Shown here: piece by piece, positions 1 to 64,000 of the stretch
Layout: every line of letters starts with the position of its first letter
Position numbering within the stretch: position 1 is the first letter of the stretch
Source of the DNA: Spirosoma taeanense
Lineage (GTDB): Bacteria; Bacteroidota; Bacteroidia; Cytophagales; Spirosomataceae
Length of the DNA: 64,000 nucleotides
Assembly: GCF_013127955.1 (NCBI RefSeq)
Contig: NZ_CP053435.1
Span: forward strand, 4,526,001-4,590,000
Direction of reading: 5' to 3'
Position numbers and translations under genes: made by a program
Notes under the pieces: model-generated
Database searches by the model: none
What the model was told of the DNA's origin: nothing
What the model saw: only the letters and a program-made list of their open reading frames with translations

Positions 1-750
1 GGCCGCTACGGTAGCCAGCAGATCGCAGTCGAGCGGCTTGATGGTGTGCATGCTGATAACCGTCGCGCGGATGCCGTGGGTTTGTTCCAACTGGCGGGCG
101 GCCAGCAGGGCCGGATAAACCGTTTCGCCGGTGGCTACCAGCACCAAATCATCGCCCTCGCTGACCACACGGCCTTTGCCAAACAGAAACTCTTTATTTT
201 CTTCCGACAGCAGGGGCATCGGCTTTTTGCCAAACCGAATGTAAACAGGGGTGTTCAGTTGAGCCGCCTGCCGGATGGCCTGCTCCGTCTCAAAGTTGTC
301 GGCTGGGGCCACAATGGTCAGGTTATGCACGGCGCGCAGGGCGGCAAAATCGTGCAGGCTGTGGTGGGTTGACCCTAAAGCCCCGTAGCTGACGCCCGCG
401 CTGATACCAATCAGCCGCACCGGGTTGTTGGAGTAGGCAACGTCGGTTTTGATCTGCTCAAACGAGCGGGCTGTCAGAAAGCAGGCGGGCGATACGGCAA
501 ACACATTCTTGCCCGTTGATGCCAGACCGGCCGCTACGCCCACCAGGTTTTGTTCGGCGATGCCAATTTCGACTACTTGCTTCGGGTATTTCTGCGCGAA
601 GGGCACGAGCTTGCCCGACCCCCGCGAATCGCTAGTGACCACCAGCAGGTTACGGTCGGTAGCCGCTAATTCCTGCAGGGTACTGGAAAAAACATCCAGA
701 TTGGCCTGCCCCGCTTTTGTGTCCGTTATGACGGTTGTTACATCTCCCAT
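1..750 (-). CDS. Transketolase C-terminal subunit (partial, 3' end beyond window)
   Basis: About 250 residues are visible, starting at the ATG at 750 and still open at the left edge. The protein carries the transketolase pyrimidine-binding domain: the IGIAEQNLVG motif at about residues 60-70 holds the Glu that activates thiamine diphosphate, and a GSTHHSLHDFA segment follows further on. With the N-terminal gene 12 bases upstream it should form a heteromeric transketolase that moves two-carbon ketol units between sugar phosphates in the cytoplasm. Splitting of this enzyme into two genes is well known in bacteria and archaea, so it is not a frameshift: both halves have their own start and stop. 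It is the last visible gene of a six-gene minus-strand operon headed by a DeoR regulator. The sugar substrate cannot be read from sequence. Confidence 0.9.
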   Translation of the reverse strand, partial: MGDVTTVITDTKAGQANLDVFSSTLQELAATDRNLLVVTSDSRGSGKLVPFAQKYPKQVVEIGIAEQNLVGVAAGLASTGKNVFAVSPACFLTARSFEQIKTDVAYSNNPVRLIGISAGVSYGALGSTHHSLHDFAALRAVHNLTIVAPADNFETEQAIRQAAQLNTPVYIRFGKKPMPLLSEENKEFLFGKGRVVSEGDDLVLVATGETVYPALLAARQLEQTHGIRATVISMHTIKPLDCDLLATVAA

Positions 751-762
751 GATGTGTATCGC

Positions 763-1590
763 TTATGCCAAAGCCAGGGCTGCCTCTTCCAGCTCGTCCA
801 GAGCCTGAGCGTATTGTTCCGAATTAGGTACGCCATGGTGCCATTTCAATTGCCCCTCCATGAAACTGACGCCCTTGCCTTTTACAGTATGGGCAATAAT
901 TAGGCTTGGTTTGCCGGGTGCAAACGGCAAGGCATCAAAGACTTCCTGCAAGGCCGCCAGATCATGCCCGTCAACGTGCCGTACTGACCATCCGAACGCT
1001 TCAAATTTTTGATCGAGCGGGTCGGTATTGCACACGTCGGCCGTTGACCCTGAAATCTGCAGGGTGTTTTTGTCGACGATGGCGCAGAGATTATCCAATT
1101 TATAATGCGATGCCAGCAGGGCAGCTTCCCAGTTGGAGCCTTCGGGCAGCTCGCCGTCGCCCAGCAACGTAAACACGCGGTAGTCCAGCTCATCCAGTTT
1201 GGCCGACAGCGCCGTTCCCACACTCAGGGCCAGGCCGTGCCCCAGCGAACCGGTGTTTTGCTCGATGCCCTTAATCTTACGGGTCGGGTGGCCGATGTAG
1301 TGCGATTTATACTGACACAGCGTCTCCAGATCCGATTCCGGGAAAAAGCCTTTATCGGCCAGCACGACGTAAAGGGCCTCTACCGTATGGCCTTTACTCT
1401 GGATATACCGGTCGCGGGTGGGCGAACCAAACGTTTCCGGACTGACTCTGAGTACGTTGTTATACAACACATTCAGGATGTCGACGCAGGACAGGCTGCC
1501 ACCTGTGTGTCCGGCTTTCGCTCCGACTATATACTTCAGAATATTCCGGCGGTACTGCACCGACTTTTGGGCTAATTCATTGACATTCAT
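763..1590 (-). CDS. Transketolase N-terminal subunit
   Basis: A 275-residue protein of the length expected for a separate thiamine-diphosphate-binding subunit of transketolase. Seen motifs: AGHTGGSLSCVDIL near residue 30 (cofactor and substrate contacts), NTGSLGHGLALSVG near 112 and the diphosphate/Mg site GDGELPEGSNWEA near 144 ending in a KN pair. The catalytic Glu lies in the partner encoded 12 bases downstream, so the two products must assemble into one enzyme. It lies 70 bases behind an esterase gene in an operon with a sugar isomerase and a DeoR regulator, which points to an inducible peripheral sugar pathway rather than the housekeeping pentose phosphate route; that last point is inference. 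Confidence 0.93.
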   Translation of the reverse strand: MNVNELAQKSVQYRRNILKYIVGAKAGHTGGSLSCVDILNVLYNNVLRVSPETFGSPTRDRYIQSKGHTVEALYVVLADKGFFPESDLETLCQYKSHYIGHPTRKIKGIEQNTGSLGHGLALSVGTALSAKLDELDYRVFTLLGDGELPEGSNWEAALLASHYKLDNLCAIVDKNTLQISGSTADVCNTDPLDQKFEAFGWSVRHVDGHDLAALQEVFDALPFAPGKPSLIIAHTVKGKGVSFMEGQLKWHHGVPNSEQYAQALDELEEAALALA

Positions 1591-1660
1591 GCCGTGATGC
1601 TGAAAGAATTTATCTGGAGTTGCAAAAGATTTCCTGGACGGTTCGGCAAGGAATTTCCTT

Positions 1661-2833
1661 TTATTTGAAAAGCTTCGGCGCCAGCTCCATCAGATAAAGT
1701 CGCCAGTTGACCCAGGTGTGACCACCCTCACTTTCCCGGTACGTATAGGGCATTCCTTGCTGGTCATACAAAGCCCGGAGTTTCGTTACGCTGTCATACA
1801 GGAAATCATCCTTGCCACAGGCAATCCAGTAGAGTTTGGGTTTGGCCTGTTTAAGAGCCTGTATCTGTTTGATGTGTTCCTCTTTGTTATAATTGCGGGC
1901 CATCGGACCATCAAAAAGGCCCATGCTCATGACGCCAATGTAGCCGAACGTAGTGGGGTTGGCGTTGGTAATCTGCTGAGTATGATAGCCGCCCATCGAA
2001 AGGCCGGCAATCGCCCGGTGCGCCGGGTCAGCGATCACCCGGTAATTGGCTTCGACGTAAGGAATGACGTCCTTGATCAGACTTGTTTCAAATTTGCCGC
2101 TCGTCATGGATTGGATACCAACCGGTGCGCCCGGCGCTGCCTTCGCAAAGGCGGGTCGCTCGCCCGGTGCGGCCGCAACGTTGGGAACCCCATTGGTCAT
2201 CACCACAATCATAGGCAAGGCCTTACCGGCCGCAATCAGATTATCGAGGATATAGTTGGTTCGTCCGCGGCTGATCCAGCCTTCTTCATCGCCCCCTCCC
2301 CCGTGGAACAGATACAAGACCGGATATTTTTTGCCGCTTTTGTCGTAACCGGGTGGAGTGTAAATCGCCATCCGCCGGTCCATGCCGATCGTGGGCGACG
2401 GATACCAGACGGCCGATAACGTGCCGTGCGGAACCGCCTGCACATCATACAGCTGCGTCTGAGGTCCGGGTAGAATCAACCGACTTTCATTGATGGAACC
2501 GTCGCGGGTGACTACGTTATTGGCGGGGTCCAGCATCGGGATACCATCGACAATAAAGCGGTATTCATACATGTCGGCCGGCAGCGGACCAACTTTGGCT
2601 TCGAATACACTCGAATCGTTACGAGTCATTTCGACCGTGTTCCGTAAATCCTTCAGCCAGGTTCCCAGCAGGCGAACGCTTTTGGCATTCGGCGCTTTCA
2701 GGCGGAAAATGACCGAGTTATCAGCCAGGACTTCCGGCGACACCACCGGGTTGGACCGTTGCTGCGCCCACGAAATCGTGGTTAACGCCATGCAAATCAG
2801 CCCGATCAGACCAAAAAGAGTTCTGTTCTTCAT
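1661..2833 (-). CDS. Secreted esterase of the feruloyl/acetyl-xylan esterase type, with N-terminal CBM48/E-set-like domain
   Basis: A 390-residue protein with a signal peptide (MKNRTLFGLIGLICMAL, AQQ cleavage region). Residues about 30-120 look like the immunoglobulin-like E-set/CBM48 domain found in Bacteroidota CE1 esterases (VIFRLKAPNAKSVRLLG). The rest is an alpha/beta hydrolase of the putative-esterase family: LYLFHGGGGDEEGW for the oxyanion region, nucleophile Ser in IAGLSMGGYHT, and a terminal ESEGGHTWVNWR holding the likely catalytic His. It probably removes acyl groups from plant cell-wall sugars in the periplasm or outside. Start: the ATG at 2833 overlaps the stop of the upstream esterase (ATGA), indicating translational coupling; a longer in-frame start upstream would lie inside that gene and spoil the signal peptide. 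Confidence 0.85.
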   Translation of the reverse strand: MKNRTLFGLIGLICMALTTISWAQQRSNPVVSPEVLADNSVIFRLKAPNAKSVRLLGTWLKDLRNTVEMTRNDSSVFEAKVGPLPADMYEYRFIVDGIPMLDPANNVVTRDGSINESRLILPGPQTQLYDVQAVPHGTLSAVWYPSPTIGMDRRMAIYTPPGYDKSGKKYPVLYLFHGGGGDEEGWISRGRTNYILDNLIAAGKALPMIVVMTNGVPNVAAAPGERPAFAKAAPGAPVGIQSMTSGKFETSLIKDVIPYVEANYRVIADPAHRAIAGLSMGGYHTQQITNANPTTFGYIGVMSMGLFDGPMARNYNKEEHIKQIQALKQAKPKLYWIACGKDDFLYDSVTKLRALYDQQGMPYTYRESEGGHTWVNWRLYLMELAPKLFK

Positions 2834-3720
2834 TTTTTCACCTGGTTCATAAAACCCTGTTGCGTCAGCCAATCGGCAAATCGCTCAATCCACTGATCGG
2901 AGGGTAGGTTTTGTCTGTTCATGCCGAAACCGTGGCCGCCTTTGGCGTACATGTGCAGCTCGACCGGCTTTTTGGCCGCCAGCCATTTGCTGTATAATTC
3001 GACAGTATGCGGGGCCAGATTTAACTGGTCGTCGGAGGCACAGACCAAAAACATAGGTGGCGCGTCGGTAGCCACGGCACTTTGCAGCGAAGCGGGCATA
3101 TAGGCGTAAACAGGTGCCACAAACGCCGGTCGGTTGTCGGGCGTGTAGTTGAAAGCCGATGAGGCCGTGACCGTACCACCCGCCGAGAAACCCAGGATAC
3201 CAATCCGGTCGGGCGCGATTCCATAGTTAGCTGCGTGTTTGCGCACGTAAGCAATGGCAGCACGGCCATCGGCAATGGTTAGCGGAATAGTAGCTTTATT
3301 CTCGGCATCCCATTCGTCCTTACGCGGCCCGTTTATCCCTGCCATCATATCGGCAAACGGGTCGTCGGTGTTAATATGAGCCGTGCGATATTTCAGCACA
3401 AACGCGGTAATACCTTTTTGGGCCAGCCATTTGGCGGCATCGTTCCCTTCATTATCAATCGCCAGGAAGTGGAAGCCACCACCGGGGCAGATAATAACCG
3501 ACGTACCGTTGGCCACCGCCGGGTCGGCCGGAAACACCGTCAGCGTTGGATTGACGACGTTGAAAACCGTCATCAGCTTAATGGCGTTTTTATTATTCTT
3601 TTTTTCTTCCCAGTTCCATTTTTCAGAACCCGGTGCCGGTCCGTCGTATAGCCGGACTTCCTTCTGCTGCGCCTGCACCAGGCCCGATACCAGGAAGCAT
3701 ACAATGAACAGTGCTCTCAT
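2830..3720 (-). CDS. Secreted alpha/beta hydrolase, esterase/lipase of the acetyl-esterase type
   Basis: A 296-residue protein with a clear signal peptide (MRALFIVCFLVSGLVQAQQ). The fold is the dienelactone-hydrolase/BD-FAE esterase class: ICPGGGFHFLAIDNEG carries the oxyanion-hole glycines, GILGFSAGGTVTA the nucleophile Ser, MFLVCASDDQL the acid and AKGGHGFGMN the catalytic His. Secreted relatives de-esterify hemicellulose or pectin fragments. It starts 12 bases after the isomerase stop and ends in a 4-base overlap with the next esterase gene, so the two esterases are almost certainly made together. Substrate specificity is not readable; acetylxylan, feruloyl-arabinose or acetylated pectin are all possible. 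Confidence 0.85.
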   Translation of the reverse strand: MRALFIVCFLVSGLVQAQQKEVRLYDGPAPGSEKWNWEEKKNNKNAIKLMTVFNVVNPTLTVFPADPAVANGTSVIICPGGGFHFLAIDNEGNDAAKWLAQKGITAFVLKYRTAHINTDDPFADMMAGINGPRKDEWDAENKATIPLTIADGRAAIAYVRKHAANYGIAPDRIGILGFSAGGTVTASSAFNYTPDNRPAFVAPVYAYMPASLQSAVATDAPPMFLVCASDDQLNLAPHTVELYSKWLAAKKPVELHMYAKGGHGFGMNRQNLPSDQWIERFADWLTQQGFMNQVKK

Positions 3721-3732
3721 AGCTGATTCGGT

Positions 3733-5157
3733 TTAGGATTGATGCTCGTGGACTTCCCAGCCCATGTAATTGCCCATGGCTTCTTTCAGGATGCCCGCCG
3801 TTTTGGAAGCATTCATCACTACGTGGTGCTCGAAACCGTTGCGGCATACGTACTGCATCAGCCCCTGGAGGTTGTCAATCTGCGCCACGGCGCGGTTACC
3901 GAAGGTATTCAGGGCATCGTCGGTCAGCCGACCCTCGCCCACGTACGCTTTCATAATGCCTTTGGGATCGTCGGTGCTGATGCGCCCGAACGTCAGCGGA
4001 GACGCCGGCGTTCGACCGGCTAAGGCTCCGTACGTATTTTCTTCGCCAACGGTGGTTCCCAGAATGGGGGCTGTACTGATTTCGATGTCGGGCAGGAACG
4101 ACTTGGCCCAGTTGCCGCAGTGAAACAGCACGCACTTGTTCTCGTCGTCGGCGTAATTGTTGTTCCAGTCTACCAGCGCGCTGGGCGATCCCGACGCGAG
4201 TTGCATGGCATACATGCTCAGGGTTCCCGTTACGTCGACTTCGCAGGCGCTGGGCAGCATGTTTTCGCTCATGATGCTCATGCTCGTACAGACGTTACAA
4301 CCGTAGTTTTGCTGCAGCGAGGTCCAGCATTGAATGGCGGTGGCATCCAGGGCGTGTTCGGCCATGAAATCGGCCAGCACGACGTCCAGTTTGGCAATCT
4401 GCACCAGCCGGTCGTCGGGCGTGCGGCCCGTTGGCGCGTAGGCCCGAATGGCATCCAGCCGGTCTTTCACCGACTGGTCGGCTGCGGTCAGCTTATTGGC
4501 GAAACCCAGAATATGCGAGAGATCAACCGTAACGACCGATATGCCATTACGCTGAAGGATTTTCTCGCTGTAGCGTACCGTGTTGAAGGCGCCGGGACGA
4601 GCCCCCACGGCACCAATACGCACGTTACGTAATCCTTTCACAACCCGGCAGACGGCCATGAAATTCGTCAGGTCGGCGGCAAAGCTCGGGTCCGACGGAT
4701 GTACGACATGCTTGGTCGTCAGCGAGTACTTGATACCATATTGGTAAAAGTTGTTGCAAACCGAGATTTTGCCGCACCAGGCATCCCGCCTACGGGCCAC
4801 ATCCATCCGGCTTAGATCGTCCGGGTAGGCCTGAATCAGCACCGGAACGTCGAGACGGGCTAGCTTCAGCGTTTCCGCTATGCCTTTTTCGTCGCCGAAG
4901 TTGGGAAGCACCACCAGCACGCCCATAATTTCATCGGCATGACGGCGAAACAGTTCGGCGCATTTCTGGGCCTCAGCAAACGTTTCAACGCCACCCAGTT
5001 TGGTGGCCGACTCGGGTAACATAATCGGCCTGATCCCTACTCGGGCAAAGACGTCCAGCAAATCGGCGCGGCATTCACCGACCAGTTTATCCGGGAAAAA
5101 ATCGCGGTTACCAATGATAACGCCGAGTGTGATGGGGCCCTTCGGTGATACGGTCAT
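3733..5157 (-). CDS. L-fucose/L-arabinose isomerase family protein
   Basis: A 474-residue cytoplasmic protein of the fucose/arabinose isomerase superfamily, which interconverts aldoses and ketoses with a divalent metal. The N-terminal two-thirds carry the Rossmann-like domains (GVLVVLPNFGDEKGIAE, VRIGAVGARPGAFNTVR) and the C-terminal part the isomerase metal-site region: CEVDVTGTLS supplies a likely Glu ligand, LVDWNNNYADDENKC a likely Asp, and VLFHCGNWAKS a likely His. It is shorter than classical FucI (about 590 residues) and close to the AraA-like size, so the substrate is open: L-arabinose, L-fucose, D-arabinose or another pentose. It lies 6 bases after the DeoR regulator and 12 bases before an esterase, in an operon that also makes a split transketolase. 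Confidence 0.85.
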   Translation of the reverse strand: MTVSPKGPITLGVIIGNRDFFPDKLVGECRADLLDVFARVGIRPIMLPESATKLGGVETFAEAQKCAELFRRHADEIMGVLVVLPNFGDEKGIAETLKLARLDVPVLIQAYPDDLSRMDVARRRDAWCGKISVCNNFYQYGIKYSLTTKHVVHPSDPSFAADLTNFMAVCRVVKGLRNVRIGAVGARPGAFNTVRYSEKILQRNGISVVTVDLSHILGFANKLTAADQSVKDRLDAIRAYAPTGRTPDDRLVQIAKLDVVLADFMAEHALDATAIQCWTSLQQNYGCNVCTSMSIMSENMLPSACEVDVTGTLSMYAMQLASGSPSALVDWNNNYADDENKCVLFHCGNWAKSFLPDIEISTAPILGTTVGEENTYGALAGRTPASPLTFGRISTDDPKGIMKAYVGEGRLTDDALNTFGNRAVAQIDNLQGLMQYVCRNGFEHHVVMNASKTAGILKEAMGNYMGWEVHEHQS

Positions 5158-5163
5158 ATGGGG

Positions 5164-5940
5164 TCAATTCGCTAGAATCAGTTCGATCTCGTTGTCGTGA
5201 AATACCTGTTTGTGCTTCTCCTCAATGCCGGGGTCAGTGATGATATAATCAATGAGTGACAGCGCCCCCAGACTAGCCAGCGCACTCCGGCCGATTTTGC
5301 TGGAATCGGCAACCAGATACGTAATATCAGCCGCATCAATCATGGCTTTTTTCACCACGAGATCGCTGATGCTCGGATACGTAAGCCCCGACTTAAGGGA
5401 GATACCGGCCGTGGCCAGAAACAGCTTCTGCACATTAAGCCCCCTGAAAAAATCGGCCGCTTTCTGCCCCGTGAGCGACAGGGTAGGCGGCTTGAATTCT
5501 CCCCCCGTCATGATCACTTCAATCCCCGGCTCAGCACCTAGAATGAGAGCTATATTCAACGCATTGGTGATCACCGTCAGGTTTTTATAGCCCACCAGCT
5601 TTTTGGCAATTTCGGTGGTTGTCGAGCCCGAATCGAGAATGATAGTATCGCCAACCTCAATGAACTCCAGACACTTTTGGGCAATACGTTCTTTTTGGGC
5701 CATGTTTTCCTGATTGGCCAATGAGAACGTACGAACCTGATCCTCAATATTTTTTAAGTAAGCGCCCCCGTGCTCTTTGATGACCAGCCCATCCTTTTCA
5801 AGTTTATCCAAATCCTGCCGGATAGTGACTTCGGTTACTTTAAACAATTTCGCCAAGTCAGCCACTTTGGCCGAGCCGTCTTCTTTGAGCAGTTCGAGAA
5901 TCTTGTCCCGACGTTGGTTTGCCAGCATACCTTCCGCCAT
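5164..5940 (-). CDS. DeoR/GlpR-family transcriptional regulator
   Basis: A 258-residue regulator and first gene of the operon. Residues about 8-60 form the DeoR winged helix-turn-helix (RRDKILELLKEDGSAKVADL, then TEVTIRQDLDKLEKDGLV as recognition helix, then the HGGA signature). The C-terminal effector domain is the sugar-phosphate-isomerase-like fold: ILDSGSTTTEIAKKL near 100 is the phosphosugar-binding loop and VIMTGGEFKP follows. Members repress sugar catabolic operons and are released by a phosphorylated sugar. An alternative start four codons in (second Met) is possible. It is probably autoregulatory, because no other promoter-sized gap exists before the isomerase (6 bases). Confidence 0.92.
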   Translation of the reverse strand: MAEGMLANQRRDKILELLKEDGSAKVADLAKLFKVTEVTIRQDLDKLEKDGLVIKEHGGAYLKNIEDQVRTFSLANQENMAQKERIAQKCLEFIEVGDTIILDSGSTTTEIAKKLVGYKNLTVITNALNIALILGAEPGIEVIMTGGEFKPPTLSLTGQKAADFFRGLNVQKLFLATAGISLKSGLTYPSISDLVVKKAMIDAADITYLVADSSKIGRSALASLGALSLIDYIITDPGIEEKHKQVFHDNEIELILAN

Positions 5941-6618
5941 TTTATTTCATTTCGATTAGACGATAAATGTAATTGAAACGAAAATGAACACAAGCTATCA
6001 GCAACCCCCGGCTCTGTTCATCACAAAAAATTCTCTGAAAAGGCTTACAAAGCTATTCTATTCCAAAGAAAAAGAAAATAAATGAAACAAAAAAAAAGCA
6101 AAAGAAGTAATCCGTAAGCATAAACCTGCTCTAGTGCGTAATACCGTCGATTAGTTTCGGGATGGGCGTGGCAAATTGTTCCGCTGTCCGCAGGCGTAGC
6201 GACTAGAAAACGAGTCCGTAGGAGATAGGCCAATGGCGATTGGTCTGGTAACAGGCCAGCAACCGATGGGTGTTGGATGGCACGTTGTCCCGGCTTCTAT
6301 TTACGCTGAATACTTCCTGAACCGCGCATTGACCAGGACTGGTCTGGGGGATAACTATCTGACGGGGTCAGGTAAAGGGCGGGAAAATTTCGCGATGGTA
6401 ATCGCTCAGGCCGAACCATTCGAGGTCAGTTCTTCGCGTTCAGCTGGTCATGCATGGGTTGGGTACTACCTCATTATTGGCGGCATTCGCCCTTTTAGCT
6501 ATCATACTATTCGCGTGTTTGTTCGGACGTTGACCAGGGTCCCTGGTCAACGTCCGAACAAACACGCTGCCGAATAAACACTCCAACAGGCCGCTAGCTT
6601 AAATCAAGCCATTTGAAA
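5941..6618. other. Intergenic region, 678 bases, with one long palindrome
   Basis: This stretch lies upstream of the DeoR operon and downstream of the GLPGLI gene's stop. It must hold the DeoR operon promoter at its left side, where the sequence just upstream of 5940 is AT-rich. Two short open frames (6045-6233 minus, 6233-6577 plus) have no recognisable protein character. The one clear structure is the 55-base palindrome at 6513-6567. Confidence 0.7.
6513..6567. repeat. 27-base perfect inverted repeat with single-base centre
   Basis: Bases 6513-6539 (starting GCGTGTTTGTTCGG, ending GACCAGGG) are the exact reverse complement of 6541-6567, with only T6540 between them. The symmetry stops sharply on both sides. 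No U-rich run follows on either strand, so it is not a standard intrinsic terminator, though a transcript would fold into a very stable hairpin. It lies 52 bases past the stop codon of the GLPGLI gene, in its 3' direction. Confidence 0.9.
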
Positions 6619-7371
6619 TCAATAACGAATTGCCCAGTACGGGTTTCGATGCGCGGTCATGCTGTCGGCAATGTGCTGCCGGATGAGCGCGTCATAGGCC
6701 GCGTCATTAATCTTCTTCCCTTTTAGCTTCGGGAGCTTCAGGTCGTCGGGCGTCAGTTTTTTCAGGCTCACGTTCGTCGCTTCAATGACCACATCGCCGT
6801 CGTTCAGACTCAACTCCAGAATGACGCCCGGCAAACCGTTGTACCGCTCCGGACCAGCCGAAACCGGAATATCCTGCGCAAACCAGGCCGTAATTTTTTG
6901 CTTTTTGATGGGGTCTTCGGTTTCGGCTTTCATGCAGACGTAACCCGCAACGTCCTTAATCTGATTACCAATTTTCCAGGTTGGCGTGTGCAGGGAATCT
7001 TCAACGATATAGGTTTTCCCCAGCATCTCGACAACATCCGTCTTTTTGTCCTTGCTGAAATTCCGGTACAGGACCAGATCAGAATTACGCCATGAATACT
7101 GTCCATCGTCGGTCTGGCCCTGCTCACTACCGTACGTGTACAGGCTTTCATTCTCGTTGAACGACAGTTTCATTTTCTCTTTAAACTCGTCGTCGTTTTT
7201 CCAGGTCTGAGCGGCCCGGTCTTTCTGCTCCTGACTCAGGAACGTCATGCGGGCGATGATTCTGGTCCAGTACGTCTTGCGTTCGTAGGTTACGACACCC
7301 TCGGTATTCTGCGCCAGAGCGGCCGTAGCCGTAAGCCAGCCGATAAGAACTAAAGTGAGGAATGCTTTCAT
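6619..7371 (-). CDS. GLPGLI family protein
   Basis: A 250-residue secreted protein with a signal peptide (MKAFLTLVLIGWLTATAALAQ). It belongs to the Bacteroidota GLPGLI family, named for the motif seen here as YNGLPGVILEL near residue 180; the preceding ITAWFAQDIPVSAGPERY segment is also typical. Function of the family is unknown. It follows a TonB-dependent-receptor-like barrel gene by 40 bases on the same strand, the usual arrangement, so the two are probably cotranscribed and work at the outer membrane. Confidence 0.9.
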   Translation of the reverse strand: MKAFLTLVLIGWLTATAALAQNTEGVVTYERKTYWTRIIARMTFLSQEQKDRAAQTWKNDDEFKEKMKLSFNENESLYTYGSEQGQTDDGQYSWRNSDLVLYRNFSKDKKTDVVEMLGKTYIVEDSLHTPTWKIGNQIKDVAGYVCMKAETEDPIKKQKITAWFAQDIPVSAGPERYNGLPGVILELSLNDGDVVIEATNVSLKKLTPDDLKLPKLKGKKINDAAYDALIRQHIADSMTAHRNPYWAIRY

Positions 7372-7411
7372 CGTTCAACTTGATTATGAATAACTAATTA
7401 AGAGCCTGTTA

Positions 7412-10288
7412 TCAATAAAATCCTTCCCGACGCATCTTGGCCTGAACGCCCCGCATGTTGTACGTAAAGCTCAGCAGGAAATAGCGGGCCAGCGTCCGGA
7501 CGCGTTCATCCTGTACGTAATTCTGCCCGGCATATTGCGATACGTTTACGTTTCGATTCAGCAGATCGACCGACGACAGCCGGATTTCGGCCTTCTTGGC
7601 TTTCCCCAGAATATGATACACCGATGCGTTCCAGATCGGAATCCGCTGGTCGAAGCCAAATCGTTCGTTGGTGTACACGCGGTAATTCAGGCTCGTATTA
7701 ACATACACATCATGCGGCAGTTTGATATTCATATCCCCGCTGAAGTTGTTGTTCACGATCTTCTGATCCTGTCCGGAATTGATTGAATAGCGCGTATTTG
7801 TCCGGCCAATGTTGGCGTTTCCGTAGAACGTAAACCATTCCGTTGGCGTCAGGTCGAGCCGGGCGCCAATGTTGTAGTTCTGGTTATTGGTCTGATTCAG
7901 CACGTTGTTAATGTTGGTCAGGTTCCGGCCGAAATTCAGCTGCGTATTCAGGTTGAGCGTTGCCTTCGTTTTCTTGAGCGGAAAGCCAAAACTGGCGTAG
8001 GAACCAATGTTACGCCCACCCGTCAGGTTCTCGGGACGCGTACGCGTAATAAGCGTTTGCGGATCGACAAACTGACTGTAAACGATCTGGTTGACGTAGT
8101 ACGTGCCGTAAATGTTGGCGAAGAAATTCGTGAAGCTGCCGGGGTTAAAATAGCTGAACCCTGTATTCAGATTATGCTCTGACTGAGGCAGCAGGTTTGG
8201 ATTGCCTTCGTTGATAAAGAGCGGGTTGCTGTTGTTGATAATCGGCTGCAAATCCCGCGATGACGGCACCCGCACGTTCACGTCGTAGCCACCATACAGG
8301 TACTTGTTGTTTTTCATATCGTAGTTCAGCGATACGTTCGGCACAACCGTCGTGAAGGTCCGGTCAATGCGGTTGAAGGCCGACGATGTCTGATCGGGGG
8401 CGTATCTACCGTCAATGGTAAACTGCTGCCCGGCCAGACCGGCCGACAGGTTCAGCCCTTTAAAGGAGTAGCGAACGCTGCTGCCCAGCCGGTTGAACAG
8501 GTAGTTGTTTTTGTAATATCGGCTCAGCGAATCGTTGCGAATTCGGCTAGCATCACCTATGTTATACACATCCCGGTCCACTTCATCGTAGCGCAGACTA
8601 AAGTTATAGAAGCTCTCCCAGAAGAATTTTTTGGCAAACGGCTCCACATACAGCAAACTGGCCTTGTATTCGTTCCGCAGGGTGTTTGTGCCCTGATCCT
8701 GCCGGATAATTCGTAACTGATCGTTGACGCTGTTTGCCTGGAAAAATTCATTGCGGGCGTTTAGCGCCAGACTGGCATCATTGGTATTGATCTGATACGA
8801 CGCGCTGGCGGCAAATGAACGGCCTTTCTTTTTGAATTTCAACCGGTAAATGAGCGAGTTAGCCGACCCAAACTGCCGCGAATCGCTGAAGTTATTGGTC
8901 GTATTTCGGGTAGATAGCACCTCCGAAGCTGGCGCTCCGACGGGCGTTACGCCCCGGAAAAGATTTTGCAGCGTAAACAGGCTGGAATTCCCATTATTCA
9001 GACGGCTGTTGTTAATGAACACCAGCGTGTTGAGTGAATCAAGCTGCTTCTCAAACCGCAGGCTAACCCGGTGATTGCCGTTGAAATTGATCTGATTGCT
9101 ATTCTCCTGGGTCCGGAACGAACCCGTTTCGAGAAAATTCCGCCGATTACGTTCCGCTTCAAGCTGGAGACGGGTTTGGGAGTAATAGTAGCTCGTGCTG
9201 AGCTTGGTTTTCTTGGTGTCGTAGTTGTAATTAGCTCCGCCGGCTGCGTTGTTGGAGAAGCCACGACCGGCCCGGCCATCCACCGGAATTCCCAGACTTT
9301 CATCGTCGTCGCCCCCGAAATAAATAAACCGTCCCCCACTGCTGAAACCGAAATCGGCATTGTCGTTCCAGTTAAAGGAATTGCTGCCCCGAAAGTCCTG
9401 GTAGTCGTTGAACGAGAGTCCCTGCTGATTGGTGTTGTTGCCTAAACCAATGACCGAAAACTGTTGCTTCGAGTCAAATTTATTGTAGTTACCCTTCACC
9501 TCTGCGCGGGTCGGCAGACCGTTTGATGCGGGGCCGGCACTGGCCGTTACCTTTCCAAACCCGCCTTTTTTGAATTCCTCCTTCAGTTCCAGATTGACGG
9601 TTTTTTCTTTCTTGCCATCTTCTACACCCGTTAGCTTAGCCTGTTCCGTTTTATCGTTGTAGACCTGCACTTTCGAGATCGCTTCGGCCTGGAGGTTCTT
9701 GGTTGCCAGCTTGGGGTCATTCCCGAAGAAACTCTTACCATCGACGGTTACTTTCTTAACCTCCTGCCCCTGCGCCCGGATATTCCCATCCTGATCGACC
9801 TGAACACCCGGCAGCTTCCGCAATAGATCCTCGACCGTTGAGCCGGGCGGCACTTTAAATGAGCTGGCGTTATACTCAATGGTATCCCCCCGAATCGTCA
9901 GCGGAGCCTTCGCTGTCTTGACAACCACCTCAAACAACTCTTTTGTGATTGGCTTCAGTTTGAGTGCACCAAGATCAATAATGGCCTCACCGGTTGGCTT
10001 GATGACCTGGTTGTAGGGCAGAAAACCAACGAACGAAATCTTCAGCAGATACGTACCCGATTTCAGATTTTTAAACGAAAACGCGCCGTTCTCGCTCGAG
10101 CGTCCAAAATTCACGAGCGACGAATCTTTTGGGTTGAGCAGCATCACCGTTGAAGCAGGCAGCGGGGCCGAAGCCGTATCAACGACTCGTCCCTGCAACG
10201 TAAACCGGGCAGGGCTACCCGTTGGACTCTGAGCGTAGAGCGCAGCCGTCAGAAGGCATAGTACGCCCAGCAGGAAAAGATTTTTCAT
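7412..10288 (-). CDS. TonB-dependent-receptor-like outer membrane beta-barrel protein
   Basis: A 958-residue outer membrane protein. A signal peptide (MKNLFLLGVLCLLTAALYAQ) is followed by a carboxypeptidase-regulatory-like beta-sandwich at about 28-115 (FTLQGRVVDTASAPLPAST, then GTYLLKISFVGF), a plug-like part (VEDLLRKLPGVQVDQDGNI, KKVTVDGKSFFGNDPK near 165) and a long barrel rich in aromatic and Asn residues ending in YNMRGVQAKMRREGFY. This is the outer-membrane-barrel type that pairs with GLPGLI proteins rather than a SusC partner of SusD: no SusD gene is near. The transported substrate is unknown. A candidate promoter (TAGCTTTG, minus strand, 10330-10323) lies 35 bases upstream of the start. 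Confidence 0.9.
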   Translation of the reverse strand: MKNLFLLGVLCLLTAALYAQSPTGSPARFTLQGRVVDTASAPLPASTVMLLNPKDSSLVNFGRSSENGAFSFKNLKSGTYLLKISFVGFLPYNQVIKPTGEAIIDLGALKLKPITKELFEVVVKTAKAPLTIRGDTIEYNASSFKVPPGSTVEDLLRKLPGVQVDQDGNIRAQGQEVKKVTVDGKSFFGNDPKLATKNLQAEAISKVQVYNDKTEQAKLTGVEDGKKEKTVNLELKEEFKKGGFGKVTASAGPASNGLPTRAEVKGNYNKFDSKQQFSVIGLGNNTNQQGLSFNDYQDFRGSNSFNWNDNADFGFSSGGRFIYFGGDDDESLGIPVDGRAGRGFSNNAAGGANYNYDTKKTKLSTSYYYSQTRLQLEAERNRRNFLETGSFRTQENSNQINFNGNHRVSLRFEKQLDSLNTLVFINNSRLNNGNSSLFTLQNLFRGVTPVGAPASEVLSTRNTTNNFSDSRQFGSANSLIYRLKFKKKGRSFAASASYQINTNDASLALNARNEFFQANSVNDQLRIIRQDQGTNTLRNEYKASLLYVEPFAKKFFWESFYNFSLRYDEVDRDVYNIGDASRIRNDSLSRYYKNNYLFNRLGSSVRYSFKGLNLSAGLAGQQFTIDGRYAPDQTSSAFNRIDRTFTTVVPNVSLNYDMKNNKYLYGGYDVNVRVPSSRDLQPIINNSNPLFINEGNPNLLPQSEHNLNTGFSYFNPGSFTNFFANIYGTYYVNQIVYSQFVDPQTLITRTRPENLTGGRNIGSYASFGFPLKKTKATLNLNTQLNFGRNLTNINNVLNQTNNQNYNIGARLDLTPTEWFTFYGNANIGRTNTRYSINSGQDQKIVNNNFSGDMNIKLPHDVYVNTSLNYRVYTNERFGFDQRIPIWNASVYHILGKAKKAEIRLSSVDLLNRNVNVSQYAGQNYVQDERVRTLARYFLLSFTYNMRGVQAKMRREGFY

Positions 10289-10322
10289 GAAAGAGGTAAA
10301 CGGGAATAAGATTGAACAAGGG

Positions 10323-10330
10323 CAAAGCTA
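10323..10330 (-). promoter_or_regulatory. Candidate -7 element for the outer-membrane barrel/GLPGLI operon
   Basis: On the minus strand the bases read TAGCTTTG, an exact match to the Bacteroidota -7 consensus TAnnTTTG, 35 bases before the ATG at 10288. No clear TTTG -33 element was seen at the right distance. Confidence 0.5.
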
Positions 10331-10534
10331 ACCCGGTGTAGTCATTCGGTTACACAGTTAACGATTTTTAACTAAAAATATAGTAGCTTATTTCGCAAAC
10401 GGTTAGCCGCATGTCCAAGGAGTCAGAATCCGTCAGGAACGTTGCAATAAGTTTGAGCTATGAGTCAATAAATCAGCGAATTTCACACGAAAAGCAGAAA
10501 TTTTAATCGTGCGGACCGGATCAACTCCTTTTCA

Positions 10535-11848
10535 CTACCCGGACTGGCCAGTCAGTACGTCGCGGATGGCCCGCGCTTTCAGCAGGCACTCGGCCCATTC
10601 CTGCGCCGGGTCGGCATCGTACGTAATGGCGCTGCCCACCGAAAACGACGCGTACTGCCGTTGCGCGTCATACAACAGCGTTCGGATCACGACGTTAAAA
10701 TCGAAATCCCCGTCGGGCGTCACGTAGCCCATAGCGCCCGAATACACCCCGCGGCGACTGACTTCCAGCTCGTCAATCAGCTCCATGGCCCGGATTTTGG
10801 GTGCCCCCGTCATGCTGCCCATGGGAAACGCGTTCCGGATGGCATCAGCCCACATTACGTCCGGACGTAAGGTGGCCGAAACGGTCGAAATCATCTGGTA
10901 CACCTGCTGAAAGCCGTAGATGCCAAATAATTCGTCGACGCGTACCGAGCAGGTTTCGGCCGATCGGGCCAGGTCGTTCCGCACCAGGTCCACAATCATC
11001 AGGTTTTCGGCCCGCTCTTTTTCGGAGTTAAGCAGCTGATCGCGCAGGTGAGCGTCTTCATCCGGTGTCTGCCCGCGCCGGATGGTGCCTTTAATGGGCT
11101 GCGAACTGAGTTTTCGTCCCTGTTTGGCCAGAAATCGCTCCGGCGAGGCTCCCATGATATATCGGCTGCCCAGCTTGAGAAAGGCGGAGAAAGGCATGGG
11201 TGAACGGGCGTTCAAAGCGTAATAAGTCGTCAGCGGATCGAGGGCGACTTGTTCCGCAAAAAATTCAATGCAGTAATTCAACTCATACACGTCGCCCCGG
11301 CGAATGTGTTCCTGAATCCGGCGGACGTTGGCCTGATAGTCCTCCGGTGTAACCCGGCACTGAATTTCAGCCGCTTTATTTGAATTAGCGTAGTCTGGTA
11401 GGTCGGTAAGCGCGATTACCTGACTGAGTTCTTCGGCATCCCCGTCACCCTGAATAATAACGGCATCTTCCTTAAAATCAATCAGCCATGTCGGCTCCAC
11501 GAAGTAAGCGTCGGGAAAACCCGTCCGGTTCGGATTGCGACTGTTCAGCGCTTCGAGCTGATTTTTCAGATCGTATCCAAAATAGCCAATCAAAAACGAG
11601 GAACGTTCGGCATGATCGTCGAATAAGGCCTGGAATACATCCCGGCCAGCGGGCAGGTTGGCAAACGAAATGACCCGCTTCGCCCCGATACAGAGTCGGT
11701 TCGGAAACGGGTCATTCGGGTAGGCAATGCCGTTGTTGTTCAGCAAAGCCACAAATCCATTCTCGTGCGTTTGCTGGCTAAGGGCCCAGGCCAGCGCCTG
11801 TCGTTGCCAGGTCGGTACGTCTTTGACCGCCACACGCACGCCCTTCAT
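10535..11848 (-). CDS. pabB: Aminodeoxychorismate synthase component I
   Basis: A 437-residue chorismate-utilising enzyme that aminates chorismate to 4-amino-4-deoxychorismate for folate synthesis, using ammonia from a glutaminase subunit (PabA/TrpG) not found here. The C-terminal half carries the chorismate-binding core: GDVYELNYCIEF, ASPERFLAKQGRKLSSQPIK, DLVRNDLARSAE, and the signature FPMGSMTGAPKIRAMELI. The PIKGT segment (SQPIKGTIRRG) is the one shared by PabB and related amination enzymes, and the Ile/Tyr-rich N-terminal half is short and divergent, as is usual for Bacteroidota PabB. The gene starts 2 bases after the NYN/cold-shock gene, so it is cotranscribed with it. Confidence 0.88.
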   Translation of the reverse strand: MKGVRVAVKDVPTWQRQALAWALSQQTHENGFVALLNNNGIAYPNDPFPNRLCIGAKRVISFANLPAGRDVFQALFDDHAERSSFLIGYFGYDLKNQLEALNSRNPNRTGFPDAYFVEPTWLIDFKEDAVIIQGDGDAEELSQVIALTDLPDYANSNKAAEIQCRVTPEDYQANVRRIQEHIRRGDVYELNYCIEFFAEQVALDPLTTYYALNARSPMPFSAFLKLGSRYIMGASPERFLAKQGRKLSSQPIKGTIRRGQTPDEDAHLRDQLLNSEKERAENLMIVDLVRNDLARSAETCSVRVDELFGIYGFQQVYQMISTVSATLRPDVMWADAIRNAFPMGSMTGAPKIRAMELIDELEVSRRGVYSGAMGYVTPDGDFDFNVVIRTLLYDAQRQYASFSVGSAITYDADPAQEWAECLLKARAIRDVLTGQSG

Positions 11849-11850
11849 AT

Positions 11851-12849
11851 TTAGTGGTGCAGCAACCGAACATCGACGGCAATGTCTTTCCCCTCGGCGT
11901 TCTTGCCAATGCTGAACTCTACTTCATCATCGACCTGCAACTCATTAAAGTCCGTATCAATCAGGCTGGTGTAGTGGAAAAACAGATTATTTGGCGGGTA
12001 ATTAACAAAACCGTAACCGGTTTTCAGGCTGCGAATGGTACTAATCTTACGACCTTCTGAATCACCGAGACCATCGGCAACGTTGTAATTTGGCTCGTCT
12101 GACGTATATTCATCTTCATACGTGTTTTCGTCGGTAAACCCCCCGTTAAAACTACTTCCCCCAGTTACTGCCGTGAACGTTGGGCGAGGCTGCTGCTTGA
12201 CAAACAGATTCTGAATGACCGTATCATTTTTGCGGATACGGTTGTCGATCAGTTCGTGCATAGCTACCGGATACGATACTTCTTCCAGCAAATCCTGCGA
12301 GGTGCGCGTTACCTGCTTCTCGCCCTGTTCATTCAGGAATTCAAAGTCCCAGCTCAGCACCATAATCCGCGAGCCAAGCGTGTTCAGCTTTCGGATCAGG
12401 GGCACGTAATCGCCGTCGGACGTAATCAGCACCACAACATCAAACTTTTTGTACTGCGCCAGCTCAAAAGCTTCAAGGGCCAGCCACACGTCAATTCCTT
12501 TTTCCTGGCGGTAGCCCTGGTATGTTTTCACGGGCAGATAATGCGTAACAACGCCCTCCGACATCAGAATATCGTCGAATAAGCGGTCGTAAAACAACTG
12601 GTTGCCGCGCTGATTAGCTTCGTGGGCATTTAACCGCCCCCGGAAGTAGTGCGCATCAACAATCTGGCAAAGCCGTTCATTAACACCTTCTTCTTCTGCT
12701 ACCTGCCGCCGAATGAACGCGTGAAGACCCGATATACTTATGCGGCTGCGCCGTTCATGGGAATAGTTATAGTAGTTGCTTACGTGTAAGAAATAGTTGC
12801 CGTCATAGAAAACCCCAATACGGGTTAGTCTGGATGAAGCTGCAGGCAT
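11851..12849 (-). CDS. NYN-domain (PIN-like RNase) protein with C-terminal cold-shock-like domain
   Basis: A 332-residue protein. Residues about 8-190 form a NYN/LabA-like domain: RIGVFYDGNYFLH has the first acidic residue, and VVLITSDGDYVPLIRKL with VLSWDFEF supplies the rest of the acidic site expected of this PIN-like nuclease class. Residues about 265-332 read as an OB-fold cold-shock-like domain: STIRSLKTGYGFVNYPPNN, LFFHYTSL, and DEVEFSIGKNAEGKDIAVDV follow the nucleic-acid-binding pattern. A flexible Asn/Glu/Asp-rich linker joins them. An RNA-binding nuclease is the simplest reading (inference). It is first in a two-gene operon with pabB and is divergent from hisB. Confidence 0.85.
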   Translation of the reverse strand: MPAASSRLTRIGVFYDGNYFLHVSNYYNYSHERRSRISISGLHAFIRRQVAEEEGVNERLCQIVDAHYFRGRLNAHEANQRGNQLFYDRLFDDILMSEGVVTHYLPVKTYQGYRQEKGIDVWLALEAFELAQYKKFDVVVLITSDGDYVPLIRKLNTLGSRIMVLSWDFEFLNEQGEKQVTRTSQDLLEEVSYPVAMHELIDNRIRKNDTVIQNLFVKQQPRPTFTAVTGGSSFNGGFTDENTYEDEYTSDEPNYNVADGLGDSEGRKISTIRSLKTGYGFVNYPPNNLFFHYTSLIDTDFNELQVDDEVEFSIGKNAEGKDIAVDVRLLHH

Positions 12850-13076
12850 GATCTTATTTTAAAGTTAATGTATGTATGGTAAGAATGTTCAGTGTAAACG
12901 TAGCCTTTGATAGGATCAGTATTTTCTACAGTAGAGCAGATAGCAAACGGCAGGAACTCCTATTCGAATAGAAAATTGCGGGGTAGCTCAATGAAAACTC
13001 TTACTAGCAGAAACAGATAGCGATGTGAATAGACCGCAAAATTACAATCTTTTCATTAGCAATGCTGTCAGGACGG

Positions 13077-13084
13077 TATCTTTG
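13077..13084 (+). promoter_or_regulatory. Candidate -7 element for hisB
   Basis: TATCTTTG matches TAnnTTTG exactly and ends 20 bases before the ATG at 13105. A weak TTTC -33 candidate lies about 22 bases upstream. It overlaps a possible in-frame GTG at 13084, which argues that translation starts at the ATG and not the GTG. Confidence 0.6.
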
Positions 13085-13104
13085 TGGATTATACGGCCAT
13101 TTTT

Positions 13105-14253
13105 ATGCAAAAAATACTCTTCGTTGATCGCGATGGGACCCTAATTGTGGAGCCGCAGCCCGATCAGCAGGTTGATTCGTTAGCCAAACTCGATTATATA
13201 CCCAAGGCTATCTCGGCCATGCGCCAGATTGCCCAGGAAACCGACTACGAACTGGTGATCGTTACGAACCAGGATGGTCTGGGCACCGATTCCTTTCCGG
13301 AAGATACATTCTGGCCTGCGCAGAACAAGATGCTATCCACCTTTGCGGGCGAGGGCGTGCATTTTGCCAACGTTCACATCGACCGGCATTTCCCCCGCGA
13401 CAACGCCCCGACCCGTAAGCCAGGCATCGGTATGCTGACGAAATATTTTTCGGAAGCCTACGACCTCGCCAACAGTTACGTTATCGGCGACCGCCTGACC
13501 GATGTGCAGCTGGCCGTAAACCTTGGGGCTAAAGCTATTCTGTTTTTACCCCCCAATGGCCTGTCTGCTGTTCAGATGGCCGATGTCACCGGCCTGACGC
13601 CTGAAATGGAGAACGCTATCGCCTTCAAAACCGACGACTGGGACAAAATCGCGGAGTTTCTCCGGCTGCCCGCCCGTACCGCTATGGTAGAACGGAATAC
13701 GAAAGAAACGCAGATTCGCGTTGATCTTAACCTCGACGGTCGCGGCCGGGCCGACATTCAGACGGGTCTGGGCTTTTTCGACCATATGCTCGACCAGGTT
13801 GCCAAACACTCAGGCGCCGACCTGACCATTCGCGTACAGGGCGATCTGCATATTGATGAGCACCACACCATTGAGGACACGGCGCTGGCACTGGGTGAAG
13901 CTTACCGGCGCGCACTGGGCGAGAAGCGGGGCATCAGCCGGTACGGATTTTTGCTGCCGATGGATGAGGCTCTGGCGCAGGTAGCCATTGACTTTTCGGG
14001 ACGGCCCTGGCTCGTCTGGAATGCTGAATTCCGGCGCGAAAAAATCGGTGATATGCCCACTGAAATGTTCTTTCACTTCTTTAAATCGTTTTCCGATACC
14101 GCCCTCTGCAACCTGAATATCAACGTAGAAGGCGATAACGAGCACCACAAAATCGAAGCTATCTTTAAAGCGTTCGCCAAATCTATAAAGATGGCCGTCC
14201 GGCGCGACGTTAAGGAACTCGACAACCTGCCCAGCACGAAAGGCGTTTTATAA
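13105..14253 (+). CDS. hisB: Bifunctional histidinol-phosphatase / imidazoleglycerol-phosphate dehydratase
   Basis: A 382-residue fusion that catalyses two steps of histidine synthesis. Residues about 1-165 are the HAD phosphatase: [11 protein letters not shown] holds the nucleophile and acid Asp pair, [14 protein letters not shown] the second motif and [15 protein letters not shown] the Mg-binding acid. Residues about 190-382 are the dehydratase: [32 protein letters not shown] and [16 protein letters not shown] give the His/Glu metal ligands. The bifunctional form is known from enterobacteria and Bacteroidota. No other his gene is near, so this copy is detached from any operon. The start is taken at 13105 because the candidate promoter covers the upstream GTG. 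Confidence 0.95.
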
Positions 14254-14284
14254 ATAGAACCGGCTGACAAACCGACGCTGACTG

Positions 14285-14315
14285 TTTGAGTCTGAGGTTT
14301 TCCATTGTACTTTTG
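14285..14315 (+). promoter_or_regulatory. Bacteroidota-type promoter before a 33-residue membrane protein gene
   Basis: TTTG at 14285-14288 and TACTTTTG at 14308-14315 match the -33 (TTTG) and -7 (TAnnTTTG) elements with 19 bases between them, inside the known spacing. The predicted start point is about 20 bases before the ATG at 14341. This is the best promoter match in the window. Confidence 0.7.
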
Positions 14316-14340
14316 CACCCGAATTCAACTGAATACCAAC

Positions 14341-14442
14341 ATGGATTTATCGACCCCATTAACGCTTCTGTTCTACGTTGTTCTGCTGACAGCTTCTTTC
14401 ATGACCGGCAGATGGCTGGAGCGTAAAGACCGGAAGTATTAA
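14341..14442 (+). CDS. Small single-pass membrane protein, 33 residues
   Basis: A complete short reading frame beginning MDLSTPLTLLFYVVLLTASF and ending with a basic tail (RWLERKDRKY). Residues about 6-21 form one hydrophobic helix long enough to cross a membrane, and the charged C-terminus would stay in the cytoplasm by the positive-inside rule. A consensus-matching promoter sits just upstream, and a hairpin (14452-14505) follows immediately, so it looks like its own transcription unit. No function is recognised. Conservation in relatives would be the test of whether it is translated. Confidence 0.6.
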   Translation: MDLSTPLTLLFYVVLLTASFMTGRWLERKDRKY

Positions 14443-14451
14443 TTTAACTGC

Positions 14452-14505
14452 CAGTCTTCGGCAGGCAGTCAGGAATAGCATTCAGGATTTGCCTGCTGAA
14501 GACTG
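14452..14505 (+). terminator. Hairpin after the small membrane protein gene
   Basis: Bases 14452-14467 pair with 14490-14505 at 15 of 16 positions (CAGTCTTCGGCAGGCA against its near reverse complement) around a 22-base loop. There is no clean U-run, so it may be a weak terminator or a processing hairpin. Confidence 0.45.
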
Positions 14506-14525
14506 CTCACTTCCTGCCGAAGATT

Positions 14526-15110
14526 ATGCTTTCTGCCTTTACCCGCTGGTTGTTCAATGTCGCCGGATGGCGGGTGGTTGGGAATGTACCTAACTCCCCG
14601 AAAGGCATCTGGACGGTTGCCCCCCATACAACTAACTGGGACTTTATGGTCGGCTTAGGCGTTCGTCCGACCATTCATATCTGGATTCAATACCTCGCCA
14701 AAAGTTCACTGTTCACCTGGTATGCTGGCTGGTTTTTCCGGCTGTTAGGCGGCAAACCCGTGTACCGCAATAAGTCGCACAACCTGGTAGACGCGATTGT
14801 GAACGTATTCAACCAGAACGAACGGCTTCATATCTGCATTACCCCCGAAGGCACCCGCAGCAACGTTTCCAAGCTGAAAACAGGCTTTTACTACATTGCC
14901 CTCAAAGCCGCCGTCCCCATTATTCCGGTCGGCTTCGACTGGCCCCGGAAACTCGTCATCCTTGGTGGACCCATTTACGTCACCGGCAACTACCAGAAAG
15001 ACATGGTCCCCTTCTACGCATTTTTCTCCCAGGTGCAGGGCGTAAAAAAAGACTGGCTGCGGAACTGGGAGGAGACCGGCGTGATTCAGGAAGCGTCGCC
15101 CCAGCGATAG
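14526..15110 (+). CDS. 1-acyl-sn-glycerol-3-phosphate acyltransferase-like protein (PlsC family)
   Basis: A 194-residue membrane-associated acyltransferase. Motif I, the catalytic HX4D, is seen as APHTTNWDF near residue 32; the acyl-acceptor motif III is CITPEGTRSNV near 100, followed by TGFYYIALKAAVPIIPVGFD (motif IV region). At under 200 residues it is one of the short members of the family, which transfer acyl chains to lysophospholipids or other lipid acceptors. The exact acceptor is uncertain: short Bacteroidota copies are often annotated only as acyltransferase. It has its own upstream gap and is not overlapped by neighbours. Confidence 0.85.
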   Translation: MLSAFTRWLFNVAGWRVVGNVPNSPKGIWTVAPHTTNWDFMVGLGVRPTIHIWIQYLAKSSLFTWYAGWFFRLLGGKPVYRNKSHNLVDAIVNVFNQNERLHICITPEGTRSNVSKLKTGFYYIALKAAVPIIPVGFDWPRKLVILGGPIYVTGNYQKDMVPFYAFFSQVQGVKKDWLRNWEETGVIQEASPQR

Positions 15111-15242
15111 AATTATTTATACCATACAGATTAACTGTCGGTTATTGCCTTAATAATCATTAATTTACTGTGGCCTGACCCTAAATGACTGGCAAGATAG
15201 AGTCGTAATTATCGAATAGATATACTTAAATTCTGAATCAAT

Positions 15243-15473
15243 ATGGTATTAGTGATTCTACAAGTAAGTTTATGTATACTGATTTCCTCTCCTGATCAAG
15301 TACCCCCACAGGATTCGGTAGTTGTTAAAAAGCTAATACCCAGGTTTAAGGATAATATGCCCATCTGGAAAGGTAGCGGAACGCCGAAACAAATGCCGGG
15401 TCCAAAATATTACCTTCTGCCATCGACCGATACGGTCAAGGTGGATAAAACCAAACGTTTTGAAGTAAAATAA
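15243..15473 (+). CDS. Small hypothetical protein, possibly exported
   Basis: A 76-residue frame with a short hydrophobic N-terminus (MVLVILQVSLCILISS) that could be a signal peptide or anchor, followed by a polar, Pro/Lys-rich tail (PGPKYYLLPSTDTVKVDK). It lies in the gap between the acyltransferase and lpxB genes and ends 17 bases before the convergent lpxB stop. I do not recognise a family. Composition is compatible with a real small Bacteroidota protein, but there is no direct proof of expression. Confidence 0.5.
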   Translation: MVLVILQVSLCILISSPDQVPPQDSVVVKKLIPRFKDNMPIWKGSGTPKQMPGPKYYLLPSTDTVKVDKTKRFEVK

Positions 15474-15490
15474 GGCGGTTCTGAACAGCC

Positions 15491-16612
15491 TCAGACGTTT
15501 GTAAGCCGGGTTAATTCAACCATTCGTTTTCCGGCTCGCTGGGAAGCGCCCGGCTCTCCCATTTTTTGTTGTACCTCGGCGTACCCCGCCAGTTGCGCAG
15601 CTCGCCATGGGCCTTCTGACAGCACGGCCTGCAGCTCGGTAGCAATCTGGTCAGGCGTCAGATCGCTCTGAATTAACTCTTTGACGACTTCCCGGCCCGC
15701 AATCAGGTTAACAAGCGAGATAAACGGCACGGCAATGAGATTTTTGGCGATAGCGTAGGAAATTGTAGTCGTTTTATAACAGACCACCTGTGGAATATTC
15801 AGCAGCGCCGTTTCGAGTGTAGCTGTACCGGAGGTAACGAGTGCAGCCGTTGCTACATGCAGCAGATCATAAGCCGCATCAGTTACCCGCCGGACATGCG
15901 GGTAAGCTGCTAACAGATTCGTATATAACTCGTCCGGCAGATTACTGACGGTCCCCACCACAAACTGACTTTCGGGAAACTGACGGGTGGCCGCCAGCAT
16001 AGCCGGTAAGATGCTGGTTATTTCCTGACGACGGCTGCCGGGCAGCAGCGCAATGACAGGCCGGTTGTCCAGACCGGCTTTCTTCCGAAACGCAGGATCG
16101 GGCCGAAAGTCGGCCAGCGCGTCGAGGAGCGGATTTCCGATGTATTCAACGTTGTAGTCGTATTTGGCAAAGAACTCTGTTTCGAAGGGCAGAATTGTAA
16201 ATAGCCGATCCACACTGGCTTTGATCTTCAATGCCCGACGCTGGTTCCAGGCCCATACCTTAGGCGAAATGTAATAAAAGACCCGAATGCCGTGGCGTTT
16301 GGCGAACCGGGCCATGCGCAGATTAAACCCTGCGTAATCAATCAGAATCAGCGCATCGGGGCGATTGGCCAGTAAATCTGCCTGGCATTCGCGCATGATC
16401 CGACGGATAGTACCCAGGTTTTTAACGACCTCCAGAAATCCCATGAAGGCCATTTCGCGGTAATGGCGTCTAAGCGTAGCACCAGCGGCTTCCATCTGCT
16501 CCCCGCCATACCCGCGGCATTGCGCAGCCGGATCATACTGACGAATGGCCCGGATGAGATTTGCGCCGTGAAGGTCGCCGGAGCGTTCGCCGGCAATTAG
16601 GTAATACGTCAT
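15491..16612 (-). CDS. lpxB: Lipid-A-disaccharide synthase
   Basis: A 373-residue GT-B glycosyltransferase (GT19) that joins UDP-2,3-diacylglucosamine and lipid X to give the lipid A disaccharide at the inner face of the membrane. Seen: YLIAGERSGDLHGANL at the N-terminus, LIDYAGFNLRMARFAKR, YISPKVWAWNQRR, ALLPGSRRQEI for the nucleotide-binding half, and TSGTATLETALLNIPQVVCYK at the donor site. The start at the ATG at 16612 places MTYYLIAGERSGD at the N-terminus as in other LpxB; seven upstream residues in the same frame have no match. It follows queD on the same strand after a hairpin-bearing gap. Confidence 0.95.
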   Translation of the reverse strand: MTYYLIAGERSGDLHGANLIRAIRQYDPAAQCRGYGGEQMEAAGATLRRHYREMAFMGFLEVVKNLGTIRRIMRECQADLLANRPDALILIDYAGFNLRMARFAKRHGIRVFYYISPKVWAWNQRRALKIKASVDRLFTILPFETEFFAKYDYNVEYIGNPLLDALADFRPDPAFRKKAGLDNRPVIALLPGSRRQEITSILPAMLAATRQFPESQFVVGTVSNLPDELYTNLLAAYPHVRRVTDAAYDLLHVATAALVTSGTATLETALLNIPQVVCYKTTTISYAIAKNLIAVPFISLVNLIAGREVVKELIQSDLTPDQIATELQAVLSEGPWRAAQLAGYAEVQQKMGEPGASQRAGKRMVELTRLTNV

Positions 16613-16616
16613 CAAG

Positions 16617-16689
16617 AGGTCATTACGTGTCAAGGGTCATCATTAATTGCCGCGACCAGGAATGATGGCTCATGACAATTAATGACCTG
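16617..16689 (-). terminator. Imperfect hairpin between queD and lpxB
   Basis: AGGTCATTACGTGTCA at about 16617 is largely complementary to TGACAATTAATGACCT ending at about 16688, and the inner parts (GGGTCATCATT / AATGATGGCTC) extend the stem. It lies just past the queD stop and before the lpxB start on the minus strand, so it may end or attenuate queD transcription. Confidence 0.4.
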
Positions 16690-16695
16690 CAATGA

Positions 16696-17112
16696 CTACT
16701 CGCCGAAATAATCAACAAAGTTTTTCGGCGTTTCGTAAAGCCGAATCTGGTGCAGATGCGCTTCGGTTACTGGTTCGAGCGCGCGTTCGAGAATTTTCCA
16801 GATCTCCATGATGAAAATTTCACAACTGGCCATTTTGCCCTTCATGAAGTCAACATCGAGGTTCAGATTTTTATGATCCACTTTTTCAATGACTTCACGT
16901 TTAATGATGTCACCAAGCAGCTTAAGATCAATTACAAAACCCGTGTCGGGGTCCGGTTCTCCCTTTACGGTTACGATCAGTTCAAAGTTATGGCCGTGCC
17001 AGTTAATGTTAGCGCAGGGGCCGAAAACCTCCCGGTTACGCTCTTCCGACCAGGCTGGATTATAGAGCCGGTGGGCCGCGTTAAAATGCTCAATTCGATT
17101 AATATAGACCAT
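16696..17112 (-). CDS. queD: 6-carboxytetrahydropterin synthase / 6-pyruvoyltetrahydropterin synthase family
   Basis: A 138-residue T-fold enzyme. Zinc ligands are seen as the His in FNAAHRLYNP and the pair in NWHGHNFELIV, and the catalytic region includes GPCANINWHGH and VEKVDHKNLNLDVDF. Members of this size in bacteria usually make 6-carboxytetrahydropterin for queuosine and other 7-deazapurines; pyruvoyl-tetrahydropterin synthesis is the alternative. The Cys in FGPCAN fits the bacterial QueD-like pattern. No other queuosine gene is in the window, so the assignment rests on sequence alone. Confidence 0.88.
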   Translation of the reverse strand: MVYINRIEHFNAAHRLYNPAWSEERNREVFGPCANINWHGHNFELIVTVKGEPDPDTGFVIDLKLLGDIIKREVIEKVDHKNLNLDVDFMKGKMASCEIFIMEIWKILERALEPVTEAHLHQIRLYETPKNFVDYFGE

Positions 17113-17164
17113 TTGTCTGGTTTAGATAGGGCGGTTGCCAGAAACGCCGATTGAAAAAAGTTTA

Positions 17165-17172
17165 CAAAGGTA
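17165..17172 (-). promoter_or_regulatory. Candidate -7 element for queD
   Basis: On the minus strand TACCTTTG matches TAnnTTTG, 52 bases before the queD ATG at 17112. A T-rich TTTTA stretch about 18 bases further upstream may serve as the -33 element. Confidence 0.55.
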
Positions 17173-17381
17173 CGAACTGTTCTGAGCGCATAAAAATGAT
17201 TCTCATTGTTCAGAAGCAGCTACATAGTGCACCACATACCTATATTAAAAAAATACAAATTAATCACTAAATACACTATTCTAATATCCAACGATATTGC
17301 TGTATCTTTACAGCCAATTTGACTTTGCCGAGCCTGATTAATACCTCTTTATAGAACCTACACGTTTACAACTACCATCTT

Positions 17382-18347
17382 ATGATTATCGTTACGGGGG
17401 CCGCTGGGTTTATTGGAAGTTGTTTAATCCGAAAGCTCAATCAGGAAAATTTCAATTTCATTATTGCCGTTGATGATTTTTCAGACCCGCGTAAAACAGC
17501 TAATCTGGTAGACAAACGAATTCAGGAACGGGTAGACCGGGAGGTGTTTTTTGACTGGCTCGACGCCAATTATCACGAAGTTGAGTTCATTTTTCACATC
17601 GGTGCCCGCACCGACACTACGGAGTTTAACTGGCAGATTTTTGAGCATCTGAACCTCGAATATTCCAAGCAGATCTGGAAGCGCTGCATTGAGTATCAGA
17701 TTCCGCTTGTTTATGCTTCTTCGGCTGCTACCTATGGCCTGGGCGAGTTAGGGTACGACGATAACGAATCGCTGATTCCCCGGCTGAAGCCATTAAACCC
17801 CTACGGCGAATCCAAGAATGAGTTCGATATCTGGGCGCTGGAACAGGAACGTAAACCGTTTTTCTGGGCGGGTCTGAAGTTCTTTAATGTGTACGGCCCC
17901 AATGAGTACCACAAGGACCGGATGGCCTCGGTGATTTTCCACACCTATAATCAGATTTGCCAGACGGGCCGGATGAAATTGTTCCGGTCGCACAATCCCG
18001 ATTTCAGGGATGGCGAGCAGATGCGGGATTTTGTGTACGTAAAAGACGTAATTGAGGTTTGTTCCTTTCTGATGCACCACCGGCGTAACTCCGGCATCTA
18101 TAACCTCGGCAGTGGTAAAGCCCGTACCTTTCTCGATCTGGCCACGCTTACCTTCCAGGCTCTCGCCCGCGAACCAGAAATTGAGTTCGTCGATACCCCC
18201 GCCGACATCCGTGATAAATACCAGTACTTTACGCAGGCCAATATGGCTAAACTCCGCTCAATCGGCTACGATCGGCCGTTTGCCACGCTGGAAGAAGGCA
18301 TTGCCGATTACGTGGGTAACTACCTGAGATACGGAAAATATTATTAA
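17382..18347 (+). CDS. hldD: ADP-L-glycero-D-manno-heptose-6-epimerase
   Basis: A 321-residue extended short-chain dehydrogenase that epimerises ADP-D,D-heptose to ADP-L,D-heptose for the lipopolysaccharide inner core. The NADP-binding loop is IIVTGAAGFIGSCLIRKL, the family-specific DDFSDPRKTANLVD follows, the active site is YASSAATYG plus NPYGESKNEFD (Tyr and Lys), and KFFNVYGPNEYHKDRMAS is typical of HldD. A near-consensus -7 element (TATCTTTA, 17303-17310) lies upstream. It is a single-gene unit between queD (divergent) and the subtilase (convergent). Confidence 0.95.
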   Translation: MIIVTGAAGFIGSCLIRKLNQENFNFIIAVDDFSDPRKTANLVDKRIQERVDREVFFDWLDANYHEVEFIFHIGARTDTTEFNWQIFEHLNLEYSKQIWKRCIEYQIPLVYASSAATYGLGELGYDDNESLIPRLKPLNPYGESKNEFDIWALEQERKPFFWAGLKFFNVYGPNEYHKDRMASVIFHTYNQICQTGRMKLFRSHNPDFRDGEQMRDFVYVKDVIEVCSFLMHHRRNSGIYNLGSGKARTFLDLATLTFQALAREPEIEFVDTPADIRDKYQYFTQANMAKLRSIGYDRPFATLEEGIADYVGNYLRYGKYY

Positions 18348-18370
18348 GATACCTCCGGAAGCGTGGGAGC

Positions 18371-19924
18371 CTATTCCCAGATTACTTCAATAACCTCTTT
18401 CTTTAGATCGACCGTCGTCTGCTTCTCACCATTTTCCCGGTGGAGGGTTAATTTACCATTGCTAACTTTAGCGGCTTCCTGCTGCAGCACGTGCGTGGCA
18501 TCTTTCTTGTGAAAAACCGACACCACCGGTTCGTTGGTCGTTACGTACAGCGCGCATGTTTTGCCAGAAGCTTTCACCAGGCGGGCTGTATTCGGCAGTG
18601 GCTGGTTGCGGAGCAGGGCAATAGCCCGCGATGCCTGGGGCACCCCGTAGCCGATAAAATTATTGCCGTAGGGATAGAGATGCGACGATTTTTCGATAAT
18701 CGCCATTAATTCCTTGTTGGTCAACTTCGGGTTCGCCTGCATCAGGCAGGCCGCAAACCCCGTAATGACCGGCGCCGACAGCGACGTACCATACAACGAG
18801 AAACACGAAACGTTCGGCTTCAGATAAGGTAACGTTTCCGGACCAATGCTGCTATAGCCAATGCGGTTCCAGAGTTTGGCGTTCGTAGCCCCAATAGCCA
18901 GCACGCCCTGCGCATCGGCCGGAGTACTAATGATCCGCCACGAACGGTCGTCGCCTTCGTTACCTGCCGAGACAATAATGAGCATTCCTTTCTTGTCGGC
19001 AGCAATCTGCGCAGCCCGACTGATCAGGCTCGTGTGCCCATCCATCTGCCGGGGTTCGTAGTTTTCCTTGGGGTTGCTGAATCCTTTTGCGTAGCCCAGC
19101 GACGTATTAATCAGCCGAACACCAAGGCTATCCATCCATTCCATAGCAGCCACCCAGTTATCTTCTTCACCCCGGTATTCGCGGTTGCCCTGATCGGTGC
19201 GGGCCAGGTAAAATTGAGCGTCAGTCGCTAAGCCGTACTGTAAATTTTCGGTTGGGTCATTGCCGGCAATGGCCGCCAGCACTTCTGTACCGTGAAAATC
19301 CGACATGGTTTCGAGGGTGCGGAACAACTTACCATGCGTTTTTTTGTCGTTAACGTAGTCCCGAACCTGCCGAACGCCCTCGCGCGCAAAAATGTGCTTG
19401 AGCGCATTGACGGAGTCAGCCCCGAAGAAGCCCGCATCAATAACGCCGATGGTAACGAACCGGCCCGTCAGACCCGCCTGCGTAAAATCCGGGGCCTGAA
19501 TCTGAGTCATCACCGGGGCCAGTTGCGGGTTGGTGGGCAGATCAAGCGACGTAATGATGATAGCGGGATCAATCGCCTGAATTGACCTGACGAACGGCAA
19601 GGCCGCAACCCGGGCGTATTGTTCGGTCGTTAACCGGGCCGAAACGGCGTTCAGCCAGCGCGACTGGCAAACCGGCTGAATGCCTGCCTGCCGCAACTGA
19701 TTCAGATACCACGCCGAAACAGGCTGGTCGGTGTCATCAACCGGCAGGCTCAGCAGCTGCCGGCTGGCCAGGGCGGCCGGCGACACTGCCGGAGCGGCTG
19801 TCTGATCCTTAGCATCTAGCAGAATCCAGTACTTCGGGCTTACCGCATCAGGCTGGGCCTCCCGGGGCTGCGCCTGCACGGAAAGCGAAAGCAGACAGCT
19901 AAACAGAATCAGACGAAGTAGCAT
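18371..19924 (-). CDS. Secreted S8-family serine peptidase (subtilase)
   Basis: A 517-residue exported subtilase. From the ATG at 19924 a signal peptide is seen (MLLRLILFSCLLSLSVQAQ); the longer in-frame start would bury it. Residues about 28-120 look like a propeptide region (KYWILLDAKDQTAAPAVSPA, then LTTEQYARVAALPFVRSIQA). Catalytic residues: Asp in TIGVIDAGFFG, His in SDFHGTEVLAAIAGND, and Ser in YGTSLSAPVITGFAACL. A C-terminal beta-rich tail follows (ALYVTTNEPVVSVFHKKD). No CHU_C or Por sorting domain is obvious. It is divergent from pepP; a TAAGTTTG element (minus, 20027-20020) is a candidate promoter. Confidence 0.9.
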   Translation of the reverse strand: MLLRLILFSCLLSLSVQAQPREAQPDAVSPKYWILLDAKDQTAAPAVSPAALASRQLLSLPVDDTDQPVSAWYLNQLRQAGIQPVCQSRWLNAVSARLTTEQYARVAALPFVRSIQAIDPAIIITSLDLPTNPQLAPVMTQIQAPDFTQAGLTGRFVTIGVIDAGFFGADSVNALKHIFAREGVRQVRDYVNDKKTHGKLFRTLETMSDFHGTEVLAAIAGNDPTENLQYGLATDAQFYLARTDQGNREYRGEEDNWVAAMEWMDSLGVRLINTSLGYAKGFSNPKENYEPRQMDGHTSLISRAAQIAADKKGMLIIVSAGNEGDDRSWRIISTPADAQGVLAIGATNAKLWNRIGYSSIGPETLPYLKPNVSCFSLYGTSLSAPVITGFAACLMQANPKLTNKELMAIIEKSSHLYPYGNNFIGYGVPQASRAIALLRNQPLPNTARLVKASGKTCALYVTTNEPVVSVFHKKDATHVLQQEAAKVSNGKLTLHRENGEKQTTVDLKKEVIEVIWE

Positions 19925-20019
19925 AAGCAATCCCAAAGCGAGTTTGTCTCCTACCCAGGGAGACACGTAACCTAAACACGAAAACACCCAGAAACTGTTA
20001 CAGCTTTTGAGTTTCTTTG

Positions 20020-20027
20020 CAAACTTA
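20020..20027 (-). promoter_or_regulatory. Candidate -7 element for the secreted subtilase
   Basis: On the minus strand TAAGTTTG fits TAnnTTTG and lies 96 bases before the ATG at 19924, in the divergent gap with pepP. The long leader makes this less certain than other matches. Confidence 0.4.
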
Positions 20028-20056
20028 TCAAAATAACCGACGGAACGCCCCGCTGT

Positions 20057-21352
20057 ATGCGCTATCTCCCTATTGATAATCAGCTTTTCGTTCAGAATCG
20101 CCAACGGTTAGCAGCCCTGCTGAAGCCCAGATCGCTGGTTGTTCTCAACGCCAATGACATTATGCCAACCAACGCCGATGGGACGATGGCCTTTCGGCAA
20201 AACAACGATTTGTTCTACCTGACCGGCGTCGACCAGGAAGAAACCCGTCTCGTGCTGTTTCCCGATCACCCCGATCCCAAATTTCGGGAGGTGCTGTTCC
20301 TGCGTGAAACCAGCGAGCTGATTGAAATTTGGGAAGGTCATAAACTGACCAAAGCTGAAGCTGAGCAGACAACCGGCATGCCGCAGAAGCAGATCTACTG
20401 GACGAATCAGTTCGAGCAGATATTCGCGCAGATGATTTTTGAGGCCGAACACGTTTACCTCAATACCAACGAACATACCCGCGCGGGTGTTGAGGTACAG
20501 ACCCGCGATGCCCGGTTCATTGACGAATTTAAACAGAAGTATCCACTGCACCGGCTGGAGCGGCTTGCTCCGCTTATGCATTATATGCGGGCAATCAAGA
20601 AACCGCAGGAAGTTCAGCTCATACAAACCGCTGTCGACATCACCGACAAGATGTTCCGGCGGCTGCTGGGCTTCATTAAACCGGGTGTGTGGGAATACGA
20701 GATTGAGGCCGAAATGATGCACGAGTTCATCCGCAATCGGTCGCGCGGAGCCGCCTATACGCCTATTATTGCATCGGGGGCGAACGCCTGCGTACTGCAC
20801 TACATTAACAACAGTGCGCAATGTCAGGATGGCGATGTCATCCTGCTCGATCTGGGGGCTGAATATGCAAATTACAACGCGGATATGACCCGGTCGGTGC
20901 CGGTTAACGGCCGGTTCACCCAACGGCAGCGGGCAGTTTACGACGCTGTGCTGCGGGTTATGCAGGAAGCCAAACAAATGCTGCGGCCCGGCAATTTATG
21001 GGATGACTACCACCGTGAAGTAGGCACCGTTATGGAGAAAGAATTAATCGGCCTCGGCCTGCTCGATTCCAACGACGTAGCCAGTCAGGACCCAGACATG
21101 CCGCTCTACAAAAAATACTTTATGCACGGTACGTCGCATTTTCTGGGCCTCGATGTGCACGACGTGGGTAATAAATACCGAAAGATGGAACCGGGGATGG
21201 TTTTTACCGTCGAACCCGGAATTTATATACGCGAAGAAAAGCTCGGTATCCGTCTTGAAAACAACGTACTCATTACCGAGTCGGGTAACGCAGACCTGAT
21301 GGCCAATATTCCCCTTGAGGCCGACGAGATTGAGGATTTAATGAACCGATAG
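20057..21352 (+). CDS. pepP: Xaa-Pro aminopeptidase (aminopeptidase P)
   Basis: A 431-residue M24 metallopeptidase that removes the first residue from peptides with Pro in second place. The N-terminal AMP_N domain spans about 1-150 (MPTNADGTMAFRQNNDLFYL, LTGVDQEETRLVLFPD). The pita-bread domain carries the two-metal site: Asp in LLDLGAEYANYNADMTRSV (two Asp), His in FMHGTSHFLGLDVHDVG, Glu in FTVEPGIYIREE and Glu in GIRLENNVLIT. All ligands are present. It faces the TetR gene convergently, with a shared hairpin terminator between them. Confidence 0.95.
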   Translation: MRYLPIDNQLFVQNRQRLAALLKPRSLVVLNANDIMPTNADGTMAFRQNNDLFYLTGVDQEETRLVLFPDHPDPKFREVLFLRETSELIEIWEGHKLTKAEAEQTTGMPQKQIYWTNQFEQIFAQMIFEAEHVYLNTNEHTRAGVEVQTRDARFIDEFKQKYPLHRLERLAPLMHYMRAIKKPQEVQLIQTAVDITDKMFRRLLGFIKPGVWEYEIEAEMMHEFIRNRSRGAAYTPIIASGANACVLHYINNSAQCQDGDVILLDLGAEYANYNADMTRSVPVNGRFTQRQRAVYDAVLRVMQEAKQMLRPGNLWDDYHREVGTVMEKELIGLGLLDSNDVASQDPDMPLYKKYFMHGTSHFLGLDVHDVGNKYRKMEPGMVFTVEPGIYIREEKLGIRLENNVLITESGNADLMANIPLEADEIEDLMNR

Positions 21353-21354
21353 GC

Positions 21355-21413
21355 AAGAGAGCTGGGTTTGTAATCGGAGCGGAATGTTTGCTAATCATAA
21401 ACCCAGCTCTCTT
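21355..21413. terminator. Bidirectional terminator between pepP and the TetR gene
   Basis: AAGAGAGCTGGGTTT at 21355-21369 is the exact reverse complement of 21399-21413. The 15-base stem with a 29-base loop lies between two convergent genes, right after both stop codons. Confidence 0.75.
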
Positions 21414-21415
21414 TA

Positions 21416-22066
21416 CTACTTTACCTCGACTTTCTTGGCTGTTTCGTGTTCGAGGGCAAAACTAAGACCGGAATAAATTCGTCGAATAGCCGTTTCGAGT
21501 CGTTCCCAACCCGATTCGGAATGAAGATCAATATCAATAATATGGTCACGCTGGCTACTGGTCAGCACCATGTAGGTCACCGCAGAAATCATCAGACTCA
21601 TTATAGCAATCGGATCATATTCCGAGTAAGGCGCCAATTTATCAGCCAACTCCTTATAGGATTGGTCACGAAAGGCCGCCAGACGTCGCGCCAGTTCGGT
21701 TTCGCCGTGGGTCATTTCCCAGCGAATAAGCTCCTGCGAGGGTTTTCGAGCCCGGAACTCGCGCATGAACTGGATCGTGTAGTCGGACCAGACCTTGCTG
21801 CGATTCTCGACGGGCAGGTGATCCGGCACCGACTCCAGAAACTTCTCGTTGAACATCGACAGGAAAAACCCGCGCTGGACGTATGCTTCCAGCAGACCAT
21901 TCCAACCACCGAAGTATCGGTAGATAAGCACTTTATTAACACCCGCCCGATCGGCAACGGCGTTAATTCCCGCTTTTTCAGTGCCTCGCTCAGCCATCAC
22001 GTCGCCCATAGCCCGCAGAATGCGTTCCATGGTCATCTGGCGATTTCTACGCTTTACAACTTTCAT
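21416..22066 (-). CDS. TetR/AcrR-family transcriptional regulator
   Basis: A 216-residue regulator. The N-terminal helix-turn-helix is standard: MERILRAMGDVMAERGTEKA then INAVADRAGVNKVLIYRYF at about 13-55. The C-terminal ligand domain is all-helical with no recognised ligand signature. No efflux pump or enzyme lies next to it, so its targets other than itself are unknown. A 16-base palindrome at 22184-22199 overlaps the candidate -33 element of its own promoter, suggesting autorepression. Confidence 0.9.
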   Translation of the reverse strand: MKVVKRRNRQMTMERILRAMGDVMAERGTEKAGINAVADRAGVNKVLIYRYFGGWNGLLEAYVQRGFFLSMFNEKFLESVPDHLPVENRSKVWSDYTIQFMREFRARKPSQELIRWEMTHGETELARRLAAFRDQSYKELADKLAPYSEYDPIAIMSLMISAVTYMVLTSSQRDHIIDIDLHSESGWERLETAIRRIYSGLSFALEHETAKKVEVK

Positions 22067-22160
22067 ACTGTTAATTGTTTAATTGTTAATTAGGCGTGTA
22101 CTATTTGAATAAGGCTGTACGTCCGGATACGCTAACTCTACCTTACTTGGCGTATGGGTA

Positions 22161-22199
22161 CAAATATGAGTATTACATATATTGTTACCAACTGGTAAC
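22161..22199 (-). promoter_or_regulatory. TetR-gene promoter overlapped by an operator-like palindrome
   Basis: GTTACCAACTGGTAAC at 22184-22199 has 7-base perfect arms around AC. On the minus strand it contains TTGG (22191-22188), which lies 19 bases from CATATTTG (22168-22161), one base off TAnnTTTG. The geometry places a TetR-type operator on the -33 element of the regulator's own gene. Confidence 0.5.
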
Positions 22200-22622
22200 G
22201 TCAGCGTTGCATAAGAAAATCGACAAAATGTTGTCTAACTGACCGGTCGCGTCCGACAACGTAGCTATGGAAGTCAGAGCAGCGAAAAAAGCGCCGGGCG
22301 AACCGGGAGTTACTCAAAACACCAGTGTAAACAGAATCAGAAATGCGACTGTATTCGCCGAAATGCACGTAAGGCTTAAATCAGGTTCAGTACAGATTAA
22401 TCAGGCCTGTGGCTGGTTCAACCAATATAGAAGCTTTAAACCCAGCCAGTCAGTCTCTCTATTTCGTATAGATAAATATTCGGGCTGTTAGCATTGATGA
22501 ACACGGCGCCGACAAATCAAAAGTACAGTACCAGCAAACTGGCAATCGTTTATTAATCAGCTAGATATAAATCAAATAGGCATATACGTCAGAAAGGTAT
22601 ATACATCCATGTAGAATGCCAA

Positions 22623-22652
22623 ATCCCGTCAGCTTATATAAGCTGACGGGAT
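22623..22652. repeat. Perfect 30-base palindrome
   Basis: ATCCCGTCAGCTTAT at 22623-22637 is followed directly by its reverse complement at 22638-22652. It lies 64 bases past the stop codon of the minus-strand gene at 22716 and may form its terminator hairpin, although no U-run follows on that strand. Confidence 0.85.
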
Positions 22653-22715
22653 GATGGATTAGCAGTTTTTTGACGAGAATTAAAGTGCTTTTTTAGATAA
22701 CTATCAGACAGTGAC

Positions 22716-23147
22716 TCAGCGCTCCGGGTAAGTAGCCAGCTGCCCCGATAAATCACGGATGGCGTCCTGTAACTGCGTTCGGCTAAGCATCATTTCCAGC
22801 TCAACCGGAAAATCAGGATAGCGGTGCCAGACCGGCGTTAACGCATGATCCAGCTGGATCTGTAAGCGATACTTGTCGTTAGGTAAGGCCGTGGCTTCCA
22901 GACTAAGCCCCGGTTCCGAAAACGTTAAGGCCACGTGATTAGCGGCCTTGCTCCAAAGTGACCGCAGCCCGCTGAGCAGCCGACCTACTTCCCAGGTCTG
23001 CAGCGGAGCGGCCTGAGAGTCATGCTGTTGCCGCCATATCGTTGAAACCTGACACAACAGATTATTACGCTCGCGCCAGTTAGTCGTTTTAGTACCGTAT
23101 CCTAAAATCGAAAATTCGAAAGAACCGGAGGGAGATATAAATTTCAT
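22716..23147 (-). CDS. Hypothetical protein, 143 residues
   Basis: No signal peptide or membrane segment. The sequence begins MKFISPSGSFEFSILGYGT, alternates strand-like and Trp-containing segments (TTNWRERNNLL, TWEVGRLLSGLRSLWSK) and ends with a helical ELEMMLSRTQLQDAIRDL. The layout (short beta-rich protein beginning with a gated F-E-F-I strand and Trp pairs) recalls small cytoplasmic immunity-like or WapI-type proteins, but I cannot assign it. A TATATTTG element on the minus strand (23192-23185) lies 37 bases before the start, supporting a real gene. It is divergent from the carboxynorspermidine synthase gene. Confidence 0.7.
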   Translation of the reverse strand: MKFISPSGSFEFSILGYGTKTTNWRERNNLLCQVSTIWRQQHDSQAAPLQTWEVGRLLSGLRSLWSKAANHVALTFSEPGLSLEATALPNDKYRLQIQLDHALTPVWHRYPDFPVELEMMLSRTQLQDAIRDLSGQLATYPER

Positions 23148-23184
23148 AACGTGCGCGATTTGTTAACCATCACTCTCTACATAA

Positions 23185-23192
23185 CAAATATA
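23185..23192 (-). promoter_or_regulatory. Candidate -7 element for the 143-residue hypothetical gene
   Basis: TATATTTG on the minus strand matches TAnnTTTG exactly, 37 bases before the ATG at 23147. Confidence 0.55.
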
Positions 23193-23300
23193 CTAAACGT
23201 TTGTTTGTTAGCCGATTAAATTCTGCTCTGAATCCGTAAAGAGCCGTTCGCAGCGTTATGAACCCAGCACAGGATGGCTTACTGACCAACTGACTTTCTC

Positions 23301-23308
23301 TATCTTTG
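23301..23308 (+). promoter_or_regulatory. Candidate -7 element for the carboxynorspermidine synthase gene
   Basis: TATCTTTG matches TAnnTTTG exactly and ends 39 bases before the ATG at 23348. Confidence 0.6.
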
Positions 23309-23347
23309 CGGCTGAAACGCGAATTATAACCTATTAAATTTAGCTAC

Positions 23348-24562
23348 ATGGCAAACGTGCTCATTATTGGGGCAGGCGGGGTCGGCAGTGTAGTGGCACA
23401 TAAATGTGCCATGAACAGCGAGGTCTTCACCAACATCATGCTGGCCAGCCGCACCAAATCGAAGTGCGATCGGATTGCGGCCGAAATTCAGCAGATGCAT
23501 GGCGTAACTATTCAGACGGCTCAGGTAGACGCCGACGTAGTGGCCGAGATGGTTGCGCTGATCCGGTCGTTTAATCCGGTGCTGGTCATCAACGTAGCCC
23601 TCCCCTACCAGGACCTACCAATTATGGATGCGTGCCTGGAAGCCGGGGTACACTATATGGATACGGCTAATTACGAACCGAAAGACGTTGCCAAGTTTGA
23701 ATATAGCTGGCAGTGGGCTTATAGGGAGCGGTTTGAGAAGGCCGGCCTGATGGCGCTGCTGGGCTGCGGATTCGATCCCGGCGCTACGCAGGTCTTTACG
23801 GCTTATGCCGCCAAGCACCATTTCGACCGGATGGATTACCTGGATATTGTTGACTGCAACGCGGGTAACCACGGCAAGGCATTCGCGACTAATTTCAACC
23901 CTGAAATTAATATCCGCGAGATAACCCAGCCCGGCCGCTACTGGGAAAATGGCGAATGGGTTGAGATTCCGGCCATGAGCATTCATAAACCGATCGAATA
24001 CCCGGAAATCGGGGCGCGCGAATCCTATGTGCTATACCATGAAGAACTGGAGTCGCTGGTCAAGAACTTTCCTACGCTGAAACGGGCGCGCTTCTGGATG
24101 ACCTTCGGCCAGGCTTATCTGACCCATCTGGAAGTTCTGCAGAACGTAGGCATGACGCGCATTGACCCGGTTAAATTCCAGGGCATGGATATTGTGCCGC
24201 TCGAATTTCTGAAGGCCGTTCTGCCCGCGCCCGATACGCTCGGGGAGAATTATACGGGTAAAACCAGCATCGGCTGCCAGATTAAAGGGGTAAAAGATGG
24301 TGCCGACCGGACGTACTTCATCTGGAACAACTGCGACCATGCCGAGACGTACAGAGAAGTACGTGGGCAGGCCGTTAGCTATACCACTGGCGTTCCGGCC
24401 ATGATTGGTGCCATGCTGATGCTGAAAGGAATCTGGATGAAGCCCGGTGTCTGGAACTGCGAAGAACTCGATCCGGACCCCTTCATTGAGCAGATGAACA
24501 AGCAGGGGCTACCCGTTCAGGAGCGGGTTGACATTCCCTTGCCACATGAGTACCCAGTCTGA
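23348..24562 (+). CDS. Carboxynorspermidine synthase (saccharopine dehydrogenase family)
   Basis: A 404-residue NAD(P)-dependent enzyme of the saccharopine-dehydrogenase-like family. The Rossmann loop is VLIIGAGGVGSVVAHKCA at the N-terminus, followed by IMLASRTKSKCDRIA; DTANYEPKDVAKFEYSWQW and ALLGCGFDPGATQVFTAYA are typical of carboxynorspermidine synthase, which condenses aspartate semialdehyde with a diamine to carboxyspermidine or carboxynorspermidine. The matching decarboxylase (nspC) lies downstream at 26074, so the pair gives spermidine or norspermidine without S-adenosylmethionine decarboxylase. A strong hairpin terminator directly follows, so the two pathway genes are probably not on one transcript. 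Confidence 0.9.
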   Translation: MANVLIIGAGGVGSVVAHKCAMNSEVFTNIMLASRTKSKCDRIAAEIQQMHGVTIQTAQVDADVVAEMVALIRSFNPVLVINVALPYQDLPIMDACLEAGVHYMDTANYEPKDVAKFEYSWQWAYRERFEKAGLMALLGCGFDPGATQVFTAYAAKHHFDRMDYLDIVDCNAGNHGKAFATNFNPEINIREITQPGRYWENGEWVEIPAMSIHKPIEYPEIGARESYVLYHEELESLVKNFPTLKRARFWMTFGQAYLTHLEVLQNVGMTRIDPVKFQGMDIVPLEFLKAVLPAPDTLGENYTGKTSIGCQIKGVKDGADRTYFIWNNCDHAETYREVRGQAVSYTTGVPAMIGAMLMLKGIWMKPGVWNCEELDPDPFIEQMNKQGLPVQERVDIPLPHEYPV

Positions 24563-24581
24563 TCAGTAGTAAAAACCAGAG

Positions 24582-24615
24582 GAAAAATCCCGTTGCAAAA
24601 GCAACGGGATTTTTC
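24582..24615 (+). terminator. Intrinsic terminator after the carboxynorspermidine synthase gene
   Basis: GAAAAATCCCGTTGC pairs perfectly with GCAACGGGATTTTTC around an AAAA loop, and the right arm supplies the T-run. It lies 19 bases past the stop codon. Confidence 0.9.
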
Positions 24616-24646
24616 TTTATATTAGTCAACAAACCTCAACCGCCGA

Positions 24647-25426
24647 ATGACTTTTATCCGCTTTTTTCTGCTGGCTGCGTCGTTCTGGCTTCCGCTGAAT
24701 CTGGCGGCCCAAACCCGACGAGATTCCACCAAAGCCACGCCTGTCCGTCAGCTGAATCCCAATGACCGACGTAATGGTTACGAAACCTACCGGTCAACGA
24801 GTGAGATTGTTGGCTCGGGTCCCTATACGATGGTCAACACAATCGACCATCGGTATGAGGGACTGGTGGGAACGCCCTATTTTCTGCCGGACTGGAACAA
24901 GGGCCAGATTGAAATGGCGGCCGGCCAGAACTATAATGAGGTGCCGATTAAATTCGACGCTTTTCGCCAGCATTTGATCTTACTCCGCCCCTGGGCGGGC
25001 AACGATTCGATTATTGTTAATCCTGAGCAGGTAAAATCTTTCCAGCTTAAGGACGCAGCCGGTCAGACCTATTTGTTCCGACGAATACCGCTTGCCAAAA
25101 CCGACGATGAGTATGTAAAAGAAGGCTATTTTCTGGTCCTGTACCAGGGCAAATCCGCCCTGCTGAAGCGGATAGCAAAGACTTTCAAACGGGCTGATTT
25201 CAAAGACCCCTACTCCAATAATATACGTTACGACTCGTTCAAGGAGACTTTTACGTATTACGTCCTTAAACCGGACCTGACGCTGACTAAGGTAAAGCTC
25301 ACCAAAAAATCGCTGCTGGATGCGCTGAATGACAAGGGCGATGTGCTGAAGACGGCAGCCGAAACGCTTATCGTTAAGACCGAAGCCGATGCAATCACGT
25401 TGGTTCAGCAGTACGACCGTTTATGA
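24647..25426 (+). CDS. Exported hypothetical protein, 259 residues
   Basis: A signal peptide is clear (MTFIRFFLLAASFWLPLNLAAQ). The mature part has two strand-rich halves; notable segments are YEGLVGTPYFLPDWNKGQIE, VPIKFDAFRQHLILLRPW and the repeated aromatic stretch FKETFTYYVLKPDLTLTKVK. I do not recognise the family; similar exported proteins of unknown role are common in Cytophagales. It lies after a strong terminator and so has its own promoter, and sits between the two polyamine genes, next to a TonB-C protein. No functional link is shown. Confidence 0.8.
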   Translation: MTFIRFFLLAASFWLPLNLAAQTRRDSTKATPVRQLNPNDRRNGYETYRSTSEIVGSGPYTMVNTIDHRYEGLVGTPYFLPDWNKGQIEMAAGQNYNEVPIKFDAFRQHLILLRPWAGNDSIIVNPEQVKSFQLKDAAGQTYLFRRIPLAKTDDEYVKEGYFLVLYQGKSALLKRIAKTFKRADFKDPYSNNIRYDSFKETFTYYVLKPDLTLTKVKLTKKSLLDALNDKGDVLKTAAETLIVKTEADAITLVQQYDRL

Positions 25427-25567
25427 CTCCTCCCTTCTGTTCAGACAGCGATTGGCCTGCTTAATCAATTTGGTAAACTAAGCCTGCCTCTTAGGCTGAG
25501 GCCGGAAGGCTTTATGGAATGAACTGTTCATCAGCATCGTTTGAATACACCCAAACGCCGACTTCGT

Positions 25568-26056
25568 ATGCTGACGTTCTCATTTGCCAAAGACCTCTAC
25601 GCAGGTATCCGCTTACGCTTACTCATTACCTGTTTCGGGTTGATCGCTGGCCTGTTACTGGCAAGCGTACTAGCTGTCGCTCAACCCCGTATTCACAATC
25701 TCCGTTACGATCTGCCCGAAGAGGTTTTAACTGTTGTTGAAAAAGCACCTGAATTTCCCGGCGGCATGAAGGCTTTAGGAGCGTATCTGAAACAGACCAT
25801 CCAGTATCCGGCCGAAGCCCGTAAAGCAGGATTCATAGGCCGGGTTTTCGTAGGGTTTATTGTGGAAGTCGATGGCAGACTAACCGATATTCAGTTACTG
25901 AAAGGAGTTGGCTTCGGCTGTGATGAGGAAGCCCTGCGGGTCGTCAGGGCCATGCCAGCCTGGAAGCCGGGTAGTCAGTCCGGGCGGTTCGTTCGCGTGC
26001 GGTGCAATCTGCCAGTGCATTTCGGTAGAGATTACCTCAGGCCCAAAGGGGATTAG
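25568..26056 (+). CDS. TonB C-terminal-domain protein
   Basis: A 162-residue protein with one N-terminal hydrophobic segment (LLITCFGLIAGLLLASVLAVAQ, about 18-40) that is a signal peptide or anchor, followed by a TonB C-terminal domain: VVEKAPEFPGGMKALGAYL is the usual lead-in, then IQYPAEARKAGFIGRVFVGF, GRLTDIQLLKGVGFGCDEEA and MPAWKPGSQ. It lacks the Pro-rich spacer of a full TonB, so it may be a short energy transducer or an unrelated periplasmic user of this domain. Start: the ATG at 25568 is preferred to an in-frame TTG nine codons upstream. Confidence 0.85.
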   Translation: MLTFSFAKDLYAGIRLRLLITCFGLIAGLLLASVLAVAQPRIHNLRYDLPEEVLTVVEKAPEFPGGMKALGAYLKQTIQYPAEARKAGFIGRVFVGFIVEVDGRLTDIQLLKGVGFGCDEEALRVVRAMPAWKPGSQSGRFVRVRCNLPVHFGRDYLRPKGD

Positions 26057-26073
26057 TTTCATACCTTTGTGGT

Positions 26074-27222
26074 ATGGATACGAGCTTACATGCCTACATA
26101 GATACAGTACCTTCGCCCTGCTTCGTCCTGGAAGAGGCCAAACTTCGCCGAAACCTCGAACGGATTGATTCCGTCCAGAAAGCAGCTGGCGTAACCATCA
26201 TTCTCGCCCTGAAAGGCTTCTCCATGTTCAGCGCGTTTCCGCTGGTGCGCAAGTATCTGAGCGGAGCAACGGCCAGTTCGCTCAACGAGATCAGACTCGT
26301 TAACGACTACATGGACGTAAAAGCCCATACCTATATCCCTGCCTACCGCGACGATGAATTCAATGAGGTTCTGGAACGCAGTAGCCATTTGACGTTCAAC
26401 TCCTGGAGCCAGTGGGATCGGTTTGGAAGCCGGGCCATTGCGGCTGGCGTATCGTGCGGTATTCGGGTCAATCCGCAATACTCGGAAGTAGCAACGGATA
26501 TGTATAATCCATGCGTGCCTGGTTCGCGGCTGGGCGCCACGCGCGACCAGTTGCCCGACCAGCTACCGGAAGGGCTGGAAGGTATTCATTTTCACACCCT
26601 TTGCGAAAACGACTCGTTTACGCTCGAACGAACGCTGGCGGCACTTGAAGAACGTTTTGGCGATCTGCTCCATCAGGCTAAATGGGTCAACATGGGCGGG
26701 GGGCACCTGATGACCCGCGAAGGCTACGACACCAGTCACCTTATCGATCTGCTGACAGCCTTTCGTCAGAAGTATCAGGTCGATGTGATTCTGGAACCCG
26801 GCTCAGCCATTGCCTGGCAGACCGGTGTTCTGGTTTCGACGGTGCTGGACGTCCTGAATAGTCAGGGCATAGACGTCGCTATTCTCGATACGTCCTTCGC
26901 GGCCCACATGCCCGACACGCTTGAAATGCCGTATAAGCCGCGGATTCTTGGCTCCTATCACGAACCTGTTGCGGGTAAGCCCACGTATCGGCTCGGTGGG
27001 ATGACCTGTCTCGCCGGCGACTTCATGGGCGATTATTCGTTCGACCAGCCGCTGAAAATTGGCGACAGACTTGTCTTCGACGATATGATCCATTACACCA
27101 TGGTTAAGACTACAACGTTCAACGGAGTGAATCTGCCCAGCATTGGTATCTGGAAAGAACAAAACCAGTTCGAACTGGTTCGCACCTTTGGATATGATAG
27201 CTTTAAAGACCGCCTAAGCTGA
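26074..27222 (+). CDS. nspC: Carboxynorspermidine decarboxylase
   Basis: A 382-residue PLP enzyme of the alanine-racemase-fold decarboxylase class. The N-terminus VPSPCFVLEEAKLRRNLE is characteristic of carboxy(nor)spermidine decarboxylase. The PLP lysine is in IILALKGFSMFSAF near residue 48; GIHFHTLCENDSF, NMGGGHLMTREGYD and ILEPGSAIAWQTGVLVS give phosphate and substrate contacts, and DTSFAAHMPDTLEMPYKP follows. It decarboxylates carboxyspermidine or carboxynorspermidine, completing the route begun at 23348. It starts 17 bases after the TonB-C gene; TACCTTTG at 26062-26069 resembles a -7 element only 4 bases before the ATG. Confidence 0.93.
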   Translation: MDTSLHAYIDTVPSPCFVLEEAKLRRNLERIDSVQKAAGVTIILALKGFSMFSAFPLVRKYLSGATASSLNEIRLVNDYMDVKAHTYIPAYRDDEFNEVLERSSHLTFNSWSQWDRFGSRAIAAGVSCGIRVNPQYSEVATDMYNPCVPGSRLGATRDQLPDQLPEGLEGIHFHTLCENDSFTLERTLAALEERFGDLLHQAKWVNMGGGHLMTREGYDTSHLIDLLTAFRQKYQVDVILEPGSAIAWQTGVLVSTVLDVLNSQGIDVAILDTSFAAHMPDTLEMPYKPRILGSYHEPVAGKPTYRLGGMTCLAGDFMGDYSFDQPLKIGDRLVFDDMIHYTMVKTTTFNGVNLPSIGIWKEQNQFELVRTFGYDSFKDRLS

Positions 27223-27267
27223 TCGGGATTGTGCGTATCTTGCCGTATCCACATCACTCAGCTTCTT

Positions 27268-28779
27268 ATGCTTCGTCTGTTCTGTTTGCTTAGCCTGTTG
27301 CCAGTTTTCGGTCAGGCGCAACCGGATAGCTTGTCGGAAACATTGGTGCGTCGACCAGCCTCAATCACTGCCGAAATTGGCGGCTCTGCTGCTACTAGTC
27401 AGCAGACGCCCTTCTGGTTACGGGCTAATCGTTTTGGTATCGTGCCCATTACTAACCCGTTTGGTTTTGTACGGTTTAGTAGCGCCAGAACATTCAGTTG
27501 GGGCAGGAAGAGTTGGTTTAGCCTTGATTATGGCGTAGAGGTTGTCGGGACGGTATCGCCCTCAACTGCTTATCAACCAGCCCGACAAGTGCTATTGCCG
27601 GAAGGTTACGGACGCATTCGTCTGGACCGTTTCGAACTGGTGGCGGGTCGCCGGAAGCAGATCATTGGAATAGTTGACACGCTGCTGACGTCGGGGTCCT
27701 ATTCCAATTCGGGCAACGCATTGCCGATTCCGCAGATTCGGTTTGGTACAACCGGCTTTGTTTCGGTACCATTCACCCACGATCTGCTTGCTTTTCATGC
27801 CTTCTTTGCGCACGGCTGGTTTGGAAACGCCGACTCCGTACGTAACTCATTTCTGCACCAGAAAGCGCTTTACGTCCGATTCGGCAAATCCACCTGGCCT
27901 GTGCGCCTGTATGGAGGCCTGGTTCATAACGCCCAGTGGGGTGGACAAGCAACCCGACCAAACTGGGGTATCGTTTCGGGCGGGCAGTTGCCATCGAGTG
28001 TTAAAGATTACTGGTACGTAATAACTTCCCGTCAGCCCGATTCGATTCAAACGGCTACCTATACCGAATATGATGGTCTGAATCGATTCGGTAATCACCT
28101 CGGCTCCTGGGATTTTGCGGCTGAAATTACGGGGCGGCAGGCCACCTGGCTCGTTTACCTGCAACATCCATTCGAGGATAAATCCGGATTAATCTGGCTC
28201 AATGCGCCCGATGCGCTTTATGGCCTTAGCTGGCGGAGTCGCAGCGAAAGAGGCCTTCGCAGTCGTGGGTTTAACCTTCGGCGCATAACGCTGGAGTACC
28301 TCGATACCCGACGGGAGAGCGATCGGGCAAGTACGCAAGCCCTGGGCGGTTACGACGGAAACGATGATTATTTCAATAATGGTCAGTATGCCGACGGCTG
28401 GACATACCGATACCGGACCATTGGCACCCCGTTTCTAACCCCCCGGTCAGAAACGACAGTTGTCAATTATGGTGGGCCGGGCACTTTCCGCAAGGCCATT
28501 GTCAATAACCGGGTACAGGTTATGCACGTCGGTTTATTGGCAGCGCTGTTTCAGCAGACAACGGTGCGCGGCCTGGTTTCTATCAGCAAAAATTATGGTC
28601 GGTTTGGCAAATCGGCGCAGGACGGCCGGGGCATCTGGCAGAGCAGTCTCCTGCTCGAAATCAGCCAGCCGGTATCCTGGCTGGGCGGAACCAGACTTAA
28701 AGCAGCCATTGCCGCCGATAAAGGTGTTCTGCTGCCCGATGGAGTGGGAAGTTATCTGAGTCTGCAAAAGACATGGTAA
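27268..28779 (+). CDS. Capsule assembly Wzi-family outer membrane protein
   Basis: A 503-residue outer membrane barrel of the Wzi type. From the ATG at 27268 a signal peptide is seen (MLRLFCLLSLLPVFGQAQ). The mature start EIGGSAATSQQTPFWLRAN is typical of this family, where the PFWL(R)AN stretch recurs; amphipathic strands continue to the end, closing on DGVGSYLSLQKTW. Wzi-like proteins help attach or organise surface polysaccharide. It follows nspC by 45 bases and could share its transcript. The beta-helix protein and UDP-xylose genes nearby would suit an envelope polysaccharide role, but that link is inference. Confidence 0.85.
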   Translation: MLRLFCLLSLLPVFGQAQPDSLSETLVRRPASITAEIGGSAATSQQTPFWLRANRFGIVPITNPFGFVRFSSARTFSWGRKSWFSLDYGVEVVGTVSPSTAYQPARQVLLPEGYGRIRLDRFELVAGRRKQIIGIVDTLLTSGSYSNSGNALPIPQIRFGTTGFVSVPFTHDLLAFHAFFAHGWFGNADSVRNSFLHQKALYVRFGKSTWPVRLYGGLVHNAQWGGQATRPNWGIVSGGQLPSSVKDYWYVITSRQPDSIQTATYTEYDGLNRFGNHLGSWDFAAEITGRQATWLVYLQHPFEDKSGLIWLNAPDALYGLSWRSRSERGLRSRGFNLRRITLEYLDTRRESDRASTQALGGYDGNDDYFNNGQYADGWTYRYRTIGTPFLTPRSETTVVNYGGPGTFRKAIVNNRVQVMHVGLLAALFQQTTVRGLVSISKNYGRFGKSAQDGRGIWQSSLLLEISQPVSWLGGTRLKAAIAADKGVLLPDGVGSYLSLQKTW

Positions 28780-28870
28780 TGGGTAAGTTTGTCCTTGAGG
28801 ATTCAGCGTTTGTGCTTATTATGCATCAGGAAGTGCGCCAGAACCTTCAGCGCACCGGCTCCGAAACGTT

Positions 28871-30283
28871 ATGCCTTCAACCGATGCTCTTTTGCTTGCC
28901 CTGACGCTTACCCGCGACCAGGCAGTCGATCAAACCAGATTGCTGCAGCAGCTACTAACCAAGAACGCCGGAAAAATCGTTAAGCTTCCCGTTGGTACGT
29001 TCAACGTCCGGACGTTGAACGTACCCAAAAATACCCGGCTGGTTATTGGCGCAACAACCATTCTGCGTGGTCTGCCGACCGACCAGCCATTACCGGTGCT
29101 GGCGCTGCAATCGGGTGTTCGCGTTGACGGAACCGGCACGGTACACGGTAACCGCACCCAGCGGAAACGCGGCACAGGCGTGCAGGTTCGTCTGGCCGAG
29201 AACGTAACGATTAATGGGCTTCGCATTCGGGAAGTGGCTGAGCAGGGCTTACAGGTTGTTGCGTCGAAGAAGCTAACCTTTTCTAACATGCAGGTAACTG
29301 GCTGCGGCCTGAAGGGGGTTGACCAGCATCAGGGTATTAATCTGGTTATCTCGCAGGATATTCAGGTAACGGGCTGCCGGGTTGAAGATGCCCAACATGG
29401 TATTCAGTGGTGGGGCGATGAAACGAATGGCTACTGCGAAAACCTGCGGATTCGGAGCAACCGGGTTCGGCGCGTACTGGGTGGAGGAATCTGGGGCAAC
29501 CGGGGCCGTAACGTCTCCGTCACCAGTAACACCGTCGAAATTTGTGGCGACGTAGGTGTTGACTTCGAACACTCGTTCAATTGCACAGCCGTCGGCAACA
29601 CCGTGCGGGACTGCAAAAATTACGGACTGGCCACCTTTTATGGTAGTGAGCGGGTTACCTTCACCAACAACCGGGTTTATCAGGGGGTTAAATACGGCCA
29701 TGGTATCGGCCTGTGTGGCGAAGGAACCAGCAAGCAGATTTCGTTCATCGGCGGCAGCATCAACACCAAAGGCCCTAACGCCTGCGGCTTGCTGACAGTC
29801 GGCACAAACGTAGCGCAGGATATCCTGGTGCAGGGCGTCCGGATCGTAACAGAAGGCAAAGGCGGCATTCCAATCCGGGTGCTGGACAATAATCAGTTTC
29901 AGATCGTTAACAATCCGCTCATTTCCGGAGCGAATCCGGCCGGAGTTAGTCTGGAAGGCTCAAGCCGCAGTCTGGTAGCGGGCAACACGATTGTTCACCG
30001 GGGGCCGGATCTATCGCCAGCGGGTCAGCGCGGAGGGATTTTCGTGTATTTCCGCTCGGCCGATTTCCCGGCCCAGAACAATACCATCCGGCGAAACACC
30101 ATTCGTGGCTATAAAACCGGCATCAATGATGAATGCTGGGGCAATACCAATTCTAACAACGTTTTTGAACAGAATATCACCCCCAACCTTCTGCACCGGG
30201 GCAGCGAAGGAAACTGGGGCGGCAAAGCGCTTCAGAACCGCACCGAGGCAAAACTGGCGGCTCCGGTAGAAATAAAGCAGTAG
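28871..30283 (+). CDS. Right-handed parallel beta-helix repeat protein (pectate-lyase-like fold)
   Basis: A 470-residue protein. The N-terminus DQTRLLQQLLTKNAGKIVKL plus PVGTFNVRTLNVPKNTRLVI is the lead-in found in polysaccharide-processing beta-helix proteins. Coils follow with the usual spaced N-[IV]-x-[IV] turns: NVTINGLRIREVAEQGLQVV, GCRVEDAQHGIQWWGDE, RNVSVTSNTVEICGDVGVDF, TFTNNRVYQ and NTIRRNTIRGYKTGINDE. Lyase, hydrolase or binding activity cannot be told from this. No signal peptide is seen from this ATG and the upstream frame closes at 28796-28798 with no other ATG, so export is unclear. A perfect 32-base palindrome lies within the coding sequence at 28994-29025. A strong terminator follows. 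Confidence 0.85.
   Translation: MPSTDALLLALTLTRDQAVDQTRLLQQLLTKNAGKIVKLPVGTFNVRTLNVPKNTRLVIGATTILRGLPTDQPLPVLALQSGVRVDGTGTVHGNRTQRKRGTGVQVRLAENVTINGLRIREVAEQGLQVVASKKLTFSNMQVTGCGLKGVDQHQGINLVISQDIQVTGCRVEDAQHGIQWWGDETNGYCENLRIRSNRVRRVLGGGIWGNRGRNVSVTSNTVEICGDVGVDFEHSFNCTAVGNTVRDCKNYGLATFYGSERVTFTNNRVYQGVKYGHGIGLCGEGTSKQISFIGGSINTKGPNACGLLTVGTNVAQDILVQGVRIVTEGKGGIPIRVLDNNQFQIVNNPLISGANPAGVSLEGSSRSLVAGNTIVHRGPDLSPAGQRGGIFVYFRSADFPAQNNTIRRNTIRGYKTGINDECWGNTNSNNVFEQNITPNLLHRGSEGNWGGKALQNRTEAKLAAPVEIKQ
28994..29025. repeat. Perfect 32-base palindrome inside the beta-helix gene
   Basis: GGTACGTTCAACGTCC at 28994-29009 is followed directly by its reverse complement at 29010-29025. It encodes the residues GTFNVRTLNVP, so symmetry and coding are combined. 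The 10-mer TCAACGTCCG in it also occurs in the palindrome at 6513-6567. Confidence 0.9.
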
Positions 30284-30299
30284 TAACGGCCTATAAACA

Positions 30300-30333
30300 A
30301 AAAACCTGCGCACAACGAGGCCCGCAGGTTTTT
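30300..30333 (+). terminator. Intrinsic terminator after the beta-helix gene
   Basis: AAAAACCTGCG at 30300-30310 pairs perfectly with CGCAGGTTTTT at 30323-30333; the T-run suits the plus strand, and the A-run also allows use from the opposite strand by the UDP-xylose synthase gene. Confidence 0.85.
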
Positions 30334-30416
30334 ATCAGACAGCTAAAGGTGTACTGCTCAAGGCAGTTACGAAGTAAAAATACGACGAATTTTGTTATCC
30401 GTACGTAACTTCCCGG

Positions 30417-31397
30417 TTAATTCTTCCCGAACTCCCGGTGGTAGGCTGCTTTATACAGTTCTTCTTCGGGCAGGCTTTTAAAATATTCATACGTAATCCG
30501 CAACCCTTCGGCCCGCGACACCTTCGGCTCCCAATCCAGAAGGGCTTTCGCTTTGCTAATGTCGGGCTGCCGCTGCTTGGGATCATCTTTCGGCAGCTCT
30601 TTGAAAACAAGTTTCTGCGACGTGCCGGTGAGCTTGATAATCTCCTCGCCAAACTCCTTGATGGTAATTTCGGACGGGTTGCCAATGTTGACCGGATAAG
30701 CGTGGTCACTCAGCAGCAGACGATAAATTCCTTCCACTAAATCATCGACGTAACAGAACGAGCGCGTCTGGCTGCCGTCGCCGAATACCGTCAGGTCTTC
30801 GCCACGCAAGGCCTGTCCAATGAACGCAGGCAGAACCCGGCCATCGTTCAGCCGCATCCGCGGACCGTAGGTATTAAAGATCCGGACGATGCGGGTTTCC
30901 AGCCCGTGATACGTATGGTAAGCCATCGTCATGGCTTCCTGAAAGCGCTTGGCTTCGTCATACACGCCACGCGGACCAACGGGGTTTACGTTCCCCCAGT
31001 ATTCTTCGTTCTGCGGGTGAACAGTCGGGTCGCCATACACTTCTGAGGTCGATGCAATCAGAACCCGCGCTCCCTTTGCCCGGGCTAGACCCAGGCAATT
31101 GTGAATGCCCAGCGAGCCAACTTTCAGCGTCTGAATCGGAATTTTCAGGTAATCAATCGGGCTGGCCGGCGAAGCAAAGTGCAGGATGTAATCCAGTTCG
31201 CCCGGTACGTGGATAAACTGAGAAACGTCGTGGTGATGAAATTCAAAGTTAGGCAGGTGGGACAGGTGTTCGATATTCCGGATGTCGCCCGTGATCAGGT
31301 TATCCATCGCGATGACGTGGTAGCCTTCTCTGATGAACCGATCACACAGGTGCGATCCAAGGAATCCGGCTCCGCCGGTAATGAGTACACGTTTCAT
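30417..31397 (-). CDS. UDP-glucuronate decarboxylase (UDP-xylose synthase) family protein
   Basis: A 326-residue extended short-chain dehydrogenase. The NAD loop is [33 protein letters not shown] is the signature of UDP-xylose synthases, the active site is [10 protein letters not shown] and [13 protein letters not shown] (Tyr and Lys), and [19 protein letters not shown] gives the family's substrate loop. It converts UDP-glucuronate to UDP-xylose through a 4-keto intermediate. The UDP-glucose dehydrogenase that makes its substrate is 95 bases upstream on the same strand. The start is the ATG at 31397; the longer frame adds only a hydrophobic run with no family match. Confidence 0.92.
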
Positions 31398-31425
31398 AAA
31401 TACTGAGAAAAGGAATAACTGAATA

Positions 31426-31478
31426 CACACAAAGGACACAAAGAAAGCAATAAGCAAACTCTCTGTGTCCTTTGTGTG
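31426..31478. terminator. Inverted repeat between the UDP-xylose synthase and UDP-glucose dehydrogenase genes
   Basis: CACACAAAGGACACA at 31426-31440 is the exact reverse complement of 31464-31478, a 15-base stem around a 23-base loop. It lies just past the dehydrogenase stop (minus strand) and may terminate or attenuate transcription into the next gene. Confidence 0.6.
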
Positions 31479-31492
31479 CCTAGTTTATTGAA

Positions 31493-32824
31493 TTAGACTT
31501 TCTGCTCGACCGGGGCCAGGACGGCTTCCCGCCCGACGCTGTAGTACGTATAGCCAATTTCGCGCATCTGATCAACCTCGTAAACATTCCGGCCGTCGAA
31601 GATGACCTTATTTTTCAGTAATAGGTTCATCTTGTCAAAATCAGGTGTCCGGAAGAGAGGCCACTCTGTAATGATGACCAGAGCGTCGGCATCGTCCAGC
31701 GCAGCGTACTGCGTATGCGCGTATGATACGGCGTTCCCAATCTGGTTGCGGACGTTTTCCATTGCCTCCGGGTCATAGACCGTTACTTTCGCGCCTGCTT
31801 CGAGCAGCGCTCGGATGTTGTCCAGAGCCGGTGCTTCGCGGATATCGTCCGTGTAGGGTTTAAAGGCCAGCCCCCAGATGGCAATGGTTTTGCCGTGCAG
31901 ATCGCCACCAAAGTGATCCAGAATCAGGGGCATCAACTTCGTTTTCTGCGCGTAGTTGACCGCCATCACCGACTTGAGAACCTTGAAATCGTAGTTGTAA
32001 TCCTGCGCCGTTTTAGCCAGTGCCTGTACGTCTTTTGGGAAGCAGCTGCCGCCATAGCCAATACCGGCAAACAGGAACCGCTTGCCAATCCGGCTGTCGG
32101 TACCGATGCCCCGGCGAATGTCATCAACGTTGGCGCCCGCACGCTCGCACAGGTTGGCAATCTCGTTCATGAACGTGATTTTGGTCGCCAGGAAGGCGTT
32201 CGCTGCGTATTTGGTCATTTCGGCCGAACGCTCATCCATAAAGATGATGGGGTTACCCTGCCGAACCAGCGGTGCATACAGACGATTCATTACGCCCTTT
32301 GCCCGCTCCGACCGGGTACCGATCACCACGCGGTCCGGCTTCATGAAATCCTCAACGGCTACTCCTTCGCGCAGAAACTCGGGATTCGACACCACGTCGA
32401 AGTCAACCTTGGCGTTGTCGGCGATGTGAGCATGCACCTTTTCGGCCGTGCCAACCGGCACCGTGCTCTTATCAACAATAACTGCGTACTGATTCAGGAT
32501 CGGCCCAAGATCGCTGGCCACCTTCAGGATATATTTCAGATCGGCTGACCCATCTTCACCCGGTGGGGTTGGTAAGGCCAGAAAGATGACCTCTGCGCCT
32601 TTGATACCTTCTTCCAGATTGGTCGTGAATGTTAGCCGGCCCTGCTCTACGTTGCGGTTGAACAACACATCGAGCCCCGGTTCATAGATGGGAATAATTC
32701 CGTTATTGAGTTTTTCAACTTTCCGTTCGTCGATGTCAACGCACGTAACCTGATTGCCGGTTTCGGCGAAGCACGTACCTGTGACAAGCCCCACGTATCC
32801 GGTTCCTACGACTGCCAGTTTCAT
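31493..32824 (-). CDS. ugd: UDP-glucose 6-dehydrogenase
   Basis: A 443-residue enzyme that oxidises UDP-glucose twice to UDP-glucuronate. Seen: NAD-binding AVVGTGYVGLVTGTCFAE with CVDIDERKVEKLNNG, the STVPVGTAEKV active-site segment, EFLREGVAVEDFMKPDRVV, the catalytic Cys in GIGYGGSCFPKDVQAL, and the C-terminal UDP-binding half with AIWGLAFKPYTDDIREAPA. All expected motifs are intact. Together with the next gene it makes UDP-xylose from UDP-glucose. TATTTTTG on the minus strand (32901-32894) is a candidate promoter. Confidence 0.95.
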   Translation of the reverse strand: MKLAVVGTGYVGLVTGTCFAETGNQVTCVDIDERKVEKLNNGIIPIYEPGLDVLFNRNVEQGRLTFTTNLEEGIKGAEVIFLALPTPPGEDGSADLKYILKVASDLGPILNQYAVIVDKSTVPVGTAEKVHAHIADNAKVDFDVVSNPEFLREGVAVEDFMKPDRVVIGTRSERAKGVMNRLYAPLVRQGNPIIFMDERSAEMTKYAANAFLATKITFMNEIANLCERAGANVDDIRRGIGTDSRIGKRFLFAGIGYGGSCFPKDVQALAKTAQDYNYDFKVLKSVMAVNYAQKTKLMPLILDHFGGDLHGKTIAIWGLAFKPYTDDIREAPALDNIRALLEAGAKVTVYDPEAMENVRNQIGNAVSYAHTQYAALDDADALVIITEWPLFRTPDFDKMNLLLKNKVIFDGRNVYEVDQMREIGYTYYSVGREAVLAPVEQKV

Positions 32825-33195
32825 AAAAAAACGTTAAAAATAGGTTTGTAGATTATTATCATGTCAGCGTTCATCCCGAGTGGCCGAACGTCACAAAAAT
32901 AGGAGATTTTTAATAATAGCCTAAGGTTGCTTCGGAATAGTGACTCATCGGTATGTAGGCTGAGTATTTACTCCCGAATAACCAATGAAATTTTCGATTT
33001 CGACTGCTAATATACTAATTTTATAAATAAACATCTATTTTGTTACTAAAATATTCTTTATAACAATAAAAAATGATTCTTTACTCGGTTCTCTAGCCAA
33101 ATGCAGGCCAAAATTGTTCATACGGCATGGGGATACAGATTTAAGCAAAAATTCTTAAATTAACAATCGATCACTTCGTCAGTTTAACTAGATAT
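32825..33195. other. Divergent intergenic region, 371 bases, AT-rich
   Basis: No gene. It separates ugd (minus) from the acyl-CoA dehydrogenase gene (plus) and should hold both promoters. TATTTTTG at 32901-32894 (minus strand) fits TAnnTTTG, 70 bases before ugd. The centre, around 32990-33080, is strongly AT-rich with several TAT/TTA runs. Confidence 0.6.
32894..32901 (-). promoter_or_regulatory. Candidate -7 element for ugd
   Basis: TATTTTTG on the minus strand fits TAnnTTTG, 70 bases before the ATG at 32824. No clear -33 element. Confidence 0.4.
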
Positions 33196-34335
33196 ATGAT
33201 TAACGAAATTGTAGAAAACCAAGAATTAATAGCCCAATCTGTCCGTGATCTGAGTCAACGGTTAATTCGTCCGCACGTGCGCGAATGGGACGAAGCACAG
33301 CACTTTCCCGCCGAACTATTCACGCAGTTAGGCGAGCAGGGGTTGATGGGTATGCTTGTTCCCATGCGTTATGGGGGTGCGGGTCTGGGGTATCGGGAAT
33401 ACGTTACGGCTATTGCCGAACTGTCGCGCGTTGACGGGGCAGTTGGTCTTTCGATGGCCGCTCACAACTCGCTTTGCACCAATCATATTTTATTATTCGG
33501 TAACGAACAGCAGAAGCAAACCTACCTTCCGCGGCTGGCTACGGGCGAATGGATTGGCGCGTGGGGCCTAACTGAACCCAACACCGGCTCAGATGCGGGT
33601 AATATGCGCACAACGGCCGTTCGCGATGGCGACAGCTGGATTCTGAACGGGGCTAAAAACTTTATTACCCATGGTCGAAGTGGAAACGTAGCGGTAGTAA
33701 TTGCCCGAACGGGTGAACCCAACACGTCTCGCAACGCAACGGCTTTTGTGATCGAACGCGGTACGGCCGGCTTTTCGGGGGGGCGGAAAGAAGATAAGCT
33801 GGGCATGCGGGCCTCCGAAACAGCCGAGATGATTTTTCAGGATTGCCGCATTCCGGACAGCCAGCGTCTCGGCGAAGTAGGCGATGGTTTTGTTCAGTCG
33901 CTGAAAGTGCTCGATGGCGGGCGGATCTCAATTGCGGCCCTGAGCCTGGGAATTGCCTATGGCGCCTACGACGCAGCTCTGGCTTATTCGCAGGAACGTC
34001 AGCAGTTTGGCCAGCCCATTGCCAGTTTTCAGGCTATTGCTTTTAAACTAGCCGATATGGCCACCGAAATCGAAGCCGCTAAATTATTAACTTACCAGGC
34101 CGCCGATCTGAAAGATGAAGGTAAATCCGTTACGAAAGAGTCGGCTATGGCGAAACTGTTTGCTTCGGAAACAGCCGTCAGGGTAGCTAACGAAGCGGTT
34201 CAGATCTTTGGTGGCTATGGATACATTAAAGATTTTCCGGCGGAAAAGTTTTACCGGGATGCCAAACTCTGCACAATTGGCGAAGGCACCAGCGAAATTC
34301 AGAAGCTGGTGATCTCACGGCAGATACTAAAGTAA
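33196..34335 (+). CDS. Acyl-CoA dehydrogenase
   Basis: A 379-residue flavoprotein of the acyl-CoA dehydrogenase family, which introduces the alpha-beta double bond in acyl-CoA. The N-terminal helical domain is followed by [17 protein letters not shown] (FAD/substrate loop), [18 protein letters not shown], then the C-terminal domain with [23 protein letters not shown] and [19 protein letters not shown]. The catalytic base is the Glu in [17 protein letters not shown]. Chain-length preference (short-chain or branched) cannot be read. It is a single-gene unit ending in a perfect terminator. Confidence 0.93.
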
Positions 34336-34380
34336 CCCGCTGCCGGTTAGATTGCAGCGCTGCTTAATGGTCTTAAATGC

Positions 34381-34412
34381 AGAAAAGCCACTCCTCCCGG
34401 AGTGGCTTTTCT
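34381..34412. terminator. Terminator after the acyl-CoA dehydrogenase gene
   Basis: AGAAAAGCCACTCC pairs perfectly with GGAGTGGCTTTTCT around a TCCC loop. A- and T-runs on both arms allow use in both directions, also serving the convergent GlsB-like gene. Confidence 0.9.
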
Positions 34413-34440
34413 GTTAGTAATCTTTTGCTGAATCAGACAA

Positions 34441-34683
34441 CTAGGTGGTCCGACGAGCCCCCTTAATCAGGGCGGCAATACCCAGAATAATTACGGCGCC
34501 AACGAAGGCCGTCAGAATCTGGTCGAGAATGCTGCCATCACGACCAAATATCCAGCCACCTACAAAACCACCGGCAATCCCGAGCAGGATTTCAGCAAAT
34601 AATGAAAACGAAAACCGTTTGAACACAAGGTCAGCCAGCCAGCCGGCCACTGCACCTACCAGAATTGATACTAAGATTCCCAT
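34441..34683 (-). CDS. GlsB/YeaQ/YmgE-family stress-response membrane protein
   Basis: An 80-residue, Gly-rich membrane protein with three predicted helices (ILVSILVGAVAGWLADLV, LFAEILLGIAGGFVGGWIFG, ILTAFVGAVIILGIAALIKG). This matches the transglycosylase-associated/GlsB family, whose role is unknown beyond stress association. The start is the ATG at 34683, which gives the usual short N-terminus MGILVSILV; an upstream in-frame start would add a polar Cys-rich extension with no match. Confidence 0.85.
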   Translation of the reverse strand: MGILVSILVGAVAGWLADLVFKRFSFSLFAEILLGIAGGFVGGWIFGRDGSILDQILTAFVGAVIILGIAALIKGARRTT

Positions 34684-34752
34684 GACTTTTAAACGCTGAG
34701 TGAAAGATGTATAAAAATTACAGTTACATAACCTCAACACGCAGCACTTTGT

Positions 34753-35496
34753 TTACGGCTTGAGACCAATTACAGCCAGCATTCGACCAGTCTGCCCTTT
34801 CTCGGTGCGGTGAGAAAAGTAATCATCGTTGTTTAACACTGTCGAAAAGGGCGAAATACCAATCTGCGCCGAAGGAATGCCAAAATCGGTCAGCAGTTTT
34901 GTGTTCGCTGCTTTTAGATTAACGTAATTTTTCTGAGTATATGGATCGCTTCGTTTGAAATTCGGAGCGAACTGTTCGGCCACCTCCGGACCAACTTCAA
35001 ACGACGTTTCGTCAATACAGGTCCCTACGTAAGCATAGCAGTCATCGGGCTTTGTGGCAAAGTGATGCTGCATGGCCTCCAGGGTCTTGCTGACGATGCC
35101 CCCGGTGGTTCCGCGCCAGCCTGCATGAATAGCCGCAACCACCTGATGTTGGGTATCGTAAATCAGTATAGGGACGCAATCAGCTACGGTTACGCCAATG
35201 AGCAGACCCGGCTGACTGGTGATGAGCGCATCATAGCCGTCGTAACGCCCCGCTTTAGTAGCCAGCAGCACCTCTGTGCCGTGTACCTGATGCGACGAAG
35301 CAAAGGGAACAGAACTTCCAGCGCCAATAGCCTCGAAGAAACGACGCCGGTTTTCATCAACATTAGCCGAATCGTCGGGCGTATTAATACCCAGATTGAG
35401 CGACCCATATGGGGCAGGGCTGATACCACCATGCCGGGTGCTTTCGGCCGCAATTAACTTATCAAACCGGGTAAATAAAGTTGGGATGTAATACAA
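34753..35496 (-). CDS. pgeF: Peptidoglycan editing factor / polyphenol oxidase family (YfiH)
   Basis: A 247-residue cytoplasmic protein of the YfiH/PgeF family. Zinc-site residues are seen as the His in SHQVHGTEV, the Cys in VTVADCVPILIYD and the His in AAIHAGWRGTTGGIVSKTLE; the AESTRHGGIS...YGSLNLG N-terminus is typical. Relatives were first called laccases and later shown to hydrolyse miscrosslinked or misincorporated muropeptide precursors (L-Ser in place of L-Ala). The reading frame begins with TTG at 35496; no ATG or GTG lies nearby in frame, so a TTG start is likely. Confidence 0.9.
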   Translation of the reverse strand: MYYIPTLFTRFDKLIAAESTRHGGISPAPYGSLNLGINTPDDSANVDENRRRFFEAIGAGSSVPFASSHQVHGTEVLLATKAGRYDGYDALITSQPGLLIGVTVADCVPILIYDTQHQVVAAIHAGWRGTTGGIVSKTLEAMQHHFATKPDDCYAYVGTCIDETSFEVGPEVAEQFAPNFKRSDPYTQKNYVNLKAANTKLLTDFGIPSAQIGISPFSTVLNNDDYFSHRTEKGQTGRMLAVIGLKP

Positions 35497-35690
35497 AGGA
35501 ATATAAGTTAACGTCCAGGATACTGTTGTTACGCTTTAACCGGGGCCAATAGCCAGCAAAAAAAGCCTGTTTAATCTTCCTGATAAAAAGCAAACAGCGC
35601 GTTCAGTCTACCCCACTTCGAACATAGACAGTCCCGTTCCCTCAGCCATCCCTGGTTTCAAGCCACTCATCAAACAAATAAACCATTTAA

Positions 35691-35732
35691 GTACTATGTG
35701 ATGCATAGTACCAAACGTAGCCTATATCTTTG
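35691..35732 (+). promoter_or_regulatory. Promoter with operator-like dyad before a small secreted protein gene
   Basis: TATCTTTG at 35725-35732 matches the -7 consensus. Just upstream, GTACTATG (35691-35698) and CATAGTAC (35704-35711) form a perfect 8-base inverted repeat around TGATG, covering the expected -33 position. A regulator bound there would block or position RNA polymerase. Confidence 0.55.
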
Positions 35733-35790
35733 TTTCACCAATACGGGATAACCCAATACATACTTTAAACCAAAGAACAAATCAAAAACT

Positions 35791-36186
35791 ATGAAAACTC
35801 TCATCAAACCTCTGCTCATTGCCCTGTCACTCGGTTTTACTACTTCCGCTGCTTCGTTCGCTGAAACCAAGCCTATCCTTCGTCCAGCGGCTGCGGCCTC
35901 GTATAAAGTAGGCATGTATCCAGCGGTTGACGGTAAATTCGTCGTTCTGCTCGATAAGCAGCAGGGGGGCCACGTTGATATTCAGTTGAAATCTGATGAT
36001 GGCACGGTGCTTTACACTGAACATCTTGGCAAGAAACAGATGAAAAGCCGGCGGAAACTGAACCTGAATGACCTTGAAGACGGCCTGTACACAATTGAAG
36101 TTACCAACGGGGTTGAAACAACCAGACAAACCGTAACGATCTCGACCAGGGTTGCCACATCGGGCCGCACCATTTCGCTGAATTAA
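35791..36186 (+). CDS. Small exported protein with beta-sandwich (secretion-tail-like) fold
   Basis: A 131-residue protein with signal peptide MKTLIKPLLIALSLGFTTSA and ASFAET cleavage region. The mature part is about 100 residues of alternating strands: SYKVGMYPAVDGKFVVLLDK, HVDIQLKSDDGTVLYTEHLG, RKLNLNDLEDGLYTIEVTNG, TRQTVTISTRV. This is the Ig-like pattern of DUF3244 and T9SS type A tail domains, here standing alone. It lacks the terminal Lys-rich run of a sorting tail, so it may be a small periplasmic or surface protein. Its promoter has an operator-like dyad, hinting at specific control. Confidence 0.8.
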   Translation: MKTLIKPLLIALSLGFTTSAASFAETKPILRPAAAASYKVGMYPAVDGKFVVLLDKQQGGHVDIQLKSDDGTVLYTEHLGKKQMKSRRKLNLNDLEDGLYTIEVTNGVETTRQTVTISTRVATSGRTISLN

Positions 36187-36663
36187 TGACTGCCATTCCT
36201 GACACCTTACCTGCAAAAAAACTCCCTGTCAGCGATGGGGAGCTTTTTGTGTATTACGGTTGATTTGCCACTCCTTGACCAGCCTGATCATTTCCAGCTG
36301 TCTGGCGATACTAATTTTCAGTACGGCCAAACCATTTGACGGCTGGTCGACCAGCCAGGAAATCGGTATGCATATCTATGAAACCGTCAACCGATGGCGG
36401 TAGGCCGGTACTCATTAAGGCAGAACCGGTCTACCAGCGCCTGGATTGCCGGCCCGCGGTACTCGACCCTATTGTTTATAGAGTGAAATACAGTCCCGCA
36501 TACGTCTCTTCTAGTAACCATGCCTCCAGATTAAATCTGTTTTTGCGCCGTATTTTTCTAAACTTCCTGTTAGCGTTGGTAGTCTAATAAAACAAACTGT
36601 CGGCTGACTCTGGTCAGTGAGTAAACAGGCTGTTATTTCCGAAATAGTCTAACCCGCACGTTC
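36187..36663. other. Intergenic region, 477 bases
   Basis: No convincing gene; an open frame at 36336-36587 is low-quality. It contains a terminator (36214-36249), a perfect 16-base palindrome GGCTGGTCGACCAGCC at 36341-36356, and flanking TTGACGG/CCGTCAA copies (36336-36342 and about 36385) that extend the symmetry. The promoter of the subtilase at 36664 should lie in the right half. Confidence 0.6.
36214..36249 (+). terminator. Terminator after the small secreted protein gene
   Basis: CAAAAAAACTCCC pairs with GGGGAGCTTTTTG around a 10-base loop with one mismatch; the right arm ends in a T-run. It lies 28 bases past the stop codon. Confidence 0.75.
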
Positions 36664-38172
36664 ATGGCTAAGCTAACGTACAGGAATTATATCCTCCTGC
36701 CTAAATCAGGTATCCGGTTTCCTGATGACCAGATTGTTTCGCAAACCGAACAGGTTTTTGCGAAACTAACTACCAGCGCCCGTCTGGCCGACGTACTGGC
36801 CGAGCCACCCACCGATCAAGCTGTTATCCTAGACACCATTGGCCGACAGGGTGCCAAGCTTATTCGTTTGCCGGAGAATGAACTGCCTAACCTGCGGGCG
36901 CAGATGCCGGGTTTGCGGATTGTGCCGGAGGTCTTCTTTTTCCCACAGCGGTATCGGGTTGAAATTAAGCAGAAACCTCAGCCGACAGCCGCGCAAGTCA
37001 CTACGAGCATTCGAATTATGTTGAAAGACGCCAAAACGGGTAAGCCGGTAGGTGGTGCGACGGTGGTCGCGTTTACAGACTTCGATGGGCGCGCGGGCGA
37101 ACAGGCTACCTCCGATGCTAAGGGGGTTGTGCGGCTCAGAAACGTCGGCAACCGTCTGCTTGATCAGCTTTACGTTTATCCTAAAGTGGGGTACTGGAGC
37201 TTCTGGAAACAGAAGATAACGCTTAAAAACAACGACGTGCTGAACATTCAGCCGGTTTCGCTTACGTATCCCGACGCCAAGAACTTTTTCTATCCGCCCG
37301 CGCCCGCTGGTCAACCGGCCGGCAATGGCGTGAAAGTCGGCGTCATTGACACTGGCGCCGGGCCGCACCCCGATCTGACCATTTCGGGTGGCGGCAGTAC
37401 CGTAACGGGCGATAATCCCAGCGATTTTAATGATGTGGATGAACATGGCACGCACGTCTCGGGCATTATTGCCGCCCGGGGCGCCCCACCAACTGGCGTA
37501 CGCGGAGCAGCCCCGGACGTAAAGCTCTACGTGTATCGGGTGTTTGCCCGAAATAGCCAGGGCGCGTCAAATTTTGCCATTATTAAAGCCATTGAGCAGG
37601 CCGTTGCTGACGGCTGCGACCTGATCAATATGAGCCTGGGGGGCGGCCCCGCCGACGACGCGACCAAAGAAGCCATCAGCTTTGCTCATGAAAACGGTAC
37701 GCTTTGTTTTGTAGCGACGGGTAATGACGGGCGACAGTCGGTCAGCTTTCCGGCGTCGTTTTCGCTATCCTTAGCGGTAGGGGCCATGGGCCGTAAAGGC
37801 ACGTTTCCCGCAAATACCACCGACGCCCCCAACGTGGCGGCTCCTTACGGAAAAGACAAGAAAAATTTTGTAGCGGGTTTCTCCAATATCGGCCCTGAGG
37901 TGGATTTCATTGCGCCGGGCGTTGGCATTATCTCATCAGTACCTGGTGGTTATGCTCCCCTGAGCGGTACGTCAATGGCCTGTCCGATGGCTACGGGCGT
38001 AGCGGCCAGACTTCTGTCTGGCGAACCGACGATTCTGAACATGCCCCGTAACACTGCCCGCGCCGAAGCTATGGTCCGCTTTCTGGCAACAAAGGTTAAA
38101 TCGCTGGGATTTGGCCCAACCTTCGAAGGAACCGGCATGTTATTCGTCGATACGCAATCGCCCATAACCTGA
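36664..38172 (+). CDS. S8-family subtilase without signal peptide, with inserted beta-sandwich domain
   Basis: A 502-residue subtilase. Residues 1-105 resemble an I9-type propeptide (RNYILLPKSGIRFPD, then QGAKLIRLPENELPNLRAQ and MPGLRIVPEVFFFPQRY). Residues about 115-200 form a carboxypeptidase-regulatory-like beta-sandwich (IRIMLKDAKTGKPVGGATVV, FDGRAGEQATSDAKGVVRLR). The protease domain follows: Asp in GVKVGVIDTGAGPHPDL, His in VDEHGTHVSGIIAARG, Asn in FVATGNDGRQSVSFPASF, and Ser in LSGTSMACPMATGVAARL; all four are intact. No signal peptide or sorting tail is seen, so it may act inside the cell or leave by another route. A small I9-like gene begins 14 bases downstream and is probably its partner. 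Confidence 0.88.
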   Translation: MAKLTYRNYILLPKSGIRFPDDQIVSQTEQVFAKLTTSARLADVLAEPPTDQAVILDTIGRQGAKLIRLPENELPNLRAQMPGLRIVPEVFFFPQRYRVEIKQKPQPTAAQVTTSIRIMLKDAKTGKPVGGATVVAFTDFDGRAGEQATSDAKGVVRLRNVGNRLLDQLYVYPKVGYWSFWKQKITLKNNDVLNIQPVSLTYPDAKNFFYPPAPAGQPAGNGVKVGVIDTGAGPHPDLTISGGGSTVTGDNPSDFNDVDEHGTHVSGIIAARGAPPTGVRGAAPDVKLYVYRVFARNSQGASNFAIIKAIEQAVADGCDLINMSLGGGPADDATKEAISFAHENGTLCFVATGNDGRQSVSFPASFSLSLAVGAMGRKGTFPANTTDAPNVAAPYGKDKKNFVAGFSNIGPEVDFIAPGVGIISSVPGGYAPLSGTSMACPMATGVAARLLSGEPTILNMPRNTARAEAMVRFLATKVKSLGFGPTFEGTGMLFVDTQSPIT

Positions 38173-38186
38173 TAGCAACTGAAGCC

Positions 38187-38432
38187 ATGGCGCAGGAACG
38201 ATACATCTTGCATTTCAAAGGCGACTTACCCCTGCCCGCCGAGGATCTGCAACTGATTCAGGCGAAAACGCAGCTAATTGATGCGAGCCAGAAGGCCTTG
38301 CTGGTTGAGCTGAATGCGGAGGAAGACCCCGATGAGCTGGCCGGCCAGCTGGCCGGCTGGACAGTCAGCAAAGAATCCCATTACCCAATTCCAACAACTC
38401 GCCCGACGGTCCGGAAACCACCGGAGCCTTAG
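38187..38432 (+). CDS. Small protein resembling a stand-alone I9 propeptide/inhibitor
   Basis: An 81-residue protein with no signal peptide. Its predicted order of elements is strand (RYILHFKGDLPL), helix (AEDLQLIQAKTQ), two strands (LIDASQKALLVELNA), helix (DPDELAGQLAGW), strand (TVSKESHYPIP), which is the beta-alpha-beta-beta-alpha-beta layout of I9 subtilisin propeptides and of the short stand-alone inhibitors of that fold (75-80 residues). A proline-rich tail follows. It starts 14 bases after the subtilase stop and should be on the same transcript. Acting as inhibitor, chaperone or both for that protease is the natural hypothesis. No homology search was possible, and the fold assignment is inference. 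Confidence 0.7.
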   Translation: MAQERYILHFKGDLPLPAEDLQLIQAKTQLIDASQKALLVELNAEEDPDELAGQLAGWTVSKESHYPIPTTRPTVRKPPEP

Positions 38433-38633
38433 AAGAAATCTATAAATGAGTCAGTTTCAGTGATCGGAACTGGCTTTATTAGCCGTGGTGCTCTCCGCTG
38501 TTTCCTGGCTAGCCGTTAACATTGAGCGCTGGCCGTTGTTGTATAGCAAAGATTTTATTGACTTGTGGCCTGTTGATCAAGTCTTGTCAATGCACTGCAG
38601 TGGCGACTAACCGACGCTCAATTATTCGAATTC

Positions 38634-40292
38634 ATGCTCAGTATGCAATCCATTTCTTCGTCTGATGCCTGGTCTTCGCTGGCGACCAACCAAGAGTTCT
38701 GGTCTTCGCTGGCGCAGACACTTCTGCCGCCTTACGTCAATACCTGCCGGTGGTTTGCCGGTAAGGCCCGGCAACAAACCGGCTTTTCGGCGAAGTCTGT
38801 CCACACGCTGCCTCTATCCGACGGCGACAGGGCGTATCTGCTGATTCTGGAAGCCCTCTATGCTGATGGAATTCCCGAAAATTACCTGTTACCGCTCTCG
38901 TTCGTTGCCGATCACACGGCTCATAGCCTTCCCTTCCAGTTAGCCGATGTACCCGGTAAAGGCCGGGTGGGCGAGGTTACCATTGGTGGGCAGACCGGTA
39001 TTCTGATCGACGCTATCTACGACGAACGGTTCCGGCAGGCCTTGTTTACGGCCATTGGCCAGAGCCAGACCTATCCGCAGCCCGATGGCCAGATCACCTT
39101 CCTGCGGGGTAAAGGGCTGGACGAGAACGAGGGGCAGTTACCTTCCCAGGTATTGCCGGTCGATTCGAGCAACTCGGCGATGACCTTCGGCGACAAATAT
39201 TTCCTGAAGCTGTACCGTAAGCTCTTCAGCGAGACGAATCCCGAAGTAGATATGGTGGCCTTTCTGACCGACATCGGCAATTTTGACCACATCCCGGCTT
39301 TTGGTGGCAGTATTGTCTGGCAGCACGACAACACCCCCGATATTACACTTGGTATGATGCAGCGGATGGTTCAGAACGACAAGGATTCGTGGGCGCAAAC
39401 CGGCGATTACCTCAACGATTTTCTGTATGCGGTGCCCCAGCGTCTGTTCGCCATTCGCGAAGACGTATTCGAAAAAGTCGAGTTGCTTGGCCGCCGAACG
39501 GGCGAGATGCACTGCGCACTTTATAAGCCGGATGCCGAAGCAGCTTTTGCGCCCGAACCATTTACGGACGAATACCGGGAGTTCCTGATCCGGCGATTTG
39601 AGGACCTGCTCGATCGCCGGTACGCACTGCTGATCGACAATTATACTAAACTTGACCCGCAGGCGCAGCGGCTGGCATGGGTATTCATGGAAGCCAAAGA
39701 AATTATTGATACCTTCATTGCCGACTTCCGGACCCGTCCGTTTGGTTCGCAGCGCATCCGCATTCATGGCGACTATCACCTCGGGCAGGTGCTCGCTACC
39801 GAAAACGATTTTGTTCTGATTGACTTTGAAGGCGAACCGGAAAGCAGCATTACCGATCGAAAAATCAAGCACTCGCCCCTGAAAGACGTAGCGGGTATGA
39901 TCCGGTCATACCACTATGCCGTCAGTGCCAAACTCTTTAACTCCGCCGAAACGGAGGACCTCGACCCTGTACACCTGCAGCGCGTGTCGGATCGTTGGTT
40001 TTACCTCATCCGCGACACGTTCGTAGACGCTTATCTGGATACGTTTGGCACGCCCCACCCGCTATTTAAAAACAATAACGAGATCAACTTCCTGCTACTG
40101 ATCTATCTGCTCGAAAAAGCGGTCTACGAACTGGGCTATGAGATCAGCTACCGGCCATCGTGGGTTAAAATCCCGCTCAAAGGCATCATTGACGTCGTTC
40201 GTGAGATTGAGAAAATCCGCCTGAGCGAGGGAAACCTAACGCCCGACGTTCCCCTGCTGCAAACCGGGTTATTACAGGATAAACCGTCGTAA
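38634..40292 (+). CDS. Maltokinase
   Basis: A 552-residue aminoglycoside-phosphotransferase-fold kinase that makes maltose 1-phosphate. The N-terminal cap has the family's CRWFAGKARQQTGFSAK; the kinase core has YFLKLYRKLFSETNPEVDM, the catalytic RIHGDYHLGQVL, metal-binding LIDFEGEP and LKDVAGMIRSYHYA. The C-terminal KAVYELGYEISYRPSWVKIP is seen in maltokinases including those fused to trehalose synthase. Here it stands alone, with no trehalose synthase or GlgE in the window. Maltose 1-phosphate would feed GlgE-type glucan synthesis; glgB lies two genes downstream. Confidence 0.88.
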   Translation: MLSMQSISSSDAWSSLATNQEFWSSLAQTLLPPYVNTCRWFAGKARQQTGFSAKSVHTLPLSDGDRAYLLILEALYADGIPENYLLPLSFVADHTAHSLPFQLADVPGKGRVGEVTIGGQTGILIDAIYDERFRQALFTAIGQSQTYPQPDGQITFLRGKGLDENEGQLPSQVLPVDSSNSAMTFGDKYFLKLYRKLFSETNPEVDMVAFLTDIGNFDHIPAFGGSIVWQHDNTPDITLGMMQRMVQNDKDSWAQTGDYLNDFLYAVPQRLFAIREDVFEKVELLGRRTGEMHCALYKPDAEAAFAPEPFTDEYREFLIRRFEDLLDRRYALLIDNYTKLDPQAQRLAWVFMEAKEIIDTFIADFRTRPFGSQRIRIHGDYHLGQVLATENDFVLIDFEGEPESSITDRKIKHSPLKDVAGMIRSYHYAVSAKLFNSAETEDLDPVHLQRVSDRWFYLIRDTFVDAYLDTFGTPHPLFKNNNEINFLLLIYLLEKAVYELGYEISYRPSWVKIPLKGIIDVVREIEKIRLSEGNLTPDVPLLQTGLLQDKPS

Positions 40293-40373
40293 CGGTGACT
40301 GATCAGCTGCAACTTAGCTGAAATTCCCCGTAACTTTCTGCCGGTTCGTTATCGCCCTTGAATAGCCGTCGTC

Positions 40374-41207
40374 ATGATTCTTTCTCAGGATACAACCGTC
40401 ATAATTACCGGAGCTGGCTCAGGCATCGGTCGGCACCTGGCAATTCAGACTGCCGCTACGGGCGCGCACGTCATTGCGACAGATATTAACGAAGCCGGAC
40501 TGGCCGAAACAAAGAAGCTTGTTGACGGCAACGTAACGCCCATTGGTCTGGACGTTGCCGATCCGGCTGCCATCCAGGCGTTTGCCGATAACATTCTGCC
40601 GGCACTGGCTGGCCAGAAACTGGTTCTGATCAACAATGCGGGCGTAGGGTTGGGCAGCGGATCGTTTGCCCAGACGGATCTGGACGATTTTGAGTGGCTG
40701 CTAAGTATTAACCTGTGGGGCGTTGTGCGGATGACGAAAGCTTTCCTGCCGTATATGCTTGCGCAGAATGCGGGGCATATCGTAAGCCTGTCGAGCGTGT
40801 TTGGGCTGGCCGGAGTCATGAACCAATCGGCCTACTGCACGGCCAAGTTTGGCGTTCGGGGCTTCAGCGACGTTCTGCGCATGGAGTTGCTGGATACCAA
40901 CGTCAACGTAACCTGCGTGCATCCGGGCGGCATCAAAACCAATATTGCCACAAACGCCCGTCTGGGCCGGGGCGGCTTCGTAACCGACTCCATGCACCGG
41001 CAAAGTGCCATCAGTTTTGAAAAAGCGGCCCGAACAACGCCCGACGAAGCCGCCCGCCAGATTCTGAACGGCGTTCGCCAGAATAAAGCCCGGGTGTTAA
41101 TCGGAGCCGATGCCCGGCTGATCGATCGGTTAACACGTATGTTCCCGACCGGCTATATTAAAATAATCCGGAGTCAGATGGAACGAGCCTTTCGTATGGA
41201 AGGGTAA
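40374..41207 (+). CDS. Short-chain dehydrogenase/reductase
   Basis: A 277-residue classical SDR oxidoreductase. Cofactor loop: VIITGAGSGIGRHLAIQTA; LINNAGVGLGSGSF is the NNAG motif; the active site is SLSSVFGLAGVM (Ser) and SAYCTAKFGVRGFSDVLRM (Tyr, Lys). Acidic DIN after the second strand (IATDINEAG) suggests preference for NAD. A basic C-terminus (MFPTGYIKIIRSQMERAFR) may contact membranes. Substrate is unknown. It sits 81 bases after maltokinase and 61 bases before glgB; functional connection to them is not evident. Confidence 0.9.
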   Translation: MILSQDTTVIITGAGSGIGRHLAIQTAATGAHVIATDINEAGLAETKKLVDGNVTPIGLDVADPAAIQAFADNILPALAGQKLVLINNAGVGLGSGSFAQTDLDDFEWLLSINLWGVVRMTKAFLPYMLAQNAGHIVSLSSVFGLAGVMNQSAYCTAKFGVRGFSDVLRMELLDTNVNVTCVHPGGIKTNIATNARLGRGGFVTDSMHRQSAISFEKAARTTPDEAARQILNGVRQNKARVLIGADARLIDRLTRMFPTGYIKIIRSQMERAFRMEG

Positions 41208-41268
41208 GTTTTTTTCTAACTTTCCGGTCAAGATACAGGTTCAAACCCTAACCTGATTCGCGCAACCA

Positions 41269-43302
41269 ATGACAAAACGCAAAACAACTACAGGACCGGC
41301 CGACACCAATCCGCCAGGAACGCCTACCCTTTCTCAGGAATCGAACGGTGACCCAAATGCAGCCGACCTTTCGCCGGCTCAACCAGATCAATCTTTCGCC
41401 GACCCAGCGATTTACAGCCGTTTTACTGACTTTGACATTTATTTGTTCCGGTCTGGCCGACACCAGAAATTATACGAGAAGTTTGGGTCGCATGTTGTTG
41501 AACACCAGGGTACAACAGGCACATACTTTGCCGTTTGGGCTCCGTCGGCGCGTTACGTCTCCGTTATCGGAAACTTTAATGGCTGGAACCGGGGCAGTCA
41601 TCCGCTCAATGTTCGCTGGGATTCGTCGGGTATCTGGGAAGGGTTCATTCCGCATATCGGCCGGGGCGAACAGTATAAATACTTCATCGTCCACGAGGGC
41701 GGGCGCGAACTGGAAAAAGGCGATCCTTACGCCCACTGGTGGGAGGTCCCGCCCCTAACCGCTTCGGTCGTCTGGGACACGTATTACGAATGGCAGGATG
41801 GCGACTGGATGGCGAACCGAAAAGCTAAAAATGCCCTTAACGCGCCGATTTCGGTGTATGAGGTGCACCTGTCGTCGTGGCGACGCGACCCCGGCAACCC
41901 CGAGCGGGAACTGAGCTACGGCGAAATTGCCGATGCGCTGGTGCCCTACGTGCAGGATATGGGCTTCACGCACGTCGAGTTTATGCCGGTAATGCAGTAC
42001 CCTTACGCACCGTCGTGGGGCTACCAGATTACGGGCTATTACGCGCCAAGCAGCCGGTTTGGCACTCCGCAGGACTTCATGCATTTGGTCGAGAAACTGC
42101 ATCAGGCGGGCATTGGCGTCATTCTGGACTGGGTGCCTTCGCACTTTCCGGGCGACGCGCACGGCCTCTACGAATTTGATGGGTCGCACCTTTATGAACA
42201 CGCCGACCCCCGCAAGGGCTACCACCCTGACTGGAAGAGCTATATTTTCAACTACAGCCGGCCGGAGGTTCGCTCGTTTCTGATCTCCAACGCCCTGTTC
42301 TGGCTCGATCGCTGCCATGCCGACGGCCTGCGCGTGGATGCCGTAGCCTCTATGCTGTACCTCGATTACTCCCGTAATGCAGGCGAATGGGAACCGAATA
42401 TGTTCGGTGGACGCGAGAATCTGGATGCGATTTCGCTCTTCAAGGAAATCAACGAAGCCATTTACCGGGAATTCCCGGATACGCAGACAATTGCCGAAGA
42501 ATCGACGGCCTTCCCCGGCGTATCGCGGCCGGTTTATACGGGTGGTCTGGGCTTCGGCATGAAGTGGATGATGGGCTGGATGAACGATACGCTCCGGTAT
42601 TTCGAGCGCGACCCGGCTTTCCGCAAATTCCACCAGGACGAGCTGACTTTCAGCACGATCTACGCTTTCACCGAAAACTTCATGCTGCCGCTTTCGCACG
42701 ATGAAGTTGTTTACGGTAAACACGCCCTGGTCGGCAAAATGCCCGGCGACGAATGGCAGCGGTTTGCCAACCTGCGGCTATTGTTCAGCTATATGTTTAC
42801 TCACTCAGGCACAAAGCTGCTGTTCATGGGTGGCGAATTCGGCCAGACCTCTGAGTGGAAATTTGATGCCAGCCTTGACTGGCACCTGCTTGAGTTTGCA
42901 CCCCACAAAGGCATGGCGGCCTGCGTGAAGGCCCTGAACCAGCTGTATAAAACCGAACCCGCGCTGTATGAACGGAATTTCACGGCCGACGGCTTCGAGT
43001 GGATCGATACGACGGATCGCGAAAACAGTATAGTGACCTACAGCCGAAAGGGTAACAATCCGGCCGATACGCTGCTGATCGTGCTCAACATGACCCCCGT
43101 TCCCCGCTCCGGTTACCGCATTGGCGTACCGTTGGCAGGCACGTACCGGGAAGTGTTCAACAGCGACTCGGCCGAGTTTCACGGGAGTGGCATCAGCAAC
43201 ACCAGCCCGATAAACAGCGAAGAAGAGAAATGGCATGGCCGTTCTCAGTCAATCCGGCTGAACGTGCCGCCCCTGGGCGCTGTGGTGCTGAAAAAGAACT
43301 GA
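41269..43302 (+). CDS. glgB: 1,4-alpha-glucan branching enzyme
   Basis: A 677-residue GH13 enzyme that makes alpha-1,6 branches in glycogen. The first 45 residues are polar and low in structure; the CBM48 domain covers about 60-165 (GTTGTYFAVWAPSARYVSV, GNFNGWNRGSHPL). The catalytic (beta/alpha)8 barrel has FTHVEFMPVMQYPYAPSWGY, the nucleophile Asp in DGLRVDAVASMLYLDYSR, the acid Glu in TIAEESTAFPGVSRP and the third acid in LPLSHDEVVYGKHAL. The C-terminal all-beta domain ends on LNVPPLGAVVLKKN. No starch synthase or pyrophosphorylase gene is near; with the maltokinase upstream a GlgE-type route is possible. Confidence 0.95.
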   Translation: MTKRKTTTGPADTNPPGTPTLSQESNGDPNAADLSPAQPDQSFADPAIYSRFTDFDIYLFRSGRHQKLYEKFGSHVVEHQGTTGTYFAVWAPSARYVSVIGNFNGWNRGSHPLNVRWDSSGIWEGFIPHIGRGEQYKYFIVHEGGRELEKGDPYAHWWEVPPLTASVVWDTYYEWQDGDWMANRKAKNALNAPISVYEVHLSSWRRDPGNPERELSYGEIADALVPYVQDMGFTHVEFMPVMQYPYAPSWGYQITGYYAPSSRFGTPQDFMHLVEKLHQAGIGVILDWVPSHFPGDAHGLYEFDGSHLYEHADPRKGYHPDWKSYIFNYSRPEVRSFLISNALFWLDRCHADGLRVDAVASMLYLDYSRNAGEWEPNMFGGRENLDAISLFKEINEAIYREFPDTQTIAEESTAFPGVSRPVYTGGLGFGMKWMMGWMNDTLRYFERDPAFRKFHQDELTFSTIYAFTENFMLPLSHDEVVYGKHALVGKMPGDEWQRFANLRLLFSYMFTHSGTKLLFMGGEFGQTSEWKFDASLDWHLLEFAPHKGMAACVKALNQLYKTEPALYERNFTADGFEWIDTTDRENSIVTYSRKGNNPADTLLIVLNMTPVPRSGYRIGVPLAGTYREVFNSDSAEFHGSGISNTSPINSEEEKWHGRSQSIRLNVPPLGAVVLKKN

Positions 43303-43337
43303 GCAGCGCAGAGGAACGGATAAAATAGAGTTGACCT

Positions 43338-43382
43338 GACCGGATTGGTAGCACCTGGCTGCCAGTCCGGTCAATCTTTTTA
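43338..43382 (+). terminator. Terminator after glgB
   Basis: GACCGGATTGG at 43338-43348 pairs with CCAGTCCGGTC at 43362-43372 with one mismatch, followed by AATCTTTTT. It lies 36 bases past the glgB stop. Confidence 0.75.
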
Positions 43383-43419
43383 TCTGGGAAAAACTTTCAT
43401 TCGGACTAATTTTGCCGGT

Positions 43420-44178
43420 ATGAAAAAAGTTCTCATTGCCTTTTTTGCCTTAATTTCTGTTCACAGTTTTAGTCAATCGCCGGTATCGGCCCGTCTGAGC
43501 AGCGGTTTCGATCTAGGAATGGCCTACTCCAACGATCATTATAACCCCTCTATTGCCTATTATCAGCTGCTGAATGTAGGCGAACGTAAATTGTTCTCGC
43601 TGGGCTGGACCATGCGACTGGGGGCTTTTTACGGCGATAATCTGAACTTTTACACGGCCCCTGCCCGATTGACGCGTGGTAAAACGGGCTTTGCCGCCTT
43701 ATCCAGTCCACTACTTGTCCAGAATATTGATACCGTTCGCTACGATTACGTAACGATGACCTCGCTAAACGTAGGACTGCGGGCGCAGATCAATTTAGGG
43801 CGGGTGGAGTTTGGGGCAAGCGCCGATCTACTGGGCCTTACACTTGGCAAGTGGCGTACGGGCCGCTACCGTTCCTCAACGGGCGCCATCCGAATTGATT
43901 CGCTCACTACCCGGCCGTTTGAGGGAAGCAACGTTTTTCAGCGGTCGCACCCCAGCCGGGTAAACGTGCGGCTACTGGGCGATAACGACCTCGGCACGCT
44001 TTCGACGGAAGTGTATGCCCGCTTTCATTTAACGCAGCGCTTTGCCCTCAAGGCTGGTTATCAATGGCTCACCACCGAAACAACCATGGCCAGGCGGGAT
44101 GTTATAGCCGACAATAACCGGTTCCGCCACCGGGCTGGATTGTATTACCTGGCGCTGACGCTACCGATATTCTATTAG
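43420..44178 (+). CDS. Exported hypothetical protein, outer-membrane barrel-like
   Basis: A 252-residue protein from the ATG at 43420, with signal peptide MKKVLIAFFALISVHSFSQ. The mature part is a run of amphipathic strands (LSSGFDLGMAYSNDHY, LFSLGWTMRLGAFYGDNL, YDYVTMTSLNVGLRAQINL, FALKAGYQWLTTETTM) ending in YYLALTLPIFY, a terminal aromatic typical of outer membrane barrels. Function unknown. TAATTTTG at 43407-43414 resembles a -7 element and ends only 5 bases before the ATG, so a leaderless or near-leaderless transcript is possible. It converges on the alpha-E gene. Confidence 0.75.
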   Translation: MKKVLIAFFALISVHSFSQSPVSARLSSGFDLGMAYSNDHYNPSIAYYQLLNVGERKLFSLGWTMRLGAFYGDNLNFYTAPARLTRGKTGFAALSSPLLVQNIDTVRYDYVTMTSLNVGLRAQINLGRVEFGASADLLGLTLGKWRTGRYRSSTGAIRIDSLTTRPFEGSNVFQRSHPSRVNVRLLGDNDLGTLSTEVYARFHLTQRFALKAGYQWLTTETTMARRDVIADNNRFRHRAGLYYLALTLPIFY

Positions 44179-44196
44179 CTCCGTACCCATCGACGG

Positions 44197-45159
44197 TTAC
44201 GCTTCAACCGGCTTCAGATCGAAATACGTTTCAAAGATTACCGTGCCGACTTCGTTGGAGCGCGTCTGAAAATTGTCGAGGTACTGGTGTAATCCTGCCT
44301 TGAAAATGTCGCTGGTTTCGGTAAACTCAATATCACTGCGCAGTTTGCTGAGCGTGCGTTCAGCCGCATTGCCAAAGCCGTGCGCGATATTATTGCCCGA
44401 AATTTCGTACAGCGATAGTTCGGCCTGGCGAATACAGTGCGCCATCGCCCGGGGAAACATCTTATCCAGGATCAGAAATTCGACAATGCTCGACGGCGTC
44501 AGTGAACGGTACTGCTGGCGGTGCATGTTGTAGGCACTGACGGATTTCAGCACCGCCGACCAGATCATCAGATCAATGGTTGAACCCACCGAATCGACTT
44601 CCGGCAGCAGCGTAAAATATTTTACGTCCAGAAAGCGCGAGGTTTTATCGGCCCGCTCCAGGAACCGGCCCAGCCGCCCGAAATGCCAGGCATCGTTGCG
44701 GGTGATGGTCGCGTCGATAATTCCATAGAACAACTGGATGCCGTTGCGCACATCCGTAAAAAAACTCTGCGTCTGGCTCTGCCCCCACGGCTGCTTCGGC
44801 GCCATATCGCGCACCATCAGATAAAACTGGTTGAGGTGTTCCCACATTTCTTTCGAAATGGCTTCACGAATCGTTCGGGCGTTTTCGCGGGCGTTGTTCA
44901 GGCAGGCCACAATGGAGTTCGGATTGCGCTTGTCGAAGGTCATGAACTGAATGACATTCTCGCGCGTCGGCTCATTGTAATACTGGTAGAACAAATAATT
45001 ATCAGCGGTGGCAATGAGCAGCGGCTCCCACTGCTGGTCTACGTTGGGCGGCAGATCGAGGGCCAGGTTAAAATTCACGCTCATAAACCGGGCATAATTT
45101 TCGGCCCGCTCAATGTAACGGTGCATCCAGTAAACAGAATTGGCAACGCGGCTCAGCAT
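44197..45159 (-). CDS. Alpha-E domain protein
   Basis: A 320-residue all-helical protein of the alpha-E (DUF403) family, recognised by MLSRVANSVYWMHRYIERAE at the start and RNDAWHFGRLGRFLERADKT mid-protein. The start at 45159 is the one that gives this canonical N-terminus. Alpha-E proteins usually sit beside a circularly permuted ATP-grasp protein and a transglutaminase-like protein, a set proposed to form or modify peptides; neither is here, so this copy is an orphan in the window. Function is unproven for the family. Confidence 0.9.
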   Translation of the reverse strand: MLSRVANSVYWMHRYIERAENYARFMSVNFNLALDLPPNVDQQWEPLLIATADNYLFYQYYNEPTRENVIQFMTFDKRNPNSIVACLNNARENARTIREAISKEMWEHLNQFYLMVRDMAPKQPWGQSQTQSFFTDVRNGIQLFYGIIDATITRNDAWHFGRLGRFLERADKTSRFLDVKYFTLLPEVDSVGSTIDLMIWSAVLKSVSAYNMHRQQYRSLTPSSIVEFLILDKMFPRAMAHCIRQAELSLYEISGNNIAHGFGNAAERTLSKLRSDIEFTETSDIFKAGLHQYLDNFQTRSNEVGTVIFETYFDLKPVEA

Positions 45160-45311
45160 AGCAGAAAATCGTAAGTTTAACCCGTGGGTGACTAACAAAA
45201 ATAGGACTTACCACCTGTTTTACAAGTCATCAGGTAGCTTGGTAACTTTTTTCGATGATTATCCCCAAAAAATCGGCTAATTTTCGGCTTTCTTCCTATT
45301 TATTTCTTCCC

Positions 45312-46073
45312 ATGACCAAATTGTATTCATTCCTGATCGTCGGTCTGCTACTGACTGTGGCAACATTTGCCAAGCCTGCTCCGGGCAAACCCAGTTCTAG
45401 ATTTTATGAAGTTCGGATTTATCACCCAACGCCGGGTAAGTACGCTGAGATTGTCGATCGGTTTCGGCAGTACACCCTGAAGATTTTTGAAAAGCACGGT
45501 ATGGAGAATATCGGCTACTGGACCCCGACCGATACGACCAACAAAGAATTGATTTATATCCTGGCGTATCCAAGCCGCGAGGCCCGCGACGCATCCTGGA
45601 AAGCGTTCGGGAGCGATCCTGAGTGGAAAGCTGTAGTGGCTAAAACCGAAGCGAATGGCAAACTGGTTGCCAGCGTTGACCAGATTTTCATGACCGAAGC
45701 CGACATTTCGCCTAAAATCAAACTGAAGCAGGCATCGCCGGCGCGGACGTTCGAACTGCGGACCTACACGGCTACGCCCGGCAACTTGGAAAACCTGCTG
45801 ACCCGTTTCCGCGATCATACCCTTAAGCTCTTCAATAAGCACGGCATGGAAAACATCGGCTATTGGGTTACCCAGGAAAAAGACGGTTCCCAGCCTCGTC
45901 TGGTTTATATTCTGGCGCACCCCAGCGAAGCCGAAGGCAAGCAGCACTTCGACGAATTCCGTAAAGATCCAGTCTGGGTGAAGGCTAAAGCCGAATCGGA
46001 AAAGAACGGCCCGCTAACTACCAAAGTTGAGTCGGTGTACATGCAACCGACGGACTATTCGCCAATGAAATAA
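45312..46073 (+). CDS. Exported NIPSNAP-family protein with two domains
   Basis: A 253-residue protein from the ATG at 45312, with signal peptide (MTKLYSFLIVGLLLTVATFA). Two NIPSNAP domains follow as a tandem duplication: FYEVRIYHPTPGKYAEIVDR with KHGMENIGYW at about 30-130, and FELRTYTATPGNLENLLTRF with KHGMENIGYW at about 145-250. The identical HGMENIGYW in both halves marks the repeat. NIPSNAP proteins are dimeric ferredoxin-like folds with no settled function; Bacteroidota often export them. A hairpin follows. Confidence 0.9.
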   Translation: MTKLYSFLIVGLLLTVATFAKPAPGKPSSRFYEVRIYHPTPGKYAEIVDRFRQYTLKIFEKHGMENIGYWTPTDTTNKELIYILAYPSREARDASWKAFGSDPEWKAVVAKTEANGKLVASVDQIFMTEADISPKIKLKQASPARTFELRTYTATPGNLENLLTRFRDHTLKLFNKHGMENIGYWVTQEKDGSQPRLVYILAHPSEAEGKQHFDEFRKDPVWVKAKAESEKNGPLTTKVESVYMQPTDYSPMK

Positions 46074-46085
46074 ACGGAGTACGTA

Positions 46086-46157
46086 AAGCAGCCGGCCGGT
46101 GGTTTGTGATTGATGCGTCAAGGTCATCAACAAACTGCCAGCCTGCTGCTTTTGCTT
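46086..46157 (+). terminator. Imperfect hairpin after the NIPSNAP gene
   Basis: AAAGCAGCCGGCCGGTGGTT at about 46086 pairs with the complementary stretch ending GCCTGCTGCTTT at about 46157, with several mismatches, and a TTTTGC run follows. Confidence 0.5.
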
Positions 46158-46237
46158 ATCGGAGGTTTGTCAATGCAGTAGATTGATTTTCCTAACAAAG
46201 CCTATAACATAGAGTTTCGTTGCAAAAAAGCAACTCT

Positions 46238-47638
46238 ATGAAGTCTATAAATCAGCTTTGGCAGCTGTTTGACACCGATCCGGCATCCACGTCAACCGAC
46301 CTAACCCGTAAAGATTTTCTAACCATTGCCGGGCGTGGCCTCGCTGCCGGTGCTGTCGGCAGCGCCCTTATGGCCTGCGAGAAAAAACCCGAAGCTTCTA
46401 CGTCGGCCCCGACAGTCACTAATACGCCCGGCGGCCCCGTTCCCAACCTGCCGGCTCAGTCCCCTCCAGCCACGGTACCGGACGACGTGCAGAAACCCAT
46501 TGAGCTGGAGCAGATCGAAGCGAAGACCGAGCAGCAGGAACCGCCAACACCAACACCATTGCCCCCCGACCAGCGCGTGGGTTACGCCCTTGTGGGTTTG
46601 GGCCACCTGACGCTCGATCAGCTTCTTCCGGCCTTTGCCGAGTGTAAAAAATCGAAAGTAGTGGCGCTGGTAAGCGGCAGTCCGGAAAAGTTGCAGAAGG
46701 TGTCGGCCCAGTATGGCATCAAAAAAGAAAACTGCTACAAATACGCCGATTACGACAAGCTCCGCGACAATAAAGACGTACAGGCTATATACATCGTATT
46801 GCCCAATGGATTGCATGCCGAATACACGATTAGGGGGGCGCAGGCCGGAAAACATATTCTCTGCGAGAAGCCCATGGCCAATACCGCGGCTGAATGTCAG
46901 GCTATGATTGACGCCTGCAACAAGGCGGGTAAGAAATTAATGATCGCCTATCGGATCCAATACGAACCCCATCACCGGATGGTGCGGGAAATGGTACAGA
47001 AACAGCAGTTCGGCAAGGTGAAGTCAATCATGGCCAACAACGGTCAGAACTCCGACAACCCTGACCACTGGCGGTTTAAAAAAGCCCTTGCCGGGGGCGG
47101 CTCATTGCCCGACGTTGGTATATACTGTCTGAATACAATCCGGTATCTGCTGGGTGAGGAACCCACCGAAGTGTCGGCCTTTGTGCACAATACGCCTGGC
47201 GATCCCCGCTTTACGGAAGTTGAGGAGCAGGTCAACTGGCTGATGAAATTTCCGAGCGGTGTACAGGCCAGTTGCGCAACGAGTTACGGTCACCACGATG
47301 ATAAGAACTATAAGGTGCTGGCGGATAGGGGCTGGATTAAAATGGACCCCGCCTTTCCGTATACCGGATTGCAGTTAGAAACAAGCCAGGCGCAGGGGAA
47401 AGAAAATCAGGTTACTCAGCACAAAATCGGAGATAAGAACCAGTTCGCGACCGAAATTGATCACTTCTCGGAGTGTATCGTGGAGAATAAAAGGCCCTTT
47501 ACGCCGGGTGAGGAAGGGTTGCAGGACCATAAAATTATGGACGCCATTTACCAGTCGGCGCGGGAAGGACGCCCCGTTAAGCTGGCAGCCGTTTCCAAGA
47601 AAGATGCCTTCCGTGGCCCCGAACCGAAAATGGAATAA
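46238..47638 (+). CDS. Gfo/Idh/MocA-family oxidoreductase with Tat-type signal
   Basis: A 466-residue oxidoreductase from the ATG at 46238. Residues 20-55 form a Tat-like lipoprotein signal: RKDFLTIAGRGLAAGAVGSA then LMAC as lipobox; the usual second Arg is replaced by Lys. A Pro-rich linker at about 55-105 (PPATVPDDVQKP, PPTPTPLPPDQR) reaches the Rossmann domain VGYALVGLGHLTLDQLLPAF, and ILCEKPMANTAAECQAM has the EKP motif. The C-terminal domain GGGSLPDVGIYCLNTIRYLL resembles glucose-fructose oxidoreductase. It should act on sugars in the periplasm with a tightly bound NAD(P). Substrate is unknown. Confidence 0.9.
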   Translation: MKSINQLWQLFDTDPASTSTDLTRKDFLTIAGRGLAAGAVGSALMACEKKPEASTSAPTVTNTPGGPVPNLPAQSPPATVPDDVQKPIELEQIEAKTEQQEPPTPTPLPPDQRVGYALVGLGHLTLDQLLPAFAECKKSKVVALVSGSPEKLQKVSAQYGIKKENCYKYADYDKLRDNKDVQAIYIVLPNGLHAEYTIRGAQAGKHILCEKPMANTAAECQAMIDACNKAGKKLMIAYRIQYEPHHRMVREMVQKQQFGKVKSIMANNGQNSDNPDHWRFKKALAGGGSLPDVGIYCLNTIRYLLGEEPTEVSAFVHNTPGDPRFTEVEEQVNWLMKFPSGVQASCATSYGHHDDKNYKVLADRGWIKMDPAFPYTGLQLETSQAQGKENQVTQHKIGDKNQFATEIDHFSECIVENKRPFTPGEEGLQDHKIMDAIYQSAREGRPVKLAAVSKKDAFRGPEPKME

Positions 47639-47640
47639 CG

Positions 47641-47687
47641 GTAATGGTTGTTCAGAGTATGGTTTGACCGCTGAACAAACCATTACG
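47641..47687. terminator. Hairpin between convergent genes
   Basis: GTAATGGTTGTTCAG at 47641-47655 pairs with CTGAACAAACCATTAC at 47671-47686 with one bulge; it lies between the oxidoreductase stop and the stop of the convergent gene at 47694. Confidence 0.6.
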
Positions 47688-47693
47688 TAGAGT

Positions 47694-48302
47694 TTACCGG
47701 CTGGCCGTTGTGGAAACGGGCGGATTAATCATGATGTGTGCCCGGTGCGTGCCGGGATCCATGATCCAGGGCATGCCGGGTGCTTCGGGCTTCAGCGGCA
47801 GGCCGGTACTTTCGGCCGTTGCGTAGGGAATATAAACGACATAGCGCAGGTAGCCGTCTTTTACCTCGCCGGTGGTGGGGTTGTAATTTTCGTCTTTGGC
47901 CGAGTAGGAAAACAGCGTTGACGGATGGCTCGGCATCGTCAGCTTCTTATCCTTAACTTCCTGCTCCCGAATTTTCAGGATCTCGTCGGCTTTCTTGCCC
48001 TCCTGTTTCAGAAGTCGGCCCCGTTCCATAAACGGCTCCAGATCCCGGTGGTAGCACGACACGCTCAGCCCCTTCTGCCGCGGGTCGTCGGCCAGACAGA
48101 CCAGTTCATTCGTCCCTTTACGTAAGAGCACAAACTCATTCTTCGTCGAATAGCCATAGATCGTAGCGCCATCGCGCTTGTCGGCCGGGGCTGCCAGCAC
48201 GGCCGTTTTGATCTGCACATCGGGCGATGGTACCGCAGCAGTCTGGGCAAAAGCGCCGGCTGCCAATCCAAGGAGTGTAGCGACGATAAAGACGGTTTTC
48301 AT
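47694..48302 (-). CDS. Exported hypothetical protein, 202 residues
   Basis: A signal peptide (MKTVFIVATLLGLAAGAFAQ) precedes a mature protein with two Cys (ELVCLADDPRQKGLSVSCYH) that may form a disulphide. A charged helical stretch (GRLLKQEGKKADEILKIREQ) links to a C-terminal part with YNPTTGEVKDGYLRYVVYIP and PWIMDPGTHRAHIMINPP. The His-rich end (TH-x-AH) could bind a metal. I do not recognise the family. It lies 69 bases upstream of nothing cotranscribed: the ABC exporter behind it is on the same strand but reads from its own start further upstream. Confidence 0.75.
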   Translation of the reverse strand: MKTVFIVATLLGLAAGAFAQTAAVPSPDVQIKTAVLAAPADKRDGATIYGYSTKNEFVLLRKGTNELVCLADDPRQKGLSVSCYHRDLEPFMERGRLLKQEGKKADEILKIREQEVKDKKLTMPSHPSTLFSYSAKDENYNPTTGEVKDGYLRYVVYIPYATAESTGLPLKPEAPGMPWIMDPGTHRAHIMINPPVSTTASR

Positions 48303-48371
48303 GGTCGGTATCAGTTTATATAGTAAGGCATTCGACCCCGGCTACTACTCAACTCCGAACCCGAACAAATC

Positions 48372-50222
48372 TTACTGATACCCCCGCGCCTGCAGGCCAA
48401 ACAGCTCGGCATAACGGCCGTCTTTCTCCAGCAGCTCGTAGTGCGAACCAATTTCGAGCAGCGTTCCATTTTCCAGCACCAGAATCCGGTCGGCCATGCG
48501 AACGGTACTGAACCGGTGCGAGATAATCACCGACGATTTACCTTCGGTCAGTTTGGCAAATCGCTGAAAAACTTCATACTCGGCGCGGGCGTCTAGCGCA
48601 GCCGTGGGTTCATCGAGAATGATCAATTGCGCATCGCGCATGTAAGCACGCCCCAGCGCCACTTTCTGCCACTCTCCGCCCGACAGCTCGACGCCTTTAC
48701 CAAACGAACGGCCCAGTTGCTGGTCGTAGCCCCCGGCCAGTTTGGCAATGACCGTATCGGCCAGCGAGCGCTGCGCCGACGTTTCGATGCGCGGCTGGTT
48801 GGTCCGTTCGTCAATGTCCCCAACAGCAATGTTGATACCGGCCGACATCTTGAACCGGGTATAGTCCTGAAAAATTACGCCGATGTTACGTCGCAGCTCA
48901 ACCAGATCATACTCGCGCAGGTCGTAGCCATCGAGCAGAATCCGTCCTTCGGCGGGGTCGTAGAGCCGGGCCAGCAGTTTGACGAGGGTGGTTTTTCCCG
49001 CGCCATTTTCGCCCACAAGCGCCAGTTTTTCGCCCGCATGCAATGTAAACGACAGATTACGCAGCGCCCAGCGGTCGGAGTTGGTGTATTTAAACCCAAC
49101 GTTTTCAAATACAAACCCTTCCCGGATCGGGTTGGGAAACAGGCGCGTCGTTTTGGGCGAATGAATCAGCGGCTTAATGGCAAAATAATCGAACAGATCC
49201 TGCAGATAGATGGCCTCCTGCGTCAGGCTGCTGAACTGAAGCAGAATCCCTTCCAGCGAGCCGCGCACCTGCCGGAACGACCCGGCCAGGAATGTAAGGT
49301 CGCCGAGGCTAATCTGCCCGTTAACGGCCCGCATCACAATCCAGACGTAAGCCCCGTAGTAGCCCGCCGTCCCCAGGACCGTCAGCAGCACTCCCCAGCC
49401 GGCGCGACTAATCGCGAGCTGCTTATTTTTCTGAAAAAAGTCGTTCGACAGGGTCCGAAAGCGGTCGATCAGAAAACCCGACAAACCAAAAATCTTGACT
49501 TCTTTGGCGGTCTCGTCGCTTGCGCCTACGTAACGCAGGTAGTCGAGCTCGCGCCGTTCGGGTGTCCAGGAGCGGGAGAGCGAATAGCTGCGCTGGTTGA
49601 AATAATTGTCGCCAATGAACGAGGGGGTAACGGCCACCAGAATCAGCAGTAGCAGCCAGGGGTTATAAACAGCCAGACCAGCCGCCAGAAAGCCAACAGA
49701 GATCAGCTCCTGAACCTGCCCGAAAACGCCCGACAGCAGCACCGTCCGGCCCGTGGTCTGCCTCCGTGCGCGTTCCAGTTTATCATAGAACGTAGCATCT
49801 TCAAACTGCTCCAGGTCGAGCGTAGCCGCGTGTTCCATCAGCCGTATCGACGTCTGGTTGGCGAACAGATCGCCCAGGAGGCCATCCATGAGCGCAACCG
49901 CCCGGCCCAGTGCGGTCGACAGAATCGCCAGCCCGAACTCAGCGGCCACCAGCCACCAGAGATATTCCGTGTCGCTATTGCCCGGCTGCCCGGTAAGCGC
50001 AACGACCTGGTCAATGATGAGCTTCCCAATATATAACGTAGCGGCAGGAATGGCAGCCCGGACGAGCCGAAGCAACGCATTGCCGAGGAATAAAGCCGGT
50101 GAGGTTGCCCACACCAACCGGAAAAAAGCCGGCAAATTACTAAGGGCTGCGAAACGCTCGCGCCAGCTTAGTTCTGCCTTAGTATCAGTAGCGTTAGCTG
50201 ATGAAGTCAGAGGTTTGGCCAT
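48372..50222 (-). CDS. ABC exporter half-transporter (fused permease and ATPase)
   Basis: A 616-residue protein. The permease half (about 30-340) has six predicted helices, e.g. LFLGNALLRLVRAAIPAATL and NPWLLLLILVAVTPSFIG. The ATPase half carries Walker A (VGENGAGKTTLVKLLARL), Q-loop (NIGVIFQDYTRF), signature (GVELSGGEWQKVALGRAYM), Walker B with catalytic Glu (LIILDEPTAALDARA) and H-loop (SVIISHRFSTVRMA). It should work as a homodimer; the substrate (lipid, peptide or drug) is unknown. The signature LSGGEWQ is slightly unusual in having Glu-Trp before Gln. Confidence 0.93.
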   Translation of the reverse strand: MAKPLTSSANATDTKAELSWRERFAALSNLPAFFRLVWATSPALFLGNALLRLVRAAIPAATLYIGKLIIDQVVALTGQPGNSDTEYLWWLVAAEFGLAILSTALGRAVALMDGLLGDLFANQTSIRLMEHAATLDLEQFEDATFYDKLERARRQTTGRTVLLSGVFGQVQELISVGFLAAGLAVYNPWLLLLILVAVTPSFIGDNYFNQRSYSLSRSWTPERRELDYLRYVGASDETAKEVKIFGLSGFLIDRFRTLSNDFFQKNKQLAISRAGWGVLLTVLGTAGYYGAYVWIVMRAVNGQISLGDLTFLAGSFRQVRGSLEGILLQFSSLTQEAIYLQDLFDYFAIKPLIHSPKTTRLFPNPIREGFVFENVGFKYTNSDRWALRNLSFTLHAGEKLALVGENGAGKTTLVKLLARLYDPAEGRILLDGYDLREYDLVELRRNIGVIFQDYTRFKMSAGINIAVGDIDERTNQPRIETSAQRSLADTVIAKLAGGYDQQLGRSFGKGVELSGGEWQKVALGRAYMRDAQLIILDEPTAALDARAEYEVFQRFAKLTEGKSSVIISHRFSTVRMADRILVLENGTLLEIGSHYELLEKDGRYAELFGLQARGYQ

Positions 50223-50427
50223 ACATTAAAAAGACAAGCTGCATGGGCATTTAGTTCAGCCCTCGTTTTAGCGGCATCGGTTGTTTTTGGAGCCCTAGGT
50301 CAAGGCGTGTTTTAAACCAACCAGCCACCAAATCTGGACCGTTGAGTATGTATTAAAACAAATTAATTTCACAAACTGAGCGATACGGAGTTTATGGATA
50401 TAATTTCTCCTTACCACCAGTCCAGCA

Positions 50428-50937
50428 ATGAAGACAAATAAATTTTCCCGGTTCTTTGAGCGCTTTGCCTCCCGCTCCACGCAGGCTACTGGTTCATCAA
50501 CCGCTTTCCTGCTTGCCTTGCTAACAATTATTCTCTGGCTTATCACGGGCCCTATTTTCGGATTCTCCGATACCTGGCAGCTGATTATTAATACCGGCAC
50601 GACAATCATTACCTTTCTGATGGTATTCCTGATTCAGAAATCGCAGAACAAAGATTCACTCGCAATGCAGATCAAACTCAACGAACTCATCGCCGTGAAC
50701 CGAAAAGCCAGCAACCGGCTGCTTAATGTAGAAGACCTGACCGAAGCCGAGCTGCACGCCCTGCACGATTTCTTTGGCCGACTGGCCGAGCGGGCAAAAG
50801 CTGAAGCCAGCCTGTCGGAGTCGCACTCGGTTGAAGATGCCGAAGAAATTCACGAGGAGAAAGTTGAAGAGATGCACAAGCGCCGACAGTCGCGCGCGCA
50901 TGAGCGAACAAGCGAACCTAACGGAGCGTCGGCCTGA
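50428..50937 (+). CDS. Low-affinity iron permease family protein
   Basis: A 169-residue membrane protein. FERFASRSTQATGSSTAF at the N-terminus, two predicted helices (LLALLTIILWLITGPIFGF and LIINTGTTIITFLMVFLI), then QKSQNKDSLAMQIKLNELI are all typical of this family, named after yeast FET4-like transporters. It has only two helices, so transport would need oligomers; many bacterial members lack proof of iron transport. The C-terminal third is a charged helical tail (Glu/Ala/His-rich). Confidence 0.9.
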   Translation: MKTNKFSRFFERFASRSTQATGSSTAFLLALLTIILWLITGPIFGFSDTWQLIINTGTTIITFLMVFLIQKSQNKDSLAMQIKLNELIAVNRKASNRLLNVEDLTEAELHALHDFFGRLAERAKAEASLSESHSVEDAEEIHEEKVEEMHKRRQSRAHERTSEPNGASA

Positions 50938-50977
50938 ACAAGATGAGCAAGTGCCGATTACTGGCTACATTTAGGCC

Positions 50978-51430
50978 ATGAAACGCTTTCTCCTTGCCCT
51001 GTCACTTTTCCTGCTTCTGACGACTGTTCGGGCCGATGAGCCGGTTGGTATCCGGTTCTTCGCTGGCTCGTGGCAGGATGCTTTAGCCGAAGCCAGAAAT
51101 CAGAACAAGCCGCTGTACGTTGATTTTTATACCACCTGGTGCCCGCCCTGCCGCCGAATGGCGCGGGAAGCGTTTCCGAACCCGAAAATAGGCGAGAAAT
51201 TCAACGCGCACTTCATTAGCTATCAGGTAAACGCCGAAGCTGGCGAAGGCCCCGAAATAGCCCGGCAGTACGGCGTTGGCGGCTACCCCACTGCGCTGTT
51301 CATTACGCCCACCGGAGAATTGGTCCATCGGGCGGTGGGATATGGTGGCGTCAACGCCATGCTTCAGCAGGCCGATCAGGTGCTGGCCATGCCTCGAATG
51401 CGCCGGTCCTTGAGGCAGAACCGGTCTTAG
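50978..51430 (+). CDS. Exported thioredoxin-family protein
   Basis: A 150-residue protein with signal peptide (MKRFLLALSLFLLLTTVRA) and a thioredoxin fold. The active site is CPPC in DFYTTWCPPCRRMAREAF, and the cis-Pro is in GVGGYPTALFITPTGE. A CPPC motif is found in periplasmic thiol reductases and other exported thioredoxin-like proteins; the redox direction is not decided by this alone. It follows the iron permease gene by 40 bases and overlaps the convergent AAA ATPase gene by 4 bases at the stops. Confidence 0.88.
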   Translation: MKRFLLALSLFLLLTTVRADEPVGIRFFAGSWQDALAEARNQNKPLYVDFYTTWCPPCRRMAREAFPNPKIGEKFNAHFISYQVNAEAGEGPEIARQYGVGGYPTALFITPTGELVHRAVGYGGVNAMLQQADQVLAMPRMRRSLRQNRS

Positions 51431-52506
51431 AAGCCCATTTTCACCTCCTGCCGCTCGCCCGAAACGGTCTGCTCGTCCAGATTGAAGATATCGGCAAGCG
51501 TCATGGGTTCTTTGGTGCGAAAATCCATGCCTAAGTGCATGAGCAGTTCGTTGGCTTTGGCGGGTGTCAGTTTGCCAAAGGCGTAATCGACCATCAGGCG
51601 ACCTTTACGTAGCAGGGCTTTATCCAGCAGGTGTTTACTCGCGTTGAACGTAGCAATGACCTGAATATGCATGCAGTCGGCCAGCAGGCCGTCGGTCAGG
51701 TTCAGGATGTTGGATACGCTGTTGGTGTCGCCCCCGGCTTCGCGCGATTGCAGAATCCGCTCGGCGTCTTCGATAATGAGCACCGAATCTTTATTATCGA
51801 GCAGAAACGGAATAATCTCGGGCGAGGTCAGGTAATTGGTCATGTAAGGCGGCAGGATAAGCATATCCTTCCTGACCAGCGAGCTGAGGTATTTGATATA
51901 CGTCGTTTTCCCCGTGCCCGGCTCACCGTGCAGCAAGATCAGGCCCTTGCTCTTGGGCTGCGCCAGCAGGTTAACCAGCCGTTCGTGCACCGGTGGAAAA
52001 TCGTCATTATAGTGCAGATCGAGGTTAATATCGGGCGGCAGAATTTCAACCCGCTCCGTGTGGAGCCCGCCCAGCCCACTCTGAATCAGATAAATATGCG
52101 TCTGGTTGTCTTCGTGAACATATTTGTGTTCCTGAAGCCCTTCGAACAACCCTTTGGCCGACAGTTCGTCGCGGTAGAAACCGTAAAGCCGAAAAAACCG
52201 CTCACCGATAAACTCCGCCTTTAGCACGACGCCGTCCTCATGCTGATAAATACGCTCGATTACGTGCCAGCCTTCGTCGTTGACGCGGGCGGTATGGTTG
52301 ATGAGCTGGAACCCACGACTATCCAGCAATTCGCGCGCCGACGGTTTGAAATCGTCGTTGAAGTGCAGATAATTGGGGTAGCTGCCAAATGCCTGAACGA
52401 AATGCGGAGCCAGCGGAAATTCCCGGTCCAGGTCGCTGGGTATGTATAGATTCTGAATGGTTTGCTGGTTGGGCATACGACTGTCAGCCGTCAGATAGCG
52501 AAACAT
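51427..52506 (-). CDS. AAA-family ATPase
   Basis: A 359-residue protein with an N-terminal unknown region (about 1-185) and a C-terminal AAA domain: Walker A in LILLHGEPGTGKTTYIKYL, Walker B in KDSVLIIEDAERILQSR, sensor 1 in VIATFNASKHLLDKALLRKG with the arginine finger region. The arrangement recalls BCS1-type AAA proteins, but no membrane helix is seen. Target is unknown. The ATG at 52506 is preferred over an in-frame TTG 11 codons upstream because GAGGG lies at a fair distance before it; a third in-frame Met occurs 10 codons in. Confidence 0.85.
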   Translation of the reverse strand: MFRYLTADSRMPNQQTIQNLYIPSDLDREFPLAPHFVQAFGSYPNYLHFNDDFKPSARELLDSRGFQLINHTARVNDEGWHVIERIYQHEDGVVLKAEFIGERFFRLYGFYRDELSAKGLFEGLQEHKYVHEDNQTHIYLIQSGLGGLHTERVEILPPDINLDLHYNDDFPPVHERLVNLLAQPKSKGLILLHGEPGTGKTTYIKYLSSLVRKDMLILPPYMTNYLTSPEIIPFLLDNKDSVLIIEDAERILQSREAGGDTNSVSNILNLTDGLLADCMHIQVIATFNASKHLLDKALLRKGRLMVDYAFGKLTPAKANELLMHLGMDFRTKEPMTLADIFNLDEQTVSGERQEVKMGF

Positions 52507-52697
52507 GTCGGCCCTCGAAATCTCATCGTGGGGTTTCAAACGGGCGTTGGATTACGTTTCTTTGGGACTAAGTTATCCTAAAATTACGGAAAAGCCTAAA
52601 CCAGACCAGCCTTTCACGCCGGCATCCAACCAGGTGTTTTCTGAGTACTTCCCTGTTTGCTAACCTGGCTTTACGCATCAGGTTGAATTTGTCTCAA

Positions 52698-53615
52698 TCA
52701 ATACGAAAATTGAAGCACACCCGGCGCGAAGCGGAACATGATCTCGTGAACGCTGTTCTGATCGTACAGGGTTGAACCGGGGCTTTCCGGCGTTTTTGAG
52801 TTGAACAGATAGCCAATGCGAATGGCTTTTGTCAGTTGATATTCAGCCAGCGCCTGCAGATAGTTCGTCTGGATGACGCCGGGGCTGTTCCGCCGATAGG
52901 ATAAGCCCAGTCCAAACTCCTCGGCGAACCAGATTCGGGCACTTACATCAATGCCCAGGGGCCGGTCGGCAATTTTAGAAACCAGCACCGACGGAATCAG
53001 CACGGTCCCTTCGTCAATCTCAAACTTCGTTCCGGCCTGCACCATGACTGGCCGGACGGTCGGGTAGAGCGAACGACCTGCCAGATTTACACCCTGCGAC
53101 ACCAGTTCGGGCGCCGAAATGCCGCCGAAAAACGTTTCGGATTTATAATACACGCCGACGCCAAAGCTGCCAACGGCCCGGTTCAGGCTCGATGCGCTCG
53201 TGAAATCGTAGACCGGCAGGACGTTAAGACCGCCCTGTACTCCTATTGACAGCCTGGCTAGAGCGGGCAGATTGAAGCGGTAGGCTACGCTGCCATACAC
53301 ACCCGTAGCGGCAAAAATACCCATCCGGTCGTTCAGCGCCTGAAACCCCAGCCCGACCCGTCCGTTGGCAATCGAACCATCCCCCGAAACGCTCTGCGTA
53401 ACCGGTGCGTACCGAACGCTGATCCATTTACGTCGGAGAAAGGCTGACAGGTGAAACGACTCCCGCATGCCCGCGTAAGCCGGATTGATGCTTAAAGGAT
53501 TGACCAGATACTGCGAGTAGAGAACTTCCCGCTGAGCCTGCGTAGACAGGCTCAGGCAGCTTAGCAGACTGGTAATGACCAGAAAAAAAACGCGGCTTCG
53601 AAACGAGATAGGCAT
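52698..53615 (-). CDS. PorP/SprF-family type IX secretion protein
   Basis: A 305-residue outer membrane protein from the ATG at 53615, with signal peptide MPISFRSRVFFLVITSLLSC. The family lead-in EVLYSQYLVNPLSINPAYAG is present; strands continue to HEIMFRFAPGVLQFSY. PorP/SprF proteins are tied to secretion and surface display of large proteins with CHU_C (type B) tails. It is the second of two such genes directly downstream of a giant CHU_C protein, with a 130-base gap from the first copy, and is the last gene of this group. Confidence 0.92.
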   Translation of the reverse strand: MPISFRSRVFFLVITSLLSCLSLSTQAQREVLYSQYLVNPLSINPAYAGMRESFHLSAFLRRKWISVRYAPVTQSVSGDGSIANGRVGLGFQALNDRMGIFAATGVYGSVAYRFNLPALARLSIGVQGGLNVLPVYDFTSASSLNRAVGSFGVGVYYKSETFFGGISAPELVSQGVNLAGRSLYPTVRPVMVQAGTKFEIDEGTVLIPSVLVSKIADRPLGIDVSARIWFAEEFGLGLSYRRNSPGVIQTNYLQALAEYQLTKAIRIGYLFNSKTPESPGSTLYDQNSVHEIMFRFAPGVLQFSY

Positions 53616-53745
53616 GAGTTGACCGGAATTGACAGCCAAATTGTAGGGTTTTAGGGTAAAAACCTAACGCTTCGAATGGCATTACTATCCTGGTTAAGCG
53701 CAAGCACCTTGATTTCGGTACGGCGGTTTTGCTGATGCCGGATCA

Positions 53746-54729
53746 TCAGAAGTAGCGCGGGGTCAGAATGCGGTTTTTACCGAAACCAAACTCATACCGG
53801 AGCATAATCTCGTGCGAGCTCGGGGCGATGTCCTTTAAGTTGTTCATCGTTCGGTCGTACGCGTAACTAAACCGGAACTGGTCGGTGAGCTGCACTTCCA
53901 GCAAACCAATGAGGGCATCGGTCCCAATCTGGCTCCAGTCCGTAAACTGGTTACGTCGCACCGACACGCCGATGGCTACGCGGTCGGCAAACCAGAAGTT
54001 TACGTTCCCGTCGAAGCCCAGCGGAGCGCCTTCGGCATATTTAACCAGCATGGATGGTTTCATCTTGACCGAGGGGCTGATACCGACCACAAAACCAGCT
54101 GCCAGATACGCATGACGGCGCTGCACCGACAGCACCCCACCCGCAGAATTATATTCGTTCAGCTTGTTTTTGATCAGTCGCGGTACCGAAATGCTCAGAT
54201 ACGTTCGGTCATTGCTGAGATAGATACCCGTTCCGAAATTGGGCAGTATCTTTGAAATATTAGTCGCAAAAGCCGGATCAATCTGACTCGACCCGTCGGG
54301 AGCGGTCTTGATGTCGGCTAGATTCACGTTGTAGCTGGCCGCACCCGCCTGAAGGCCCAGGGCCAGCGTTGAGCGCTCCCCTACTTTTATCCGGAAGGCA
54401 TAGGACGCAAAGCCGCCCGCTTCCTGCACTGGTCCGTACTTGTCGCCGTATAACTGCAAACCGATGCCTACCCGCTCCTGATTCAGTGGCATATCGACCG
54501 TGAAGGTCGCCGTTTGCGGAGCGCCCTCAACGCCTGTCCACTGATTGCGATACAGGGCCGACATACTCAGCACATCACGGCTGCCCGCATAGGCCGGGTT
54601 GAGCGCCATCATGTTGAACATGTACTGCGAGAACATTTTGTCCTGCTGCGCCCGGACCTGGCCGCTGCCGATCCCCAGGATCAGCAGCAGCGCAACAGCC
54701 CACCGGTTCGTTAAAAACTGATTTGACAT
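53746..54729 (-). CDS. PorP/SprF-family type IX secretion protein
   Basis: A 327-residue outer membrane protein with signal peptide (TNRWAVALLLILGIGSGQVR) and the family start DKMFSQYMFNMMALNPAYAG, then RDVLSMSALYRNQWTGVEGA. The C-terminus SHEIMLRYEFGFGKNRILTP matches the other copy. It starts 5 bases after the stop of the giant surface protein gene, so the two must be cotranscribed, and it is the likely dedicated partner for attaching or exporting that protein. The two PorP copies in this window are clearly diverged from each other. Confidence 0.93.
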   Translation of the reverse strand: MSNQFLTNRWAVALLLILGIGSGQVRAQQDKMFSQYMFNMMALNPAYAGSRDVLSMSALYRNQWTGVEGAPQTATFTVDMPLNQERVGIGLQLYGDKYGPVQEAGGFASYAFRIKVGERSTLALGLQAGAASYNVNLADIKTAPDGSSQIDPAFATNISKILPNFGTGIYLSNDRTYLSISVPRLIKNKLNEYNSAGGVLSVQRRHAYLAAGFVVGISPSVKMKPSMLVKYAEGAPLGFDGNVNFWFADRVAIGVSVRRNQFTDWSQIGTDALIGLLEVQLTDQFRFSYAYDRTMNNLKDIAPSSHEIMLRYEFGFGKNRILTPRYF

Positions 54730-54734
54730 CGGTA

Positions 54735-55017
54735 TTAGCGGTTAATCGTCATATATCGTACAAACTTGCGGCCGTCGCTCGTCGTAATCACGTAATAATA
54801 CGTGCCATCGGGCAGACCATTGGCGTCGGAACCGACGAGAACACCCGCATTAGGCTTACCGTCCCAATCGTTCTGGTAATCGTCGTTCTTGTAGACCAGA
54901 TGCCCCCAGCGATTATAGACCTCCAGACTGACAGTCAGTCCCGCCATACCGCGAATTACGAACAGATCATTGATTCCGTCACCATTTGGCGAGAAGCCCT
55001 GCGGAATAAAGATCGTC
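54735..55017 (-). other. CHU_C (type B) C-terminal sorting domain of the giant surface protein
   Basis: The final ~94 residues have the CHU_C pattern: FIPQGFSPNGDGINDLFVI, then SLEVYNRWGHLVYKND and YYYVITTSDGRKFVRYMTI. In T9SS proteins this domain directs export across the outer membrane and differs from the type A (Por) tail; type B cargo is linked to PorP/SprF partners, present here immediately downstream. Confidence 0.93.
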
Positions 55018-58000
55018 GTGCTGGTTGCGGGCAGGTTCAGCGGAGTTGCTTCGCGCTCGTTCTGATCCGTCGGGTTGTTGTTGCCGTTGAGGTCCGGCAC
55101 CAGTCCATTGGTCGAGATATCCGACACACTGCCGGTTCTGGCAATCGCCTGGGCATAGACCGTATTCAGGAAGGTCGTTGTGCTTCCGTTCGTCGCTACG
55201 TTCACGACAACCAGAATGGTATCGACCTTACCCACGGCCAGCCTACTGGTGCTGTCACCCAGCACAATCCTGACGTCTGTGCTGCCGTTAAACTTATCAT
55301 TCAGCTTCAGCGCACTGCCCGTTGAGGTCGTAATCGGCGCTTTGACAACTGCGTACGTAGCGCCAGTCTGATTATTAAAGACCTTCGACAGCGAATCGCT
55401 CAGGGCTACGTGGGTCAGTGGCTCCGTGCCATAATTCCGAACCACGATCTGGTACGTTACATTGAAGCTACCATCCGCCTGCCGAACCGTATCCCGAACG
55501 GCCATAGCCACTCCGATATACGGGATCGTCGACAGGTTATCCAGCGTAACCGGCGTCGCAATACTGTTGTTGCGCGGGTCGAGGTCATGATCCGGGTCGT
55601 CGTTGATACCGGCCGCCGACCGGTCTTCCACCACCTGATTATTGGCCGTCAGAGCCGTTGCAACAGCCGTGTTAACGAAACGCAGCGAGTCTGCATTCTT
55701 TACGTTCACCCGAACCACGAAGTTCAGACTACTTGAGGCCCCCACGGCCAGCGTACTCATCGAATCAACGAGCATTCTGGTCACCAGACCTTGCCCCGTG
55801 TAGAGCGTATCGGTCATCAGTCCGGCGCTGGCGTAAACCCGGATACGTTCGCTGACGATTAGCGCGCCGTGCCCGAAGGTTTCGGAGAGGTTATCAACAA
55901 CCTGCACCTTTCTGAGCGGTACGGTACCCCGGTTCGTTAGCTTAATCGTATAGGGCACATCAAATACGCCTTCTGCAACCTTCATTGGCGGACCAACCGA
56001 TTTGGCAACCCCGATCAGCCCGGCGGGCAGATCGAACCGAACAGCGGTCGAAACGGACCCTTCGGGCGTTGGGTCGAATCCGGCATTCGAAATATCCCGA
56101 ACAAACTGAGTTGTATCGGCCGTGTGGCCAGTGCCAATTACGTTCACAAAGAACGGTCCGTTGTTGCCATTCGGCTTAATGTTCACCGTCACCAGCACCG
56201 TATCCTGCACACCGGCCGCCAGCGAGCTGGCATTCGTCAGGACGTTTACGTTCGTCAGCCCATTGAAGCTGGCATTCGGAACCAAAGTACTTCCTGCACC
56301 GACAATCGGCGGACCAACTACCGTGAACGAAGTCGGGAAGGCTTTAGCCAGACTGTCCGTCAGGCTGATCCCGTACAGGTCCACATCCCCGAAGTTTTTG
56401 ATGGTGGCTTTATAGGTAACGTTGTAGCTGTTGTTACCCTGTTTTTCAACCTTAATTACCGCCAGCGCTACGCCAAGGCTCGGGCCAGCGGGCTGCCCGG
56501 TGCTCAGGGTAAAGGACGAGAATCCCGTGTTATTCGTTGGATCGCCGTCGCCATCCGGATCGGCATCCCCACCATCGGCAGAGAGGTCTTCAACTTTCAT
56601 TCCGTTGCTGTAGGCCGATGCCCCCGCGATGTTTCGGAACGAACGGGTGGTATCGCCCGCTGCCCGACGGATCGTTACGTCCAGGAAGAACGTCTGCGAC
56701 CGGCCCGGAGCAACATAGCTCGTCGAGTCAAACAGGTTGGTGTTGCTGCCTATACCCGTGAAGCCAGAATTCCGTTTGAGACTGAAGTCGTCGTCCGTGG
56801 TGCTGATGGCGACCTTCTGAACCGAGTTGGGCGCGAACGCGTAGGCCAGATCGTCGGTCACCTGCACTTTCCGGAGCGTGTCATCGCCGAAGTTCGTCAG
56901 CACGAAGCCGTAACGAACCGTAATCAGCGAGTCGCCTTTAACCGCCGGTCGGCCAACCACCGCCTTAGCTAGCCCAACCAGGCTTGGCTTATAAGATGAG
57001 GTATCGCGCACCGTTACGCTCGACGTGTTGTTGGACAGATCGGTATCTTTCTGGTCGAGATACGTAATCTCAGCTTTGTTGATCACCTCGCCTTTCGTCA
57101 GCATGTGCGCCGAGAAGACGATGGTTTCCGACTTGCCAACCGGCAGACTGTCGATATGCTTCGTAATTACGCCACCCGACAGACTATAGTTTGGCGCTGG
57201 TCCGAGCACTAGCTCCAGACCGCCCGGCAGCACATCGCGCACATCGATATTATGCGCCGTATGAGCGCCCTGGTTGCTGACCGTAATGGTGTAGGTCACC
57301 GTCTCGCCACGTCGTACTACCGGCTTATCCGCCGTTTTGCGGATGCTGACATCTGTCGCTACCGAATCGGCGGTGCAGTTGACGATACGCACGACCACCT
57401 TCGCTGGTGCACTGACGCAGCCCAGACTATTCTTCGCAAACACATAGTACGTTCCAGCCCCTACCGAGTCTGGACGAACCAGCGTATTCGATGTAACAGC
57501 CGCTCCAATCCGGTATTCGTAGGTGCTGCCCGCCGTAGTTGCCGATAGTGCCGAGGTCAGATTTGCGATGACGGCCGGACAGGTATTGCGCAGGTTCGTT
57601 ACGAGCGGAGCCGGAATGGGTTCTGCTACGTTCACCGCAACCGGGTCGGATTTTACCGAGCTGCATCCTTTCGAATCGAACAACTGAACCGTGTAACTTC
57701 CGCTTGTTTTCACCACGATGCTCTGCGTGGTAGCATTGTTACTCCACTTATAGCTGGCTGCGCCCGCCGGTGCTTTCAGCGTGACCGAATCACCGTAGCA
57801 AAGGCTGCTGGCCCCAACCACCTGAATTGTCGGAATGGTTTTGATTCCTTCTACGATCAGCACCATTTCGTCTTTAGCGACCGGACAACTGGCGTTATTC
57901 GCGCTCACTGAGAGTGTCAGCGTCACCTTACCCGCCACTATATCTTCCACGCTGGCGGTATAAGTCGCGTTGGGCAGGTACGGGTTATCGAACGTGCCCT

Positions 58001-61000
58001 TCCCGCTGGTCGTCCAGTATAGCACTTTACCCGCGCCACCCATCTTACCCTGTAGCTGATACGTTTTGGCCGTGCAGATCGTAGCGTCAGGCCCCGCATT
58101 AGCCGTTGCCGGATTCTGCGGATCACAGGCGATTTGTTGATCGCAACGGTTAATCTGTACGTGGATTACGGCCGGCAGACTAGAGCAGCCATTGACCGTT
58201 TTCTCGACGACGTAATACGTGCTAGTTCCCACGGCAGCCGGGTTCGTTACCTTGGATACGTCGCTCAGCGATTCAGCCGTATAGAACTCGAACACACTGC
58301 CGCTCACCGTCGCTTTGCTGGTTACGGCCGTTGTCAGATCAACCGTATTGAACGGACAGGTGTTTGTTTTGTCGACCACCGACGGCTGACTGATTTTTGG
58401 CAGCATCGTAACGACAACTTTGTTTGACGGCTGGCTGATGCAGGTGCTTGAGCTGTAGCACCGGGCCGTGTAAGTTACGCTGTTAACTGGCGTGACCGTT
58501 ATCGACTGGCCGACCTGCTCGTTCGACCAGACCACCTGGCTATTTGCCGGGCAACCCTGAGCTACCAGCGTTACAGGCGCACCGAAGCAGGCCGTCGTAC
58601 TGGTTATCGTGGTCGAACCCGCAATAGAAACAATCGGCGCTACCAGCGAACCGACCTTGATCGGGCAGTAAGCCGACCACGCGCTTTCGCAGGTGCCAAT
58701 CACGCATTTCACCCGGTAGGAAACACTGGCCGGTGGCGTCACCGTCAGGATACTGCCTTTCGTCTGGTTGTCCGACCACACCAACGTTCCACCTTCGCAG
58801 CCCGTTGCCGTCAGGGTTACGGACTCATTGGCACAGATGGTCGGCTTGTTGCAGGCCACCGTCGGAATGCCCGGCGTACCCAGGATTATGTCGACGCTGT
58901 GCGACGGAGCGCTCGTGCAGCCATCCACCGTGCAGGTTGCCATTAACCACAGGTCGCTGCTGATAATCTTCTCGATGCTCTGGCCCACGGAATTGTCCGA
59001 CCATTTAACGATTCCACCTTCGCAGCCAAGCGCTGTGAGTGTTACCTTCGTTCCAGCGCAGACCGTCAGCGATGGACCCGCCACGAGTTTAGGCGGCTCT
59101 ACGTACCGGACTATAACCTTCGCCCCGATAAGGTCGAGGTCTGCGCAGACTTTTCGATCGGCGATCAGTTTAATCACGTCCGCACTCGTCGTCAGGCCCG
59201 GCTTGACAACGGCCAGATCGAGGTAGTTTTTATCGGTCGGACTGGCGCTATACACCAGCGTATGGATGGTATAATCTGCCGTTAGGGCCGAGACATTGAA
59301 ACTTGGTGTTGCGCTCGTCTGCTGGATAACCTGTTCGGCTCCTTTTGTCAGAACATACAGTACCGAGTAGCCTTCGGGCTTAACCAAGCCGCCATTGGGC
59401 GTAGCCCCTATCAGGATGGTTTTATTCGTATCCGCGCAAACAGTGCCGCTCACTGCTACCAGCGTAGCCGCTTTGGCGACACAGTTTCCCTCCTTATTGA
59501 CCGTAATCGAAACAGACGGAGCGCTCACGCAGGAGCGGAACTTACACTGGGCGTAATAGGTCTCGGTACCCTGCGGTCTGACGAAGATCGACGCGCCTTT
59601 GTTGTTGCCATTGACATCGTTGACCGACCAGTACACGTCACCCGGACAGCCCGTAGCGGTTAACGTAATCGTTCCACCCGGTTCGACCGCCGTAGCCGAT
59701 GCCGCAATGGTTGGAACCGGTACCGGTACAACCGTAATGGGGTATTTCTTCGCCGTATCGCTCGCGCAGACACCGTCTTTGCAGAATACGGAGTAAGCTG
59801 TCGTTACGTCCGGCGACACGATGATGCTTCGGGCCGTTTCTTTCGTATTCCAGACGGGTGTTCCCTGGCAGTTATTCACCGTCAGCGTTACTGTTTCACC
59901 CGCGCAGATCGAATCGGCGCTGGCCGTTATGACCGGTGTCGGCATGGGCGTTACGTTCACTTTAATAACGTTCGACTTACCGCTGCCGCACTGCGCACCA
60001 ACTTTACAAATCGCGTAGTACTCGTTGCTGGTCGGGCTGGCTGTTACGGATACAACCGATCCGGTCAGACCTGGCACACTCCAGACCACCGTACCCGCGC
60101 AGCCCGTTGCCGTCAGCGATACAACCCCGCCATTGCAGACGGCAGTCGTCGATGCCACAATCGTCGGTGCCTTACCCGATGTGTTGACCGTAATGCGAAT
60201 CTTCTGCGAGGCATTGCTTTCGCACGAGCCCATCTTACAGGTTGCGTAGTATTCTCTGGTTTCGGTCGGAATGATTTCTACGCTGGCACCGGTCTTCTCG
60301 GTACCGGACCAGTTGATCGTTCCACCTTCACAGCCTTCGGCCGAAAGAATTACTTTCTCACCGCTGCAAACCACTTTCGGCAGGGTCGTGTTGATCGGTG
60401 CGCTCGGCGTTACGACCGTGATCGCTACCGACTCGGACGGATTGCTCAGGCAGGACCGGAACTTGCACTGGGCGTAGTAGCTGATGCTGGCCTCCGGGTA
60501 CACCATTATACTAGAGCCGGTCAGCTTCTCATCGCCACCCCAGATTACCGTACCGTTACAGCCGGTCGCGGTCAGCACTACCTTACCTTTTGCGCAGATG
60601 GTATCCACACTGGCCGTTACCGTTGGAATGACCGGCTCAACAACCGATATCACATACGCTTTCGATACCGGGCTGGTGCAGGCACCGTTCTTACAATAAA
60701 CAGTGTAGCTGTTATCGCCCAGGGTCGGCGTAACAATGATGTTGGTAGTCGTTTCGCTTGTGCTACTCCAGACGGGCGTTCCCTGGCAGTTATTCACCGT
60801 CAGTGTTACATGCTCGCCGGGACACACAATGGTCGTGCTGCACGTAATGATTGGCGTCGGCATGGTGCCGCCGACACCTATCGTCTTAGTGGCAGCGTCG
60901 CTTACGCAGTTCGCCATCCGGCACTGAACCGTATAGGTCGTTTTCGTCAGCGGACTAACGGTTATCGAAGCACCGGTTTTGTCGCTTTCCGACCACTGAT

Positions 61001-64000
61001 ACGTGCCCCCTTCGCAGCCCGACGCCGTCAGCACAACCTGTCCACCCGGGCAGACATTGTCAGTTGAAGCAATCAGGGTTGGGGCTTTTGGATTCCGAAC
61101 AGTGACGGTAATCAGGTTTGATGCTGCACTTGTGCAGGCAGCGCTTGTTATACAGCTTGCCGAATAGACCGTCGTCAGTTCAGGTTTTACGGTAACGGTC
61201 AGCCCCGTCTGGCCATCTGACCATTTCACCGTACCACCGGCGCAACCCGTCGCTTTCAGCACCGTTTCGTCACCTTTGCAGATGTCTGTTATCGCGCAGG
61301 TGATGAATGGCGGCTTCACGTCGCACGCCAGCGTCTGAATCGTTACCGACGAGGTATCGTCCTGAGCATAGTTCGGATCATTCTCCGGACTGCTCACCAC
61401 CGCTGTATTCTTGATCGTACCGGCTGCATTGATCGTCGCCTGAACCAGCAGGTTCCGGTCGGAGCCAACCGTCAGGCTTCCAACCGACCACGCACCCGCG
61501 CCTGCACTGTATTCACCCGCCGGAGTGGCGCTGATGTAGGTCAGCGTAGGGGGCAGCAGTTCACTGACTTTTACGCTAGTAGCCGTCGTCTTCCCTTTAT
61601 TGCTTACCGTGATGGCATACGTAATGGTTTGACCGACACTATACGGCCCCGGTGTTACAACTTTCTTCAGAACTGCCAGGTCAGCCAGGCACGTGCCGAC
61701 CGTCAGCGTTACCGACGTACGCGTAGCACTGGTGCAGCCATCAGCATTAACGGCCTCCGCGTAATACGTGTTCATGCCCGCCTTTGATGGCTTCACCACC
61801 AGCTTGGAGCCACTTTCAACCGTACTGAGCAGTTTATTATCCTGATCATACCAGTTGATTTTTCCGCCCGGTGCAAAACCAATCAGCTTCGTGCTGTTAC
61901 CCTGGCAAACAATCGTATCGTCGCAGGCTACGCCCACCGGCGCATCGGGCCGCTGATTGATCTTCAGAATCAGCGAGCTGGTTGCTGCGCTGCAGACGCC
62001 ACCCGGTCCGTCCGGGTCATTAGTCGTGGCCGTAATCAGCGCCGAGCCGCTGGTAACCGCAGCCTCCGACGGTGTAAACGTAGTGGTAAGACTGTTCGGA
62101 CTGCTGAACGTTCCGCCTGCACTCGACGACCAGATTACACTCGTTGCCGAACCGGTGAGCGTAGCTTTCAGGACGACAGCCTCCCCCGAACAGGCGGACA
62201 GGCCCGGACCAATGTTCACACCCGCTACGTTCTGGCAGTTGCAGTCTACAATCTCGACCGTTAGGACCGTTGGGCTGCTATAGCAACCTTCGGCCGAACG
62301 AGCAAACAGATAGAATTTTCCGGCCCCTACGGCAGTCAGGTTAGTTACCTTGGTCGCTTCCGAACGCAGCGCGCTGGTATACCACTCATAGGTCAGGCCC
62401 GGACTTTTGTTTTCAATCGCAATCTTCGTCAGATCGACTGTTCGCTCGGGGCAGGTATTCTTGATATTGCCCAGGCAGATCGGGGTCTGTACGACTGTAA
62501 CCGTCACGACAACCGGCTTGCGGGCGCTCCGGCAGCCATCGTCCGTAGTTGCTTCTGCGTAATAAACCGTGGTCGTCGTTGGCTTCACCGTAATGGCTTC
62601 GCCACTATTAACCGTGGCAAAAGCAGTTCCATCATAGGGCGTCAGATACCAGCAGACTTTAGCACCAGCCACCGTTGTGGAAGCGACCAGTTTGATTGAA
62701 TCGCCGTAACAGAGTCCGGCGTCATTCGAGGCAACGAGGTTAAAGTTGGTCGGGCACAGTAATTTCAGGCCAGCATCGACGGTCAAATTTACCAGACCCG
62801 GCGAGAGCGTATAGCTGCCGGTCCTGCCTGTAACGCCATCCGCATCACTATCAGTGGCGTCATCGCCCTGATTAGCGCCCGTTAGTGCATAGCCCCGGCC
62901 GCGCAGACCGGTTGTATCAAAGACCACATAGTAGCCAACGCCCGGCGTCAGGTTCGTGAAGAGATAGCCACCATTGCTGTTGGTCGTCTGACTGTCCACC
63001 GGCGAAGTTTGCCCTTCTTTATATAAAGTGACCTTTACGCCCGCCACACCGACTTCACCAGCTCCGCCCTGCTGGCCGTTACCATCGTTATCCAGGAAGA
63101 CCAGATCACCCAGCGATGCGCTCAGTAGTTTCAGGCCGGCGTCGACGCTGGTGTTGTTCTCACCCGCACTTAAGCTATAGGTCTTCGTTGTTTTGCCATC
63201 TGCACCCGCGTCGCTGTCGAGTGCGGTGTTGGTCGTCGCGTTGGGCTGGGTCAGCACGTAGCCCCGGCTCTGCAGGCCGGTTGTGTCAAACACTACGTAA
63301 TACCCATCGCCCGGCGTCAGACTGGTGAAGCTGTAAGCGCCCGTGGCTGAGGTCGTCGCTGAAGCGATCAGTGTCGGTGTACCACCCGCAACGGTGCTGC
63401 TCTGGTAGAGCGTTACTTTTACGCTCGCCACGCCCGTTTCCGAGCCGCCGTCCTGAATTCCATTGCCGTTAATATCCACAAATACCAGATCGCCCAGAGA
63501 CGCGCGCGTATCCACAAAGCCTGCGTCAACATTCAGGTTGTTGCGGGCGGTGTCGCTTTCAGGTTTGCTGGTGTCTACCTGATAAACGCGAGTAAACCCA
63601 TCGGGTCCGGCATCGCTATCCACAGCGTCGACGGGTGTAGATGCAGCATCCTTTTGGGTGATCGACAAGCTATCCGGTACGATGAACCGGACTTTATACT
63701 TACCGTCGGTCAGGCTATCAAATAAGAATTTACCGCCACCAGCGGTGAAGGTCGAATCCAGTTTGGTCGTGCCCGTTTCATCGTATAAATAAACCCTGAC
63801 TCCGTTCAGACCCGTATTGCCATCATTCTGGATACCGTCTTTGTTTGTATCCAGGAAGACGTAATCGCCCAAGCTGCCGTAAAGTCCCCGGATTACTTCA
63901 ATATCACAGCAGTTTAGGGCCGGACAACCGTTTCGGTAGGTTGTAAACCGGTAAACCCCCGGCGATTTAATGGTGAGCGACGAATCTGGGTTAATAAGGG
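54735..64000 (-). CDS. Giant multi-domain surface protein with CHU_C (T9SS type B) sorting domain (partial, N-terminus beyond window)
   Basis: More than 3,080 residues are visible; the frame stays open to the right edge (GVYRFTTYRNGCPALNCCDI precedes the first repeat), so the start lies outside. From the N-terminal side: three SdrD B-like repeats (about 62766-63890), Ig/PKD-like region (61690-62765), one DUF11 domain (61325-61690), eight Ig-like repeats of about 76 residues (59500-61324), a unique module (59100-59490), three more Ig-like repeats (58440-59100), a mixed PKD-like region (57380-58440), a second DUF11 domain (57010-57370), four long DUF11-like repeats (55020-56990) and the terminal CHU_C domain (FIPQGFSPNGDGINDLFVIR, ending DGTYYYVITTSDGRKFVRYM). 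It should be secreted by the type IX system and act as an adhesin, matrix or gliding-related protein. Two porP/sprF genes follow. Confidence 0.93.
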   Translation of the reverse strand, partial: LINPDSSLTIKSPGVYRFTTYRNGCPALNCCDIEVIRGLYGSLGDYVFLDTNKDGIQNDGNTGLNGVRVYLYDETGTTKLDSTFTAGGGKFLFDSLTDGKYKVRFIVPDSLSITQKDAASTPVDAVDSDAGPDGFTRVYQVDTSKPESDTARNNLNVDAGFVDTRASLGDLVFVDINGNGIQDGGSETGVASVKVTLYQSSTVAGGTPTLIASATTSATGAYSFTSLTPGDGYYVVFDTTGLQSRGYVLTQPNATTNTALDSDAGADGKTTKTYSLSAGENNTSVDAGLKLLSASLGDLVFLDNDGNGQQGGAGEVGVAGVKVTLYKEGQTSPVDSQTTNSNGGYLFTNLTPGVGYYVVFDTTGLRGRGYALTGANQGDDATDSDADGVTGRTGSYTLSPGLVNLTVDAGLKLLCPTNFNLVASNDAGLCYGDSIKLVASTTVAGAKVCWYLTPYDGTAFATVNSGEAITVKPTTTTVYYAEATTDDGCRSARKPVVVTVTVVQTPICLGNIKNTCPERTVDLTKIAIENKSPGLTYEWYTSALRSEATKVTNLTAVGAGKFYLFARSAEGCYSSPTVLTVEIVDCNCQNVAGVNIGPGLSACSGEAVVLKATLTGSATSVIWSSSAGGTFSSPNSLTTTFTPSEAAVTSGSALITATTNDPDGPGGVCSAATSSLILKINQRPDAPVGVACDDTIVCQGNSTKLIGFAPGGKINWYDQDNKLLSTVESGSKLVVKPSKAGMNTYYAEAVNADGCTSATRTSVTLTVGTCLADLAVLKKVVTPGPYSVGQTITYAITVSNKGKTTATSVKVSELLPPTLTYISATPAGEYSAGAGAWSVGSLTVGSDRNLLVQATINAAGTIKNTAVVSSPENDPNYAQDDTSSVTIQTLACDVKPPFITCAITDICKGDETVLKATGCAGGTVKWSDGQTGLTVTVKPELTTVYSASCITSAACTSAASNLITVTVRNPKAPTLIASTDNVCPGGQVVLTASGCEGGTYQWSESDKTGASITVSPLTKTTYTVQCRMANCVSDAATKTIGVGGTMPTPIITCSTTIVCPGEHVTLTVNNCQGTPVWSSTSETTTNIIVTPTLGDNSYTVYCKNGACTSPVSKAYVISVVEPVIPTVTASVDTICAKGKVVLTATGCNGTVIWGGDEKLTGSSIMVYPEASISYYAQCKFRSCLSNPSESVAITVVTPSAPINTTLPKVVCSGEKVILSAEGCEGGTINWSGTEKTGASVEIIPTETREYYATCKMGSCESNASQKIRITVNTSGKAPTIVASTTAVCNGGVVSLTATGCAGTVVWSVPGLTGSVVSVTASPTSNEYYAICKVGAQCGSGKSNVIKVNVTPMPTPVITASADSICAGETVTLTVNNCQGTPVWNTKETARSIIVSPDVTTAYSVFCKDGVCASDTAKKYPITVVPVPVPTIAASATAVEPGGTITLTATGCPGDVYWSVNDVNGNNKGASIFVRPQGTETYYAQCKFRSCVSAPSVSITVNKEGNCVAKAATLVAVSGTVCADTNKTILIGATPNGGLVKPEGYSVLYVLTKGAEQVIQQTSATPSFNVSALTADYTIHTLVYSASPTDKNYLDLAVVKPGLTTSADVIKLIADRKVCADLDLIGAKVIVRYVEPPKLVAGPSLTVCAGTKVTLTALGCEGGIVKWSDNSVGQSIEKIISSDLWLMATCTVDGCTSAPSHSVDIILGTPGIPTVACNKPTICANESVTLTATGCEGGTLVWSDNQTKGSILTVTPPASVSYRVKCVIGTCESAWSAYCPIKVGSLVAPIVSIAGSTTITSTTACFGAPVTLVAQGCPANSQVVWSNEQVGQSITVTPVNSVTYTARCYSSSTCISQPSNKVVVTMLPKISQPSVVDKTNTCPFNTVDLTTAVTSKATVSGSVFEFYTAESLSDVSKVTNPAAVGTSTYYVVEKTVNGCSSLPAVIHVQINRCDQQIACDPQNPATANAGPDATICTAKTYQLQGKMGGAGKVLYWTTSGKGTFDNPYLPNATYTASVEDIVAGKVTLTLSVSANNASCPVAKDEMVLIVEGIKTIPTIQVVGASSLCYGDSVTLKAPAGAASYKWSNNATTQSIVVKTSGSYTVQLFDSKGCSSVKSDPVAVNVAEPIPAPLVTNLRNTCPAVIANLTSALSATTAGSTYEYRIGAAVTSNTLVRPDSVGAGTYYVFAKNSLGCVSAPAKVVVRIVNCTADSVATDVSIRKTADKPVVRRGETVTYTITVSNQGAHTAHNIDVRDVLPGGLELVLGPAPNYSLSGGVITKHIDSLPVGKSETIVFSAHMLTKGEVINKAEITYLDQKDTDLSNNTSSVTVRDTSSYKPSLVGLAKAVVGRPAVKGDSLITVRYGFVLTNFGDDTLRKVQVTDDLAYAFAPNSVQKVAISTTDDDFSLKRNSGFTGIGSNTNLFDSTSYVAPGRSQTFFLDVTIRRAAGDTTRSFRNIAGASAYSNGMKVEDLSADGGDADPDGDGDPTNNTGFSSFTLSTGQPAGPSLGVALAVIKVEKQGNNSYNVTYKATIKNFGDVDLYGISLTDSLAKAFPTSFTVVGPPIVGAGSTLVPNASFNGLTNVNVLTNASSLAAGVQDTVLVTVNIKPNGNNGPFFVNVIGTGHTADTTQFVRDISNAGFDPTPEGSVSTAVRFDLPAGLIGVAKSVGPPMKVAEGVFDVPYTIKLTNRGTVPLRKVQVVDNLSETFGHGALIVSERIRVYASAGLMTDTLYTGQGLVTRMLVDSMSTLAVGASSSLNFVVRVNVKNADSLRFVNTAVATALTANNQVVEDRSAAGINDDPDHDLDPRNNSIATPVTLDNLSTIPYIGVAMAVRDTVRQADGSFNVTYQIVVRNYGTEPLTHVALSDSLSKVFNNQTGATYAVVKAPITTSTGSALKLNDKFNGSTDVRIVLGDSTSRLAVGKVDTILVVVNVATNGSTTTFLNTVYAQAIARTGSVSDISTNGLVPDLNGNNNPTDQNEREATPLNLPATSTTIFIPQGFSPNGDGINDLFVIRGMAGLTVSLEVYNRWGHLVYKNDDYQNDWDGKPNAGVLVGSDANGLPDGTYYYVITTSDGRKFVRYMTINR
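55020..56990 (-). repeat. Four tandem DUF11-like repeats of about 165 residues
   Basis: Copies begin at about 56985, 56470, 56010 and 55510 with GLAKAVV, GVALAVIKVE, GVAKSVGPPM and GVAMAVRDTV. Each has a strand set of the type YxVTYxxxxxNxGxxxL followed by VTDxLAxxF, and ends in a DDPDxDxDPxNN-like acidic Asp/Asn stretch that may bind calcium. Confidence 0.8.
59500..61324 (-). repeat. Eight Ig-like repeats arranged as two four-domain blocks
   Basis: Repeats of about 76 residues share CxGxxVxLTATGCxGxxxW, then YxAxCKxxxCxS. Identical segments recur four domains apart: NNCQGTPVW (near 60769 and 59851, 918 bases apart) and YYAQCKFRSC (near 60452 and 59531, 921 bases apart), and KAPT at the start of repeats two and six. 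The array therefore arose by duplication of a four-domain unit. Confidence 0.8.
62766..63890 (-). repeat. Three SdrD B-like repeats
   Basis: Repeats of about 120 residues each start with SLGD(Y/L)VF(L/V)D and an acidic NxDGxQ loop, followed by GV(R/K)VxLY, a GGYxFTxLTPG turn and DSDAG(P/A)DG. These match bacterial SdrD B-type beta-sandwich repeats with calcium-binding loops. Confidence 0.85.

Follow-up and report, generated by a model that had tools for sequence, protein, structure and literature searches.

The window, i.e. the whole stretch of 64,000 nucleotides that was analysed (Spirosoma taeanense, NZ_CP053435.1, positions 4,526,001 to 4,590,000; genome size 5.7 Mb), carries on its forward strand a gene for an S8 protease followed by a small gene of 81 codons. 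Two flanking genes, for a 131-residue protein and a maltokinase-like protein, mark the edges of a presence/absence site. The features are as follows.

35791..36186, + strand: 131-aa protein whose leader is hydrophobic; left edge of the presence/absence site (ORF, hydropathy, flank comparison)
36664..38172, + strand: S8 (subtilase) protease, 502 aa, catalytic residues D229, H261, N354 and S437, no signal peptide seen (ORF and Pfam)
36664..36954, + strand: propeptide-like (I9-like) N-domain of the protease, residues 1-97 (hhalign; without a Pfam I9 match)
36814-36939, + strand: block of the N-domain homologous to the small protein, residues 51-92 (hhalign)
37009..37248, + strand: Ig-like / CarboxypepD_reg-like domain, residues 116-195, limits approximate (Pfam E 1e-5, below cut-off)
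37321..38064, + strand: Peptidase_S8 catalytic domain, residues 220-467 (Pfam)
38187..38432, + strand: 81-aa stand-alone propeptide-like protein (ORF 14 nt past the protease stop; orthologues, AF2 model, hhalign, dN/dS)
38388..38402, + strand: C-terminal tail motif I-P-T-T-R of the small protein, residues 68-72 (conservation; proposed to enter the active site)
38634..40292, + strand: 552-aa maltokinase-like protein, right edge of the presence/absence site (Mak_N_cap above cut-off)

The protease matches Peptidase_S8 (PF00082) in Pfam with 157.9 bits against a cut-off of 21.8 (E 4.5e-46 for the whole protein), and the D-H-N-S motifs (Asp, His and Ser plus the oxyanion Asn) that define the S8 family are present in all 16 orthologues. 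An earlier note on this DNA, which described an intact S8 protease lacking a signal peptide and an 81-residue reading frame 14 bases beyond it, is borne out on both points. It overlooked the Ig-like / CarboxypepD_reg-like domain, which is located between the N-domain and the catalytic domain and is matched at E<=1 in 15 of the 16 orthologues, giving the order N-domain, Ig-like domain, S8 catalytic domain. The matches of the protease to NCBIfam are all below their respective cut-offs. Three PADLOC models (subtilase, and IetS twice) match residues 201-466, 221-358 and 216-327; these regions belong to the catalytic part, and the matches do not show a role in defence. For the full-length protease, the AF2 model is poor (pLDDT 50).

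Signal peptides were judged by a hydropathy scan rather than SignalP, with seven signal-bearing controls that give values of 1.78-3.16. The corresponding values are 0.63 for the window protease and 1.09 for the small protein, and values of at most 1.24 from the aligned start are found for all 16 small proteins and for 14 of the 16 proteases, the longest frames of these 14 proteases still giving at most 1.22. The window protease is thus probably cytosolic, judging from its hydropathy. For the proteases of G009 and G021, the value from the aligned start is 1.8; in their longest frames, which begin 41 (G009, L103) and 28 (G021, L105) codons earlier and include a hydrophobic stretch, it rises to 2.38 and 2.28, values in the control range, and a leader may therefore be present on these two proteases. 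The proteases of G030, G009, G021, G026 and G005 were cut to the aligned start, and the aligned Met was likewise taken as the first residue of those small proteins whose frames are longer. In G005 (L110), which encodes the most divergent Spirosoma protease, the frame stays open for approximately 84 codons ahead of the aligned start.

The apparent absence of a leader distinguishes the window protease from the inspected I9-bearing S8 proteases of its own genome. Ten PF05922 domains are above the cut-off in this genome, some of them close together (4196-4198 kb and 4820-4821 kb), and the eight that were inspected are all in S8 proteases with lipoprotein-like leaders, as judged by eye.

The small protein and its relationship to the N-domain

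The dN/dS values of the small gene are 0.06-0.24 in six pairs, which indicates that the gene is real and rules out a spurious reading frame; purifying selection acts on the protease gene and the small gene alike. The distance matrices of the protease and the small protein are correlated (r 0.79), a value that common descent by itself could give.

Profile searches do not assign the small protein to a known family. No match at E<=1 is obtained against Pfam, NCBIfam or PADLOC. The I9 profile (PF05922), which the earlier note named as a check, gives no match at E<=1 with the window proteins or with any of the 16 members of either orthologue alignment, and the small protein is therefore rejected as a plain PF05922 member. 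PF12690 (IPI/BsuPI) gives no match at E<=1 either, and the model of the small protein is alpha/beta rather than an all-beta Ig fold. When used as queries in PDB profile searches, the small protein and the N-domain each return matches at chance level alone.

The AF2 model of the small protein has a mean pLDDT of 80.7, with a tail of lower confidence, and contains strands at residues 3-10, 29-33, 37-43 and 58-62 and helices at residues 18-27 and 48-54. The resulting order, E-H-E-E-H-E, is the I9 order, as the earlier note had predicted; it is a ferredoxin-like order that is common and not specific to I9. A Foldseek search with this model yields no match at E<=1e-3. Among the 50 matches listed, the propeptide of subtilisin BPN' (3cnq_P) is at rank 4 with a probability of 0.99 and the top query TM-score (0.55), and ORF2, the chaperone of the Aeromonas protease ASP (3wqb_B), is at rank 37. 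In VIA-align, prosubtilisin (3whi) is at rank 49 with a Z of 6.9, many unrelated ferredoxin-like folds score equally or higher, and the top matches are SBDS, NikR, HMA and ribosomal S6 domains. The I9-like fold suggested in the earlier note thus stands as a topology in the predicted model, whereas the structural lists, in which propeptides are tied with unrelated proteins, do not single it out.

A specific relationship emerges from profile-profile comparison with the N-domain of the protease. When 16 Spirosomataceae sequences of the small protein are compared with 16 of the N-domain, hhalign gives a probability of 83% and an E of 8e-6; for the cross-phylum sets (12 and 14 sequences), the probability is 89%, with an E of 2e-6 and a score of 36.0 over 40 columns. 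In 200 column shuffles of the cross-phylum comparison, a lenient control, the score is 9.7 +/- 1.8 with a maximum of 15.7, and the Ig and catalytic parts, used as controls, score 8-11. The common block, approximately V-[IL]-D-[ST]...LV...L....P-G-[LW]-x-[IV]-x-P-E-x-[FY], extends from strand 2 to strand 4, and the homology is limited to the C-terminal half of the N-domain. These alignments strongly support the identification of the small protein as a stand-alone paralogue of the propeptide-like N-domain, and with it the proposal in the earlier note of a second propeptide-like domain acting in trans.

A more distant likeness to I9 domains is also detected. In a comparison with 29 Bacteroidota I9 domains, the scores are 19.5 for the N-domain (shuffle maximum 15.9) and, by a narrow margin over the shuffles, 18.8 for the small protein (maximum 18.7), with 100 shuffles each; the Ig and catalytic parts, again as controls, stay within the range of their shuffles. 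Both alignments fall where the fold predicts, over 14 columns at strand 3/helix 2 for the N-domain and over 11 columns at strand 1 for the small protein. Restricted to the first eight I9 domains, the comparison gives hhalign scores of 19.0 and 15.0, respectively. The small protein and the N-domain thus appear remotely I9-like, with I9 membership unproven; of the I9-like propeptide that the earlier note placed at the N-terminus of the protease, the remote likeness is retained, without a match to PF05922.

The C-terminal tail of the small protein is conserved. The pattern [ILVP]-P-x-[TV]-[RKQ] is present in 21 of 24 small proteins, the exceptions being the three from Paracoccus, and a proline follows the motif in 12 of the 16 Spirosomataceae proteins (TRP in 11, TQP in one). 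A proline at P1' would resist cleavage. Eight residues ahead of the T of the tail motif is a Glu that is invariant in the 16 Spirosomataceae proteins, the same spacing as that between Glu69 and the cleavage site in BPN'. Three Rhizobiaceae rows lack this Glu, which is replaced by Met in the small protein and by Leu or Val in the cis N-domain; this parallel loss, confined to one lineage, is a hint that both domains may meet the same surface. For subtilase propeptides, acidic residues (Glu69 and Asp71 in BPN') are described as capping helices of the catalytic domain, with the C-terminal tail entering the active-site groove (in the relevant part of PMC6993865). As a sign of tail-mediated inhibition of S8 proteases, the conservation of the tail is only suggestive.

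Distribution and genomic context of the gene pair

Within the genus set of 36 genomes, 11 encode a near-full-length protease, and the same 11 encode the small protein (E<=3e-10), with gaps of 14-387 nt between the two genes. Within the family set of 222 genomes, the N-domain plus Ig part is found in 16 (E<1e-40), and the same 16 carry the small protein, which has no match at E<=0.01 in the other 206. Four of the 20 family genomes initially matched (E 6e-4 to 1e-3) were left out; three of them align within residues 102-207 (Ig-like) and one to residues 89-139. The two genes are adjacent and on one strand in all 16 genomes, which include Spirosoma, Fibrisoma, Fibrivirga and two MAGs (one of Spirosomataceae), and an artefact of a single genome is therefore rejected. 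Adjacency in relatives, on which the earlier note had made its pairing depend, is thus retained in 16 of 16 family genomes and, as described below, in 11 of 11 plasmid records.

A further paralogue of the small protein, an orphan of 102 aa whose C-terminal segment is hydrophobic, is encoded in G009 (G009:C12:420496, L111) and in G021 (G021:C3:136249, L112); the 14 kb around each contain no reading frame that carries an S8 motif set, and one isolated GTSVA. A search of contigs with the small protein alone gives no confirmed locus, and a search with alignment A2 gives eight loci, all already in the set. Searches of 395 class genomes with profile A1 reveal no further pair, with two partial matches outside the own genome (E 0.002 and 0.005), and 390 class genomes searched with profile A10 yield none. 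In 395 phylum genomes searched with profile A3, four matches outside the own genome are obtained (E 0.01-0.1), and none of the three that were translated is an S8 protease by eye. Because no other pair appears in these class and phylum samples, the distribution of the pair within Bacteroidota is patchy.

Ten of the 11 Spirosoma pairs share one site, ahead of the same maltokinase-like gene, and other downstream genes lie beside the pair in G150, G151, G145, G146, G194 and G005. With the maltokinase-like protein as the query, 33 of the 36 genus genomes give a match, and 30 loci are obtained, 21 of which are from genomes lacking the pair. In 10 of these 21 loci, the maltokinase-like gene is immediately preceded by the gene for the 131-aa protein, with approximately 170-560 nt between the matched ends; since the flanking genes adjoin, both genes of the pair are missing there as a unit. 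The upstream gene is unmatched within the inspected region (<=1.5 kb) in the other 11 loci, which are uninformative on the absence of the pair. In a tree of the maltokinase-like proteins, the pair-bearing genomes are found in more than one place, although the rooting is unreliable because the row of G017 comes from a shorter locus and has a very long branch. The 131-aa protein itself (35791-36186), which is encoded upstream of the site both where the pair is present and where it is absent, has a weak match to Por_Secre_tail (E 1.1e-4, below cut-off).

When the first 232 residues of the protease serve as the query against 72,556 plasmid records, 11 matches are obtained, all in Alpha- and Betaproteobacteria: Agrobacterium (four), Paracoccus (three), Rhizobium (two), Pararhizobium (one) and Variovorax (one). 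The identity in the N-domain plus Ig part is 28-31% for the 10 of 11 matches listed, the eleventh being Rhizobium CIAT894; among the matches listed, the three from Paracoccus cover residues 55-231 only, and the others cover 97-98% of the query. In seven of the eight plasmid records inspected, a hypothetical protein of 80-83 aa is encoded 2-15 nt past the protease gene. In the eighth, plasmid 3 of Variovorax sp. WDL1, the small gene (L126:6445-6699) is missing from the PLSDB gene table; it shares 17 nt with the end of the protease gene. For the three further Agrobacterium records, the match to the small protein lies 0.8 kb beyond the matched N-terminal part, the same arrangement that the inspected Agrobacterium record has, and the pair is present in all 11 records.

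Directly after the pair, pTiCFBP5877 (L128:6962-9061) and pRheCIAT894b (L132:5962-8091) encode a Trypsin_2-Endonuclease_NS fusion; by annotation, the remaining six of the eight inspected plasmid loci have none. On the other side of the pair in L128 are a CHAT-domain protein and a second S8 protease, a neighbourhood that resembles those of conflict systems. In viral contigs, no pair was confirmed; 31 phage records match the Variovorax protease, and the 10 matches listed begin at residue 207 or later, i.e. in the catalytic part.

Possible function of the pair

The reading that we consider likely is that the two genes form one module, in which a cytosolic subtilase with a propeptide-like N-domain in cis is inhibited, and perhaps helped to fold, by a paralogue of that domain in trans, with its tail in the active site. 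The small protein would pack its sheet onto the catalytic domain, and its conserved proline-containing tail (Y-P-[IV]-P-T-T-R-P) would lie in the active-site cleft. The protease would then stay inactive, perhaps with assisted folding, until a signal or the loss of its partner frees it, and the cis N-domain may serve folding. Because neither partner in the window has an export signal, a dedicated inhibitor would shield the cell from its own protease. In favour of this reading are the co-occurrence, adjacency and joint absence of the two genes, the purifying selection on both, the occurrence of the pair in Proteobacteria, the homology of the small protein to the N-domain, the propeptide order of its predicted strands and helices, the high rank of 3cnq_P in Foldseek and the conserved tail. 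Counting against it are the missing PF05922 match, the weak structural matches, the restriction of the homology to half of the N-domain, the orphan paralogues and possible protease leaders in G009 and G021, and the loss of the tail motif in Paracoccus and of the Glu in Rhizobiaceae. The restraint of cytosolic subtilases in bacteria is little known beyond the Bacillus-type Isp enzymes, according to PMC6220982, and the pair would be a clear and testable case of one propeptide-like domain used both in cis and as a separate gene. The domain is conserved between phyla and is unrecognised by Pfam and NCBIfam, and the small-gene family is currently annotated as hypothetical or overlooked; looking beside signal-less subtilases may be a route to more protease-inhibitor pairs. 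In the literature searched, mostly papers outside subscription, no published account of this pair was found.

By analogy, the known system that appears closest in logic is Plasmodium SUB1-ProM, which is described as encoded beside subtilase genes and as probably located in the parasitophorous vacuole, where SUB1 acts (PMC6993865, in part). The relevant part of the same source presents three I9 stand-alone proteins that resemble propeptides though without significant sequence similarity. In SUB1-ProM, the I9 inhibitors of Pleurotus, yeast and Arabidopsis, and TgMIC5, a protease with a cis propeptide is likewise accompanied by a separate propeptide-like protein (PMC6993865, same part); those systems are eukaryotic, whereas the Spirosoma pair is bacterial, probably cytosolic and a two-gene unit. 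The Bacillus-type Isp enzymes offer a second parallel, as intracellular subtilases curbed both by a proline-dependent pro-segment and by a separate inhibitor. The pro-peptide of Isp inhibits through a proline-containing LIPY/F motif, according to the section of PMC6220982 that treats it. IPI/BsuPI, which inhibits Isp1, is reported to have an Ig fold and a gene that is not near a subtilisin gene, and its authors question its intracellular location (PMC3901451, in the part concerned). The pro-segment of Isp1 differs from the N-domain in consisting of 18 residues, and IPI/BsuPI differs from the Spirosoma small protein, which has an alpha/beta model and an adjacent gene.

A somewhat unlikely alternative is that the main role of the small protein is that of an external folding chaperone, comparable to the role of ORF2 towards the serine protease ASP of Aeromonas sobria, with inhibition as a passing by-product. 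ORF2 is reported to inhibit ASP with an IC50 of 84.3 nM and to place its C-terminus at the ASP catalytic site (PMC5638518, in the part describing the complex). The gene order, in which the small gene immediately follows an S8 gene, and the logic of a C-terminal tail match ASP/ORF2 as described there (PMC5638518), and ORF2 (3wqb_B) is in the Foldseek list; in the PDB profile searches, 3wqb has no match at E<=10. However, ASP is extracellular and is described, in the passages of PMC9549277 that deal with its maturation, as lacking a propeptide of its own, whereas the two proteins of the window show no leader and the protease already possesses an N-domain homologous to the small protein, which would make a second chaperone redundant.

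It is unlikely, although worth stating, that the pair is a portable toxin-antitoxin-like or defence module, in which a short trans propeptide restrains a cytosolic zymogen-like subtilase. Once a signal, for example phage attack, removes the inhibitor, the subtilase would cut host proteins or trigger a partner effector, for which the neighbouring trypsin-nuclease fusion would be the candidate in the two Rhizobiaceae plasmids. This fusion, which follows the pair in Agrobacterium pTi (CFBP5877) and Rhizobium CIAT894, recalls the core of 'System 3' of Kaur et al. 2020, conflict systems that combine NucA with trypsin, sometimes S8, as outlined in the section of PMC7159879 on these systems. By contrast, the nearest PF01223 match to the window pair is 1.2 Mb away. 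Endonuclease_NS (PF01223) occurs in all 36 Spirosoma genomes, not near the pair, and in the 11 pair-bearing genomes none is within 97 kb of it on its contig, the nearest being at 97 kb in G019.

That the small protein is instead an adaptor, sensor or substrate with a generic ferredoxin-like domain, rather than a blocker of the active site, is quite improbable: the best VIA-align matches (SBDS, NikR, HMA and ribosomal S6 domains) and the absence of a PF05922 match are in its favour, but specific homology to the N-domain of the protease together with a conserved tail would be unexpected for such a protein. Finally, functionally unrelated neighbours kept together by local synteny are extremely improbable, since the single site before the maltokinase-like gene that is shared by 10 of 11 Spirosoma pairs would fit such an arrangement, but the pair is kept with different downstream genes in the six genomes named above and in Proteobacteria, and elsewhere the two genes are missing jointly.
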